From NCBI GenBank assembly GCA_028709235.1, contig JAQVXL010000001.1:46678-110677 (forward strand): a stretch of 64,000 bases of DNA, in the 5' to 3' direction. Below are positions 1 through 64,000 of this stretch, in pieces (the stretch's first letter is position 1; every line of letters starts with the position of its first letter). Source of the stretch: Desulfotomaculaceae bacterium (GTDB lineage: Bacteria > Bacillota > Desulfotomaculia > Desulfotomaculales > Pelotomaculaceae). The position numbers and the translations under genes were made by a program. Below the pieces are notes generated by a model that worked only from the letters and a program-made list of their open reading frames with translations, did no database searches and was not told the DNA's origin.

Positions 1-908
1 CTGACCTTATGAATATCCATCTCAATTTGTTTTATTAGCTCGGAAGGTGACGCAAACTTTTTCTCTCCTCTGATGCGTCTTGTAAAACTGACTTTAATCT
101 GCTTCCCGTAGAGGTCTTCGCAGAAATCCAGCAAATGGACTTCAATATTTCTTTTCTTGCCGTGGAAAGTTGGTTTAACCCCAATATTAGCCAGGCCGAA
201 ATACGTGTCGCTGTTATGATAGATTTTAGCTGCATACACGCCGTTTGCCGGCACCAGGATTTCTTGATCGAGCTCCAGGTTGGCGGTGGGAAAACCAAGT
301 GTTCGGCCTCGTTTTTCTCCGGCTACAACCTCCCCCGCTGTAAAAGGATCATACCCTAATAATTTTGCAGCCCCAGATACATCACCTGTTTTAATTAAGT
401 GTCTGATCATCGTACTGCTGACAGTTTGCCCTTCAACCATTACCGGTTGAACCACCTGCAAGGCAAAACCATAAATTTCAGAAAGATCTTTTAACAATTC
501 CGGGGTTCCCCGGCCGCGATGCCCGAATGTATAATTATAACCTACCACAACACCACGGACTCCAATTTCCTCACATAATACCATATTAACAAAATCTTCC
601 GGAGAGAGGCCGGCCAGTTTCAGGTTGAAAGGAATAGTTAAAAGTATTTTTACACCAAGTCTGGCAAATATTTTCTGTTTGTGTTCCTGCGATAATAGCT
701 GGGGCGGACAGCTTTCAGGTTTCAATACGGCCAGCGGGTGAGGATGAAAGGTAAACACGGCAGGTATGCCGTTAATTTCTTTCGCCATTTGCACAAGATT
801 ATAAATTAATTTTTGGTGCCCGATATGAACACCGTCAAAGTTGCCAAGGCCAATCACAATATTTTCATGCTTGCTTTTGAGACATTCCCAGCTGTTGTAT
901 TTAAGCAA
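1..908 (-). CDS. ribF: Bifunctional riboflavin kinase/FAD synthetase, 3' end runs off the window
   Basis: Manual minus-strand translation from a TTG at 908 after AGGAGG: LKYNSWECLKSKHENIVIGLGNFDGVHIGHQKL...FHPHPLAVLKPE...GRTLGFPTANLELD. GNFDGVHIGH and GRTLGFPTAN are RibF motifs. Not in the ORF track because it is partial. Confidence 0.9.
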   Translation of the reverse strand, partial: MLKYNSWECLKSKHENIVIGLGNFDGVHIGHQKLIYNLVQMAKEINGIPAVFTFHPHPLAVLKPESCPPQLLSQEHKQKIFARLGVKILLTIPFNLKLAGLSPEDFVNMVLCEEIGVRGVVVGYNYTFGHRGRGTPELLKDLSEIYGFALQVVQPVMVEGQTVSSTMIRHLIKTGDVSGAAKLLGYDPFTAGEVVAGEKRGRTLGFPTANLELDQEILVPANGVYAAKIYHNSDTYFGLANIGVKPTFHGKKRNIEVHLLDFCEDLYGKQIKVSFTRRIRGEKKFASPSELIKQIEMDIHKV

Positions 909-925
909 TATGCAGACCTCCTAAT

Positions 926-1855
926 TTACCTCGGCAGTACACAAACAGGCTTGAAAACTAACCGTTCGATATCCTGCGTGTCACAAATAGTTTCCGCCAC
1001 AGCCAGAAATCCTTCCGACCCGACCAGGCGGACCCGGTCACCTTCATTCAGACCTCCTGGCAGCTTCGCCACGCCGGGTGGATATAGTTTAGCTCCTGAC
1101 AGTACCGCCGGGATTGCCCCGTTTTTGACCAGAACAGCCGGCAGAGCGGAGAGCACTTGATCTATATTGATAACCTTTTCCATCAAGGTATTTTTCATTT
1201 TCAAAAGTTTAATTTCTTCTAGTGTAAGTGATTCAGATATTTTATAAGGACCTACTGCTGTCCTCACCAAAAAAGACATGTGAGCCCCACAGCCCAGCCT
1301 GGACCCTATATCAAGACAAAGGCTCCGCACATAAGTTCCCTTCGAACAGGACAAGTGCAGGAAGGCTCGTGGGTGGGGTGTACCCCAATTGTACCCGCTG
1401 ATAAATTCCAGCGAATTTATATTAACAACTCGCTCCGGCCGGTCAACTTCAAGACCAGCTCTGGCCAGTTGGTATAATTTCTTTCCATTCAGTTTTATAG
1501 CCGATGTCATCGGTGGTACCTGAATTATTTTACCATGAAAACACGGTAGCACCGCACGAACTTCATCCTCACACAAACCGGAAGCATCTTTTTCAACTGT
1601 AACCTCACCGTAGCCGTCTCCAGATAGCGTGGCAATACCAAATGTTATTTCAGCCCTGTATTCCTTATCTTCGTCGATCAGGTAGCCGGCCAGGCGTGTA
1701 GCACTACCTATACAGATCAGCAAAACACCCGCCGCGCCCGGATCAAGTGTGCCGGTATGTCCAACTTTTTTTATGCCAAGTAACCGGCGGATGAAATTAA
1801 CAACATCATGGGAAGTCATCCCTGGGGGTTTTAGAACGTTAATAAATCCATTCAC
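926..1855 (-). CDS. truB: tRNA pseudouridine(55) synthase
   Basis: Starts [19 protein letters not shown], contains GHTGTLDPGAAGVL; next to ribF and nrnA. Confidence 0.96.
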   Translation of the reverse strand: MNGFINVLKPPGMTSHDVVNFIRRLLGIKKVGHTGTLDPGAAGVLLICIGSATRLAGYLIDEDKEYRAEITFGIATLSGDGYGEVTVEKDASGLCEDEVRAVLPCFHGKIIQVPPMTSAIKLNGKKLYQLARAGLEVDRPERVVNINSLEFISGYNWGTPHPRAFLHLSCSKGTYVRSLCLDIGSRLGCGAHMSFLVRTAVGPYKISESLTLEEIKLLKMKNTLMEKVINIDQVLSALPAVLVKNGAIPAVLSGAKLYPPGVAKLPGGLNEGDRVRLVGSEGFLAVAETICDTQDIERLVFKPVCVLPR

Positions 1856-2829
1856 CTGACAATGCCTCTTGCCGCCAATAAAGCTGCGGAAACAACCCGA
1901 TCTATTATTTCATTCAGATCTCCCTGCACCGTACAGCCTGAGGCGTGCGGGTGCCCGCCGCCGCCAAACAGCGCAGCCAGCCTGTTTACATCTATTGCAT
2001 CCTTCGAGCGAAAGCTTATCTTATAACTGCCTTCCCCAATTTCACGAAAGAGTATTCCCACTTCAACGCCTCTTATTGATTTAGCATAATTCACAAGACC
2101 TTCCGTATGCTCGTCCTTCGCGCCGGAGTTTTTAATTGTTTCGCGTGTAACTGTCATCCACGAAATTTTCCCGCATGAACTGGTAGTAAGCGTACTCAAT
2201 GCCGAGCACAGCAGTTGAAAAAATACCTTGGGCTTTTCCTCGTAAATGCGGACATTGATCAGCGCCGCCGGAACACCGATCTCCATAAGGTTCGCCACGC
2301 GGCGGAGCGTGCCCGGCGTAGTGCTATCGTACTGAAAGGAACCCGTATCAGTAACTATAGCCGTATAAAGGCATATTGCGACATCCAGGTTAATATCCAG
2401 GCCCATCTCAATAATCAGGTCATATATGATTTCTCCCACAGCCGCAGCAGCAGGGTCTACATACCTGTATTTACCGAAACAGGATGATGCCGCATGGTGA
2501 TCCAGGATGATTATATCCGTTTCTCCTGACAAAAGTTCCTGAAAACCCGGGCCTAGTCTTTCCGGTACAGAGCAGTCTAAAACAACCAGAGTATCAAACC
2601 CGCCATCCGGGGGTAAACCAACCCGATACTGATCCAACCCCGGTAGAAAATCATAAATTGCTGGAGACGGGTCAGGCCCGGCCATAATCACCTTTTTGCC
2701 CATGCTTTCCAGGGTTAATCCCAGAGCTAGTACTGAGCCCAGGGAATCACCGTCAGGCATAACATGACCGCAAACAAGAACGCTCTCAGCGCGCTTTAAA
2801 GCCGCGGCTACGTCAGCCAGGTTATTCAT
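1852..2829 (-). CDS. nrnA: DHH/DHHA1 bifunctional oligoribonuclease / PAP phosphatase NrnA
   Basis: [33 protein letters not shown] motifs; rbfA-nrnA-truB order. Confidence 0.94.
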
Positions 2830-3181
2830 TCAGACCGCCGCCTTTTTCCTTGACCGCTTCCATCAACGCCATTATTCTGGAACCGTGACTTATTGACTGA
2901 TCAAGTTTAAAGGTTATTTCCGGGGTATAACGCAGGCGAATCCTTCTTCCCAGTTCTCCCCGGATAAACCCCTGGGCCTTCTGCAGGGTTTCTATGGTAA
3001 CTTTCTGCTGGGCCGGTTCACCAAAAACACTGGCGTATACATTGGCATAGCGCAAGTCCTTTGAAACCTCAACAGACGTTATTGAGACAAAGCCTATTCT
3101 CGGGTCTTTCATCTCTTCTCTTAACAGCTCTGATACTTCCTTTTTAATGGCTTCAGCCAACCTTTCGGGACGGAAAGACAT
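2822..3181 (-). CDS. rbfA: 30S ribosome-binding factor A
   Basis: [54 protein letters not shown]. Start set at the internal ATG (3181) behind GAGGTGC. Confidence 0.94.
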
Positions 3182-3252
3182 TCCGAGCACCTCTCATTGT
3201 AATCATCAGTCAAAAAGATATTAGAAAACAATAACAAACAAGTTAATATTAA

Positions 3253-6063
3253 TCAGGACAGCTGACGCTTGATTGTTTCAATATTGAAAGCCTCAACAAC
3301 GTCCCCTTCCTGTATTTCATTGAATTTTTCCATAGCCAAGCCGCACTCGTATCCCTGCAGCACTTCTTTAACATCGTCTTTAAAGCGCTTTAGAGACTCA
3401 AGCTTACCTTCATAAACAACGATTCCGTCACGCACTACCCTGGCGCCGGCGTCTCTTTCGATTTTGCCCTCAACGACGTAACAACCGGCTATCGTGCCAA
3501 TCCTGGAAGCCCTAAAAATCTTGCGTATTTCGGCGCGGCCGAGCATAACCTCGCGGTACTCCGGCTCAAGCAGACCACTCATTGCTGCCTTGACGTCTTC
3601 AATAGCATCATAGATCACCCTGTATAGTCGTATATCCACTTTTTCATTTTCTGCAGCCTTTCTGGCATTCACGTCAGGCCGCACGTTAAAACCGATGATG
3701 ATGGCGTTGGAAGCAGATGCGAACATAACATCAGTTTCTCTGATGGCGCCCACACCGCCATGAATAATATTAACCTTTACCTCACCCGTGTTCAATCTTT
3801 CCAGCGCCTGCCGGAGAGCTTCCGCTGATCCCTGCACATCAGCCTTGACAATAATCCCGAGTTCCTTGATTTGACCTTCCTGAATATGTTTAAAAAGGTC
3901 TTCTAAAGATACCTTGCTGGTGGTTCTCAGTTCCTCGTCGCGCTTTCTAGTTTGTCTCCTGGATGCAATGCTCCTGGCAAGTTTTTCATGCTCCGCAACA
4001 ATAAGTATATCACCAGCGGCCGGCACTTCGGAAAAACCAATAACCTCAACTGGTGTTGACGGACCTGCTTTTTTAATCCGGCGTCCCTTGTCGTCCATCA
4101 TAGCCCTCACCCGGCCTATCGCTGCCCCGGCAATAACGGTATCACCAACATTTAATGTGCCGCTCTGTATCAGGACCGACGCGACAGGGCCGCGGCCTTT
4201 GTCCAGTTCAGCTTCAATAACCGTGCCTCTTGCCGGACGGTTCGCATTTGCTTTCAGTTCGCCCATTTCTGCAACAAGCAGGATCATCTCTAAAAGTTCT
4301 TTAATACCTTGCTTATTGGCGGCCGAAACATTTACACAAATAGTATCCCCGCCCCACTCCTCAGACACCAGTCCATGTTCCGTCAATTCCTGTTTTACTT
4401 TATCAGGGTTCGCGCCCGGCTTATCGATCTTATTAATTGCGACAATAATGGGAACTTTGGCGTCTTTGGCGTGGTTTATTGCTTCCACTGTCTGGGGCAT
4501 CACCCCGTCATCTGCGGCCACTACCAAGATGGCAATATCGGTTACCTGGGCACCGCGCGCCCGCATTGCCGTGAAGGCCTCGTGGCCCGGTGTATCAATA
4601 AAGGTTATTTTTTTTCCATTATGCTCAATCTGGTATGCACCTATATGCTGTGTAATACCGCCGGCCTCAGTAGCAATAACGTTGGTTTTACGGATGGCAT
4701 CCAATAGTGAAGTCTTACCGTGGTCAACGTGTCCCATTACAGTTACCACACTGGCCCTATGCTGCAGCAGTTCCGGGCTGTCTTCGGGCTCCTGCATAAG
4801 CACCGCTTCCAGGTCTACAGGCAATTTAATCTCCACTTCATAGCCGAATTCACCAGCCAAAATAGTAGCTGTGTCAATATCGATTTCCTGGTTAATTGTG
4901 GCCAGGACACCCAACTGCATCAACTTCTTGATCAGTTCAGCGGGGCTTTTGTGGATTTTTAACGCCAGTTCCTGTACAGTCACCGATTCGCCAAGCACTA
5001 CGGGTTTTTTCTCAATCGGTTTAGAAGGTTTTTGCACCTGCTCCTGTACCCTGGAAGGTCCTTTTTTACGGTGGGCATTCGAGCGAAGTCTTGCTTCAGC
5101 CTGATCAGCAACAGAACTCCTCTTTTCAAAACGGCTCCTTGGTCCAGGTTTTTTGAAACCGGGTTTAGGCTGTTTAGATTTCTCCGCTGTTTTTGCCTTG
5201 TCTGCTGGCATGCGGCTCTTATCGTCCACTCTAGGGATCTGCAGAGGCTGATCAGCCCTCGGTTTCACACCCTGGCTGGCATCGGCACGAACCTGCCGGG
5301 CTGTTGGTTTTGGCCTGGCGCCCTGAGTGCTGCCAGGCCGCGGCGTTCCCATACCACGCTGCGGCGGCCTGGCCCCTGAGGCAGCCTGCCCGGCTCCTGT
5401 CCTAAAAGGGGTGCCCTGTCTCTGGCCGGTAGGTCTGTCATAAGGCCTGTCGGGCCCAGTGCCGGGTTGCGTCCTGTGGTCAGCAGCCGGCCTTGCCGCG
5501 CTACGGTCCTGACGCTGATGCTCCTGCCGGGGTGAGCGTTCTTGCTGAGTTCTACCAACCTGGGCACGGTCCTGCTGACTATCATGCCTGGGTTTAAAAA
5601 ATTGATCGCTTCTGGGAGTACTTTTTGATTTTGCAGTTCCTGACTGTCTTTCTTGAAAGCGTCTGTCCGGTGGACGGGAGGGCACACGGTCAAATGTGCC
5701 GTGTCCGCGATAAGAATCAGATCGCACACTCTTTTCTTCCTTTTTATGCTCTCCCTTTAACTGTTTTTCACCACCAGTGACAGGTTTCTGTTCAGATAGA
5801 GTTTTTTTCTTCTCACCCTGTTCCACCTGCTGGGTGGCAGACGGAACAGACTGACCAGTTCCCGCAAGTTTCCTGGCAGCATCAGCATTCTTCGCTTTAA
5901 CTTCATCTTTTTTATAAATTTTGCGTAGCTCCTCGATATCGCTGTCTTCCAAAGTACTCATATGAGATTTGACAGGTGTACCCATGTCGTTTAACTTGTT
6001 GATAATTTCCTTGCTTTCTATGTTAAGTTCCTTGGCGAGTTCGTGTACACGTTTTTTTGCCAT
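3253..6063 (-). CDS. infB: Translation initiation factor IF-2
   Basis: G domain [32 protein letters not shown]2_N-like segments; long basic low-complexity N-terminal region. Confidence 0.98.
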
Positions 6064-6148
6064 CCAATCACCTCCAAGATTTTAGTTATCTTATTTTGAC
6101 ATCTCCCCTTCCCGGGGCAGCTTCAGAACTAACAAGCCGGAGCAAACA

Positions 6149-6421
6149 TCATTCATTCTTCACCAGCCCCCTCTTTAAATCTTCCACCAACTCCTGACTA
6201 ATTGTTCGCTGCAGTGCTTTATCAAGACGTTTACCCTTCAGCGCTCTAGTAAGGCAGTCCAAGCCCGGGCATATATATGCGCCGCGACCTGATTTTTTCC
6301 CCGTAGGGTCTATTTCCACAGAGTCATCAGGCGTGCGGACCACCCTGATCAGCTGTTTTTTGGGTTTCATCTCCTGACATCCAACACACATGCGCTGGGG
6401 AATTTTTTTTACTTTCGACAC
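6149..6421 (-). CDS. rnpM: YlxR-family RNA-binding protein (RnpM)
   Basis: PQRMCVGCQEMKPKKQLIRVVR...GKKSGRGAYICP; between nusA and infB. Confidence 0.9.
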   Translation of the reverse strand: MSKVKKIPQRMCVGCQEMKPKKQLIRVVRTPDDSVEIDPTGKKSGRGAYICPGLDCLTRALKGKRLDKALQRTISQELVEDLKRGLVKNE

Positions 6422-6433
6422 CGGACCTCTCTC

Positions 6434-7516
6434 CTATTCGAATTCATTTTCAAAAAGGTCGCTGTACTCATCAGGATATATCTCTCTCATCTGGGATTCA
6501 CTCTTGATATCTATCTTCCAACCAGTGAGCTTTGCCGCCAGCCGAGCGTTTTGACCTTCTTTGCCAATTGCGAGTGAAAGTTGATAGTCCGGCACGATGA
6601 CTCTCGCTACCTTTTCTTCTTCCCATATTTCTACCGCGACAACTTTGGCTGGGCTTAAGGAACTGGCCACAAACTTGGACGGATCTGTATTCCATTTAAT
6701 TATATCTATCTTTTCCCCGTTCAGTTCGTTTACAATATTCTGGACCCTCATCCCTCTTGGTCCAACACATGCGCCGACCGGATCTACATTATCTTCTTTG
6801 GAATAGACCGCTATCTTTGAACGGGCGCTTGCTTCCCTGGCTACTCCCTTGAGTTCGATAACACCGTCGAGTAGTTCGGGAACTTCTATTTCAAAAAGCC
6901 GTTTCAACAGGCCGGGGTGGGTGCGGGAAACAAGGATCTGAGGTCCTTTGGTAGTTTTTCTGACCTCTATTATATAAACCTTAATCCGGTTTCCCTGCCG
7001 GTAATCCTCCCTTGGCATCTGTTCTGACGGGGCAAGAATTGCCTCTGTTTTTCCCAGTTCTATATAAACATTTTTTTGCTCAATACGCTGGACAACACCT
7101 GTTACGATATCGCCTTCCCGATTTGCGAATTCTTCAAAAATTATATTCCTTTCAGCTTCACGGATCCGCTGGACGACTACCTGTTTGGCTGTCTGAGCTG
7201 CAATCCGGCCAAAGTTTCTTGGTGTAACTTCACTCTCAACGATATCCCCTAGTTCATAATTAGGATTTATTCTTTGCGCGTCTTCCAGCGTAATCTCCTG
7301 TCGTTGATCTTCAACCATATCTTTAATAGTCCGTTGGGTAAATACCCTGAAATCCCCGGTCTCACGATCTATATGGACCCGGGCATTTTGCAGTGATCCG
7401 AAGTTCCTCTTATAAGCAGATAATAAAGCTGCTTCTATTGCTTCCAGCAGCACATCAACCGAGATGCCCTTTTCTTTCTCCAAGTCTTCAAGGGCTTCTA
7501 AAAAATCGATGTTCAT
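6434..7516 (-). CDS. nusA: Transcription termination/antitermination protein NusA
   Basis: MNIDFLEALEDLEKEKGISVDVLLEAIEAAL...DPVGACVGPRGMRVQNIVNELNGEKIDII. Start at the internal ATG (7516) behind GGAGG. Confidence 0.97.
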   Translation of the reverse strand: MNIDFLEALEDLEKEKGISVDVLLEAIEAALLSAYKRNFGSLQNARVHIDRETGDFRVFTQRTIKDMVEDQRQEITLEDAQRINPNYELGDIVESEVTPRNFGRIAAQTAKQVVVQRIREAERNIIFEEFANREGDIVTGVVQRIEQKNVYIELGKTEAILAPSEQMPREDYRQGNRIKVYIIEVRKTTKGPQILVSRTHPGLLKRLFEIEVPELLDGVIELKGVAREASARSKIAVYSKEDNVDPVGACVGPRGMRVQNIVNELNGEKIDIIKWNTDPSKFVASSLSPAKVVAVEIWEEEKVARVIVPDYQLSLAIGKEGQNARLAAKLTGWKIDIKSESQMREIYPDEYSDLFENEFE

Positions 7517-7536
7517 GATTTCTCCTCCCCGAACTC

Positions 7537-7998
7537 TCAAAATTCCGCTTTCAGCCGTGCCGATGCAACCTGACTATAATGAATTGTTAATTCTTTGCCT
7601 TCTGAATCAAGAATTATGTTATCATCGCGGACCGCTGCAATGCGTCCGGCAATAATCTTATTGCCATTATATGGGACATACGTGGTAATGACAGCTATGT
7701 TACCGGCAAAGCGGTTAAAATCGGATAATTTTTTCAGCGGTCTTTCGAGCCCGGGTGATGAAACCTCAAGATTATAGGATTGGGGTATTGGATCCTTTTC
7801 ATCTAATATCCTGTCAATTTTCCGTGAAAGATACCCGCAGTCTTCAATTCCTATGCCGCCGGGCTTATCAATAAAAATTCGCAGGTACCAGCAGGCACCT
7901 TCTTTAACAAATTCAATGTCGACCAGCTCCATACCGGATTCCTGGACGCAGGGCGTGATTAATTCCTCGACAATTTCAACAGTCCTTTTTTGGGACAA
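7537..7998 (-). CDS. rimP: Ribosome maturation factor RimP
   Basis: VEIVEELITPCVQESGMELVDIEFVKEG...SYNLEVSSPGLERPL. Best SD is GGAGG 8 nt upstream of a TTG at 7998; the 205-aa ORF in the track is over-extended. Confidence 0.88.
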   Translation of the reverse strand: MSQKRTVEIVEELITPCVQESGMELVDIEFVKEGACWYLRIFIDKPGGIGIEDCGYLSRKIDRILDEKDPIPQSYNLEVSSPGLERPLKKLSDFNRFAGNIAVITTYVPYNGNKIIAGRIAAVRDDNIILDSEGKELTIHYSQVASARLKAEF

Positions 7999-8064
7999 CT
8001 TTAGAACCTCCATGGCAATATGTTTTCCGCTAAACCTGCGAATTATCTCCAACATAAGACGAAA

Positions 8065-8083
8065 GAGTGGGCGCCACCCACTC
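8065..8083 (-). promoter_or_regulatory. GC-rich leader hairpin upstream of rimP-nusA-infB (terminator or attenuator)
   Basis: GAGTGGG tggcg CCCACTC on the minus strand followed by TTTCG, between the glycosyltransferase stop and rimP. Confidence 0.5.
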
Positions 8084-8172
8084 CTTAAAAAGAAGTTAAA
8101 ATCTACCTTGCCGAAAACCATGGATAGTATATCACAGAAGACATTTGTTGACAAGTGCGAATATGCCTCAGG

Positions 8173-9342
8173 TTATTTTGTCGCCTGTATAACGTCAGCG
8201 CTACCCACAGCTATTGCCATCAACCTGACAACATCACGCGCCGCGTTTGGTTTGCCGCGGGCTGCTGATGCGCGCGCCATATTTTCTATTTTTACAGGGT
8301 CCTTGAGATAATCCTGTACTAGAGATGCCAGATTGGCCATATCAATCCTGACACCGGCGCCGGCGGCGGTCATAAATTCAGCATTTCTTACCTCCTGACC
8401 CGGCAGGGGATCCACAATAAATATCGGCAGTCCCAAAGCCATAGCTTCAGCACAGGCCAGTCCGCCCGCTTTGCCCACCATAAAATCCGAAGCTGCCATC
8501 AGTTCGTTGATGTTGTCAACAAAGCCATAAATCTTTACTCGGCATGACATTTCCTGAACCATATTATCCAACTTTTCCCGCAGTGCGGCATTAACGCCGG
8601 AAACACATATCAGCTGGCAGCGGTTGCTGTTTCCCAACGTTTTAAACACAGTATCAATAGGCCCCATGCCCAACCCGCCACCCATAAGCAGAACCACCGG
8701 CAGATCCGGCTCCAGTCCGATCTGTTTGCGCAGCAGAACTTTGTCATACCGGGCAAAAAATTGAGAGTGAATGGGTATCCCCGTCGCGTACACGCGACCC
8801 GGGTCTATGCCGAATGCTAAACACTGTGGTATTAGGTCCTCGGAACCAACTATATAGTTGTCTACTTCAGGAAATATATAAAAAGAATGGACGTCGTAGT
8901 CGGTAATTATTGCAAATAGCGGACCCCGAAACACTCCTTTTTTCTTAAGGAATGATACTATGCCTAGGGGGAATGCATGTGTACAGGCAATAATTTCAGG
9001 CTTAAAATCATTTATGTATTCCACAAGCCTGGGCGCAGCCGCAATGTTTAAAATATGGCTGAAGCCGACCTTGCCTTTCCCGGATAAAGGCTTCCCGCGC
9101 TCGGCCTGGCGGTACAGAAATCCATACAGCAGCGGCGACTTTTTCAGCATTTCCATGTAAGCGCCCAGCACCAAATTCCCAAGGAACGGGCTGGCATAGC
9201 TGAAAGTATCGAGAATCCTGATCTCAGCGCCGGGATAAAGTGCTCCCGCCGCTTCCTTGAGCGCTTCCGCCGTACGCATATGGCCGGCCCCGACAGCCAC
9301 GGATAGTATCAGAACTTTTTTAAGCCCGCTAATTTTTGACAA
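8173..9342 (-). CDS. MGDG synthase/UgtP-like glycosyltransferase
   Basis: VLILSVAVGAGHMRTAEALKEA N-terminus and C-terminal VGKAGGLACAEAMALGLPIFIVDPLPGQEVRNA donor-site motif. Confidence 0.85.
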   Translation of the reverse strand: MSKISGLKKVLILSVAVGAGHMRTAEALKEAAGALYPGAEIRILDTFSYASPFLGNLVLGAYMEMLKKSPLLYGFLYRQAERGKPLSGKGKVGFSHILNIAAAPRLVEYINDFKPEIIACTHAFPLGIVSFLKKKGVFRGPLFAIITDYDVHSFYIFPEVDNYIVGSEDLIPQCLAFGIDPGRVYATGIPIHSQFFARYDKVLLRKQIGLEPDLPVVLLMGGGLGMGPIDTVFKTLGNSNRCQLICVSGVNAALREKLDNMVQEMSCRVKIYGFVDNINELMAASDFMVGKAGGLACAEAMALGLPIFIVDPLPGQEVRNAEFMTAAGAGVRIDMANLASLVQDYLKDPVKIENMARASAARGKPNAARDVVRLMAIAVGSADVIQATK

Positions 9343-9423
9343 CCTCTTTCCAGGTAAACGTTGGCGGAAACAGTGAAATTATGTCTAGTTACTTCTTCTG
9401 TTTGGTGACACTTCGACAGATGA

Positions 9424-9487
9424 ATGGGGACACATCTCTCTAGTAGATATTTCTTCGCGGTCGGAGATGTGTCCTTCGACCCGAATG
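9424..9487. repeat. REP-like palindromic element, copy 1
   Basis: GGACACATCTC (9428-9438) and GAGATGTGTCC (9464-9474), 11-bp perfect inverted repeat flanked by GAATGG. Confidence 0.55.
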
Positions 9488-9550
9488 GCTGAGGAATTTG
9501 TGCAGCTTGAATCCGCCCTCGCGTCTTACATCTCACGTCTTACGTCTGAA

Positions 9551-11263
9551 TTACAGATCACTAAGCATCTCCAGTACTGTTTGTTCTAGTTTATCCCCTG
9601 GAACTACAGTCACTTCCCCGGATCGGCGCACCTTCACTTCAAATGTGTTTTCCGATACAGCTTTAGCCCCTACAATAATCCGCAGGGGATAACCGATCAG
9701 ATCGGCATCTTTGAACTTGACGCCTGCCCGTTCGGACCGGTCGTCAAGGATAGTCTCAACACCTGCTGCTGTCAAATTTGTGTATATTTTTTCAGCCAGA
9801 GCAACCTGTTCAGGATCCTTGGTGTTGACCGGTATGACCACCGCGTGAAAGGGCGCGATAGCCGCCGGCCAGACAATGCCGTCCAGGTCATTATTCTGTT
9901 CAATGGCAGCCGCCATAGTTCGGGTTACGCCTATGCCGTAACAGCCCATTATTATTGGCTTTGCTTTGCCACTTTCACCCAGGTAAGTCGCCCCCAGCAG
10001 CTTGCTGTATTTATCGCCAAGCTTAAATATCTGGCCTACTTCAATCCCTCTGGCCTCTTTTAATTCTTGGCCGCAGCGGGGGCATGGTTCACCGGCTTCC
10101 ACCATCCTGACATCAGTTAATATATCTATTGAAAAATCACGGCCGGGGTTTACATTTAAAAGATGAACATGGTCCCTGTTAGCACCGGTGACTGCGTTAA
10201 CTATAGATGGCACCTCAAGGTCGGCAATAATTTTAACCCCTTGCAACCCAACCGGCCCGGAAAATCCTCTGGACGCCCCGGTCACCTTTTTAATTGTGTT
10301 TTCTCCGGCCAGGTCCACACGAAGGCATCCCAGCAAATTAAGCAGCTTTATTTCATTAACATCACGGTCCCCCCTGACGAGTACAGCCACCACTTCAGTG
10401 TCTGTCTCATAGAGTAGTGTTTTAATGATTTCCTGCGGGGGGATACCCAGGAACCGGGTTACCTCTTCAACCGTGCGGCAATCCGGTGTTTCTTTTTCAG
10501 CAAGTTTGTTCATGCCTTCTTTACCGTTATCCGGCTGGTTGATCTGCGCCGCCCTCTCGACGTTGGCGGCATAATCACACGACTCACTCTCACAAAACAG
10601 GATTGAGGCTTCCCCGGATTCAGCCAGCACCATGAACTCATGGGTCTCACTGCCGCCAATAGCCCCGGAATCGGCTTCCACCGGGCGAAAATGCAGGCCG
10701 CAGCGCTGAAATACTCTGGTATAGGCTTCATGCATTTTCATATAGCTCTTTTCCAGGCCTTTTTCATCGCGGTCAAATGAATATAAATCCTTCATTATAA
10801 ATTCCCGGCCGCGCATCAGGCCAAACCTGGGACGCCTTTCATCCCTATATTTATTCTGGATCTGGTACAGCAAAAGCGGCAGCTGTTTATATGAATTGAC
10901 TTCTCCCCGCACCAGTGTGGTTATTATTTCCTCGTGGGTAGGGCCGAGGGCGAAATCACGATCATGCCTGTCTTTCAGGCGGAATAGTTCCGGTCCGTAT
11001 ACATCCCACCGGCCGGATTCCTGCCAGAGTTCCGCCGGCTGTAATATGGGCATCAGCAGCTCCTGTCCGCCCTGCCGGTCCATTTCCTCCCGGACGATCT
11101 GCTCTATCTTTTTAAGGACGCGCATAGAAAGCGGCAGATAGTTGTACACTCCGGCCGCAACCCTCCTGATAAAACCAGCGCGCAGTAATAATTTGTGGCT
11201 TACAACCTCCGCATCAGCGGGCGCCTCCCTCAGTGTCGGCGCTAATAACGCTGTCGCTCGCAT
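9551..11263 (-). CDS. proS: Prolyl-tRNA synthetase
   Basis: [45 protein letters not shown]; bacterial-type ProRS with YbaK-like insertion. Confidence 0.96.
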
Positions 11264-11283
11264 GAAACTCCTCCTACATTATT

Positions 11284-12348
11284 TTATATATTCTCGATCT
11301 CTTTCAGAAGCTCGTCCACCAAACTGTCTTCCGGTACTTTGCGGATGACTTCCCCCTTGCGAAAAATAAGGCCGAAACCCCTTCCCCCGGCGATGCCGAC
11401 GTCAGCTTCCCGGGCTTCACCTGGACCGTTTACCACACAGCCCATGACTGCTATTTTCAGTGGCCTGTCCACCCGTTGCAGCTTTTTCTCCACTTCTCCG
11501 GCAATCTTGATTAAATCTATCTCCGTGCGGCCGCAGGTCGGGCATGAAATAAGCTCCACCCCCCTGCTGCGCAGTCCCAGGGCCTTTAATATATCGTAGC
11601 CTGCTCTTACTTCGTGGCCAGGATGCCCGGTAAGAGAAACCCGTATGGTATCACCTATGCCTTCAGACAATAGTATTCCAATGCCTACCGCTGACTTTAC
11701 AGTACCGTAACGCAGGGTGCCGGACTCGGTAACGCCAATATGTAAAGGGTAGTCCGTTTTTTTGGCCATCAGACGGTAGGCTTCGAGCATAAGCGGTACA
11801 TTAGATGCTTTCAGTGATATTTTAATATTTGAAAAACTTAAATCTTCCAGAATGTTAATATGGCTAATGGCGCTTTCAACCATGGCGCCAGATGTGACCC
11901 CGCCATATTTCGCCAATAATTCTTTTTCTAGTGACCCGGCGTTTACACCGATGCGAATTGGAATGCCCCGATCCTGTGCCGCCCTTACAACCTCTTCCAC
12001 CTTGTTCCTGCCGCCAATGTTGCCCGGATTAATCCTAAGGCCATTTACACCAGCCTTTATAGCCTCCAGGGCCAGGCGATAATCAAAGTGAATGTCGGCT
12101 ACCAAGGGAATACTAATGCTCCTTAATATCTCGGGCAGAGCGTCTGCTGCCTCCCAGTCAGGCACAGCCGCGCGGATTATGTCGCAACCGCCTTCAGCCA
12201 GCTGGTTGATCTGCTCAATAGTCGACACCGTGTCCCTGGTGTCTGTTTTGGTCATGGACTGTACACTGATAGGGGCGCCGCCGCCGACCTGGACCCTGCC
12301 TACAAAGACCGGTTTGGTTTTTCTTCTATCCACCTGAACCACCCACAT
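11284..12348 (-). CDS. ispG: 4-hydroxy-3-methylbut-2-enyl-diphosphate synthase
   Basis: [58 protein letters not shown]. Confidence 0.96.
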
Positions 12349-12402
12349 CTATTCACAAGTTTAGCCCATAAGTTACAATCTGCATTGAGCTGCGCAGCCA
12401 TC

Positions 12403-12465
12403 CAGATCGGGGACTTACCTCGTCTTCGAAGGCAGGCCCCCAAAAGAGGTATGCCCACATTCCGT
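12403..12465. repeat. REP-like palindromic element, copy 2 (degenerate)
   Basis: CCAGATCGGGGACTTACCTC...AGAGGTATGCCCACATTCCG; shares core with the 14848 copy. Confidence 0.5.
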
Positions 12466-12579
12466 TGTCAGAGTAAAACACACATCAAAAAGTATCGTGT
12501 CAGCATCGTTGTAGGAACGGATTTATCCGATCAATGTGCTGCACCTACGTATTTTTCTCATGTCCCCAGTCTCATGCTG

Positions 12580-13635
12580 CTACTGTCCCGCTCCTTTACC
12601 AGCAATAAAAACTTGTATTATATCATTGTATGTTACTGCCACTATCAACAACATAAGCAGGCCGAACCCGATAAGATGGATAAAGTTCTCCTTAGCAGGG
12701 TCAACCGGACGCCTTATAATTTTCTCCCAGACAAGAAAGAGAATACGGCTGCCGTCCAGCGCCGGTATAGGAAAAAGGTTAAAAAGGCCCAGGTTTACAC
12801 TTAATAAGGCGGCAAGCTTCAGCAGAATTACAAATCCGAGCTGGGCTGCATTGCCAATTTCACTGACCACCCGCACCGGGCCTCCCAGCTCAGCCGGCGC
12901 CTGTCCTAATATCATTTTAAATACAATGTCGATAATTGCAACAGTAAACCTGACAGTCCACTCTATACCCAGAGAAATCGACTGCAGGAAACCTATCTTA
13001 ACGTATTCTTCCGTCGGATATATCCCAATTAAACCCCGGCCGTCCTCAGACTTTACCGTTGTCAATGCAAACTGCAGTTCGGATCCGTCCCGGAGTACGA
13101 CAACTGAAATGTTTTGTTCGGGTCTTTCATTAATCATGGTGACTAAATCAGCCCATTTATCAACAGTCTTGCCGTCGACAGCCACAATCTTGTCGCCGGC
13201 GGCAAGACCGACAGCTTGCGCGGGATAGCCAGGGTTAATATCCCCGATCCTGGTTCCGCTTGAGGCAACAGGCTCACCTTGCAAAGAAAAAACTACAACA
13301 AACAGCAGCGCGGCCAATAAGAAGTTCATAAATGGCCCCGCAAAGATTACAGCAATTCTCTGCCCGACAGTTTTTTTATTAAAACCCCGGTTTAGATCTT
13401 TTTCATCCACTTCTTCCTCCGGGTCCATCCCCGCCATGCGGACAAATCCGCCGAGCGGTAACAGGCGCACGGTATACAAAGTTTCCTCCCCGGAGACATC
13501 CAACAGTTTGGGACCAAAACCGAGGCTGAACTCGTAGACCTTGATCCCTACTATTTTCGCTACAATAAAGTGTCCGAACTCGTGGAAAACTATCAGCAGC
13601 CCGAAGACAAAAACTGAAGCGATAAATGTGGTCAT
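12580..13635 (-). CDS. rseP: Intramembrane zinc metalloprotease RseP/RasP (site-2 protease with PDZ)
   Basis: HEFGHFIVAKIVGIKVYEFSLGFGPKL, PDZ region, LFNLFPIPALDGSRI. Confidence 0.95.
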   Translation of the reverse strand: MTTFIASVFVFGLLIVFHEFGHFIVAKIVGIKVYEFSLGFGPKLLDVSGEETLYTVRLLPLGGFVRMAGMDPEEEVDEKDLNRGFNKKTVGQRIAVIFAGPFMNFLLAALLFVVVFSLQGEPVASSGTRIGDINPGYPAQAVGLAAGDKIVAVDGKTVDKWADLVTMINERPEQNISVVVLRDGSELQFALTTVKSEDGRGLIGIYPTEEYVKIGFLQSISLGIEWTVRFTVAIIDIVFKMILGQAPAELGGPVRVVSEIGNAAQLGFVILLKLAALLSVNLGLFNLFPIPALDGSRILFLVWEKIIRRPVDPAKENFIHLIGFGLLMLLIVAVTYNDIIQVFIAGKGAGQ

Positions 13636-13653
13636 TACAGCACCCCATAGCCT

Positions 13654-14826
13654 TTAAAGTTGATTCTTAATAATTTTCTCAGCTGTTTTCCTGGCCCAGA
13701 GGTCGGCCTCCATAATTCCTTCCAGAGTCGTTGTTCTGATAGTATTATGCTTGCACATAACACCTTCCACAATGAGCGGAATACCTGTGAAAGACAGCGC
13801 TCCCTTAAGAAATGCATCTACGGCCACTTCGTTGGAGGCGTTCAGTACAGCAGGCATCGTGCCGCCGGTCTGGCCTGCCTCAAAGGCTAAACGCAGGGAC
13901 GGAAACCTTCCAATATCCGGCGTCTCGAACGTTAATCCTTTTAATTCCGCCATTTTCAGTCTCGGAGCTAGTCCGCTCATGCGCTCCGGATAAGTAAGGG
14001 CGTATTGTATGGGCAGGCGCATGTCCGGCGCTCCCATTTGGGCGATAATCGAGCCGTCAATAAACTCAACAGCCGAATGTATGATACTCTGAGGGTGAAC
14101 CAGCACTTCTATCTGTGAATAGTTTACCCCAAACAACCATTTAGCTTCAATTACTTCCAAACCTTTATTCATTAGAGTGGCTGAATCGATAGTCACCTTT
14201 TTACCCATATTCCAGTTGGGATGGCGCAACGCCATCTCCACCGTCACATTTTTCAACTCAGCGGAGTTCAGCTCGCGAAAAGGACCACCGGAAGCGGTTA
14301 AAATTATTTTTTCAACTTCATCCTGATTATTTCCGTTCAGGCACTGCCACAGTGCGGAATGCTCGCTGTCCACCGGGTATATATTAGCTTTTTTTTGTGA
14401 TGATAAATCCATAACCAGTTGTCCGGCCGCAACCAGGGTTTCCTTGTTCGCCAGAGCGATATTTTTACCGGAACCCAGTGCCGCTATAGTTGGAAATATG
14501 CCGGCCGACCCGGTCACAGCTACAACGACGAGATCAGCCTCGCTCATGGAGGCCAGGGATTCCAACCCTTCTCTGCCCCAGCCCAGTTCGGGAATTTTCC
14601 CGGATCTCAGCTCACTTTTCAGCAGATCCAATTCCCTTGGCCCGGACAGGACCGCATATGATGGCTGAAACTCCTTTACCTGCTCAGCCAGCAGGCGCCA
14701 GTTTTTTCCTGCGGCTAAACCTGTTACCATAAATTTGTCCGGCAAATTTCTGATTACATCCAGCGTCTGCCGGCCGATAGAACCAGTACTGCCAAGTATA
14801 ACAATCTTTTTCATTACATTCTCCAA
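13654..14826 (-). CDS. dxr: 1-deoxy-D-xylulose-5-phosphate reductoisomerase
   Basis: KKIVILGSTGSIGRQTLDVI, ALANKETLVAAG, PVDSEHSALWQCL, HPNWNMGKKVTIDSATLMNKGLEVIEA. Confidence 0.97.
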   Translation of the reverse strand: MENVMKKIVILGSTGSIGRQTLDVIRNLPDKFMVTGLAAGKNWRLLAEQVKEFQPSYAVLSGPRELDLLKSELRSGKIPELGWGREGLESLASMSEADLVVVAVTGSAGIFPTIAALGSGKNIALANKETLVAAGQLVMDLSSQKKANIYPVDSEHSALWQCLNGNNQDEVEKIILTASGGPFRELNSAELKNVTVEMALRHPNWNMGKKVTIDSATLMNKGLEVIEAKWLFGVNYSQIEVLVHPQSIIHSAVEFIDGSIIAQMGAPDMRLPIQYALTYPERMSGLAPRLKMAELKGLTFETPDIGRFPSLRLAFEAGQTGGTMPAVLNASNEVAVDAFLKGALSFTGIPLIVEGVMCKHNTIRTTTLEGIMEADLWARKTAEKIIKNQL

Positions 14827-14847
14827 TCGGGGGACAATCCCTTACTT

Positions 14848-14909
14848 CCAATCGGGGACATACCTCCGACTGCAAATGCAGGTCCCAATAGAGGTGTGTT
14901 CCCATTCCG
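14848..14909. repeat. REP-like palindromic element, copy 3
   Basis: CCAATCGGGGACATACCTC...AGAGGTGTGTTCCCATTCC; preceded by a partial copy at 14823 (CCAATCGGGGGACA) and followed by a half copy near 14946 (AATAGAGGTGTTCTCATTCC). Confidence 0.6.
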
Positions 14910-15089
14910 CCGTCTGATATCATGCAACAATATAATGCTGCAGAAATAGAGGTGTTCTCATTCCAATATACTTCACTGTCAGGTTTTTCCGACCAAATGT
15001 AAATGTGCGATAATAATCGCACCTACAGGTGTTTTGGGCTGTTTATATTTCACGTTAATTATCACATTTCAAGTACCACGTCCCGCATC

Positions 15090-16142
15090 TCACTTAGACT
15101 TGGGCAGAAGGATCCCCGCTTTGTAAAAAGACTGGATTGCTATTAAAATTATTGGACCCAGAATCAAACCTGGCAGGCCTAAAGTCCACAGTCCGGCATA
15201 CATAGAGATCAGGGTGGCCAGCGGGTGCAGACCGAGATTGCCTGACACAATTTTTGTTTCCAGGATCTGCCTCGTTACGAGGACTACCAGGTATAGGATT
15301 GCCAGTTTTACTCCAAACCCAGTACTGCCTGTAGCAAAAGACCATACAATCCAGGGCAGATAAATAGTTGCCGGTCCCAAAACCGGAATCAGGTCAAAAA
15401 CGCCAATAATTAAACCAACAAGCAGCGCGTAATCTGCACCTATTAAATAAAGGCCTGTAACGCTTATACATGTTGACACAAAGATTAAAATAGCCTGTGC
15501 CTTTATATATCCTATAAAAGCAACCCCGACGTCCCTCGCCGTGTTAATAATTTTTTCACCCCACGCATCAGGCGCCAAGTGTATTATAAAATTAATAATA
15601 ATCTGCTTGTCACGGGCTATAAAATATGACGATAACAATATTACCAGGAGCACAACAAATGTACCCGGAACCATTGAAATAAATGACAGGAGTGTATTGG
15701 CAACCCCGGTGGCCATTCCTTGCAGGCTGGAAGCAAGGTTGTTTAAGCTTTGCTCAATTGATGAGGTGACGCCGGGAGGCAGTGTTACGTAAAAAGCGGT
15801 CATTTTTTCAATTAGGACCTGGAGATAACTTTTTATTTCAACCGTCAATCCCGGCAGCGAGGCAGAGAGTTGGACCAATTCGGTAACAAGCCTGATTATG
15901 AGCAAGGAGATAATAGCGCCAATACCGCCGAAAACAAGCACCATGGTGGTCAGGGTGGCCAATCCTCTGGACATCTTCGCTCTTTGCAGTATACTTATCA
16001 ACGGGTCCATGAACATCCCGATAATTATAGCTATAATGAAGGGCACAAGGATTGGCAGCGCATATTTTATAAACGCTATACCGGCCAGTATGGCTACAGC
16101 GGTATAAACTATCAGTAATAATGGCCTTGGCATTAGGCTCAC
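15090..16142 (-). CDS. AI-2E family transporter (YtvI/PerM-like)
   Basis: Polytopic protein; GLIIGVFDLIPVLGPATIYLPW and TRQILETKIVSGNLGLHPLATLISMYAGL match the AI-2E exporter family. Confidence 0.88.
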   Translation of the reverse strand: MSLMPRPLLLIVYTAVAILAGIAFIKYALPILVPFIIAIIIGMFMDPLISILQRAKMSRGLATLTTMVLVFGGIGAIISLLIIRLVTELVQLSASLPGLTVEIKSYLQVLIEKMTAFYVTLPPGVTSSIEQSLNNLASSLQGMATGVANTLLSFISMVPGTFVVLLVILLSSYFIARDKQIIINFIIHLAPDAWGEKIINTARDVGVAFIGYIKAQAILIFVSTCISVTGLYLIGADYALLVGLIIGVFDLIPVLGPATIYLPWIVWSFATGSTGFGVKLAILYLVVLVTRQILETKIVSGNLGLHPLATLISMYAGLWTLGLPGLILGPIILIAIQSFYKAGILLPKSK

Positions 16143-16143
16143 C

Positions 16144-16944
16144 TCAACTTTTTATAAACAAGATCACAAAGTAATAAACCAGTGGTGCGGTAAATAGCAT
16201 GCTGTCAATTCGGTCCAGAATACCACCGTGTCCCGGTATCAGATCGCTGGAGTCCTTAACTCCGGCTTGCCTCTTAAAAGCAGATTCCAGCAGATCCCCC
16301 ACTAGTGCTGCGACTCCCAGACACAAACCCAGCAGCAATACTTTAGACACAGGAAGAAATGGGTATATAACAGTAAATATAGCAGCTACCAGGATGCTCC
16401 CTGCTAAACCGCCGACAGCCCCCTCCAGTGTTTTTTTAGGACTCAGCGCCGGAGCTATCCTTCTTCTACCGAAAAGCTTCCCGACAAAATACGCAGCAGT
16501 ATCTGTAGCCCACGTTGCGGTCAGGGTGAAGATCAGCCAGATCCAACCATCAGGCATCATCCTGAGAAGATAAAAATAATTCAGCAGCCCCACGTACAAT
16601 GTTCCCATCACCGTGCCGGCGCTGTCAAGCAGTGAAAAACGCGGGTATAATGCTACAGTGGCAATTAGATACATAAACAGGATAATAGTAATAGTGGGAC
16701 CGGGGTAACCGTCTTTATAAAGAAATGAACCGGCGGTCATAATTAACCCGCCTGCCAAGGCCAGCCAAAGCGAGGGTTTTAACCCCAGTTTTGTCAGCAG
16801 TTCATTCATTTCCATGAGACCCAGGACAATAATAAGCCCTATCAGCAGAACAAAAGGGATACCCCCAAACCATGCAGCTACAACAATCAGGGGAATACCG
16901 ACAAGGGCGCTTATAATCCTTTGCACTAGCAAAATATTCACCAA
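16144..16944 (-). CDS. cdsA: Phosphatidate cytidylyltransferase
   Basis: TWATDTAAYFVGKLFGRRRIAPALSPKKTLEGAVGG...LVGDLLESAFKRQAGVKDSSDLIPGHGGILDRIDS. Confidence 0.96.
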   Translation of the reverse strand: MVNILLVQRIISALVGIPLIVVAAWFGGIPFVLLIGLIIVLGLMEMNELLTKLGLKPSLWLALAGGLIMTAGSFLYKDGYPGPTITIILFMYLIATVALYPRFSLLDSAGTVMGTLYVGLLNYFYLLRMMPDGWIWLIFTLTATWATDTAAYFVGKLFGRRRIAPALSPKKTLEGAVGGLAGSILVAAIFTVIYPFLPVSKVLLLGLCLGVAALVGDLLESAFKRQAGVKDSSDLIPGHGGILDRIDSMLFTAPLVYYFVILFIKS

Positions 16945-16971
16945 CCTGTCAGGTTTGTTCTATTATTATTT

Positions 16972-17763
16972 TTATAAACCACCGAATCTCCTTTCCCGGC
17001 TCTGGTATTCAACTATGGCGCTGATTAAATGTATCCTGCGAAAGTCAGGCCACAACACAGTAGTATGCCAGAATTCGGTATACGCCAGTTGCCAGAGCAA
17101 GAAGTTACTGATTCGGAAGTCACCCGAAGGTCTGATCAGCAAATCCGGGTCGGGCTGACCGGATGTGTACAGATATTGCGATATAGTATTGTCGTCGATC
17201 TGGTCGATAGATACACTACCGTTATTAACCTTCAACGCTATTGTTCGGACTGCTTCAACAATTTCAGTGCGCCCGCCGTAATTTAAAGCCAGGTTCAGAA
17301 CCAGGTCTTTATTTAGCCTGCTGCGCTCCACAGCCATATCCAGCGCTTCAATGACATCAGGCGGCAAATCTTCCAGCTTACCGATTGGATTTACCTTAAC
17401 ACCTTTCTGGCACAATTCGTCTATTTCTTTGTAAAGGTATTCCACCAGCAGGTCCATTAGGACATTAACTTCTTCCTGGGGGCGTTTCCAGTTTTCAGTC
17501 GAAAATGCATAAACGGTTAAAATTTTTATATTAAACTCGGAACAGGTCTTGACAATATCCCTAAGAGATTCCACACCGGCTTTGTGTCCAAAAAACCGGG
17601 GCAGGCCATGGTTTTTTGCCCAACGCCCGTTGCCGTCCATGATAATGGCAATATGCCTGGGCATCCTGTTCCGGTCGATTTTCGCCAATAATTTTTCCAG
17701 ATCTGCCCCTCTTTGTCCTTTCGGTTCTTTCTGACGCCACAGGCGGGCTATTCTGTTATACAT
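16972..17763 (-). CDS. uppS: Isoprenyl transferase (undecaprenyl diphosphate synthase)
   Basis: MPRHIAIIMDGNGRWAKNHGLPRFFGHKAG, ALNYGGRTEI, RPSGDFRISNFLLWQLAYTEF. Confidence 0.97.
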   Translation of the reverse strand: MYNRIARLWRQKEPKGQRGADLEKLLAKIDRNRMPRHIAIIMDGNGRWAKNHGLPRFFGHKAGVESLRDIVKTCSEFNIKILTVYAFSTENWKRPQEEVNVLMDLLVEYLYKEIDELCQKGVKVNPIGKLEDLPPDVIEALDMAVERSRLNKDLVLNLALNYGGRTEIVEAVRTIALKVNNGSVSIDQIDDNTISQYLYTSGQPDPDLLIRPSGDFRISNFLLWQLAYTEFWHTTVLWPDFRRIHLISAIVEYQSRERRFGGL

Positions 17764-17856
17764 AATATATTAACCACTCCCGGCTCTTCAAAAAGTAACG
17801 AACAATGGCAGATTTATTTGCATCCTGTTATTCCTAATAAATTAAGTTATATAAAC

Positions 17857-17882
17857 AACCCCCTCCTATGTGAGGGGGTTAA
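17857..17882 (-). terminator. Rho-independent terminator after the ferredoxin
   Basis: AACCCCCTC acatag GAGGGGGTT followed by T-rich sequence on the minus strand. Confidence 0.85.
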
Positions 17883-17886
17883 GTGA

Positions 17887-18054
17887 TTACTCTTCGATGA
17901 TAGCTCCTGTAGGACAAGCATCAACACAGGCTCCGCACTCAGCACATTTATCGGGATCGATAACATAGATGTCACCTTCGGAAATTGCATCGCTAGGGCA
18001 TTCCTCCAGGCAGGTACCGCAAGCCAGGCATTCATCAGTAATTTTGTATGCCAA
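17887..18054 (-). CDS. 2x[4Fe-4S] ferredoxin, 55 aa
   Basis: [55 protein letters not shown] with two CxxCxxCxxxC clusters. Start placed at TTG 18054 after GAGGAGGTGG; the track start at 18084 overlaps the upstream gene. Confidence 0.92.
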
Positions 18055-18055
18055 A

Positions 18056-18274
18056 TTATCCACCTCCTCTCCCTCTATCTTCAAACACTACAATTACCAC
18101 CCCTCTATTTTTGGAGACCTTATTAAAGCTTACAGCCCGGGGGCTAGTAGGGTTGCCTTCAGGTATTGCTTTAACAGGCCGGGTGACCATTATTTCAACT
18201 TCGTACCCTGAAGCTTGGCATATACGCAAAGCTTCGTCCAATGGATATCCTATGATGTCAGGTATATGGTCCAT
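18056..18274 (-). CDS. Stand-alone PASTA-domain protein, 72 aa
   Basis: [31 protein letters not shown] resembles a PASTA repeat (P+hhGh..A...h...G). Its stop is 1 nt before the ferredoxin start. Confidence 0.65.
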
Positions 18275-18276
18275 TA

Positions 18277-19588
<1,312 letters not shown>

Positions 19589-19622
19589 CTACAACCTATC
19601 CAAAACTCCTGTTGGGAAATTT

Positions 19623-20282
19623 TTATTTACAGACATTTTGGGTCATTGCCTCAACCTCGGCTGCCAGATCCGCCTGCTTCTTTTCAATTCCCTCGCCCAA
19701 TTCATACCTGACGAAACGCCTGACACTGATGTTTTCTCCGATTTTTGCTATTTTTTCTGTCAGCAGTTGCTGCACAGTTAAATTTGTGTCTTTAATAAAA
19801 GGTTGCTCCAGTAAGCATACTTCTTTATAGTACTTTTCAATGCGGCCGGAAACCATTTTGTCTACTATTTTCTCCGGTTTTCCTTCATTGAGCGCCTGAG
19901 CGCGCAGGATCTCTTTTTCTTTATCCAGCGCTTCCGCAGGCACTTCTTCCTTGCTTACAAACTCCGGTTTGGCAGCCGCGATTTGCATGGCTATATCCCT
20001 GGCCAGGCTCTTAAACTCATCAGTTTTGGCCACGAAGTCAGTTTCGCAGTTAACTTCGACGAGAACACCTATTTTCCCTACACCGTGTATGTAAGATTCA
20101 ATCAAACCCTCGGCTGCTATTCTGCCGGCTTTTTTGGCAGCGGCAGCCAGTCCTTTCTCCCTCAGGTAGATCACTGCTTTTTCAAGGTCTCCATCCGTTT
20201 CGGCAAGTGCTTTTTTACAGTCCATCATCCCAGCCCCGGTACGGTCCCGGAGTTCTTTTACCAGACTTGCAGATATAGACAT
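19623..20282 (-). CDS. tsf: Elongation factor Ts
   Basis: [47 protein letters not shown]. Confidence 0.98.
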
Positions 20283-20413
20283 TTATTAATATCCTCCTCA
20301 TGACAAATTAAACCTGCATATGATATTATAACCATATTTATCAAAGAGATGTCCATTCGAAAAAAACTTTTTATTATTAAATCCGGTTGATATTCACCAG
20401 CAGGCAGAAAAAA

Positions 20414-20445
20414 GGCAGGGGTTGCTCGGTTGAATATCCCCCGCC
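20414..20445 (-). terminator. Terminator downstream of rpsB
   Basis: GGCGGGGG...CCCCTGCC followed by TTTTTTC on the minus strand, between rpsB and tsf. Confidence 0.7.
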
Positions 20446-20457
20446 GTTATTTTGTGA

Positions 20458-21156
20458 TTATTCCTCAACTTGTTCCCCTTGTTTTCCTTCAAGAACAGCT
20501 TCAGCCATCTTGCTGGTCAACAGGCGAACAGCTCTTATGGCGTCATCATTTCCTGGTATAATATAATCTATTTCATCGGGGTCGCAATTTGTATCTACGA
20601 TGGCCACAATGGGGATGCCGAGTTTTCTTGCTTCGGCCACTGCGATGCGCTCTTTCCGGGGGTCAATAACAAACAGCGCTCCCGGCAGGCGTCTCATTTC
20701 CTTTATGCCTCCCAGAAATTTCTGCAGTTTTTCCTTTTCATGCATTAATTCCGCTACTTCTTTTTTAGGCAGGACCTCCATAGTGCCGTTAGTTTCCATC
20801 TTCTCCAATTCCTGCAGGCGGTCAATCCTGCGCCTGATAGTCTGGTAGTTGGTCAGCATGCCGCCCAGCCAGCGCTGGTTGACAAAAAACATACTGCAGC
20901 GTTCGGCCTCTTCCCTAACCGATTCCTGGGCTTGTTTTTTGGTGCCGACAAAAAGAATGGTGTCCCCGTCAAGAGAAAGCTGTTTGACAAAATTATACGC
21001 TTCCTCAACCTTTTTTACTGTCTTCTGCAAATCAATTATATAGATGCCGTTGCGATCGGTAAAAATATAGGGGGCCATTTTGGGATTCCAGCGGCGGGTT
21101 TGGTGTCCAAAATGAACTCCTGCTTCCAGGAGCTGTTTCATAGATATTACAGCCAC
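20458..21156 (-). CDS. rpsB: 30S ribosomal protein S2 (GTG start)
   Basis: [48 protein letters not shown] upstream. Confidence 0.98.
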
Positions 21157-21209
21157 TTACTACACCTCCTTCCCCCTGCGGTTTTTATCCTCCGTTCCCT
21201 TCATCTTCT

Positions 21210-21235
21210 GCAAGGCCCCGGCGGGGCACCCTTGC
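21210..21235 (-). promoter_or_regulatory. Stable hairpin in rpsB 5' leader
   Basis: GCAAGGgtGCCCCgccGGGGCCTTGC on the minus strand, upstream of the rpsB SD. Confidence 0.45.
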
Positions 21236-21289
21236 GCAAATCCAGCAACGTGTGTATTTCACACCATTTGGTATTTTACCACACAGAAA

Positions 21290-21315
21290 ATCCCGGCGCA
21301 AGCCGGGTTTTTAAA
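21290..21315 (-). terminator. Terminator between codY and rpsB
   Basis: CCCGGC ttgc GCCGGG flanked by A-rich and T-rich tracts; could act on either strand. Confidence 0.65.
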
Positions 21316-21381
21316 ATTCGCACAACTAAAGTAAAAACGTCTAAAAAAGGCGGGAAGCAATTCCGCCCGCCCATGTTAATG

Positions 21382-22167
21382 CTAGTGCTGTTTGAGCTTG
21401 TCCAGTTCTTCGATCAACCGATCATTGAGCACTCGTATATATGTGCCTTTCATACCGAGAGACTTGGACTCGATTACCCCCGCGCTTTCAAATTTACGCA
21501 GGGCGTTTACAATAACCGAACGAGTGATGCCGACGCGGTCCGCAATTTTACTGGCCACCAAAAGCCCTTCGTCGCCTTCCAGTTGCTCAAAGATATGCTG
21601 CACCGCATCCAACTCTGAATATGATAGAGTGCCCAGAGCAACTTGCACGGCTGCCAGCTTGCGGGCGTCTTCCTCCATCTTTCCAGCCCTGGCCCTGAGT
21701 ATTTCCATACCTACCACAGTAGCGCCGTATTCCGCAAGGATAAGATCCTCATCAGTGAAATAATTTTCAAACCTCCCCAGAAACAGGGTTCCGAGCCTTG
21801 CTCCAGCCCCGACAATCGGGATAATGGTGGATACTTTATTATTGTAGCGACAGGTCTCTTTCACAAAAAGGCAGGCGTTTTTGGTCTGACAGAAGTTCGC
21901 GCGGGTTTGCACTATTCGCATCAAGTTTTCGTTATAGTCCTCGGGAAAACCACCATGACCTTCAACAATATTCCTCATAATATCGCAGGTCCAACCTGCG
22001 AGATACGAATACCCCAGAACTTTTCCGTTCCGGTCAAGGATATAGATACTGGCTCCAATATTTTCGCTTAAAACAACAGCTACCTCATTAAAGTCCACAG
22101 AGGTATTTCCAGCTGATTTCTGCAGTATTTTATTAATATCCCTGGTTTTTTCCAGTAGTACTCTCAT
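21382..22167 (-). CDS. codY: GTP-sensing transcriptional pleiotropic repressor CodY
   Basis: [21 protein letters not shown]-terminus and C-terminal w[47 protein letters not shown]. Confidence 0.97.
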
Positions 22168-22184
22168 CCTGCCCCGCCTTTCCC

Positions 22185-23594
22185 CTACAAAATATATCGG
22201 CTTACATCTTTATTTTTCACCAGTTCACCTAATTTTTCGACAACATATTTTTTCTCTATCTCAATCTCTTTTACCGCAAGTTCCGGCGCTTCAAAAGATA
22301 TATCTTCTAGAAGTTTTTCAAGTATAGTGTGCAATCTACGGGCACCTATGTTCTCTGTTTGTTCATTAACAGTATAAGCGATTTCGGCAATTTCCACAAG
22401 GGAGTTTTGTGAAAATTCAACCTTTACACCTTCTGCAGCAAGCAATTCAGTGTACTGCTTAACTATGGCGTTTCTCGGTTCTGTCAAGATTTGTTGAAAA
22501 TTTTCACGGGTGAGGCTTTCCAGTTCGACCCTTATTGGAAAGCGCCCCTGCAGCTCAGGTATAAGGTCAGAAGGTTTTGCAGTATGGAAAGCACCCGCAG
22601 CTATAAACAGCACGTGGTCAGTCTTGACCGGACCGTACTTGGTCATTACGGTGGACCCCTCAACAATGGGGAGAATATCGCGCTGCACGCCGCCCCTGGA
22701 CACATCTGGTCCATAACCTTCGCGCCCGGCAATCTTGTCAATTTCATCAAGAAATATAATCCCGTCTTCTTCAGCCCGCTTAACCGCCGCAGTGGTGACT
22801 TCGTCCATGTCAATAAGCTTTTGCGCTTCCTGTTGGATCAATATTTTACGGCCTTCCTGCACGGAAACCTTGCGCTTGCGTTTTTTCTTGGGCAGAAAAC
22901 CACCCAGCATATCCTGAATGTTGACACCCATTTCCTCCATGCCGGATCCGCTAAACACTTCCAGCATAGGGGGCTTAGTATCCTCAACCTCTATTTCTAT
23001 GAACTCGTTTTCCAGCTCGCCCCTGGCCAATTTTTCAGTCAGTATATCTCGTTCAAAGCGAATCCTTTTTAACCGCTGTTCCTGGTTCTTATCAACCTGC
23101 TCCTCCGGTTTGTTAGATCCAAAAAACACTTCCAGCGGGTTACGAGCAGAGGCCTCCTGTACCGGATAAGGAGCCAGAAGTTCAACGATTTTCTCATTGG
23201 CCAGTCTCTCAGCTCTATCCTGCACCAAGTCCAATTTCTCCTGTTTGACCATGCGAATCGCCGTTTCAACCAGATCCCTGACCATGCTCTCCACGTCCCT
23301 GCCGACGTAACCGACTTCAGTAAACTTCGTGGCTTCCACTTTTACAAACGGCGCTTTGACCAACCTGGCCAGACGGCGGGCTATCTCTGTTTTGCCCACC
23401 CCGGTGGGTCCGATCATCAGTATGTTTTTGGGTATTACCTCATCCCTGAAATCCTCCGGCAGCAGCTTGCGCCGGTAGCGGTTGCGCAGGGCTACCGCCA
23501 CCGCCTTCTTCGCCTGGCGCTGGCCTACAATGTATTTATCAAGTTCCTCAACTATCCGGCGCGGTGTTAATTCCTTCACTTGCTTATCCTCCAT
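22185..23594 (-). CDS. hslU: ATP-dependent protease ATPase subunit HslU/ClpY
   Basis: [34 protein letters not shown], Walker [16 protein letters not shown]. Confidence 0.98.
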
Positions 23595-23595
23595 A

Positions 23596-24126
23596 TTATA
23601 ATTCTTCTACTATTATATTCTCGTTGGTATAAATACATATGTCGGCGGCAACGAAAAGGGCCTCGCGTGCAATGTCGCCTGCTCCCATGGAAGTATGCTT
23701 GACCAGCGCCCGGGCGGCGGCCAGGGCATACGGCCCCCCTGATCCGATGGCCGCCACCCCGTCGTCCGGCTCTATTACCTCACCGCCTCCGGATATGATC
23801 AGGAGGTCGTCCTGGTTGGCCACTATTAATAGGGCTTCCAGCTTTCTCAGCACCCTGTCGGTACGCCAGTCTTTGGCCAGTTCGACCGCCGCCCGCTGCA
23901 GGTTGCCGTGAAATTCCTCCAGCTTACCCTCAAACTTTTCAAAAAGAGTAAACGCGTCCGCTACCGTGCCGGCAAAACCAGCGACTACCTTATCTTTATA
24001 AAGACGTCTGACTTTTTTTGCCCCTTTTTTCATAATGGTATTCTGGCCAAAGGTCACCTGTCCGTCACCTGCTACAGCAACCTTCCCATCTTTTTTGACA
24101 GCAACTATAGTAGTAGCTCGAAACAT
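23596..24126 (-). CDS. hslV: ATP-dependent protease subunit HslV/ClpQ
   Basis: [33 protein letters not shown]. True start at 24126; the longer ORF in the track overlaps xerC. Confidence 0.97.
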
Positions 24127-24223
24127 ATTATTCTCCCTTCGAAAACCATATTCTGCCGGTCTGGCCCCCATCTGCTGGACAACCCGGGATATAATGAGAC
24201 AAGAACGTCCGCCTGTCTCACCA

Positions 24224-25183
24224 TTAAGTGTCCTCCTTTTCCTTAGCCCTCGGGTGAGCCTGGCGGTAAACCTGCTTGAGTCTTTCATTGGTTACATGAG
24301 TGTAGATCTGTGTGCTTGATAGGCGGGTATGGCCCAGCAGTTCCTGTACCGAGCGGAGATCGGCTCCCGCGTTTAAAAGGTGTGTGGCAAAAGTATGGCG
24401 CATGGTATGCGGGCTGATCCCTCTCTCAAGGTTTACTTTCTCGGCGTATTTATTCAATATTTTACGGATCCCCCGTGCGGAAAGCCGTTTACCCCAACGG
24501 TTGAGAAAAACCGCGTTGTTTATTTTTTTTTCCGACGCGTTGGCCAGGATCCTGAGTCGCGCACCAGCCAGGTAATTCCGCAGCGCCTTAACGGCCTGCG
24601 AACCCAGCGGAACTAGCCTTTCCTTAGTTCTTTTGCCTATAACCCGCACATATCCGGCGCTCAAGTCCAGGTCCCACAAGTCAAGCTGCACCAACTCGTT
24701 AATCCTCAATCCGCCTGCATACAACATCTCTAGAAGGGCCCGGTCGCGAACGCCAAGCGGGTGTTTCAGGTCCGGCGCCTCCACCAGTATTGCCGCTTCC
24801 TTTTCATATAAGAAGCGCGGCAGTCTCTTTTCCAGCTTGGGACTGAGGACTCTGGATAAATAATTTTCCTCGATTACTTTTTCTCTTAACAAGTATTTAT
24901 AAAAAGATCTCCAGGCCGCCAGCCTCCTGGCCACAGTTGTACGGGCAAGCCCCTGCTTGCGCTGGTGGGCCAGGTAGTGACGAAATACCTGGTGATCTAT
25001 TTCTTGCGGCGTAACATCATTGTCTTCTTTTTCCAGGAGTAAAGAAAAAAAGTCCAGCCCGTTGAAAAGATCCTTTTGGTAACTTTCTACTGTCCTTGGG
25101 GACGCGTTCCTTTCCACCTTGAGGTATATTAAAAAATTATCAATATGGCTGTACATTCTTATATCACCATCTTTAATGGCCAC
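24224..25183 (-). CDS. xerC: Tyrosine recombinase XerC
   Basis: Tyrosine recombinase with [39 protein letters not shown]; conserved Firmicutes order with hslV and trmFO. Confidence 0.93.
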
Positions 25184-26588
25184 CTTTTATAAATCCGCTA
25201 TCTAGACAGCAGCCGTCAATTGATTTCATTGCGTTTACGGATATTATCCGGCAGCGTTCTTTTTTATCCCGGAATTTTACGCCGAGAGGCGGGAAAAGCC
25301 CGAGATTAATATTCATTGGCTGAAAATGCGCAGGATCCGCCGTTGTTATATAATGTGCGAGGGCTCCGTGGGCAGTGTCCGCAGGAAATATAATGGGTTC
25401 CTTTCCCTGTGCGACTCGGGCGGCGTTAATACCTGCCACCAGACCTGACGATGCCGATTCGACATAACCCTCCACCCCAGTGATCTGGCCGGCGAAAAAA
25501 AGGCTGGGCCGGCTTTTACTCCGGTAAGTAGGCTGCAGCAGCAGGGGAGAGTTTATGTAGGTATTCCTGTGCATCACTCCGTAACGCATAAACTCCGCGT
25601 TCTCCAGGCCGGGGATGAGGCGGAACACTCTTTGCTGCTCGCTCCACTTTAAACTGGTCTGAAAACCCACCAGATTAAACAAAGAACCCTCGTTGTTTTC
25701 CTGTCTCAACTGCACCACAGCGTAGGACCCCTTGCCCGTGCGGGGATCGGTTAGTCCCACCGGTTTCAGGGGACCATAGCGGAGCGTGTCCCGACCGCGG
25801 GCGGCCAGGGTTTCCACCGGCATGCACCCCTCAAAATGCACTTCCCGCTCGAATTCCTTTCTGGGCGCCTTATCAGCCTTAACAAGCGCTTCCCAGAAGG
25901 CATCATATTCATCCTTGGTAAACGGGCAGTTCAGGTAGGCGCTGTCACCCTTCCCATAGCGGGAAGAGCGGAAAACCCTGCCCATATTAATTGATTCTGC
26001 TGTGACAATGGGCGCCACAGCATCATAAAAGTAAAGGTATTCATTCCCAGTAAAGCGGCGCACAGCTTCATACATGGCGTCTGAAGTCAGAGGTCCAGTG
26101 GCCAGTATTACCAGGTCATCATCAGGTATATCATTTACCTCGCGCCGAACAATCTGCACCAGTGGGTGACTCACAAGCTTTTCTGTCACACACCTGGCAA
26201 AGAGGGTTCTATCAACAGCCAGGGCGCCACCTGCCGGCACTTTTGTCTCATCAGCGCAGCTAATGATCAGTGAGCCTAAACGCCTCATTTCTTCCTTGAG
26301 CAGGCCTACCGCGTTTTCTAAGGCGGTTGACCTGAAAGAATTACTGCAGACCAGTTCGGCAAAGTCCCCGCTCCGGTGCGCGGGCGTTAGTTTTTTAGGG
26401 CGCATCTCTAAAAGCCTGACTTTAACACCCCTTTTTGCAGACTGCCAGGCTGCTTCCGATCCAGCCAGGCCGGCTCCGACAATAGTAACCGCTGGTGGTT
26501 GCTTGCCGCCGGAAAGACTATTTTCCAGTTTTTTAATCGAGCATTTTATTCTACCAGGCCTTTCATCCATCCTATGTCCTTGTTTCAC
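25173..26588 (-). CDS. trmFO: FADH2-dependent tRNA m5U54 methyltransferase
   Basis: [54 protein letters not shown]. Confidence 0.97.
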
Positions 26589-28731
26589 CTGCCAGGTTCA
26601 AATTTACATCAGCTTTTGCCGGTTTCGAAGATTTTCTTCGGGCTGTATTATTTTCGGATTCTACTTTGCAGCCGCATTCTTTGTTTACACAGAGCAGGTA
26701 ATTGCTTTTCCCGCTCCTCTTCTTTTCCACCATCAAATCACCACAATTGGGACATTTGTCCTCTGTAGGTTGATCCCAGGTAACAAAATCACATTCCGGG
26801 AAACGGCTGCAGCCGAAAAACTTCCTGCCTTTCTTACTGCGGCGGGCTACCAGTTCACCTTCACAGCGTGGACAGTTTACCCCGACCGGTTCCAAAAGCG
26901 GCTTCGTGTTGCGGCATTCGGGAAAACCCGGGCAGGCCAGAAACTTGCCATAACGGCCAATCTTTATTACCAGGTTGCGGCCGCACTGCTCACAGACCTC
27001 TTCAGTCACTTCGTCAGGAACTTTGATGTGGCCGATTTCCTCCTCGGCCTTTTCCAGGGTACGGCTGAAGGGTTGGTAAAAGTTATCTAAGACCTGGACC
27101 CAATCCTGTTCCCCTTCTTCAATTTTGTCCAGCTTTTCTTCCAACCCGGCGGTAAACTGGACATCGATTATATCATGAAAGTGATTTTTTAGCATAGACA
27201 CAACAATATCACCAAGCTCTGTAGGATAAAACTGTTTCTTTTCCCTAACCACATAAGCCCTCTTGATAATTGTTTCGATAATAGGAGCGTATGTGCTCGG
27301 CCTGCCTATGCCCTTTTCTTCCAGCATTTTGACCAGGGTCGCCTCTGTATAACGGGGCGGCGGCTGCGTGAAATTCTGTTTCGGCGTAAGCGAGCGTGCT
27401 TCGACTTCCTCGTTTTCCTTTAACTCCGGTAACAGCCCTTCTTCATCTTTATCTTCGTTGTCACTGCTTTCAGTGTAAACTTTTATGAATCCGGGAAAGA
27501 CAATGACTGAACCGGTAGAACGAAAAATATACACACCGGCGCTAATATCCACACTGGTTGTGTCATACACCGCCGGGCTCATTTGGCTGGCCAGGAAGCG
27601 CGCCCAGATCAGCTTATAAAGCTTATACTGGTCATTGGTCAGATGTCCTTTAATCTGCTCCGGTTCCCTTTGCATTACGGTCGGGCGAATTGCTTCATGA
27701 GCGTCCTGGATTTTACCCTTGCCCCTATTAGCAGTGGTCACCCTGCCGACATACTTGGCGCCGAAGCGCTCTGTGATGAATTGTTGAGCCTCTTCCCTGG
27801 CAGAGGATGATACCCGTGTTGAATCTGTCCGGATATATGTGACCAAGCCGGAAGTCCCCTCCTTGCCCAGATCAAGACCTTCGTACAGCTGCTGCGCCAC
27901 CATCATCGTTTTTCTGGCGGTAAAATTCAGCTTGCGGTACGCTTCTTGTTGGAGAGTGCTGGTAGTAAAAGGCGGGGCCGGCCTGCGGGTCTTCTCTTTG
28001 CGCACGATCTTGGATACAATATAATGAGCGCCCTTGAGTTCATCCAGTACTTCCCGCATTTTTTTTTCATTTGTTATTTTAATATTTTTATTCTTGCATT
28101 TTAAAAGCCTGCCTTCAAAAGGCGCCCATCCAGTCTTGACAAATAATCCGTTCAAGGTCCAGTACTCTTCCGGTTCAAAAGCCTGGATTTCCGCCTCCCG
28201 GTTACAAATAAGACGCATGGCTACCGACTGCACCCGCCCGGCGCTAAGTCCTTTTTTGATCTTCCGCCAGAGCAGCGGGCTTAAGTTATAGCCCACCAGG
28301 CGGTCAAGGATACGGCGGGCCTGCTGCGCGTTGACCCGGTTATAGTCGATGGGCCGTGGGTTGCGCGCGGCATTTTGAATGGCCTGTTTTGTGATCTCGT
28401 TAAATTCAATACGGCAAGGTTTATCAGCGGGGATATTCAGGATGTTCTGCAGGTGCCACGCGATCGCCTCCCCCTCACGGTCTGGGTCGGATGCAATCAG
28501 CACCTGGTCAGCTTTTTTTGCTGCATTTTTCAGGTCTTTTATGGTATCACCTTTGCCACGTATTGTGATATATTTCGGGGCAAAGTTTTCTTTAACATTT
28601 ACCCCGAACTGGCTTTTCGGCAGATCCCGGACGTGCCCCATGGAGGCCTTTACAATATATTTTTTTCCCAGGAACTTGCCGATTGTTTTTGCTTTGGCCG
28701 GTGACTCCACAATAACCAGTATTTTAGACAA
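26572..28731 (-). CDS. topA: DNA topoisomerase I
   Basis: [49 protein letters not shown]-terminal Zn-finger repeats. Confidence 0.98.
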
Positions 28732-28808
28732 AATAACACCTCATTGCCCTTCTCAAATTGCCATCTATTATTGCTACTTTTCTTAAATCTATCCACTAAG
28801 AAAATACT

Positions 28809-29987
28809 TTAGAACGAACTCCAGCCTGCGCGAACGTATAATTTCCCTGGCATCTGCCTAGTAAAACCTTTTATTTCCAGGTACATTAAGGCTGCTAAAA
28901 CTTTTTGCGGTGGAAAACCTGTCTTGTCAATCAGTTCGTCCAAAGAAACAGGCTCCAGCGACAGCAAACTGTACAGCGCCTCTTCATCCACGCTCATTTT
29001 GACTTTCCCGCCGTCATTTTCTTCTTGGGCCGGAAAGAGCCTTTCCAGCCCCAGTTCATCTATTATATCGCCGGCGCCTTGGACCAGTCTGGCTCCTTGT
29101 TTAATTAACCTGTGTGGCCCGCGACTTAAAGGGCTGACTATGTTTCCCGGCACAGCCATTACGTCACGGCCCTGCTCCAGCGCAAAGTCCGCCGTGATCA
29201 GGGCACCGCTCTTCTCAGCGGCCTCAATAACTACCGTTCCCAACGACAGACCGCTGATAATCCTGTTTCTTGCCGGGAAATGCCAGGATTCTGGTGGAGT
29301 TCCCAGCGGGTACTCGCTGATCACAGCTCCGCTATCCACGATTTTATCCATAAGCTTTTTATTTTCTCGCGGGTAAACCACGTCGAGGCCGCAACCCAGC
29401 ACAGCGACTGTCCTGCCGCCGCTGACCAGGGCGCCTTTATGGCCTGCTGTATCAATACCCCTGGCCATGCCGCTTACCACTGTTACACCGAGCGCCGCCA
29501 GATCTTTAGTAAACCTTTCAGCGACCAGAAGGCCGTAGGGTGATGGCTTGCGGGATCCTACAACAGCAACAGCCAGCTTGTCCGAAGACTTTACAGATCC
29601 CTTAATAAAAATAACCGGGGGTGGGTCGAAAATTTGAAGAAGGTTCTCCGGATAATCGGGCTCACCATAACAGATAAAACTTACTCCGGCACCCTGAAGC
29701 CTGGCAGCCTCTTTAGCAGGATCAAACTCCGCCCTGCGGCGGGCGAGGTCTTCCGGGTCATTTGCACCGATTCCGGGTACCCCGGTAAGTTCTTTAACAC
29801 TGGCTTTCCAAGCTGCCCGCGGAGAACCAAAGTGTTTCAGCAGAGACCACAGTTTCTTCCCCCGTTCCGGCATCAGACATTGCCAGCCTAGCCAGTATAA
29901 TCTATCCTCCAACAGATATTCTCCCCTCAAGTTCTCTTTAATCCCATTCTTTTCGGGAAACAAGCAAATCTTCCTGCATACTGGCAA
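28809..29987 (-). CDS. dprA: DNA processing protein DprA
   Basis: VAVVGSRKPSPYGLLVAERFTKDLAALGVTVVSGMARGIDTAGHKGAL, GCGLDVVYPREN. Confidence 0.94.
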   Translation of the reverse strand: MPVCRKICLFPEKNGIKENLRGEYLLEDRLYWLGWQCLMPERGKKLWSLLKHFGSPRAAWKASVKELTGVPGIGANDPEDLARRRAEFDPAKEAARLQGAGVSFICYGEPDYPENLLQIFDPPPVIFIKGSVKSSDKLAVAVVGSRKPSPYGLLVAERFTKDLAALGVTVVSGMARGIDTAGHKGALVSGGRTVAVLGCGLDVVYPRENKKLMDKIVDSGAVISEYPLGTPPESWHFPARNRIISGLSLGTVVIEAAEKSGALITADFALEQGRDVMAVPGNIVSPLSRGPHRLIKQGARLVQGAGDIIDELGLERLFPAQEENDGGKVKMSVDEEALYSLLSLEPVSLDELIDKTGFPPQKVLAALMYLEIKGFTRQMPGKLYVRAGWSSF

Positions 29988-30082
29988 TATTTTCTTTTTT
30001 ATAACTTTTGTATGGTTTGGCCAAAAGGCGGTTTTTATTTAGTCTGTGCATGAGAATAACCGCTGAAATCTACCAGAATAGC

Positions 30083-31000
30083 CTATTCTCCCATGTTGTC
30101 AAATTTAATCATGTTGAGTAAATTTTTCATATTCTGCCTTTTTTTAAGTACACCTGCAAAAACATCACCCAGCTTGCTGATTCTGCTGAAGATAGTATTA
30201 ATATTGTAATCCCCCGGCTGAAAGTCGCCTATTTCTACTTCCTCCCAAAGCAAGGGTGTTGACACCGGCGCTCCTGGACGGGGACGCAGGCTGTATTGGA
30301 AAGCCATTGTTCTCCCCCTGCCGTTCTGCAGGTAGTCGAGATAGACTTTACCCACTCTTTTTTCCACTTTTCTTTCCAGGGTGACCTTGTCAGGGTACAC
30401 ATTTTGCGCAAGCTCCGCAACATATTTCATGGACCTGGTAACCTTTTGCCATGAATAAACCGGCTCCAGCGGGATGAAAAGGTGCAGGCCGCGGGAGCCG
30501 GAAGTTTTAGGAAAACATTCAATCCCGAATTCATCCAGGATATGCTTTACCAGCAGTGCTATCTCCAGTATATCCGCGAAGGTTGCGCCATCCGCCGGGT
30601 CCATATCCATAACAGCTAGATCAGGGCATTCCAGGTTCTCCAGCCTGGCCAACCAGGCGTGCATTTCGATACAGGCCTGGTTGGCCAACCAGATCAGAGT
30701 AGCTCTGTCGTTGCAGATAATATAGTTTATCACCTTTTCAGTATGCCCAACCGGCTGCCTGGTGATCCAGTCCGGCGCGTAATTGGGTACTTCCTTCTGG
30801 TAGAACGCTTCACCCGCCAGGCCGTCCGGATAGCGTTTCATTACAACCGGCCGGTTGTAAAGATGCGGCAGGATGTACGGTGCGATATCTGAATAATACT
30901 TGACCAGGTGAGCCTTGGTCAAGCCTTCCGGCCAGATCAGCTTATCGAGGTTAGTCAGCTTGACCTCATGGCCGTCAACTTTTACAAACGATTTCTTCAT
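30083..31000 (-). CDS. Stand-alone LigD-type primase-polymerase (NHEJ)
   Basis: VKLTNLDKLIWPEGLTKAHLVKYYSDIAPYILPHL, DMDPADGATFADI, KTSGSRGLHLFIPL, YLDYLQNGRGRTM. Confidence 0.92.
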   Translation of the reverse strand: MKKSFVKVDGHEVKLTNLDKLIWPEGLTKAHLVKYYSDIAPYILPHLYNRPVVMKRYPDGLAGEAFYQKEVPNYAPDWITRQPVGHTEKVINYIICNDRATLIWLANQACIEMHAWLARLENLECPDLAVMDMDPADGATFADILEIALLVKHILDEFGIECFPKTSGSRGLHLFIPLEPVYSWQKVTRSMKYVAELAQNVYPDKVTLERKVEKRVGKVYLDYLQNGRGRTMAFQYSLRPRPGAPVSTPLLWEEVEIGDFQPGDYNINTIFSRISKLGDVFAGVLKKRQNMKNLLNMIKFDNMGE

Positions 31001-31314
31001 CTAAAAACACCCCGTTTTAGCTTGTACAGAAATCAGCCCCGCCAAACCTTTTTAAGCCAATTACAAACAAGGCAAACTAGGAAAAAGGGGGGGAAGGGAC
31101 GTTATTTCTGTTTCCCTGTTAGAATCATTTTGCCATAAATAAAGAATACTAACAAAGAAATCTTGGTAAACTGGTTCTTTTGTATGGCTCAATCCCACTT
31201 GCTTTTTAAGTGTAATTTCAGTCCGTACACAGCTAGTATTAAGTTTCACAATCTAAAATTCAATCCGAGAACACCTGAAAGGCCATACTTTTTCTATAAA
31301 AGGAGTATAAAAAG

Positions 31315-32124
31315 GTGAGCAGTAAGACACTATTAAAACTATCACTTGATATCGTCATGGCCGTTTTATTTATAGTCCTTATTTATGCTCATGACACGGG
31401 AATTACCCTTCATGAAATCGCAGGGCTGACCATCTTCGCCTTCTTTACTTTCCATGTAGCCTTGAACTGGTCATGGGTTAAAAGCGTCACGAAAAACCTG
31501 TTTACAGCAAAATTTAAGAAAAAATCCAAGCTGATGTATATTTTAAATTCGGCACTGTTGATCTGTGTCAGCGTCATAATCATTACCGGGATTGTGATTT
31601 CAAGAGTTGTTTTTGATTTGGGGTTAAACGGTTATAACCACCACACCATTACCGCCGTGCATAGGTGGTTGGCCTATGCCTGCCTGGGGTTGTTTGCCGT
31701 TCATGTGGCTCTGAACTGGCGGTTTGTATCAGTAAACGTGCGCAAAATATTCCATAATTATAGAGGAGGCAAGTTATGGAAGTCAATGCAACCACTCGGG
31801 GCAGCGGTATTGATTATTTTAGTAGTGTATTTAACCGCCATGCCTGCTTCTGGTAAGAAATCACAGCAATCCACGACAGTAAAAGACACTTTACGCGAGA
31901 ATCCCGCTATGATAAATAATGAATGCAAAACCAAAGAGGATAAGGATTACACAATTTCAAACACAAAAAGTGATACTACAGCAACTTTTAGCCTTACGGA
32001 TTATCTGAGCAATATATTTTGTACCGCTTGCGACAAACACTGTCCCCTTTCAAACCCGCAGTGTAAAACAGGCCAGTCGCAGATGCAGGCCACTAAAATT
32101 CAATACGAAGAGCTTTATAGATAA
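31315..32124 (+). CDS. Cytochrome b-like (DUF4405-type) membrane protein with Cys-rich tail
   Basis: GTG start behind AAAGGAG; TM segments with paired His (DTGITLHEIAGL, FHVALNWSW, HHTITAVHRWLAY, FAVHVALNW); C-terminal CTACDKHCPLSNPQC. Confidence 0.75.
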   Translation: MSSKTLLKLSLDIVMAVLFIVLIYAHDTGITLHEIAGLTIFAFFTFHVALNWSWVKSVTKNLFTAKFKKKSKLMYILNSALLICVSVIIITGIVISRVVFDLGLNGYNHHTITAVHRWLAYACLGLFAVHVALNWRFVSVNVRKIFHNYRGGKLWKSMQPLGAAVLIILVVYLTAMPASGKKSQQSTTVKDTLRENPAMINNECKTKEDKDYTISNTKSDTTATFSLTDYLSNIFCTACDKHCPLSNPQCKTGQSQMQATKIQYEELYR

Positions 32125-32176
32125 ATAGGGGTAATCAGTAACTATATATCGCTTAAAGTATCCCTTTACAACAATA

Positions 32177-32293
32177 CTATGTTAAGCAGTACTCAAAAGC
32201 CTTCATGATCAACCTGCCGATCTCCTCGTCTGTTGAATCAATGCTAATGGTATATTCCTCTACATTAATACCCCTTAATCGGCTTGTATCCTC
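32177..32293 (-). pseudogene. Remnant of a short coding sequence (possibly CdiI-like immunity family)
   Basis: Stop-to-stop frame EDTSRLRGINVEEYTISIDSTDEEIGRLIMKAFEYCLT* with no canonical ATG/GTG/TTG near its start. Confidence 0.3.
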
Positions 32294-32357
32294 CTACCCA
32301 GTACAAGTACAGACACAGAGGGAGGAAGATTCTTAATTGCCTAAAAATACCACTCGG

Positions 32358-33590
32358 CTAACGCTTTATCCCTCTCCTGAAATAACCAACTGCACCTGGC
32401 TTACCAACAGGCGTTTTCTTTATTGTATCCTTGTTTTTTGCCGGATCTGTGGTAGTTAAAGGATATGGATGATCTTCAATTACAGGTATCGGTTTGGCTA
32501 TGAGTTTTTCAATATCTTTCAGATATGGCTTTTCATCCGCATCACAAAACGAAAGAGCAACTCCCCCCAATCCTGCCCTTCCGGTACGTCCAATCCGGTG
32601 AACGTATGTTTCTGGCACATTCGGCAGGTCATAATTAATGACATGCGATAATTCTTCCACATCTATGCCACGTGCAGCTATGTCTGTCGCTACCAATACC
32701 CTGGTCTTTTTAGCCTTAAAATTATTCAAGGCCAGCTGCCGGGCCCCTTGAGATTTGTTCCCATGAATAGCTTCCGCCTGTACTTCTACTTTGGCAAGGT
32801 CTTTTATGATTTTATTAGCTCCATGCTTTGTTCTTGAAAACACCAGCGCAGAAGCAATGTCTTTGTTTTTCAATAAATGAATAAGCAGTTGTTTTTTGTC
32901 TTTTTTGCCGACATAATATACTGCTTGCTCAATAATATCAACGGTAGATGATATGGGGGTAACAGCCACTCTTACAGGATTTATTAAAATAGAATTTACA
33001 AGCTTTGTAATCTCCTGCGGCATTGTTGCGGAAAACAACATCGTTTGCCTTATTTTCGGCAAATATGAGATGATTTTTTTTACGTCGTTTATAAAACCCA
33101 TATCCAGCATCCGGTCTGCCTCATCAAGCACAAAGAACTTCACGTGACGAAGGTTTATATATTTTTGGTTAATCAGATCAAGTAACCTGCCAGGAGTGGC
33201 AATCAGAATGTCCACCCCTGCTGTTAATGCATTCGTCTGTGACTTTTGCGACACACCGCCAAAAATCACAGTATTCTTAAGACCTAAATACCGCCCATAA
33301 ACTGTAAAACTTTCGCCAATTTGAATAGCCAATTCACGAGTTGGAGTTATTATTAAAGCCTTAATCCTTTTCGGCGCTTTTAGATTCCTTTGTTCTTCAG
33401 AAAGAATCTGCAGTATTGGTACTGCAAACGCAGCTGTCTTACCGGTCCCCGTCTGGGCACACCCGATCAGGTCTCTTCCTTCAAGCAAGGGAGGAATAGC
33501 CTGTTCCTGTATAAGCGTGGGCATTGTATATCCTTCTGTCTTTAACGCCTCTCGAATAGGCGAAATGAGGTTTAATTTATCAAATAACAT
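32358..33590 (-). CDS. DEAD-box RNA helicase
   Basis: [41 protein letters not shown] motifs; start at ATG 33590 (MLFDKLNL). Confidence 0.95.
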
Positions 33591-33774
33591 ATTTTCTCCT
33601 TTAAATAATTTCCTCCGTAAAAACTTCCTCCCTTTTTGCTTATCCCGCATTCTACCGCATTACCTCTGCGTGCACAACCGTCCCATTGTGCGCCTATATT
33701 AAAACGCCCCCAATATAGCCTTCTCCTAATAGCCTACACGTCAATAACTTACACCTGTAATAATTACTTTCCTT

Positions 33775-34737
33775 TCATCGCCCCTCGACGGTGGGGCATT
33801 CTTCCGGGGTCTTGTCCCAGCGTATGCCTCTGTACACAGGGTGACGGAGAAAGCCTTCTCTGGTGGTGGTAAGATAATCCACGGAGCAGACCAGCAGCGG
33901 CTGCACAAAGATGGTGCGCCGTCTTTCCTCCCGTGGGACTATGAGTGTCTCCCCCGACAACTCCAGCTTACGCAGTCCTTCAAGCAAAGCTTCTGCTCCA
34001 CGCCGGCTAAAACCGGTCCCAACCTTCCCCTGGTAAACCAACCTACCGTCACGGTACCCGCCCAGCACCAGGGAGCCAAGTCCCCGGCCGGCAGAACCGT
34101 GCTGGTAACCGCAGATAATCAAGTCCGCCTCCCTGGTATACCTGAATTTCTGCCAGTCAGGTGAACGCCTGCCAGGCAGGTAGACGCTGCCAAGTTTCTT
34201 AGCCATGACACCTTCCAGTCCTTGAGCAACACAGGCGTTGTAAAAATCCAAACCGGTCCCCTTCATGTATTGAGATACGATAATCTTTTCACCGCCGGCA
34301 ACGGTCTCCTCCAGCAAGTCCTTTCGCTTTTCCAGCGGCAAATCCATAACATTCTCACCGCCTGCATAAAGCATGTCAAAAACCACAAAAACAGCCGGGC
34401 GCTCCACAGCGGTCCGGCCGATCACCTTAATGTCTTTCATCCTGCCCCGGGACTGGAGTGCGGCAAAGGACGGCTTCCCTTCCTCAAACACCACTATCTC
34501 CCCGTCTAGTATTGCCGGCGCGCTGTTAACCTGCCCGTGCAGCCCGGCCAGTTCCGGAAATCTGCCGGTCAGGTCAATACCGTTCCGCGAGTACAGGACC
34601 GTGGTGTTTCCTTCAAGGTAGGACAAACAGCGGTAACCGTCCCACTTCACTTCAAAGAGATGTTCCGGGCTGTCAAACGGTTTTGAACTTGTAGCAAGCA
34701 TGGGGCGGAGCAAAGGTAAACTTTCCACAGTAAACAT
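33775..34737 (-). CDS. ATP-dependent DNA ligase (LigD-type ligase domain)
   Basis: FEVKWDGYRCLSYLEGNTTVLYSRNG nucleotidyl-transfer motif, ILDGEIVV, EGVMAKKLGSVYLPGRRSPDWQKFR. Confidence 0.93.
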   Translation of the reverse strand: MFTVESLPLLRPMLATSSKPFDSPEHLFEVKWDGYRCLSYLEGNTTVLYSRNGIDLTGRFPELAGLHGQVNSAPAILDGEIVVFEEGKPSFAALQSRGRMKDIKVIGRTAVERPAVFVVFDMLYAGGENVMDLPLEKRKDLLEETVAGGEKIIVSQYMKGTGLDFYNACVAQGLEGVMAKKLGSVYLPGRRSPDWQKFRYTREADLIICGYQHGSAGRGLGSLVLGGYRDGRLVYQGKVGTGFSRRGAEALLEGLRKLELSGETLIVPREERRRTIFVQPLLVCSVDYLTTTREGFLRHPVYRGIRWDKTPEECPTVEGR

Positions 34738-34876
34738 TCAACCTCCGGGTTAATTCAGCGCAAGACTGGAACCTGATACAGTAATGAAATGTGGAACTCC
34801 GGCGCAATTTAGCGGTTTAAACCCGCCTACAACAGAATTGACACACCGCAGGAACAGGATCACACTAATGAGATTA

Positions 34877-34931
34877 CCGGGTACACCTCTCTCACAAGCA
34901 TTCCTGCATGCTGAGTAATATCCCCGATTGG
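34877..34931. repeat. REP-like palindromic element, copy 4 (inverted orientation)
   Basis: Reverse complement CCAATCGGGGATATTACTC...GAGAGGTGTACCCGG matches the 14848 copy. Confidence 0.5.
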
Positions 34932-34991
34932 AAATGCAGAAAATATCACAGGAATTTTCTTTTCTCAAGATTCCCACGACTCACGTCACAC

Positions 34992-35867
34992 TTATGATGT
35001 TTTTCTGCGGGCACGGGTTTTCGCTGCCTTTAATTCAACATCAGCGGCCGCATCCGCAGGCTTGTTCCCCTTTGCCGCCTTTTTCCCGTCTCTTTCTTCC
35101 TTGGCCAGGTTGATACTGGCTTTCAACGCTTCCATGAGGTCGACCACTTTACCGCTTTCCGGCTTGGCGGGGGTTACTATCACTTCTCCGGCTATTTTCG
35201 CCTGGATTATTTCCATCAGGCTCTGCCTGTACGTGTCTGTGTATTTTTCAGGTTGGAATTTCGCCGACAGGCTGTTGATCAGGTTTACCGCCATTTTAAC
35301 CTCGTTATCATGCAGGCTGACCTGGTAATTCATTTCAGTCAGAGCACCGGGATGCCTGATCTCATCCGGATAATGCATGGTGCTCATCACAATGGTCCTG
35401 TCGCTGACCCTGATTGCCGCCAGGCTCTCGCGGCTGCGGATCATCACTCTGGCTACGGCTACCTTGCCGGTCTCATCCATTGCCCTTTTCAAAAGCTCGT
35501 ACACCTTGGCCCCCCCGTCGCCCGGAGCCAGGTAATATGATTTTTCGTAATAGACCGGATCAATCTCAGAGAGATCAACGAAATCCAGAATTTCTATACT
35601 TTTTCCCGGGCTGTTTACCGTGCCTTTTTCAAAGTCTTTGTCCTCAAGGATAATATACTTACCTTTTTCATATTCATACCCGCGCACGATGTCGTCCATA
35701 GCTACCTCCGTCTGGCAGTATGGACAATATTTTCTGTACTGCACAGGGTTTTTACATATTTTATGAAGGTAATTAAACTTAATGTCTTTCTGCTCGGTTG
35801 CGGCGTAAAGTTTAACTGGCACGTAAACCAGACCAAAACTTATGGCGCCTTTCCACATGGAGCGCAT
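34992..35867 (-). CDS. ku: NHEJ DNA end-binding protein Ku
   Basis: MRSMWKGAISFGLVYVPVKLYAATEQKDIKFNYLHKICKNPVQYRKYCPYC; basic C-terminal tail. Confidence 0.97.
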   Translation of the reverse strand: MRSMWKGAISFGLVYVPVKLYAATEQKDIKFNYLHKICKNPVQYRKYCPYCQTEVAMDDIVRGYEYEKGKYIILEDKDFEKGTVNSPGKSIEILDFVDLSEIDPVYYEKSYYLAPGDGGAKVYELLKRAMDETGKVAVARVMIRSRESLAAIRVSDRTIVMSTMHYPDEIRHPGALTEMNYQVSLHDNEVKMAVNLINSLSAKFQPEKYTDTYRQSLMEIIQAKIAGEVIVTPAKPESGKVVDLMEALKASINLAKEERDGKKAAKGNKPADAAADVELKAAKTRARRKTS

Positions 35868-35949
35868 TATTTCACCTCAAATCATTTTGCTTATATAATC
35901 TATTATTTCCTGCGGCGGCAAAGTAATGCGGCTATGGATAAAAAGTAAA

Positions 35950-35974
35950 ACCCGGGCTTTTTACTTACCCGGGT
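35950..35974 (-). terminator. Terminator downstream of gerW/ytfJ
   Basis: ACCCGGG...CCCGGGT with T-rich tail on the minus strand. Confidence 0.75.
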
Positions 35975-35980
35975 AGCTCA

Positions 35981-36436
35981 TCATGATAATACCGGAGGCA
36001 CGTCCCCTGGCGCCTGCGGAGTTGTCTGGGTTTGTGACTGCCCACCGCCGCATCCAAACATAGACTGGATCTGCGCAATTACCTGCGGCGCCACATCTAT
36101 TAACCGGTCATATACGGCGTTCCCGTCTACCGGCAGCAGGCGGATCTGTCCGTTGCCCACCACCAGGAACCCGATAGGTTTTACTGATACACCTGCGCCG
36201 CTGCCGCCGCCAAAAGCCGGCATCTGGGACTCACCATTTTTCTCCCCGCGACTGCTGCTGGTTTCAAACTCACCGCCGCCGGCGGCAAAACCGCAGGCTA
36301 CACGAGAAATTGGAATAATCACGGTACCGTCCGGAGCTTCAACCGGATCTCCGACCACAGTGTTCACATCAATCATTTCTTTAATGCTTTCCATCGCTGT
36401 TTTCATTAAACCTTCTATCGGATGCTGCTCAGCCAA
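35981..36436 (-). CDS. ytfJ: GerW family sporulation protein (YtfJ)
   Basis: MAEQHPIEGLMKTAMESIKEMIDVNTVVGDPVEAPDGTVIIPISRVACGFAAGGGEF. Confidence 0.94.
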   Translation of the reverse strand: MAEQHPIEGLMKTAMESIKEMIDVNTVVGDPVEAPDGTVIIPISRVACGFAAGGGEFETSSSRGEKNGESQMPAFGGGSGAGVSVKPIGFLVVGNGQIRLLPVDGNAVYDRLIDVAPQVIAQIQSMFGCGGGQSQTQTTPQAPGDVPPVLS

Positions 36437-36453
36437 GCCATATCACCCACCTT

Positions 36454-37137
36454 TTATTTTAATCTGATTGCCAGAGCCTTAAGACTTGTGAAGATAATAT
36501 GGCCAATTCTCACTTCAAATATGCAGTCCAAGCTGGTGTTAAAGCAGGCCTTTTTAAAGTTTGGTGTAACATTTATCACTGGATTAGCCTCACCGGCTGT
36601 AAACACACGGTAAATATAACTAAAAACAAAACCCTTTAATCCCCAGACCGTGCCCGTTAAAATTCCGGTCTGGGAAGGTTCTGCCGCGCCTATTTCAGTC
36701 TGCCAGTGAAAACGACGCAGTTTAATATGTCTAAAAAGATATAAGATCGCGGGGTAATATTTTTTAATTCCGATAATTGCATTGTGCAAAATTTTAAACA
36801 ACCTGGCCAGCGCGGGAATGTGGGCTTTCTTTTTTTCTGCTGATAAGGGCCGGCCATCTTTCCCATCAATTTCAGTCTTGATTTTAAAGGCCGGTCTCAG
36901 CCATTGCAAAGGTCGTAATAGCGGCCGCTTTCTGTCTGCTTCTTTGTCATACGGCTGCTTCTTTATTATAGGTCTTTCCAGCTTGTAATGGATAAATCCG
37001 CGCCACAGCGTAAAATCAAGCGCGAAATGATAGTCCTTTCCCTGCTTCCGGTAGCTCAGCCGCATGGTAATTTTTGCGAGGAAAATAACAAGTAGAAAAA
37101 TTATAGCGATTATGACCAGTAGGTATGCCCTGCCCAC
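36454..37137 (-). CDS. DUF2953 domain protein
   Basis: N-terminal TM, basic protein directly upstream of ytfJ, as in other spore formers. Confidence 0.75.
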   Translation of the reverse strand: MGRAYLLVIIAIIFLLVIFLAKITMRLSYRKQGKDYHFALDFTLWRGFIHYKLERPIIKKQPYDKEADRKRPLLRPLQWLRPAFKIKTEIDGKDGRPLSAEKKKAHIPALARLFKILHNAIIGIKKYYPAILYLFRHIKLRRFHWQTEIGAAEPSQTGILTGTVWGLKGFVFSYIYRVFTAGEANPVINVTPNFKKACFNTSLDCIFEVRIGHIIFTSLKALAIRLK

Positions 37138-37192
37138 CTGCTTCCCTCCCGGTCATATTTTTCCACCTTTTGGCGGGAATATACTTTACCTA

Positions 37193-38164
37193 TTAGTTCC
37201 AGTAATCCAATCCGACGTTGTGCCTGGCTTTTTCCAGGTAGACGGCGGCAACTTGCCTCGCCTTGTAAGCACCTTTCTTCATGGTGTCCACAACAAACTG
37301 ACTGTCTGAGGCCAACTTTTTCCGCTCATCCCTGTAGGGCTCGAAGTAATCCCAAATGACGCTGAATATCTCTTTTTTCAGGTCGCCGTATTTAAGTCCC
37401 GGGGTAAGTAACCTCTCCTTGAGTTCCGTCTTGCCCTTTGTGTCTAAAAAATGTGAATAAATATCATACAGTGGGTTCCCTTCTACCGGTTTTGGCTGGT
37501 CAACCGGCGTGGAGTCCGTCTTAATGCCCATAACTTTCTTTTTCAACGATTTCTCATCGCTGAAAATTTCGATGGCGTTGCCGTATGACTTGGACATTTT
37601 CTGGCCGTCGATGCCCGGCACAACCGCCAGCTCTTCCTCTATATCCGGCTCCGGCACCACGAAGGTCTCGCCGTAAGTAGAGTTGAAGCGGATGGCTATA
37701 TCCCTGGCGATCTCCAGGTGTTGCTTCTGATCCTTGCCCACGGGGACCCTGTCAGCCCCGTACAGCAGGATATCCGCCGCCATCAGCACCGGGTAGGAGA
37801 ACAGGCCGTGGCTGGCGGGGATGCCCTTAACTACTTTGTCCTTGTAGGAATGGTTGCGTTCGAGCAAACCCATGCCGGTGACATTGGAAAGAAGCCAGGT
37901 CAACTCGGTTACCTCCGGCACATCGGACTGGATATAGAAAACTGATTTGTCAGGATCGAGCCCCAGGGCTAAAAAATCACAGGCCGCCTCATAGGTCTGT
38001 CGCCTTAAAAAAGGCGCATCGAAAACCGAAGTCAGGGCGTGGTAATTTACCAGGAAACAAAACAACTCGTTGTTTTCCTGGTAGTCCACCATCCTTTTCA
38101 TCATCCCGAAATAATTACCCAGGTGCAAAGAACCCGAGGGTTGAATGCCTGAAAGAATACGCAT
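37193..38164 (-). CDS. trpS: Tryptophanyl-tRNA synthetase
   Basis: MRILSGIQPSGSLHLGNYFGMMK, DGQKMSKSYGNAI. Confidence 0.97.
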   Translation of the reverse strand: MRILSGIQPSGSLHLGNYFGMMKRMVDYQENNELFCFLVNYHALTSVFDAPFLRRQTYEAACDFLALGLDPDKSVFYIQSDVPEVTELTWLLSNVTGMGLLERNHSYKDKVVKGIPASHGLFSYPVLMAADILLYGADRVPVGKDQKQHLEIARDIAIRFNSTYGETFVVPEPDIEEELAVVPGIDGQKMSKSYGNAIEIFSDEKSLKKKVMGIKTDSTPVDQPKPVEGNPLYDIYSHFLDTKGKTELKERLLTPGLKYGDLKKEIFSVIWDYFEPYRDERKKLASDSQFVVDTMKKGAYKARQVAAVYLEKARHNVGLDYWN

Positions 38165-38212
38165 TATTTGCCTCCTTGCTGTTGGTAAAAGTCCAGTTGA
38201 ATTATATAATCT

Positions 38213-38830
38213 TCAGATCATTCCGGCCAATCTTAATAAAACGTTCACTAAAGGTATCACAAAAATTTTAAAGATATAGCCTATTGCCCCTGAAAACACC
38301 AACAGGATCAATATAATCATCCCGTACGCTTCAAGGTGATACAGCCATTCCTGCCGGCCAGGCAGAATACCCGCCAGAATTTTTGATCCATCCAGGGGTG
38401 GTATCGGGAGCAGGTTAAAGATGGCCAGCACTACGTTGATATAAATAATGTAAAACATGATCTCAGTAAAATAAGGGAGTCGCAGGTCTATCAAAGCGAG
38501 GTGGATTACAACGGCCGCTATGGCCATAAGCAAATTCGTAGCCGGTCCGGCCAGGGATACCAGGAGCATGCCCCTGCGCATATCCCCCGTGAAACTCAGG
38601 GGGTTTACCGGCACCGGTTTGGCCCAGCCAAACCCGGCCAAAAAAAGCAGGACCAGCCCCACGGGATCGACATGCGCCGCCGGGTTAATCGTCAGCCGGC
38701 CCTGCAAGCGGGCAGTGTCGTCTCCCAGGCGGTGGGCCACCAGGCCGTGCGCATACTCGTGAAATGTGAGCCCGATCACTATGGCTGGCAGCATTAAAGC
38801 TATTTGTTGCAGGCTTGGCAGATTAAACAC
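38213..38830 (-). CDS. Site-2 protease family (M50) membrane protein
   Basis: GLTFHEYAHGLVAHRLGD and NLLPIPPLDGSKI. Confidence 0.92.
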   Translation of the reverse strand: MFNLPSLQQIALMLPAIVIGLTFHEYAHGLVAHRLGDDTARLQGRLTINPAAHVDPVGLVLLFLAGFGWAKPVPVNPLSFTGDMRRGMLLVSLAGPATNLLMAIAAVVIHLALIDLRLPYFTEIMFYIIYINVVLAIFNLLPIPPLDGSKILAGILPGRQEWLYHLEAYGMIILILLVFSGAIGYIFKIFVIPLVNVLLRLAGMI

Positions 38831-41471
38831 TATCTATCGCTCCTTCGTAGCCGGAAAGATATTCTTTTACGTAGCTGAGTTCTTCCTCCCTGGTTCGCAC
38901 TACACCATCCAATCGGGCTTGCCATACCGCGTCTAATGCTTTCTTGAAAGCGGGACCCGGCTTATAGCCAAGTTGGCGCAGATCTTTTCCGTTAATGGAT
39001 GGCTTATCGTAACAAATGGCGGTAAGCACCTGCCGGAATCTCCGCCTGGCCGTGTTGTTTGATAAATAGGTCAGGATCAGCGGGTAAGATTCTCTGGACA
39101 CGGCCATCACGCGCCTGGCCAGCTCACTCGTAGAAAAACCTGCGGGGTTTTCCAGACCTTCTACAGCCCGGTTCCATCCATTCAGCGCCGCCGCCACCTT
39201 TTCAACCTGCCGTTTATTAAGATTATACTGCGTGCTGATGGCCCAGGCCGTTTCCCAGTTCGTCCGGTGCAGCACCGCAATGAAATAAACCATCCACAGT
39301 TCGTCAGGTTCAGCTATGTCCCATGATCTGAGCACTTTAATCGAGCGGTGTATGTCGTTCAGCGTGTTTTTAACTTCTTCATATTCCACATCCGCAAAAA
39401 TGCTGTCCCACAGCTGCAGTTCCTCCAGGCGCGAAAGCACGGAACTCGGGCGCGGTTCCAGGAGGATATATTTTAATTCTTCCCATACCCGCTCTTTGGA
39501 AACCCTGGCGAGCATATTGTTACACACAGCCTCATTGACCAACTTCAAAGTTTGCGGCTCAAGGGTAATATTATATCTTTTTTCAAACCTGATTCCCCTC
39601 AATATCCGGGTTGGATCTTCCACGAAGCTCAGATTATGCAGTACCCGCAGCAAACCCTGCTCCAGGTCTTCCCGACCACCGAAATAGTCAACAATATACC
39701 CGAAATCATCACTGTTCAACGACACGGCCATAGCGTTGATAGTAAAATCCCGCCTGTACAGGTCCTGGTGCAATGACGATGTTTCTATTTGCGGCATGGC
39801 CGCGGGATACTGGTAGAATTCCACCCGCGCCGTAGCCACATCCACCTGCCGGCCATTGGAAAAATGGACAGTGGCGGTGTAAAACTTCGGGTGCACCCTG
39901 ACCCGTCCGCCCAAATCCCTGCTTAGATTTCTGGCTAGTGCAATACCGTCCCCTTCCACTACCAGATCTATGTCGTTGCAGTCCATACCGAGCAAAAGGT
40001 CGCGTACTATACCGCCGGCCGCGTATATCCTATAACCCATAGAAGAGGCTATTTTACCAGCATGCTCCATGATCTCCATATATTCCGCGGCAAGTCCCCG
40101 GCACATCAACTCCCGGATATTTGTGTGCGGATGTTCAGCGTTACTGCCGCTGTAAACTCTTTTATGCCTGACCTGGACTTCACCGTGCAGGGTGCGCAGT
40201 ACGTCTGTGCGGGATACTATCCCCACCAGTTTACCCTCTTTCAGCACAGGAAGCCGTCCGATATCATGCCGGATCATCAATTCCCGCACTATTGATACAG
40301 GAGTTGCAGGGCTGACAGTAATCATGTTGCTGGTCATAAACCCTTTGGCGGGAGCGTGTCCCAGGCCGTGGTGGGTGGCTTTTTCAACGTCGCGGCGGGA
40401 GATCACGCCCACCACCTGCTCGCCCCTCACCACCGGCAGGCCGGTATGGCCGTACCGCAGCATCAACCGCCCCGCTTCCTCAATTATTGTTTCCGGGGTT
40501 ATTGTCTTCACCGGGCTGGACATAATTTCTGCGGCCGTCGCCGGCGGTCTGACCTTTGAGCGGATGGCCTCCAGGAGCAGTTCAGCCACTTCATCCACTT
40601 TCGCCTTTTTTATAATGGCCGAGGCAGCGGCAGGATGTCCCCCGCCACCCAGTCCTTCAAGTACTTCTTTAACGCTGAGTTCAGGTATGCTGCTGCGGGC
40701 GACGATATGAACGCGGTCATCCATCTCAACCACGGTAAAAACTGCATCCAGGTGGATAAAATCCACCAGTTTGTGGGTCAGCAGGTCGAGACCGCCGATA
40801 AACTCGTCCACGTTCCCCTTGGCGATTAAGATTTTAATCCCGTTTATTTCATGCTTTTCGGCTGATACCAGGAGGGTTTTTAAAAGGGAACGCTGCTTTT
40901 CTGAAAGCGGCCTTTCAAGAAATTCGGCTACTACAGACAGATTGGCGCCCTGCGCCAGCAAATAAGCCACTGCCCCGGCGTCTCTCGGTGTAGTACTCGG
41001 AAAAACAAGAGATCCGGTATCTTCATAAATACCAAGGGAAAATACTGTTGCCTCCATCGGGGTAATAACAATGTTGCTTTCTCTCATCTTCTCTACAAGT
41101 AAAGTGGTAGTTGCCCCGACCATTTCAACAACCTCTACATTTCCCGTAGCGTCACCCTCACCCCGCGGGTGGTGATCATAGATATGTATTTCAATGCCGG
41201 GTTTTTCGAGCAAACCCGCCAGCCGGTCAAGACGTCCGGCTGTTTTAGTATCGACCAGAATGACTCTTTTGACCAAATCCCGGTCAATGTCTTTGACTGT
41301 CCTGACATTAAGCGTGTCTTTATGCAGAGCCATGAACTCTTCAACATTTTTTAAAAGAGGCCCGGGGAAAACCATGACGGCGCCCGGGTAAAGCTTTTGG
41401 GCCGCCACCATAGAAGCAAGAGCGTCCATATCGGTGTTGGTATGACTTGTTATAATTTCCACGGCCTGCAC
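38823..41471 (-). CDS. DHH-CBS-CCA/poly(A)-polymerase fusion protein
   Basis: N-terminal DHH (ITSHTNTDMDALAS, IYDHHPRG, GGGGHPAAAS), two CBS domains, then NTase YAAGGIVRDLLLGMDCNDIDLVVEGDGIALA. Confidence 0.94.
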   Translation of the reverse strand: MQAVEIITSHTNTDMDALASMVAAQKLYPGAVMVFPGPLLKNVEEFMALHKDTLNVRTVKDIDRDLVKRVILVDTKTAGRLDRLAGLLEKPGIEIHIYDHHPRGEGDATGNVEVVEMVGATTTLLVEKMRESNIVITPMEATVFSLGIYEDTGSLVFPSTTPRDAGAVAYLLAQGANLSVVAEFLERPLSEKQRSLLKTLLVSAEKHEINGIKILIAKGNVDEFIGGLDLLTHKLVDFIHLDAVFTVVEMDDRVHIVARSSIPELSVKEVLEGLGGGGHPAAASAIIKKAKVDEVAELLLEAIRSKVRPPATAAEIMSSPVKTITPETIIEEAGRLMLRYGHTGLPVVRGEQVVGVISRRDVEKATHHGLGHAPAKGFMTSNMITVSPATPVSIVRELMIRHDIGRLPVLKEGKLVGIVSRTDVLRTLHGEVQVRHKRVYSGSNAEHPHTNIRELMCRGLAAEYMEIMEHAGKIASSMGYRIYAAGGIVRDLLLGMDCNDIDLVVEGDGIALARNLSRDLGGRVRVHPKFYTATVHFSNGRQVDVATARVEFYQYPAAMPQIETSSLHQDLYRRDFTINAMAVSLNSDDFGYIVDYFGGREDLEQGLLRVLHNLSFVEDPTRILRGIRFEKRYNITLEPQTLKLVNEAVCNNMLARVSKERVWEELKYILLEPRPSSVLSRLEELQLWDSIFADVEYEEVKNTLNDIHRSIKVLRSWDIAEPDELWMVYFIAVLHRTNWETAWAISTQYNLNKRQVEKVAAALNGWNRAVEGLENPAGFSTSELARRVMAVSRESYPLILTYLSNNTARRRFRQVLTAICYDKPSINGKDLRQLGYKPGPAFKKALDAVWQARLDGVVRTREEELSYVKEYLSGYEGAIDSV

Positions 41472-41641
41472 CCGCTTTACAAAATATGCATTTCATTATA
41501 TCACACCAGCACATACAAAAAAAGCGTCCTATTGAGACGTGTAATGTGCTGCGCGGGACATGTAAATTCAGAGGAGCGCCTCTTGGAGACGCCCTCTTAC
41601 GTGCCATTGAGACAATATGGAAAATAAGTATCAGGCCATGT

Positions 41642-42622
41642 TCAACTTATTTTATCTTCTCTTACCGCATTCGACCATTTGCCGCAGCGGTCTCCCCAGC
41701 GGGCGATTATTTCTCCATCTTCTGTAATCTGAACCACTTCACACAGGTTGGAACACCCTGAGCATTCAAAGCTGCCGGTCTTGTACTTCATATTTGATAT
41801 CCCGAAACCTTTGAAGAAGCTATAGCCTCTTTTTGCCACGGCTTCGCGGGCCAGCAGCGCCGCTCCTACAGCCCCCATGACATTATAGTATGGCGGCACC
41901 TTTACCGGCAATCCAAGGGCCTGTTCAAAGGCCCTGATCATACCCACATTGGCGGCCACACCGCCCTGAAAGACTACCGGCGCTAAAATTTCTTTGCCTT
42001 TGCCAACATTGTTGAGGTAGTTGCGCACCAAGGCCTGGCACAGTCCCGCCAGTATATCAGGCAACCCGCATCCCATCTGCTGCTTGTGGATCATATCTGA
42101 CTCTGCAAAGACAGCGCACCTGCCGGCTATTCTGACTGATGATTCAGACTGCAGGGCGATCTCCCCGAATTGATCAATGGCAATATTCAGGCGGGCAGCC
42201 TGCTGATCCAGAAAAGATCCCGTACCTGCCGCGCACACCGTGTTCATGGCAAAATCTGTAACCACTCCGTGGCGCAGTATTATAATCTTGGAGTCCTGCC
42301 CCCCTATCTCCAAAATCGTCTGAACACCCGGGACTACCTGGGAAGTAGCAACAGCATGCGCGGTTATTTCATTCTTAACAGCATCCGCCCCCACGATAAT
42401 CCCAGCCAGATTCCTGCCGCTGCCGGTAGTGCCCACTCCTCTTATTTTGCTGCCTGCGGGCAGCTTGCCGCTTAGTTCCTTCAAGCCTTTTTGCACCATT
42501 GCGATGGGCTGACCTTGTGTCCTCAGGTAAATTGCATCGGTTACAGCCCCACCATCATCTATGAAAATAATATTGGTGCTGACTGAACCAACATCTATAC
42601 CAATATAGCCTTTCATTTGCAT
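41642..42622 (-). CDS. Acyl-CoA dehydratase activase (BadF/BadG/BcrA/BcrD ATPase)
   Basis: GYIGIDVGSVSTNIIFIDD, LEIGGQDSKIIILRHGVVTDFAMNTVCAAGTGSFLDQQAARL. Confidence 0.93.
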   Translation of the reverse strand: MQMKGYIGIDVGSVSTNIIFIDDGGAVTDAIYLRTQGQPIAMVQKGLKELSGKLPAGSKIRGVGTTGSGRNLAGIIVGADAVKNEITAHAVATSQVVPGVQTILEIGGQDSKIIILRHGVVTDFAMNTVCAAGTGSFLDQQAARLNIAIDQFGEIALQSESSVRIAGRCAVFAESDMIHKQQMGCGLPDILAGLCQALVRNYLNNVGKGKEILAPVVFQGGVAANVGMIRAFEQALGLPVKVPPYYNVMGAVGAALLAREAVAKRGYSFFKGFGISNMKYKTGSFECSGCSNLCEVVQITEDGEIIARWGDRCGKWSNAVREDKIS

Positions 42623-43713
42623 GATACCTCCTTAACTTCCTTCTTCCTGGCCAGCAGGTCGACAAAAGCTTCGAGACGGGTTAGTGTTCCGGCCTCGCCG
42701 GTATGCTCGTCCATGATCATAGTCATGACCGGCGTACCATAGTCGGATCTCATTTCCGGTAAAATGCTTTCCGCTACTATTTCAGGCATGCAGGTGAAGG
42801 GAAAAACCTGAATGATGCCGTCGTAGCCTGCCCGGGCAAAATTTACAGCGTTTCCGACGCTTTCCTGCCCGTGGCCGCCGACAAAATGCCGCAGGTAGGG
42901 GCGCGCCGCTTCACATGCTTTTTTCCTTGACCTGAGCCCCTTGACCAGCCCCATAAATATGTGATCGTTTACCCACTCGCTCAAATATATCGAACGATCT
43001 ACCTCCGTCCCCAAACGGCCCAGTGTTCTTTCCAGGTACTGGTTGGAAAAAGGATCCAGCAGGGTATAAATTTCACCGATCAGCCCCACTTTAACGACTG
43101 CTTTTTTACTATCCACGGCCACAGCGGACATTAATTCGTCCGCATTTCTTTTGGCCTCCGCAAGCGCTATCTCAGAATCAGCCCGGTCTAACATCTCCAA
43201 GGATTTAGCATAGGCTTTTTCCGTTGAGCCCGGCGTCAATTCCCTCGGTCTGGACCGGAAGGCGGCCATTTCCACCTCGTCGACAGCCTTTGCTTTCCGG
43301 TACCCGAAGCGTATTGCTTGAAAAATATGCCACCAGGAGCTGGTTCCTGACAATGCCTTTATTTTGGCCAGCAGCTCAGTTAGATGCTTTTGCGGCGGCT
43401 CCAAACCAATTAGCTTCATGTCATAGCCCAATTCTTTTAGAATAGCATGCTCTATTTGGGCATAGTAGCCAAAACGACACGGCCCGCACCCGCCGGCCAT
43501 AATAATCGTGTCTGCTCCCTTTTCGCTGGCCTCGATAAAGTTGCCAAGGTTTAATTTCAGCGGCAGGCAGGCGAATTCAGGTCCATATTTAGCCCCGATG
43601 GTTAGGGTCCTTTTACTGGAAGGCGGCGGCACTACCACATCGACTCCCAGGTATTGCAGCATCGCCTTAACAGGAATAAATAAATTCCCCATATGAGGAA
43701 AAGTAACGCGCAT
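42613..43713 (-). CDS. DUF2229/HgdB-like dehydratase-family protein
   Basis: EFACLPLKLNLGNFIEASEKGADTIIMAGGCGPCRFGYYAQI; adjacent activase. Confidence 0.85.
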   Translation of the reverse strand: MRVTFPHMGNLFIPVKAMLQYLGVDVVVPPPSSKRTLTIGAKYGPEFACLPLKLNLGNFIEASEKGADTIIMAGGCGPCRFGYYAQIEHAILKELGYDMKLIGLEPPQKHLTELLAKIKALSGTSSWWHIFQAIRFGYRKAKAVDEVEMAAFRSRPRELTPGSTEKAYAKSLEMLDRADSEIALAEAKRNADELMSAVAVDSKKAVVKVGLIGEIYTLLDPFSNQYLERTLGRLGTEVDRSIYLSEWVNDHIFMGLVKGLRSRKKACEAARPYLRHFVGGHGQESVGNAVNFARAGYDGIIQVFPFTCMPEIVAESILPEMRSDYGTPVMTMIMDEHTGEAGTLTRLEAFVDLLARKKEVKEVSCK

Positions 43714-43782
43714 AATGCTCTCCTTTTGCTGGGCGGGATTTTTCCCGCCAAATATGTGTGGTTAAAGAACGCATCTACCGCC

Positions 43783-44760
43783 TTACGACCCAAATGCGGC
43801 TTTTCTCCAGCGCACCATATCTAAAAAGGCCTCCAACCTGGTCATAACCCCAGCCTCTCCGGTGTGTTCGTCCAGGGTCAGGTTTAAAAACGGTAGGCCG
43901 GAGCCGTGGGCGTATCTTTCTATAATACCGCCTGTCATGGAATCGGGACCACAACCAAAAGCGGCGACATGGATCATGCCGGAAATACCGGGTTGCTCTA
44001 GATAGTGTAATGCCGCCCCAATCATCCGGTTACCCAGGGTCCAGAAAAGTCTTTTTGGCAGGCGTGCGGCGCAACTCCTGACAATTTTTTCGGAAACATG
44101 TTCCGCTGTCGCCACCACAGCGCCCATTGCGCGAAGGCGGTAAATTATGTCCATGCTTATATAAGGGTCGTAAATGTTATAGGGGTGACCAAGCAGGACA
44201 ATATTAAATTTCTCCCCGTCAGGCAGAAATTTATCTTCCACCCTGCCTTCGATCAGGGCCAGCGCTTCAGAAGGCATCAATCCCATCTCCATAAGCTTGA
44301 AATATTTCTTCTGGACCTGCAGCGCTTTCAGACAGGCCCGCCATATATCAAGATGGTTTTTAGTGAAAATGTTACCTATATTTTTTATAGCACAATAAAA
44401 ATCTTTATTATTTTTGTAAAGGTTTATATCTACTTCGATTAGAGGAGGAAGGTTTTTGAGACAGCGAATCATGTCAGGCAGGCCTAAGATTTTAGGACAA
44501 ATATATTCCCGCTTTTCTACACTGACGATCCTTGGAAGAAAAATCATGTCCGCCTTTCCTGCCAGGTCCAGTACATGGCCGTAGAACATTTTAACCGGCA
44601 AGCATACTTCATCCACGGCGTTTTTCAATCCTTCAGCGAGGATCCCTTTGGCCGAGTGGGATGAGAGCACAACCTCAGCGCCCAGTTCTTCAAAAAATAC
44701 CCGCCACAATGGATAATAATAATAATACAAAAGCGATCTGGGGATGCCTATTTTCATCAA
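43783..44760 (-). CDS. DUF2229/HgdB-like dehydratase-family protein
   Basis: KIGIPRSLLYYYYYPLWRVFFEELGAEVVLSSHSAKGILAEGLKNAVDEVCLPVKMFYGH; AFGCGPDSMTGG; LTLDEHTGEAGVMTRLEAFLD shared with the downstream gene. Confidence 0.85.
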   Translation of the reverse strand: MMKIGIPRSLLYYYYYPLWRVFFEELGAEVVLSSHSAKGILAEGLKNAVDEVCLPVKMFYGHVLDLAGKADMIFLPRIVSVEKREYICPKILGLPDMIRCLKNLPPLIEVDINLYKNNKDFYCAIKNIGNIFTKNHLDIWRACLKALQVQKKYFKLMEMGLMPSEALALIEGRVEDKFLPDGEKFNIVLLGHPYNIYDPYISMDIIYRLRAMGAVVATAEHVSEKIVRSCAARLPKRLFWTLGNRMIGAALHYLEQPGISGMIHVAAFGCGPDSMTGGIIERYAHGSGLPFLNLTLDEHTGEAGVMTRLEAFLDMVRWRKAAFGS

Positions 44761-44829
44761 TATAAACTCCTTGGGAGATATCTTTTATTATGCTAATTTT
44801 TTGACTGGAATAAACATCATGGCGCGCTG

Positions 44830-45387
44830 TTAAGAGTTTTTAGCCAAAATGCTTTGCAATGCCTTTGTTGTCAGAGGCGCCCCTTTTTCCACGTCGTCCG
44901 CCCCGTCCATTTTGCCGATATCACCGATGCCGACTACCAGTGGTATATCCAACCTGTCTATGCTCTCCACCGTGTCGCCTTTCAGCGGGTAGTCCCCGGG
45001 CCGCCCCAGCTTATCAACTGGTTCCTCAATAATTTGTCCGTCTCTGGACACTGAAAGATCAACCACACAGCCGTTTACTTGCGCGGTGTTGGAAGCCACC
45101 GCCAGAACCCCAAGGATCTGGATTTCCGGATGACCGGCTATATAGGCCATAGCTTCCTCGCCACGACCCGTACCATTATATCCTCGATCATCAAGCATAA
45201 CCACAACAGGATCTTGTGGCGCGCTTTTAATCAAATTTACCAGTTCCTCGCCCGATTGGGTGGTCGGATTGCCGGCAGAACAGGAAATACAGCGGGCTCC
45301 AATATTCCGGGCTGCCGTTTCAACCGCTGCCTTTGCGATCTGATCACCGTCGGTGACCAGGATTACTTTTCTTTTATTGGCAGACAT
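44830..45387 (-). CDS. spoVAEA: Stage V sporulation protein AE (SpoVAEA type)
   Basis: KRKVILVTDGDQIAKAAVETAARNIGARCISCSAGNPT...VMLDDRGYNGTGRGEEAM. Confidence 0.9.
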   Translation of the reverse strand: MSANKRKVILVTDGDQIAKAAVETAARNIGARCISCSAGNPTTQSGEELVNLIKSAPQDPVVVMLDDRGYNGTGRGEEAMAYIAGHPEIQILGVLAVASNTAQVNGCVVDLSVSRDGQIIEEPVDKLGRPGDYPLKGDTVESIDRLDIPLVVGIGDIGKMDGADDVEKGAPLTTKALQSILAKNS

Positions 45388-45394
45388 ACCTCAC

Positions 45395-45751
45395 CTATCC
45401 CCTTGGTTTGAAAATCAGCGCCGCAAAGTAACCGAAAACCACTGCCGCTGTTATCCCTGCCGCAGCGGCAGTAACCCCCCCGGTAAACGCGCCCATAATT
45501 CCTTTTTGCGTCGCGCCGTTTATCGCTCCCTGGGCCAGCAGGTGTCCGAAACCACTGAGGGGAACCGTCGCACCGGCTCCCGCCAGGTCAACCAGTGGTT
45601 GGTAGAAACCCAGGGCGCTGATAACAGCGCCGGCGGTCACAAATGTAACCAATACGTGTGCCGATGTAAATTTATAGCTGGTCAAATCTATCAGCAGCTG
45701 GCCAATCATGCAAATGGAGCCGCCAACTACAAACGCCAGGAGATAATCCAA
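45395..45751 (-). CDS. spoVAEB: Stage V sporulation protein AE (SpoVAEB type)
   Basis: MDYLLAFVVGGSICMIGQLLIDLTSYKFTSAHVLVTFVTAGAVISALGFYQPLVDLAGAGATVPLSGFG. Confidence 0.93.
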   Translation of the reverse strand: MDYLLAFVVGGSICMIGQLLIDLTSYKFTSAHVLVTFVTAGAVISALGFYQPLVDLAGAGATVPLSGFGHLLAQGAINGATQKGIMGAFTGGVTAAAAGITAAVVFGYFAALIFKPRG

Positions 45752-46777
45752 TTATTTCCGCTCCTTAAGGCTTTCTATTACAACAGCGTGGCCGATACCA
45801 GGAACTGTTTCTCCCTGCTGCAAGCTGCAGCTACTGAGAAGGGCTCCGGTACCGATACCGAGAATACGCCTATAACGCTCGCTGTTAAGCAATTCCATGA
45901 GGTAACCGCAGGTCACTACCGCGGAGCAGCCGCAACCGCTGCCGCCGGCGTGGACATCCTGGGAACCACTGTATATTAAAATACCGCAATCGGTATAGCG
46001 TTTAGAAATATCATAACCTTTCTGCTTTAGCAACTCTTCGGTTAGTCTTTTGCCATAGGTGGCTAGATCACCGGTAATTATCAGATCATAATCTTCAGGG
46101 GTTCGTCCGGTATCCATAAAATGCCGGGCAATAGTGTCCGCGGCGGCGGGCGCCATCGCGGCGCCCATGTCCTGTGAATCACCCTGCCCCATGTCAATTA
46201 CCCGTCCTATAGTGGCATGGGTAATCACAGGCCCGCTCCCCTCTTTAGCCAGTATCATCGAGCCCGCTCCGGTCACCGTCCACTGTGCGGTCATGGGGCG
46301 CTGCGTTCCCTGCTCAACCGGAAAACGGTACTGTCTTTCAGCAGTGCAGTAATGGCTGGAAGTACCCGCCAGTACCCTGTCCGCAAAACCGCCGCCGATC
46401 ATCATCGCCCCGACCGCTAAACTCTCGTACATTGTCGAGCAGGCGCCATACAAGCCCAGGAAAGGTATGCCCAGGGACCTGGCTGTAAAAGTCGAACTTA
46501 TAATTTGGTTTAATAGGTCCCCGGCCAGCATAAAGTCTATATCATTTTCCTGCAGGTTGGCTTTCTGCAGCGCTTTTTTCATCGAGTCGAACATCATCCG
46601 CTGCTCGGCTTTTTCCCAGGTTTTTTCACCGTAATAGGTATCTGCGACAACTTTGTCAAAAGTTCCGGCCAGAGGGCCGTCGCCTTCTCTGGAACCCACA
46701 ACTGACCCTGTGGATATAATCACAGGAGGGCTCTGGAAGGCGATAGTTTGCATCCCGATTTTTTGGGGCGCCGTCAA
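45752..46777 (-). CDS. spoVAD: Stage V sporulation protein AD
   Basis: Thiolase-like: GLYGACSTMYESLAVGAMMIGGGFADRVLAGTSSHYCTAERQYRFPVE. Confidence 0.96.
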   Translation of the reverse strand: MTAPQKIGMQTIAFQSPPVIISTGSVVGSREGDGPLAGTFDKVVADTYYGEKTWEKAEQRMMFDSMKKALQKANLQENDIDFMLAGDLLNQIISSTFTARSLGIPFLGLYGACSTMYESLAVGAMMIGGGFADRVLAGTSSHYCTAERQYRFPVEQGTQRPMTAQWTVTGAGSMILAKEGSGPVITHATIGRVIDMGQGDSQDMGAAMAPAAADTIARHFMDTGRTPEDYDLIITGDLATYGKRLTEELLKQKGYDISKRYTDCGILIYSGSQDVHAGGSGCGCSAVVTCGYLMELLNSERYRRILGIGTGALLSSCSLQQGETVPGIGHAVVIESLKERK

Positions 46778-46833
46778 TTCTGCACATCCCTTTCAAAGAA
46801 ATATTTAACCCCAGTGCATATCCACAGACTTTT

Positions 46834-47289
46834 TTATTTAAAGAAATAGTACAGGATAGCCGCGGCCCAGGCGGTAAATATACCCCAGACCAGCACCGGT
46901 CCCGCAATGGTGAAAAGCTTGGCGCCAACGCCGAATATCAGCCCCTCGGCGCGGTATTCCATGGCCGGAGCAACCATAGAGTTGGCAAAGCCTGTGATCG
47001 GGACGATGCCACCCGCGCCCCCGAAGCGGCTTATTTCATCGTAAACCCCCAGCCCGGTTAAAAGAGCGGCTATAAATATCAACGTGGACGACGCGGCTGA
47101 ATTAGCCTCCTTTGTACTCAGCCCCTGGCTTAGGAAAATATTGATGAAGAATTGTCCGATAAGGCAGATAAACCCCCCGACAATGAAAGCCCAGAAAATA
47201 TTGCGCCAGATTCTCTGGGCGGGCTTAAACTGTTTCACAATTTTGGCATAATCCTGTTTTTGCTTCTCAGATATTGCAGCTCCTGACAT
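46834..47289 (-). CDS. spoVAC: Stage V sporulation protein AC
   Basis: FWAFIVGGFICLIGQFFINIFLSQGLSTKEANSAASSTLIFIAALLTGLGVYDEISRFGGAGGIVPITGFANS. Confidence 0.95.
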   Translation of the reverse strand: MSGAAISEKQKQDYAKIVKQFKPAQRIWRNIFWAFIVGGFICLIGQFFINIFLSQGLSTKEANSAASSTLIFIAALLTGLGVYDEISRFGGAGGIVPITGFANSMVAPAMEYRAEGLIFGVGAKLFTIAGPVLVWGIFTAWAAAILYYFFK

Positions 47290-47340
47290 GCCTTCACCTC
47301 ATTTTCATTGTTTCCTAGTTTATGCATTGTTATACAAAAA

Positions 47341-47358
47341 GGACACCTGCCGGTGTCC
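47341..47358 (-). terminator. Terminator after dodecin
   Basis: GGACACC ggca GGTGTCC followed by TTTTTG on the minus strand. Confidence 0.85.
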
Positions 47359-47365
47359 CGCTATG

Positions 47366-47560
47366 TTACTCGGTGTGGGCTATTTTGACATTTGCCTTAT
47401 ACTCAACCAGACGGCCGTCTTCAACATTAGCTGTGAAATTTACAATTTCCACGGCAACAATATTATTCATTGTTCTTGAAGCCTCTGTTATGGCTGATTG
47501 GACGGCTCCCTTCCAGCTGTCAGCCGAGCCTCCTACCAATTCGGATACTTTAACGTGCAC
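47366..47560 (-). CDS. Dodecin family flavin-binding protein (GTG start)
   Basis: MHVKVSELVGGSADSWKGAVQSAITEASRTMNNIVAVEIVNFTANVEDGRLVEYKANVKIAHTE. Confidence 0.9.
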   Translation of the reverse strand: MHVKVSELVGGSADSWKGAVQSAITEASRTMNNIVAVEIVNFTANVEDGRLVEYKANVKIAHTE

Positions 47561-47595
47561 AATCTTACCTCCCTTTTTTATTCTTTAGCAATTTG

Positions 47596-47624
47596 TATTA
47601 TGTGTTATGACTGTTTTTTTATGC
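47596..47624 (-). promoter_or_regulatory. Candidate sigma-G-type promoter for dodecin
   Basis: Minus strand GCATA - 17 nt - CATAATA, about 35 nt upstream of the GTG start. Confidence 0.5.
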
Positions 47625-47661
47625 AAACATCTTCATAATTTAATGGAGTAAATAAAAAAAA

Positions 47662-47675
47662 GGACCCGCCGGTCC
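47662..47675 (-). terminator. Terminator after sigF
   Basis: GGACC ggcg GGTCC followed by TTTTTTTT on the minus strand. Confidence 0.85.
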
Positions 47676-47691
47676 ATGTCAAATTGAAAAT

Positions 47692-48468
47692 TTAAGCGCT
47701 GCCACCAAGCAAATCTTTTAGCTTTTTTAAGGCCTGCCTTTCCAGGCGGGAGACCTGAACCTGTGACAAGCCCAGCCTGCCAGCGATCTCTGATTGGGTT
47801 TTGTCCTCAAAAAACCGCCAGGATATTATATTTCTGTCCCTTTCCGGCAGGTTGTTTAAGAGTTCTTTGACAGAAAGGCTTTCCAGCCACGGTACATCTC
47901 CATTTTCTTCACCTTTTAGCTGATCAAGCAAATAGATTGGATCTCCGTCCTCCTGGTGAAGCGTTTCATATATGGATGTTGGAGACTGGGTGGCCTCCAT
48001 AGCGTTTACAACTTCTTCCCTGGACAGACCCAGTTCAGACGCCACTTCACTGATCGAAGGATCCCGGCCCAGACGCGCTGTCAGCAACTCCCTTATCTGA
48101 TGTATCTTATAGGCGGTTTCCTTAACAGACCGGCTTACTTTAACCGGGCTGTCATCTCTCAGAAACCTTCTGATCTCACCTACGATCATCGGGACAGCGT
48201 AGGTTGAAAACTTGACCTCATAACTGAGATCAAACTTATCGATAGCTTTCATCAAGCCAATACAACCAATTTGGAATAAATCTTCCAGCTCGTGGCCTCT
48301 GTTCTGAAAACGCCGCACGATATTAAACACCAGCTTCAAGTTGCAGTTAACCAGTTTGTCCCGGGCAAAACTGTCACCAGCTTTTGACCTGATCAGCAAT
48401 TCGCGTATCTCGTTATCCTGTAAAAGTGGAAAGCGGGGCAGGTTCATATCGACTAACCTGCTGCTCAT
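47692..48468 (-). CDS. sigF: RNA polymerase sporulation sigma factor SigF
   Basis: GHELEDLFQIGCIGLMKAIDKFDLSYEVKFSTYAVPMIVGEIRRFLRDD; downstream of spoIIAB. Confidence 0.97.
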   Translation of the reverse strand: MSSRLVDMNLPRFPLLQDNEIRELLIRSKAGDSFARDKLVNCNLKLVFNIVRRFQNRGHELEDLFQIGCIGLMKAIDKFDLSYEVKFSTYAVPMIVGEIRRFLRDDSPVKVSRSVKETAYKIHQIRELLTARLGRDPSISEVASELGLSREEVVNAMEATQSPTSIYETLHQEDGDPIYLLDQLKGEENGDVPWLESLSVKELLNNLPERDRNIISWRFFEDKTQSEIAGRLGLSQVQVSRLERQALKKLKDLLGGSA

Positions 48469-48552
48469 ATATCCAACCCCTGTCTATAATCCAATAAGTT
48501 GCTAAAATTTCTAAATGGATCCGGCAAATTATAGCGTTTCACCATCTGTGAT

Positions 48553-49002
48553 CTATGTTGCCTTACTGGCCCGGGCCATACTGTTGCCTGTGCTCTTGCT
48601 CATAATAACCGTGGTGCCGCAGCCCATTGTTGACTCGACCCGAAAATTTTCCATAAAAGACTGCATAAAGACAAAACCAAGGCCCAGACGTTCCGCATCT
48701 GTGGAAAATGCTGGCTGGAGGGCCCTTTCTATGTCCTCAATACCTTTGCCGTCGTCTTCTACTCTTATTTCCAGGGTGTCCAGTGTCAGCGCGGCATACA
48801 CTCTGACAAAACGGTCAGGCACATGTTCGTAACCGTGAATAATGGCATTGCCCACAGCCTCTGACACGGCCACCTTTATTTCCTCCAGGTCGGCCAGCGT
48901 GAAATCAAGCTGGGAGGCAAAAGCAGCTACCGTCACCCTGGCAAAGGCCACATTGGCCGGTATGCTTAGAAACTCAAGCCTCATCTGGTTTATCAACTGC
49001 AT
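48553..49002 (-). CDS. spoIIAB: Anti-sigma F factor SpoIIAB
   Basis: MQLINQMRLEFLSIPANVAFARVTVAAFASQLDFTLADLEEIKVAVSEAVGNAIIHGYE; start at 49002 after GGGGGG. Confidence 0.96.
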   Translation of the reverse strand: MQLINQMRLEFLSIPANVAFARVTVAAFASQLDFTLADLEEIKVAVSEAVGNAIIHGYEHVPDRFVRVYAALTLDTLEIRVEDDGKGIEDIERALQPAFSTDAERLGLGFVFMQSFMENFRVESTMGCGTTVIMSKSTGNSMARASKAT

Positions 49003-49015
49003 TATGTCATCCCCC

Positions 49016-49354
49016 CTACCCAATCTTCTCCAGCGCTTCGCTCTCATTTGGATATTCATTCATAATCCGTAAAAGTCCTGACAGATCGAGGACCTTTCGT
49101 ACCTGGGGCTGCGGTGACACAATAAATACTTTTCCACCATTTTTAGATATCCGGTTATAGCGCCCCAGGAGCACACCCAACCCTGAGCTGTCTACAAAAG
49201 ACACCTTTGTCAGGTTGATAACCAGGTTCTTGGCCTTTCCCTTCTCAATGGTCTCATCCAGAGTCTTCCTGAAGCGGTCGGCAACTCCCAGATCAATTTC
49301 CCCGTTAGGCCTTACAAACAGGGTATCATTTTTCATTTCAATATCCAGAAGCAC
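49016..49354 (-). CDS. spoIIAA: Anti-sigma F factor antagonist SpoIIAA (probable GTG start)
   Basis: STAS domain NLVINLTKVSFVDSSGLGVLLGRYNRISKNGGKVFIV. Confidence 0.95.
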   Translation of the reverse strand: MLLDIEMKNDTLFVRPNGEIDLGVADRFRKTLDETIEKGKAKNLVINLTKVSFVDSSGLGVLLGRYNRISKNGGKVFIVSPQPQVRKVLDLSGLLRIMNEYPNESEALEKIG

Positions 49355-49451
49355 AAGTCTCCTCCTTTTCCTCTTATCAATCAACTGTAATGCATTTTAC
49401 CCATTTGCTAAATCTTACCAAAAATTATTTTAAAAGGCAAGCAGTATAAAA

Positions 49452-49474
49452 ACGGGCCTGTTCACCAGGCCCGT
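49452..49474 (-). terminator. Terminator between dacF and spoIIAA
   Basis: ACGGGCCTG gtgaa CAGGCCCGT followed by TTTTA on the minus strand. Confidence 0.85.
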
Positions 49475-49499
49475 TCATTAAAATTGGACATTTTAAGTC

Positions 49500-50684
49500 T
49501 TAATATACGCTGTCTAAAATCTTCCTTATCTGCTGACCCAGCGATGCCTTTGGAATATCAGCCCCGGCCACCAGTTTTACCCGCAATACCTCCTGCCCGT
49601 TTTTGGTGACAACATATGCTCCCACTTCCTGTCCTTTTTGCACCGGCGCGTTGACGCTGCCGGGCAGTTCCATGATTGTTTCAAATCCTTTTTCTTCACC
49701 TTTTGGCACAATCACGCTGACCTTATCCAGAGTTAATACTTCAACCTGGTCGGATAGTCCTTTGCTCACCTTGAGCTCCCCGACTACCGCTTCCTGTTCA
49801 GCAAATTTAACAGACTTATACCTGGCAAAACCATAGTCAAATATTTTCATAGATTCACTAAAGTGACTTCTAACTTGTTCAGTACCAAGGACCACGCAGA
49901 TGAGCCTGAGGTCATTTCTTTCCGCTGATGAGGCCAGGCAGTATTTGGCCGCTTCCGTCCAGCCGGTCTTACCGGCGTCAGCCCCTTCATACCACCAGAG
50001 AAGTTTGTTTGTATTCCAGAGCTTAAAGGCGCCGCCCCGCAGGTCAGATTCCCTCATAGCGGTGATCTTTTTGAAAAGCGGGTTTTTCAGTCCCTCTTTT
50101 AAAATTTGCGCCAGGTCATAGGCGCTGGTGTAATGATTATCCGCGGTAAGCCCATGACAGTTTATAAAGTTTGTATTTTCCAACCCAAGGGACTTGGCCC
50201 TTTCATTCATGTCTTCCACAAAAGCCTCTTCACTGCCGGATATATGCTCGGCCACAGCCACGCAGGCGTCATTGGCAGACTGCAGTCCAATGGCTGTAAG
50301 TAAGTCCCAAAGGCTCATCTCTTCTCCGGGTTCAAGATAAATCTGTGAACCGCCCATTTCCCAGGCGTTTTCACTGGTAACTACGTTATCAGTAAGCTTA
50401 AAATCCCCATTTTCAACGGCATCGGTAGCCAGTAAAAGAGTCATCAGCTTGGTTACGCTGGCCATTGGCAGCCTCTTGTCCTTTTCTTTCTCGTAAACGA
50501 CTTTGCCTGTCACCGGTTCTAATAGCACTGCCGCTTCAGCGGTAGTTTCCAAACCAGCCGGCACGGTCCCCTTGGCGGCGGGGTTTTCCTCTGCCGCTTC
50601 CGGCGCAGCCCATGCCGCCTGACCTATGGTCATACAGAAAACCAGCGCTACAGCCAATAAAATTACCAACCGTTTTTTACTCAA
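49500..50684 (-). CDS. dacF: D-alanyl-D-alanine carboxypeptidase (DacF-like)
   Basis: PMASVTKLMTLLLATDAVENG, SANDACVAVAEHISGSEEAFVEDMNERAKSLGLENTNF, KTGWT; upstream of spoIIAA. Confidence 0.94.
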   Translation of the reverse strand: MSKKRLVILLAVALVFCMTIGQAAWAAPEAAEENPAAKGTVPAGLETTAEAAVLLEPVTGKVVYEKEKDKRLPMASVTKLMTLLLATDAVENGDFKLTDNVVTSENAWEMGGSQIYLEPGEEMSLWDLLTAIGLQSANDACVAVAEHISGSEEAFVEDMNERAKSLGLENTNFINCHGLTADNHYTSAYDLAQILKEGLKNPLFKKITAMRESDLRGGAFKLWNTNKLLWWYEGADAGKTGWTEAAKYCLASSAERNDLRLICVVLGTEQVRSHFSESMKIFDYGFARYKSVKFAEQEAVVGELKVSKGLSDQVEVLTLDKVSVIVPKGEEKGFETIMELPGSVNAPVQKGQEVGAYVVTKNGQEVLRVKLVAGADIPKASLGQQIRKILDSVY

Positions 50685-50760
50685 TTAGTATACCTCCTCC
50701 TGTCTTCTTGGTCATTTTCTATTATGTTTACATAATTAAAGTAATACACATGGGTAATTT

Positions 50761-50796
50761 AAACAGAAAAGGAACCCCGCGGTTCCTTTTCTGTTT
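50761..50796. terminator. Bidirectional-looking terminator after pdp / before dacF
   Basis: AAACAGAAAAGGAACC ccgc GGTTCCTTTTCTGTTT, 16-bp perfect stem with 4-nt loop. Confidence 0.85.
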
Positions 50797-50847
50797 CTCT
50801 ATCTACTCTCTACCCCCAAAAAACCTACACTTTAATGAGCCCGGTCT

Positions 50848-52161
50848 TTATAGCTTCTCCGGTACTGAGCCCAGTATAAGCCGTGCCGGCTCCGGTTTGT
50901 CTGCACTAATTTGATAGGCGCTCTGAACATGCTCTTTGACCTGGTCCAGTCGTTCTGTGCTATTGGCGTGTACCAGCGCCAGGGTTTCTCCTGCCTTTAC
51001 AGTATCACCGGCTTTTTTCTGCAAAACAATACCGACAGCTGGATCTATCTGTGATTCTTTATTCTCCCTGCCGGCGCCCAGCAGCATGGCTGAACGGCCG
51101 ATCATTGCCGCGTTAATGGCCCTGATATAGCCAGAAGAAGGTGCGGGAACAGCTGCCGTTAACTCAGCCGCCGGCAGCACACCGTCCTCCCGGGTTACCC
51201 GCGGGTCACCGCCCTGAGCGGAAATAAACTCGATAAATTTATTAAGAGCCTGGCCGCTTTTCAGCAGGTCAATCAGTATTTCCTTCCCGCCCTGCACGTT
51301 ATCTGCCTTTCCCGCCAGCAACAGCATTGTGGCGCCCAGTTCCAGGCAGATTTCCAGCAGGTCCTGAGGCCCCCGGCCTTTCAATGTATCTATGGCCTCT
51401 TTCACCTCCAGGGCATTGCCTGTGGCAAAACCCAGGGGTTGGTCCATATTTGTAATTAGGGCAACGGTCCGCCGCCCTACCCGGCTGCCGATATCCACCA
51501 TAGCCCGGGCCAGTTTTAAAGCGCTCTGTTGATCCCTCATAAACGCGCCGCTGCCCACTTTGACATCAAGAACAATAGCATCAGCGCCTGAAGCTATCTT
51601 TTTACTCATTACACTGCTGGCTATGAGAGGGATGCTGTCGACAGTAGCAGTGACGTCTCTGAGGGCGTAAAGCTTTTTGTCCGCCGGCGCCAGTCGGCCG
51701 GTCTGCGCTGCTACTGCCGCGCCGATCCGGCGAACCTGGTCGATAAACTGGGCAGTCCCAAGATCAACTTTAAAGCCCGGTATGGACTCCAGCTTATCCA
51801 CCGTACCGCCTGTATGGCCGAGGCCGCGTCCGGACATCTTGGCCACCGGCACTCCCGCCGCCGCCGCCAGTGGTACCAGTACCAGAGTAGTTTTATCTCC
51901 CACACCCCCGGTGCTGTGCTTGTCCACCTTGACACCGGGGATAGCGGACAGGTCTGCCCGCTCCCCCGAGTCGCAGATGGCCATAGTGAGATCAGTGGTC
52001 TCCCTCTCGTTCAGACCGCGAAAATATATGGCCATGAGGAGGGCGGACACCTGGTAATCCTGGATACTGCCGCTCATGTAACTGTTTATAAAATACTGAA
52101 TTTCTGCAGTGGTTAACTCCATGCCGTCTCTCTTTTTCAGGATTATATCGTACATGCGCAT
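50848..52161 (-). CDS. pdp: Pyrimidine-nucleoside phosphorylase
   Basis: MRMYDIILKKRDGMELTTAEIQYFINSYMSGSIQDYQVSALLMAIYFRG, KHSTGGVGDKTTL. Confidence 0.97.
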   Translation of the reverse strand: MRMYDIILKKRDGMELTTAEIQYFINSYMSGSIQDYQVSALLMAIYFRGLNERETTDLTMAICDSGERADLSAIPGVKVDKHSTGGVGDKTTLVLVPLAAAAGVPVAKMSGRGLGHTGGTVDKLESIPGFKVDLGTAQFIDQVRRIGAAVAAQTGRLAPADKKLYALRDVTATVDSIPLIASSVMSKKIASGADAIVLDVKVGSGAFMRDQQSALKLARAMVDIGSRVGRRTVALITNMDQPLGFATGNALEVKEAIDTLKGRGPQDLLEICLELGATMLLLAGKADNVQGGKEILIDLLKSGQALNKFIEFISAQGGDPRVTREDGVLPAAELTAAVPAPSSGYIRAINAAMIGRSAMLLGAGRENKESQIDPAVGIVLQKKAGDTVKAGETLALVHANSTERLDQVKEHVQSAYQISADKPEPARLILGSVPEKL

Positions 52162-52238
52162 ATTGTCATCTTCCTTTTGAGCTTTTTAGATATTTTTTAG
52201 ATAACGGATCTCTTAAAGGCAGACAGCAGGGCCGCCGT

Positions 52239-53414
52239 CTATTGTCCCTTATATACCTGTTTCCAGAAGCTCTCCCCCACGTCAAACTGCAGGCCGAAAA
52301 TTTCCGCCACTGTAGCGGCTATATCAGCAAAGGACTCCCTGACACCAAGGTTCACCCCGCCCAAAACTTGCTTGCCGTATATCAGCAGAGGAACATATTC
52401 CCGGGAGTGATCGGTAGAGGAAGTAGTGGGATCACAGCCGTGGTCGGCGGTGATTATTAAAACATCGTCTTCCTTCAGCGCGTTAAGAAGCTGGGGAAAC
52501 CAGCGGTCAAACTCCTCGAGGGCGTCACCGTAACCGCGAGGGTTGTTGCGGTGACCGTACAGCATATCGAAGTCGACCAGGTTGGTAAAGACCAGCCCGC
52601 TGATGTCGGATTTTATCAATTGCAAAGATTTATCCATGCCCTCGTTGTTGCCCCTGGTTAATACAGCGTTGGTTACGCCATTACCGGCGAAAATATCTTT
52701 TACTTTACCCACTGCGGTAACCGGCACACTGTTATCCACCAGCAGATCCAGCAGGGTAGGACCCGGCGGTTTAAGGGAAAAGTCATGCCTGTTAACTGTG
52801 CGGCGAAAGTTCCCCGGCTCTCCTACAAACGGCCTGGCAATTACCCGGCCTACCGCATGCTCGCCGGTCAGAATTTCCCTGGCTATCCGGCAGATCCTGT
52901 ACAGTTCTTCCAGTGGGATAATCTCCTCGTGAGCGGCCACCTGAAAAACACTATCGGCGGATGTGTATACGATGGGAAAACCTGTCGCCATGTGCTCCGC
53001 GCCAAGCTCTTCAATTATGGCGGTGCCGGAGGCCGCCTTGTTGCCAAGCACCCTGCGGCCTATTTTTTCCTCATAGAATTTTATCAAGCCGGCAGGGAAA
53101 CCAGCGGGATACACCCGGAAAGGCTGTTTCATGATAATTCCGGCCATTTCCCAGTGGCCGGTGGTGGTATCCTTGCCAGCGGACTTTTCAGCCATGCGCC
53201 CGTATGAAGCTGCCGGATTTTCCGCCGGCGGCACACCTTCTATGTTGATTATATTCCCGAGGCCGAGCCGGCCGAGGTTGGGCATATTAAGCCCGCCCAC
53301 GGCGCGTGATATATTGCCCAGGGTGTTGCTGCCGCTGTCTCCGTAGTCTCCCGCGTCCGGCATTTCACCCACACCGACACTGTCGAGCACAAACAATGCC
53401 ACCCTATTTATCAT
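52239..53414 (-). CDS. deoB: Phosphopentomutase
   Basis: [35 protein letters not shown]; start at ATG 53414. Confidence 0.97.
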
Positions 53415-53586
53415 AACAGCTACCTCCAGTATCACGTCATTCACCGTTTTAATCCACCACAGTTTTGCAGACAAAGTCTACATGGTATTGAATCCTCAGT
53501 CAACCCATATGAGTCACTCTTCCAAGTATTTTATCTTTCTATAGCACGACATTTTAAACTTAAACGTCTCACGGCTCATGTCCCAA

Positions 53587-54471
53587 TCAGGCTCTGGGGT
53601 GGGTCCGGTCATATATCTCTTTCAGCTTATTCCTGGTGAGGTGAGTGTAAATCTGGGTTGTGCTGATATCGGCATGACCCAGCATTGCCTGCACCGATCG
53701 TATATCAGCGCCGTTTTCCAGCAGGTGTGTGGCAAAAGAATGCCTGATGATGTGCGGGGTTACTTCTTTTTTTAATCCCGCCTGGCGGGCGTGCTTTTTA
53801 ATGATTTTCCATAAGCCCTGCCTGGTCAGCCTTCTGCCGTGCTGGTTTACAAAAAACGACGGGGTATTCTCTCTGATTAGTTTGTGCCTGCCCCTGGCCA
53901 GGTATTCCCGCAAGCAGCGGGCGGCTATATCACCGAATGGTATAATCCGTTCCTTTTCGCCTTTACCGAAACAGCGGATAAAACCATTGTCGATATGGAC
54001 CTGGTCCAGGTTTAGAGAAACCAGTTCGGAAACCCTGATCCCGGTAGCATACAGGAGCTCAAACATAGCCTTATCCCTCAGCCCCGTCGGCTCTCCGGTC
54101 TCAGGCTGTCTAAGCAACTGCTCCACTTCCTCATAGGTAAGCACCCTGGGCAGCTTCTGGGGCTGTTTGGGTGATTCCAGATCTGCGGTCGGATCCTGAA
54201 CCATCATTCCCTCTCTGACCAGGAATTTATAAAATGACCGCAGGGACGCCAGGTGGCGGGATACTGTTGCGGGAGAGCGCCCGTTTAATTGCAGCGTATA
54301 AATATAAGCCATGACCGTGTTTCTATCTGCTTGCTCGAGAAATTTAACTTTTCGCTTCTGTAAAAATGCCAGATAAGCGGTCAGATCCGACCGGTAGGAT
54401 GCCAGGGTATTCTCAGTCAAACCGCGCTCAACGGTAAGATGATATAAAAATTCGTCCAAAAATTTTTTCAT
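53587..54471 (-). CDS. xerD: Tyrosine recombinase XerD
   Basis: MKKFLDEFLYHLTVERGLTENTLASYRSDL...HIIRHSFATHLLENGADIRSVQAMLGHADISTTQIYTHLTRNKLKEIYDRTHPRA. Confidence 0.96.
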   Translation of the reverse strand: MKKFLDEFLYHLTVERGLTENTLASYRSDLTAYLAFLQKRKVKFLEQADRNTVMAYIYTLQLNGRSPATVSRHLASLRSFYKFLVREGMMVQDPTADLESPKQPQKLPRVLTYEEVEQLLRQPETGEPTGLRDKAMFELLYATGIRVSELVSLNLDQVHIDNGFIRCFGKGEKERIIPFGDIAARCLREYLARGRHKLIRENTPSFFVNQHGRRLTRQGLWKIIKKHARQAGLKKEVTPHIIRHSFATHLLENGADIRSVQAMLGHADISTTQIYTHLTRNKLKEIYDRTHPRA

Positions 54472-54490
54472 TATTTTTGCCTCTTAATAA

Positions 54491-54516
54491 AAGTAGAGTC
54501 TTTAAAGACTCTACTT
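54491..54516. terminator. Perfect 26-bp palindrome, probable terminator hairpin
   Basis: AAGTAGAGTCTTTAAAGACTCTACTT between the 54596 gene stop and xerD. Confidence 0.6.
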
Positions 54517-54595
54517 CCACATGGACCAAAATATCCCTTTATACCTTCATGGCGTCATTGCCCTTTTTAAATATTAGCCATGTAATTACTTTTAA

Positions 54596-55810
54596 TTATC
54601 GCTTTGGGTTTTTACTTCTGACGCTCTTATAACCACCTAGCCAGCGCCAGTAGTTAGAGCGGTATATATCGTAGGGAGTTCTTTGGGGTGGCTTATCCTG
54701 TTTCGATTTCTTGCAGCTGTTGTCAACCTCTGCAGGTTTAACTTCCACTGGCTTTTCTTGAGAGGCTGCTGCAGTAAAGGTTGTTACACTTCCTTCACTC
54801 CACCCCGCCAGATTATACGCCATTGCTTTGTATTCATAGATGGTACCAAGGTAAAGACCGGTAATGGTGAAGCTGAATGATTCAGATTCGAACGAACCAG
54901 TCTCGATACCGACATCGGACCAGCTTTCGTTGCCCTGTGCCCTGATGCGAAATTTTCTTTGATCGCAATACTCTCCGCCGGTATTGTTTATGCTCCCGTG
55001 CAAAATAGCAGATTCCATGCCGATATTAGTTGCTGCGTCTGTTTGAACAGTTGGCAGAACTACCACCGGAATAAGGTCAAAATTCTCGTCTAGAGACACA
55101 GTTAAACCCTTTTCTTCTTGTGGAATTATACATTCATCTATAGCATCTACAATATCTGAGACCACGTCGTTACTTTCCTCTGTTTCATCTTCTGTTACGG
55201 AGTTATCAGTGGTTTCTTCTGTCAACATACCGGATGTTTGAGCATCTGTTAATGTACATTTATCTGTAATCCCTTCAATTTGTGAGTCCATATCCTGGCT
55301 TTGCTCTATTTCATCCGCTGCTGCTTCTTCTGTCGACAAGCCGGTTAGTTGATCGTCTGCAAGTATATATTCATCTGAAACCTCTTTAATATCTGATACC
55401 GTACTCTGGCTGGAATCATCACCGTGTTCTTGTGCTGCATGTATACTTGGTTCAGCAATTACTTCCTGTTCCGGCATCCATTCTCCATCTGGATATTCCC
55501 TTAAAACATCCGGGCTATCAACTCCTTCAGGCAGTATGTATGCCTTGCCGGCTCTTACTTTAAATCCAAGCAGGTCATTATAATCCGGCAACTTTTGTAT
55601 ACAGATAAAATACTCGCCTTGCTTGCCGGTGATTGTGGCGCCCAGCAATCTTTCAGATCCGCCGGTAAAACAGGCGAATACAACAACTACCGCTCCCTCC
55701 ACAGCTGCGGCATCATTGCCCTTAACCATTCCATAGAAATTCAATAACCCATCTAATTTCTGACCCGTAAAATAACACCCGGGGTCAGGCCTTATCAAAC
55801 CGTCCTTCAT
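54596..55810 (-). CDS. Putative spore-surface protein: carboxypeptidase-regulatory-like module, acidic tandem repeats, FnIII-like domain
   Basis: MKDGLIRPDPGCYFTG... after SD GGGGAGCAGG (track start 55945 is over-extended). Module FYGMVKGNDAAAVEGAVVVVFACFTGGSERLLGATITGKQGEYFICI; FnIII-like ATNIGMESAILHGSINNTGG...GTIYEYKAMAYNLAGWSEGSVTTFTA. Confidence 0.7.
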   Translation of the reverse strand: MKDGLIRPDPGCYFTGQKLDGLLNFYGMVKGNDAAAVEGAVVVVFACFTGGSERLLGATITGKQGEYFICIQKLPDYNDLLGFKVRAGKAYILPEGVDSPDVLREYPDGEWMPEQEVIAEPSIHAAQEHGDDSSQSTVSDIKEVSDEYILADDQLTGLSTEEAAADEIEQSQDMDSQIEGITDKCTLTDAQTSGMLTEETTDNSVTEDETEESNDVVSDIVDAIDECIIPQEEKGLTVSLDENFDLIPVVVLPTVQTDAATNIGMESAILHGSINNTGGEYCDQRKFRIRAQGNESWSDVGIETGSFESESFSFTITGLYLGTIYEYKAMAYNLAGWSEGSVTTFTAAASQEKPVEVKPAEVDNSCKKSKQDKPPQRTPYDIYRSNYWRWLGGYKSVRSKNPKR

Positions 55811-56006
55811 AATATCCTGCTCCCCCCAATTTGATTTACTGCAACCCCACCTTTTACAAAAAAAATTGTAACGTACATTAAACCTCAATGCGGAGCCGCC
55901 ATTTCCAGGAGGCTCCGCTTCAGGTCGAATGAAATATGGACCCATTATTTAGATCGCGCTATCCTGAAAATACATACACAGCGATTCTCCCAAAAATGTG
56001 AATGCT

Positions 56007-56321
56007 CTAAGATGACAGTTCGCCGGCATTAGCTCTGATAATTATGGCAGTGGAATCTCCCGGTATTTTCTTTTTGTCAACATAAAGCAGGTAATGGCCA
56101 TCTTTACTGCTGAAGGTCTGGCACAACGGCTCTTCTTTGCCTTCTTTTAAACGGGCATAAACCATGACCAGCGCCCCCGGAACCGGTTGCTTCCCTTCGT
56201 TTTCCACTACAACACCCTGTAAAACCAGAGCATCTACTTTTGTCAACGTAATATCGCCCTCAAAAAGCTTCTGGTCTTCCGACGGGTTTACAAATTCGAT
56301 CGCACTCGACACCCAAGCCAT
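56007..56321 (-). CDS. Small protein built from the same carboxypeptidase-regulatory-like module
   Basis: LQGVVVENEGKQPVPGALVMVYARLKEGKEEPLCQTFSSKDGHYLLYVDKKKIPGDSTAIIIRANAG; SD AAAGGAGG. Confidence 0.7.
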   Translation of the reverse strand: MAWVSSAIEFVNPSEDQKLFEGDITLTKVDALVLQGVVVENEGKQPVPGALVMVYARLKEGKEEPLCQTFSSKDGHYLLYVDKKKIPGDSTAIIIRANAGELSS

Positions 56322-56650
56322 GCTAAAAACCTCCTTTGAAATAAGAACTGCATATGAAAATATGACATATTTAGATACAGCTCTGTGTTTAAAATATTCC
56401 GAAGACAGTTATGGCGTTACGCGAAATACCAATTTTTTAAAAACAATTCAAATTATCTTTGGCACAGTGTAAATATATGGAATTAATTACAACTATATGC
56501 AGCAAATTGTAATCATATAATAATGTCAAAAATACTCCTATGATCATAATATGTTTAAGGCGAACTAGAATAAATTTAATAACAATTCCAGTTACTTCCT
56601 TTAACGTCAAGCTCGTTGCAAATCCTGTGTTTAGGGGGTATTAAATCATT

Positions 56651-57043
56651 ATGCATGCTATGAAACTTCAAGCAGAAACGGTAATTAGTATCAATACAAA
56701 TAAAGATCTGGATGAAATATCCAATCTAAAACTTGATCTTCAACTATATAAACTTGCAGGTCAAGAAAGGCTAACAAAAATTGAACCGGAAACCCAGAAG
56801 GTCAAGCTGAGAGTTAAGTCAATATCTGTATCCCAATTAGGCAAATCGGAAAGCAAGATAAATAAGGTTGAGAGTAAAACGGAATGCAAGCTGAGAGCCA
56901 GGGTAGATACCAAACCGGAAAGCAAACCTGAAACTAAAGCCGAAATCAAAGCAGAGGGCCAGAATAGTTTTATGCCCGATGTACCAACAGTTGCTGTTAA
57001 AGTAAGCTCGGTTATCGCGAAAGCAGCAATCAGACCCCGTTAA
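56651..57043 (+). CDS. Hypothetical Lys/Glu-rich protein with short degenerate repeats
   Basis: SD TTTAGGGGG; C-terminal half KSESKINKVESKTECKLRARVDTKPESKPETKAEIKAEG. Confidence 0.6.
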   Translation: MHAMKLQAETVISINTNKDLDEISNLKLDLQLYKLAGQERLTKIEPETQKVKLRVKSISVSQLGKSESKINKVESKTECKLRARVDTKPESKPETKAEIKAEGQNSFMPDVPTVAVKVSSVIAKAAIRPR

Positions 57044-57055
57044 GAAGGCATTACA

Positions 57056-57099
57056 AAAGAGTCCTTGGTACTTCCGGATGGAAGTATCAAGGGCTCTTT
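57056..57099. terminator. Long imperfect hairpin between convergent genes
   Basis: AAAGAGtCCTTGgTACTTCC ggat GGAAGTAtCAAGGgCTCTTT. Confidence 0.75.
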
Positions 57100-57119
57100 A
57101 GCTTTACGAATATATCAGA

Positions 57120-57911
57120 TTATTTATCGTCACGATCAGCGGCAAGGCCAAATGCAGGTAGCCAGGTTTGCTGGTTTTGGATTATTTTAAATCTAAGCAC
57201 GATAACCATTTTTTCATCAAACTGCGTGAAGGTTCTTTCTTCAAATGGACCACCGGCTATCGGTGTGCGGTTGAGGAACTCATCGAATTCGGTAATGGTG
57301 CTGCTAATTAATTCACAGAACGGAAGCTCGTTGAAGTATTCAAAGCTCTCCTGGTTGAACTCTGACAGATCACCGGCCAATAGCCTATCCTTTTCAGGGA
57401 AATCTGCCGGCAGAGCAGTGGATGATAAGTATTCAAATTCTCTGCTCTTACTGGGTATCGCAGGATCCGGCCTGGTAATGAAGTTTTCAATTTCCGTTAC
57501 GCATCTGAAGGGGACATCAAGAGTGCAGTGTTGAATGTTGCCGCATACGCTGTCATTATCTACACATTGAGTGGCTGTAGCATATTCAATGTTTTTACGG
57601 ACGAAGCCTTCCAGAAACACCTTGTTGGTGTTTTGGATCAGCCTGCATTGAGTAAGTTTTAAACGTTTTTTGACACGTTTGATCTCAATTGCGGGAGTCG
57701 GCAGAGTAATTTCTGAAAAGACATCGATCTGGACATTTACTTCCGCAAGAACAACAGGGATTTTGGCCAACAGTTTTCTTTTAAATTTTTCATCATGGCA
57801 ATAATCTTTTTTAAAATTTACCGGGTCACTATCACATGCTGGCATGGTTTGGGCTGCAACGTCGGCACATAATTGCTTCGGGCAAGACTGCGCTTCGATT
57901 TTCATTGTCAT
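57120..57911 (-). CDS. SPOCS/DUF3794-domain, CsxC-like spore surface protein
   Basis: KIPVVLAEVNVQIDVFSEITLPTPAIEIKRVKKRLKLTQCRLIQNTNKVFLEGFVRKNIEYATATQCVD...GNIQHCTLDVPFRCVTEIENF. Confidence 0.75.
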   Translation of the reverse strand: MTMKIEAQSCPKQLCADVAAQTMPACDSDPVNFKKDYCHDEKFKRKLLAKIPVVLAEVNVQIDVFSEITLPTPAIEIKRVKKRLKLTQCRLIQNTNKVFLEGFVRKNIEYATATQCVDNDSVCGNIQHCTLDVPFRCVTEIENFITRPDPAIPSKSREFEYLSSTALPADFPEKDRLLAGDLSEFNQESFEYFNELPFCELISSTITEFDEFLNRTPIAGGPFEERTFTQFDEKMVIVLRFKIIQNQQTWLPAFGLAADRDDK

Positions 57912-58133
57912 TTTTTATTCCTCCACATTTATAGTCTGAAGACGGTTTTTGTAAAATCACAAAGCTCTGATTGGTAATCCCAATAATATCAAAGCCTTGC
58001 ATTTTTTACCGGCTCCGATTTATAGTAAATAATATTCATCACAGCCTGGTGTTGTTACTAGATATTGTAAGAAAACCCAATTAGTTATAGATTATCTAGC
58101 TTATTTTTAGATATTTTAGACAACCTTGTTGCT

Positions 58134-58235
58134 TTATCGGACAAAAAAGAAAACGCCCGTAAAGGGCGTCGTATCGTCCAGTCCACGGCCTCCTGCCACA
58201 ATAATTTCTACCTCCGACAGTAAGCGCACAGCCTC
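58134..58235 (-). pseudogene. Fragment resembling electron-transfer flavoprotein alpha subunit
   Basis: Minus frame EAVRLLSEVEIIVAGGRGLDDTTPFTGVFFFVR*; EIIVAGGRGL is the ETF-alpha signature. Bounded by stops, no start codon. Confidence 0.45.
58152..58169 (-). terminator. Terminator downstream of spoIIM
   Basis: ACGCCC tttac GGGCGT followed by TTTTCTTTTTTG on the minus strand. Confidence 0.75.
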
Positions 58236-58298
58236 TTATGAGGGTGCTCACTCTTCTTTCTATTTACGTTAAGATTTATTTTATGCAACGCTAGTGAA

Positions 58299-58928
58299 TT
58301 AAAATATATAATTTGCGGCAAGCTTCACCAGAAAAGGGGTGAAGTAAACCTCCACCAGACCGGCTGCCGCCGTACAGGCCAAAACCACAACGGTCAGACC
58401 GCTGTACCCGACAAAACTCGGCCATACGATAAATTTTGAGTTATTAAACCGCCTGGCCAGCAGCACAGCAAAGGACAGCGAAGCTACCCCGGCCAGCAAA
58501 AGGGCTGGGATAAATATTAAGTTCTGGGGCAGGACGGCGGCACAGACCAAAGCAATTCCCTGGATGCCCTTCTCACTGGCCAGGAAGCTCACAGTATACC
58601 CCAGTACAAAGCCACGGGTAAATATTATCCCCAGTATCACCGGAATGCCTATTACAGTCAGGCCAAGCAGGTAAATTGCCAGTATTACAACAAGATCACT
58701 GTAGAGGACGTCTTGCAGGGCTTTTACAGTATCAACCTCGATCACGCCCGCCTGCATCATAAACTGGTCCAGGTATATGCTCAATTCCTGCGCCTGGTCC
58801 GCTTGAAGCCGCTGAACACCAAGAGCTCCCGCCGCTATGCCAAGGGTGAACAGAAGCAGGATCACCAAATAAGCGGGCCAGCTTTGCCGGAGGGAACTGG
58901 CCCAGAGGACCAGAAACCTGTTACCCAT
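58299..58928 (-). CDS. spoIIM: Stage II sporulation protein M
   Basis: Polytopic protein: LFTLGIAAGALGV...FTRGFVLGYTVSFLASEKGIQGIALVCAAVLPQNLIFIPALLLAGV, typical SpoIIM. Confidence 0.95.
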   Translation of the reverse strand: MGNRFLVLWASSLRQSWPAYLVILLLFTLGIAAGALGVQRLQADQAQELSIYLDQFMMQAGVIEVDTVKALQDVLYSDLVVILAIYLLGLTVIGIPVILGIIFTRGFVLGYTVSFLASEKGIQGIALVCAAVLPQNLIFIPALLLAGVASLSFAVLLARRFNNSKFIVWPSFVGYSGLTVVVLACTAAAGLVEVYFTPFLVKLAANYIF

Positions 58929-58990
58929 CCCTCTCCCCCCTTTACAGCGTGCATTAGCTTCCCATCAGTAAACCTATTTGCCGCTGTTTA

Positions 58991-59019
58991 TTTCTATGGT
59001 CAAACCTAAAATTTTATGA
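58991..59019 (-). promoter_or_regulatory. Candidate sigma-E promoter for spoIIM
   Basis: Minus strand TCATAAA - 14 nt - CATAGAAA; weaker match to KMATATT-N14/15-CATACANT. Confidence 0.45.
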
Positions 59020-59085
59020 CTGCCTGCCCGGCCGCTGCTATTCATATTGTGTCGGAATTAAAGTGAATAAAACCGACCCAGGCCG

Positions 59086-59114
59086 GCATAATCCCCCCTT
59101 ACGGCTCATATATT
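59086..59114 (+). promoter_or_regulatory. Candidate sigma-E promoter for the mciZ-like ORF
   Basis: GCATAAT (59086-59092) - 14 nt - CATATATT (59107-59114); consensus KMATATT-N14/15-CATACANT. Confidence 0.6.
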
Positions 59115-59152
59115 AAACATGCTTGCAGAAAAGAAGAAAGATAGGTTTATTT

Positions 59153-59281
59153 ATGAAAGTATACACCCAGTATGAAGGGATTTTCATCTGCGGGAAAATA
59201 AAAGAAGTCCAGCGCCTGCTTGCTCAATACAAAAACAAGCGCTGGACTGTCAGAGAACTAATTATGGGGATGTCTAACTAA
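59153..59281 (+). CDS. mciZ: MciZ-like mother-cell inhibitor of FtsZ, 42 aa
   Basis: MKVYTQYEGIFICGKIKEVQRLLAQYKNKRWTVRELIMGMSN. Ungapped alignment to recalled B. subtilis MciZ (MKVHRMPKGVVLVGKAWEIRAKLKEYGRTFQYVKDWISKP) conserves MKV, G9, GK14-15, E18, L23, Y26, V33, I37. Confidence 0.75.
   Translation: MKVYTQYEGIFICGKIKEVQRLLAQYKNKRWTVRELIMGMSN
59194..59248 (-). terminator. Probable terminator for the M20 peptidase, embedded in the mciZ-like ORF
   Basis: Minus strand AGTCCAGCGC...GCGCTGGACT (10-bp perfect stem, 59206-59248) followed by TCTTTTATTTT. Confidence 0.55.
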
Positions 59282-60401
59282 AAGCTTTACCCCGTGCGGA
59301 TTTTACTATCTCTAACAAGTAAACGGCATTTTCGCTGAGATCTTTCAGGGTTATATACTCCTCTGTGGTGTGCACTTTTTTCATGCCGATACCCAGCACT
59401 GCCGTCGCAATACCCCTGCTGTTTAATATATTGGCGTCGCTGCCGCCCCCAGTTTTTTCGAGACTGGCCGCGAGTCCCAACTTGCACGCGGCCTCAATAG
59501 CCAACCGTATCGGTGGAGAGCCTTTACTTAAATTAAAATCATGGTACTGTGTTTCGGTAAATATATCCACACCGGCGCCGAATTTGCCGGCTGCCTCCCT
59601 GAGCGCCCCGCATATGGCGGCAGTCTGGGCCTCGCGCTTCCAGGCGTCCAGGCTCCTGGTTTCTCCGTCCAGGGTAGCGCTGTCAGGCACTATATTTGTG
59701 GCTTTCCCGCCTTTAATTATGCCGATATTGCTGGTGGTTTCATGGTCTATCCGGCCTAATTTCATTTGAGCTATGGCGTGTGAGGCCACCTGGATGGCAT
59801 TAATACCGTCCTCCGGGTTTATTCCCGCGTGCGCCGCCCGGCCTTTAATAGTAGCCCCAATCCTGTCCTGAGAAGGCGCCCTGGTGATGATGGTGCCCGG
59901 TGGGCCGTCACTGTCAAGCACAAAACCGGCCCTGGCGCTGAGCAGATCATAGTCCAGGTTTTTCGCCCCAAAGAGCCCTCCTTCTTCCCAGATGGTAAAA
60001 ACAACTTCCAGGCCGCTGTGGCTGATGGACTGCTCCCGGATTACTCGCAAAACTTCCAAAATGGTCACTATCCCCGCCTTATCGTCCGCCCCCAGCACCG
60101 TATCACCGGCAGAACGGATAACTCCGCCTTCTATACGGGGTTTAATACCCCGGCCCGGCTCAACTGTATCCATATGAGAGCAAAGCATTAAGACCGGTCC
60201 GCTGCCGCTGCCGGGCATCCTGCCGATGATGTTGCCGGTATCGGAGCCTACCTTCCGGCCGGCCCCGTCTTCAAACACTTCCAGGCCAAGGACTGTCAGC
60301 TTTTCTTTGAGCAGGTCGGCTATCTGCCGTTCTTTGCCAGATACGCTATCGATCTGGACCAACTCTAAAAACTCTTCCACCATTCTTTTGGCATTGACCA
60401 C
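59274..60401 (-). CDS. M20 family peptidase (PepT-like)
   Basis: LMLCSHMDTVEPGRGIKPRIEGGVIRSAGDTVLGADDKAGIVTILEVL; EEGGLFGAKNLD. Confidence 0.92.
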   Translation of the reverse strand: MVNAKRMVEEFLELVQIDSVSGKERQIADLLKEKLTVLGLEVFEDGAGRKVGSDTGNIIGRMPGSGSGPVLMLCSHMDTVEPGRGIKPRIEGGVIRSAGDTVLGADDKAGIVTILEVLRVIREQSISHSGLEVVFTIWEEGGLFGAKNLDYDLLSARAGFVLDSDGPPGTIITRAPSQDRIGATIKGRAAHAGINPEDGINAIQVASHAIAQMKLGRIDHETTSNIGIIKGGKATNIVPDSATLDGETRSLDAWKREAQTAAICGALREAAGKFGAGVDIFTETQYHDFNLSKGSPPIRLAIEAACKLGLAASLEKTGGGSDANILNSRGIATAVLGIGMKKVHTTEEYITLKDLSENAVYLLEIVKSARGKAFS

Positions 60402-60438
60402 AACAGCACCACCTTATCATCAGGGACATACTATTACT

Positions 60439-60999
60439 TTATTTATTTTCACGGATTTTATGCCTTCTAGCCAGTTCCGCCCCTCTTTCCAGGGCTCTGA
60501 CGTTGGCAGGGATCTTGCCGTGGTGGCGCTCGGGCAGCACTTCTTTCAGAGATTCCGCCACGATTTGGATGGACACCACACCGGTCAACTCCAGCAGAGC
60601 GCCCAGGATAATGTTATTCGCCACCATCGGGTCCCCCATCTGTTCGGCTTCCTCGTTAGCTGGTATCGGCACCACCCTGACATCATCCCTGGTGACCGCA
60701 TTTTCAACCAGTGAGCTATTGGCTATAACCAGTCCGTCCGGGACCACCGCACTTTCATACTTTTCCAAAGATATGCTGTTCATGGCTATTAAAACTGTTG
60801 GCTCAGCAACAAAGGGAGAACTAATCCTCTGATCAGAAATAGTTACACCGCAGTTTGATACGCCGCCGCGCTTTTCCACACCATAAAACGGCAGGTATGC
60901 TACAAATTTACCTTCCTTCAAGCACGCGTTCGCCAGCAGCTGGCCGGTGGAAAGCGTCCCCTGGCCCCCGTGTCCGGCAATATAAACCGCTTCAATCAT
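60439..60999 (-). CDS. 2-oxoacid:ferredoxin oxidoreductase, gamma subunit
   Basis: AVYIAGHGGQGTLSTGQLLANACLKEGKFVAYLPFYGVEKRGGVSNCGVTIS. Confidence 0.92.
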   Translation of the reverse strand: MIEAVYIAGHGGQGTLSTGQLLANACLKEGKFVAYLPFYGVEKRGGVSNCGVTISDQRISSPFVAEPTVLIAMNSISLEKYESAVVPDGLVIANSSLVENAVTRDDVRVVPIPANEEAEQMGDPMVANNIILGALLELTGVVSIQIVAESLKEVLPERHHGKIPANVRALERGAELARRHKIRENK

Positions 61000-61749
61000 T
61001 TATATCACCCCCGCCGGCGGTACTTTGTATTCACCAAGAGGAAAGTACGGTATCATATTTTCATCCAGCCATTTCACCGCCTCCAGCGGTGTAAGGCCCC
61101 AGTTGGTGGGACAGGTTGAAAGGATTTCTACCAGAGAAAATCCAAGCCCGTTGATCTGCACCTGGAAAGCCTTCTTTATTGCCTTCTTGGCTTGTATTAT
61201 TGCCTTCGGGCTGTGCACGGCAACCCGGGCCACATAAGCGGCTCCGTCAAGAGGGGTCAGCATCTCGCAGACTTTAATCGGATATCCGTTAACTTCACTG
61301 TCACGGCCGTAAGGAGTGGTCTTGGTCTTCTGCCCCAGCAGGGTAGTGGGCGCCATCTGGCCGCCGGTCATGCCGTATACAGCGTTATTGATAAAGATAC
61401 AGGTAATTTTTTCCCCCCTGACCGCAGCGTGGACGAATTCGCCCGTTCCGATAGCGGCAAGATCGCCGTCACCCTGGTAGGTGAAAACAACCCTGTCCGG
61501 CAAGACCCGCTTTACACCGGTGGCCACCGCGGGCGCTCTGCCGTGGGCAGCCGAGATCATGTCGAAATCAAAGTAATCCATTGTAAAAACGGCACACCCC
61601 ACCGGCGCATTGCCGATAACATTGTCCTGGATGCCAAGCTCATCAATCACTTCAGCCACTAAGCGGTGCGCGACACCGTGGGTACAGCCCGGGCAATAAT
61701 GGAAAGGTACGTCTTTCAGTGATCTGGGCCTGGAAAATACTTTTTTCAA
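61000..61749 (-). CDS. 2-oxoacid:ferredoxin oxidoreductase, beta (TPP) subunit
   Basis: [81 protein letters not shown]. Confidence 0.94.
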
Positions 61750-62813
61750 CGGCCGGCATCTCCTTCATGCAAATTTTTTATTTCTGCCAGGACATCCCTG
61801 ACATCGGGGACCATGCCCCCCAGACGACCGTAATGGTAGACTGGGGCCCTGCCGCATACTGCCAGTTTCACATCTTCAATCATCTGGCCCATGTTCATCT
61901 CCACCGTCAGATAAGCCCTGGTTTTGTCAGCTGTTTTGCCTATAAAACCAGCCGGGAAAGGCCACAGGGTGACAGGTCTGATCAGGCCAGCCTTTATTCC
62001 CATAGCCCGCGCTTTTTCCACAGCCGACATGCAGATACGGGAAACCAGTCCGAAAGCGACTAATACAATATCGGCCCCTTCCAGCATATACTCATCACAA
62101 ACCTGCTCTTTCTGGCTTATTTCCTTGTATTTCTTTTCCAGCTTGAGGTTAAGCTCCTCCATCTCTTCCGGTATAACCAGGCAGGAGTTGATCACGTTTT
62201 TACCTGCGTGGTGCGCCATACCAGTAGTAGCCCATGATTTTGGAGGAATTTCAACCCTTACATCGCCGCCTAAATCCACCGGCTCCATCATCTGTCCCAT
62301 GACCCCATCCGCCATAACCATAACCGGGTTGCGGTATTTATCCGCCAGGTCAAAGGCGTTGCCCATCGTATCCAGCATTTCCTGCACCGTGTTCGGAGCC
62401 AGCACGATCATGTGGTAGTCGCCGTGGCCGCCGCCCTTAGCAGCCTGGAAATAGTCAGACTGGGAAGGCGCGATATTGCCCAGCCCGGGCCCGCCCCGCA
62501 TCAGGTTTACCACCACGCTCGGAAGTTCGGACCCCGCCAGAAATGACAGTCCTTCCTGCATCAGGCTGATGCCCGGACCGGAGGATGATGTCATCACCCT
62601 GGCGCCGGCAGCAGCAGCCCCATAGACCATATTGATGGAAGCCACTTCACTCTCAGCCTGCAGGAACAGCCCGCCCACTTCAGGCAACCGTTTAGCCAGG
62701 TAATGGGTCAATTCACTCTGGGGTGTGATCGGATAACCAAAAAAGTAGCGGCACCCGGCACGTACTGCGCCTTCTCCGATGGCTTCATTCCCTTTCATCA
62801 GTATCTTGCTCAA
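61746..62813 (-). CDS. 2-oxoacid:ferredoxin oxidoreductase, alpha subunit
   Basis: [43 protein letters not shown]. Confidence 0.94.
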
Positions 62814-63028
62814 ACCGCCTTCTCCTCTCTCTCCACTTCAATAACCATGTCCGGGCAAACCAGGGCACAAATGCCGCATCCGGTGCACTTGTCCTGTTCA
62901 TGTACTGTGGCCGGGTGATAACCCATTTCATTTGTGCTGCCCGTCATGACTACTATACCTTTGGGACATACGGCTGTGCACAGCTGGCATCCCTTACAAC
63001 GTTCTTCCAGAAAAATGACTCTGGCCAA
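62810..63028 (-). CDS. 2-oxoacid:ferredoxin oxidoreductase, 2x[4Fe-4S] delta subunit
   Basis: EERCKGCQLCTAVCPKGIVV...DKCTGCGICALVCPDMVIEV; first gene of the operon. Confidence 0.93.
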   Translation of the reverse strand: MARVIFLEERCKGCQLCTAVCPKGIVVMTGSTNEMGYHPATVHEQDKCTGCGICALVCPDMVIEVEREEKAV

Positions 63029-63142
63029 AATTCTTCCCTCCTAAAAAATACATGTAAACATCACAGTCCAGCCTCCAGCCAATAAAACTTATCAGTTAAC
63101 TGACTGTTCTCCGGATTATAAAATTAAGACAAACAAATACTA

Positions 63143-63841
63143 TCACTGCCAGGGGGTCTTCATAAATATGGTCAGGGGCAGCAACGGCACGCCGGTATTT
63201 TCCATAGCTGACGCCAGATCCGTACGCATGCTGATAAAGGCAACAGGCAGGTCCATTGATGCCGCGGCCTCCAATATAATCCGGTGGCCCGCAAGAATAA
63301 TGCTCGCGTCAGTTTCCGAACCGAGGTTGGTATTGCTGACAAGAGCGCTTACATTTAACCTGGAGGATTTTTCAATCAGCCGCGTAATGTTTATTATATC
63401 CTTCGCGTCCCTGCTGTATGGACGGCAGGTATTTACCACCAAAAAAAGATTAAAAGCCCCATCGGGCAATCTATTTTTAAAACGGCCTAAAACAGTGGCG
63501 CCGATGTCACCGCCGCCCACATCAAAAACACCATAAACACCAGGATCCTCCAGTACGCCGTGGATGGACGGCGGAAGGGCCGGAATATCAGCGCCGGCGA
63601 GCTTTCCCGGCGGGCTGACAACTGCAATCCCTTTTTCTTTAAAATCTTTTTTGACCTGCCTGACTCTGAAATAAGGATTTATCAGATCAAGGTCTACTAA
63701 TGTGACTTTTTTGCCTGTTTCCTTGAGCTTGATGGCGTAGTTTAAAGCAATCTCGGTTTTCCCGCTGCCGAAATAACCGGTGAATATGCTGATGCGTTTT
63801 AGCTTTTCAAACAGTAGAAATTCACCTGCCCCGGCAAACAC
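63143..63841 (-). CDS. SIMIBI-class P-loop ATPase-like protein (start uncertain)
   Basis: ISIFTGYFGSGKTEIALNYAIKLKETGKKVTLVDLDLINPYFRVRQ; FDVGGGDIGATVLGRF. Confidence 0.75.
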   Translation of the reverse strand: MFAGAGEFLLFEKLKRISIFTGYFGSGKTEIALNYAIKLKETGKKVTLVDLDLINPYFRVRQVKKDFKEKGIAVVSPPGKLAGADIPALPPSIHGVLEDPGVYGVFDVGGGDIGATVLGRFKNRLPDGAFNLFLVVNTCRPYSRDAKDIINITRLIEKSSRLNVSALVSNTNLGSETDASIILAGHRIILEAAASMDLPVAFISMRTDLASAMENTGVPLLPLTIFMKTPWQ

Positions 63842-63938
63842 AGCGCATTGTTTGTCATATTTTTTCTAAAAGCCCTCTATTAAAAACATTACAACAGATA
63901 TTATATACCTTTAAGCGACTTTTTTGAATATTAAAATA

Positions 63939-63968
63939 AACACCGCTTTAGTAAACCAAAGAGGTGTT
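63939..63968. terminator. Candidate hairpin at right edge of window
   Basis: AACACCgCTTTagtaaaccAAAGaGGTGTT. Confidence 0.5.
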
Positions 63969-64000
63969 CGAATAATATTATTTCCTTATCCAATTATCAC

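Follow-up and report, generated by a model that had tools for sequence, protein, structure and literature searches.

The four genes that lie between xerD and spoIIM in this genome raise the question of what kind of gene set they form and whether, as the original prediction proposed, it belongs to the spore surface. In the window, i.e. the whole analysed stretch of 64,000 nucleotides, this interval holds genes A, B, C and D, with the order D (minus strand), C (plus), B (minus), A (minus) downstream from spoIIM. The block is not a chance assembly, because the same arrangement recurs elsewhere with homologues of all four genes. The predicted four genes are real, and their flanks are confirmed by the curated models TIGR02225 and TIGR02831. 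The genes are as follows:

53587-54471, minus strand: xerD, reaching the TIGR02225 cutoff
54596-55810, minus strand: gene A, 404 aa, with a B-like module, an acidic linker and an FN3-like C-terminal part
56007-56321, minus strand: gene B, 104 aa, a single beta-sandwich-like module
56651-57043, plus strand: gene C, 130 aa, basic and Lys/Glu-rich
57120-57911, minus strand: gene D, csxC family, 263 aa with 10 cysteines
58299-58928, minus strand: spoIIM, reaching the TIGR02831 cutoff

The start of gene A was chosen by homology, and a longer reading frame reaches 55945.

Judged by its profile match, gene D is a cysteine-rich protein of the CsxC family. It scores 258.6 bits against NF045794 (cutoff 135, E-value 4.9e-77), and the match spans residues 50-249 of D and positions 1-201 of the 203 in the profile. 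A DUF7852 match is also above its cutoff. The expectation of a SPOCS/CsxC-like protein was thus correct, with the SPOCS match (PF12673) slightly below its own cutoff (20.6 bits against 23.6). Five cysteines are invariant in an alignment of 32 D homologues. A csxC gene above cutoff is present in 24 of the 113 genomes of the order that were surveyed, a number that depends on the use of one genome per species and the inclusion of draft assemblies, as do all genome counts given here. No sequence relatives of D were found in the PDB by profile search, and its AlphaFold model has no confidence (pLDDT 31) and was not carried into the fold search. CsxC was detected in the exosporium of Clostridium sporogenes by proteomics (PMC4942563). 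Gene D resembles this protein in passing the curated cutoff, in being cysteine-rich and in its length (263 versus 273 aa), but it has 10 cysteines compared to the 14 reported for CsxC and sits in a four-gene set for which no description was found.

Further csxC genes were seen in other settings. A second, weak CsxC/SPOCS-type protein (353 aa frame) is encoded elsewhere in the genome of the window. In family f11 (L074 9067-11463, L073, L144, L146, L147), csxC genes occur in tandem groups, usually of three, and some of them carry long fused extensions (up to 798 aa). On the mobilizable Bacillus paramobilis plasmid pN24509_3 (L205), csxC genes adjoin collagen-like and spore coat genes.

None of the curated Pfam or NCBIfam models is matched above its cutoff by gene A, B or C. 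Gene B is homologous to residues 1-100 of A (hhalign 98.3 %, E-value 2e-14), and the sharing of a module by two of the proteins was therefore predicted correctly. Its assignment as carboxypeptidase-regulatory-like was not borne out to the same degree: B and the N-terminal part of A do look similar to this family (PF13620/PF13715), and six strands are predicted in B, but B scores only 13.4 bits against the CarboxypepD_reg gathering cutoff of 32.3 (PF13620; best E-value 0.016 among 12 homologues) and is not classed as a member. The 12 homologues of B have 46-81 % identity to the window copy. Structure models were built from the window and L058 sequences with alignments two deep, and the six-stranded model of B has medium confidence (pLDDT 64). 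Its top fold-search matches are carbohydrate-binding modules and transthyretins, all with E-values above 0.001 and low TM scores, which would allow the term 'beta sandwich' and nothing finer. A profile search found no sequence relatives of B in the PDB, and among 399 genomes of the phylum, drawn evenly and with the other carriers left out, there was no strong match beyond the window's own copy.

Beyond its module, A contains an acidic stretch (charge of the whole protein -39) and is poorly conserved, and the FN3 match of its C-terminal part is weak and below cutoff. In the alignment, the C-terminus of A divides the sets into two types, a Pelotomaculum-type with an FN3-like C-terminal part and a Desulfoscipio-type in which most copies end in a hydrophobic segment. 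G053 has another set of genes like B and A (L145 6313-7776): three module proteins (109, 139 and 215 aa) follow each other in a row, with no csxC within the stretch searched.

Gene C had been described as a Lys/Glu-rich repeat protein on the opposite strand. Composition and antiparallel orientation agree with this, but the protein is more than a repeat, since both ends are conserved in 13 homologues: an N-terminal motif of about 32 aa and a C-terminal motif of about 17 aa enclose a variable linker. A profile built from eight copies detected five more at the expected place, from a family outside the profile's input, with E-values of 1e-10 to 2e-12. C is basic in 12 of the 13 homologues, and in all loci that have B it is placed between D and B in antiparallel orientation.

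The distribution of these genes in the order argues for a true gene set, hereafter called the cassette. Strong B matches occur in 12 of the 113 genomes, from three families (f1, f5, f16), and the layout D>C<B>A> is found in every genome with B, at unrelated chromosomal sites; in the twelfth (G018), C<B>A> is visible and the contig ends just past C. A csxC gene lies within 1 kb of B in 11 of these 12 genomes, the exception being the contig-cut G018, compared to csxC in 13 of the 101 genomes without B (Fisher p = 4.6e-8, uncorrected for kinship). Co-occurrence of the module proteins with the CsxC-like gene had been set as a check beforehand, and the opposite outcome, that they never co-occur, did not hold. 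Among the carriers, the gaps measure 53-145 bp between D and C, 179-350 bp between C and B, and 23-196 bp between B and A. Two variants were seen: G067 has two csxC genes in tandem ahead of C, and G012 has D>C>A> with B absent.

The upstream regions contain candidate promoters of the late mother-cell type:

58028-58056, minus strand: candidate sigma-K-type promoter of D, AACA-N16-AATATTATT, which fits AC-N17-[AC]ATA
56390-56418, minus strand: candidate sigma-K-type promoter of B (and A), AACG-N16-AATATTTTA, present in 12/12 homologues
56525-56553, plus strand: candidate mother-cell promoter of C, GTCA-N16-CATAATATG, with the -35 box one base off

The spaced pair AC-N17-[AC]ATA was first spotted by eye in the cassette loci and counted in 160 bp upstream regions; dpaA, spoIVA, other csxC genes and neighbouring genes served as test sets and were not used to define it. 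Within the cassette, it is found upstream of B in 12/12 cases, D in 7/12, C in 4/13 and A in 0/13, and the counts for D and C rise to 12/12 and 10/13 if the -35 box may be [AGT]C. Outside the cassette, 17 of 23 csxC genes have it. Of the controls in the same order, dpaA has the pair at exactly this spacing in 26 of 29 regions and spoIVA, which we take to be a sigma-E control, in none of 20. A stricter form of the motif occurs in 3 of 98 neighbouring upstream regions versus 12/12 for B. When D, B and C are pooled, 25 of 37 regions match at this spacing, compared to a shuffle mean of 8.0 (sd 2.5); across 500 shuffles, the highest count at any spacing was 20. All these promoter counts are drawn from related loci and are not independent. 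Matches in a standard sigma-70 scan were no commoner than in shuffles. In Clostridium difficile, dpaA belongs to the sigma-K regulon, and sigma-E and sigma-K have the -10 box in common and differ in the -35 box, with ATA for sigma-E and AC for sigma-K (PMC3789822).

B and D thus appear to carry sigma-K-type -35 and -10 boxes at sigma-K spacing, with AATA in most copies of the -10 box versus the usual CATA. For C, both sigma-E and sigma-K would fit, because the -10 box (CATAATAT(G/A)) is conserved and the -35 box is weaker, often TC; its -10 box and spacing are the same in five Pelotomaculum-type loci, and CATAATATA is found in the other lineage. A is apparently co-transcribed with B, since no promoter of its own was found and the gap between them is 23-196 bp. 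Upstream of dpaA (L151-L179), a very conserved promoter-like element (GCACCt...CATATAnTG) lies about 60-95 bases from the gene and could be used as a sigma-K yardstick in this order.

The best explanation, to which a probability of roughly 70 % is given, is that the block is a transferable late mother-cell (sigma-K) cassette whose products decorate the spore surface or coat it with an additional protein layer. It is best read as one CsxC protein together with three undescribed protein families, A, B and C. Of the predicted spore-surface gene set, the link to spores is upheld by the CsxC membership, by sigma-K-type promoters like that of dpaA, by the absence of N-terminal hydrophobic segments and signal peptides from all cassette proteins and by spoIVA in all carriers; the last point is weak, because nearly every genome of the order (104 of 113) has spoIVA. 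The step from a sporulation gene to the spore surface rests on CsxC homology, and we infer the location and the role of each protein. The csxC genes next to collagen-like and spore coat genes on the Bacillus paramobilis plasmid, and germination genes at a distance of a few kb in G010, also speak for this reading. The presence of csxC without the rest in 13 genomes, the AATA form of the -10 box in most copies of B and D and the poor conservation of A outside its module weigh against it.

All four proteins, which carry no secretion signals, would be synthesised in the cytoplasm of the mother cell late in sporulation and then deposited on the forespore from outside. CsxC would assemble into the layer and be cross-linked via its cysteines. 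The small beta-sandwich module would come from both B and A, with B being soluble and A tied in by its C-terminal tail, which in the Pelotomaculum lineage is an FN3-like domain and in the Desulfoscipio-type a hydrophobic stretch, possibly placed in the outer forespore membrane. The basic C, with its two conserved ends, might form a bridge among its mostly acidic partners. This division of labour is a guess.

The hydrophobic tail in most Desulfoscipio-type copies of A would also suit a place at the base of the coat, at the outer forespore membrane, and D has a weak SPOCS match as in SipL. Both points would fit genes that are expressed in sporulation but act away from the surface, as factors of the mother cell or of inner-coat assembly; CsxC would then be a SPOCS adaptor comparable to SipL, and A and B would be its assembly partners. 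This is considered unlikely, since CsxC itself was found in the exosporium (PMC4942563). Furthermore, unlike SipL/SPOCS proteins, D has a SPOCS score below the cutoff and no LysM match, and it is patchy across the order compared to nearly universal basal coat factors such as spoIVA.

FN3 domains are common in vegetative surface proteins. The FN3-like part of A, together with the weak resemblance of the module to carboxypeptidase-regulatory, carbohydrate-binding or transthyretin-like sandwiches, could therefore mean that csxC alone is a spore gene and that A, B and C encode adhesion or cell-surface proteins of vegetative cells and are located nearby by chance. The missing signal peptides, the fixed gene order in three families and the sigma-K-type motif of B, which is the cleanest one seen, make this highly improbable.

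The claim that the block was inserted between xerD and spoIIM was confirmed by empty sites. In seven relatives (G002, G005, G007, G008, G010, G014, G015), spoIIM and xerD are almost adjacent, with a gap of roughly 90-120 bp, and the block is therefore an insertion. At 54472-54560 (minus strand), the xerD-proximal end of the former spoIIM-xerD intergene survives together with its hairpin; this stretch is shared with the L103 and L107 sites and marks one end of the insertion. In G001, of the same genus, gene A is found at 95 % identity beside xerD, followed by the contig end. In a sister species (G004; L103 6313-7633), the same gap contains an IS200/IS605-type tnpA/tnpB pair, identified by eye from the protein sequences, so that this gap took up unrelated DNA twice.

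Flanking genes differ among the carriers, close relatives excepted; a constant chromosomal location is therefore not what keeps the set together, and the position between xerD and spoIIM is not intrinsic to the cassette. The csxC copy of G021 (family f1; cassette at L063 11396-13899) falls inside the f16 group in the csxC tree (100/100 for the whole group of G021 and f16), and G021 also groups with f16 in the B tree (91/93), which suggests that the whole set was transferred between families. A mobile or defence island without a spore role would share the insertion at a site empty in relatives, the varying chromosomal place and the grouping of the G021 copy with another family, but was rejected as having next to no probability, since no integrase or transposase ORF or family match was found within 54472-58298 and no PADLOC match inside the block, B is absent from the phage and plasmid collections, and CsxC membership and the promoters speak against it.

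The proposed late spore-surface cassette is of a known kind, as patchy, lineage-specific coat and exosporium gene sets of the late mother cell exist in Bacillus cereus and Clostridium (BclA, CsxA, CsxB, cot operons), and timing and location would be alike here. It differs from them in having no collagen-like gene inside and in A, B and C matching no curated family; what appears to be new is the four-gene set and these three families. A literature search found no account of such spore-surface genes, and the literature on the Desulfotomaculum exosporium, judged by title and abstract, contained nothing on point. A more detailed picture is possible, with the odds somewhat against it: a self-contained, horizontally moving spore-coat cassette in which the module protein B, a tail-anchored or FN3-bearing A, the two-ended linker C and CsxC build an outer spore layer of their own that is restricted to the Desulfotomaculum-Pelotomaculum order, C being transcribed from its own promoter in the direction of csxC. 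Little work exists on the spore surfaces of sulfate-reducing and syntrophic anaerobes, and the cassette would name three testable candidate families of coat proteins. It also suggests that components of the spore surface can be passed from one family to another en bloc, and AC-N17-[AC]ATA may provide a rule by which more late mother-cell genes of this order could be found.

The spacers of the block are AT-rich as described, with 30 % GC at 56300-56599 compared to about 50-57 % in most flanking coding sequence. Separate hairpin terminators had been reported as well. Between the convergent genes C and D, a hairpin at 57056-57099 (20 bp stem, -32.3 kcal/mol, z -8.8 on the plus and -7.3 on the minus strand) would act as a terminator for both. 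Further hairpins were found ahead of xerD (z -5.0) and past spoIIM (z -2.9), but the one ahead of xerD belongs to the ancestral intergene and not to the insert. Another hairpin, in the B-A intergenic leader (55871-55926, minus strand, z -4.4), is kept in five Pelotomaculum-type cassettes. A search of 53400-59400 against Rfam gave nothing significant. Past spoIIM, a structured stretch at 58142-58270 of the window (minus strand, z -2.5) has a terminator at its end; with no Rfam match and no full-length copy among 40 relatives, it is possibly a small RNA or a remnant.
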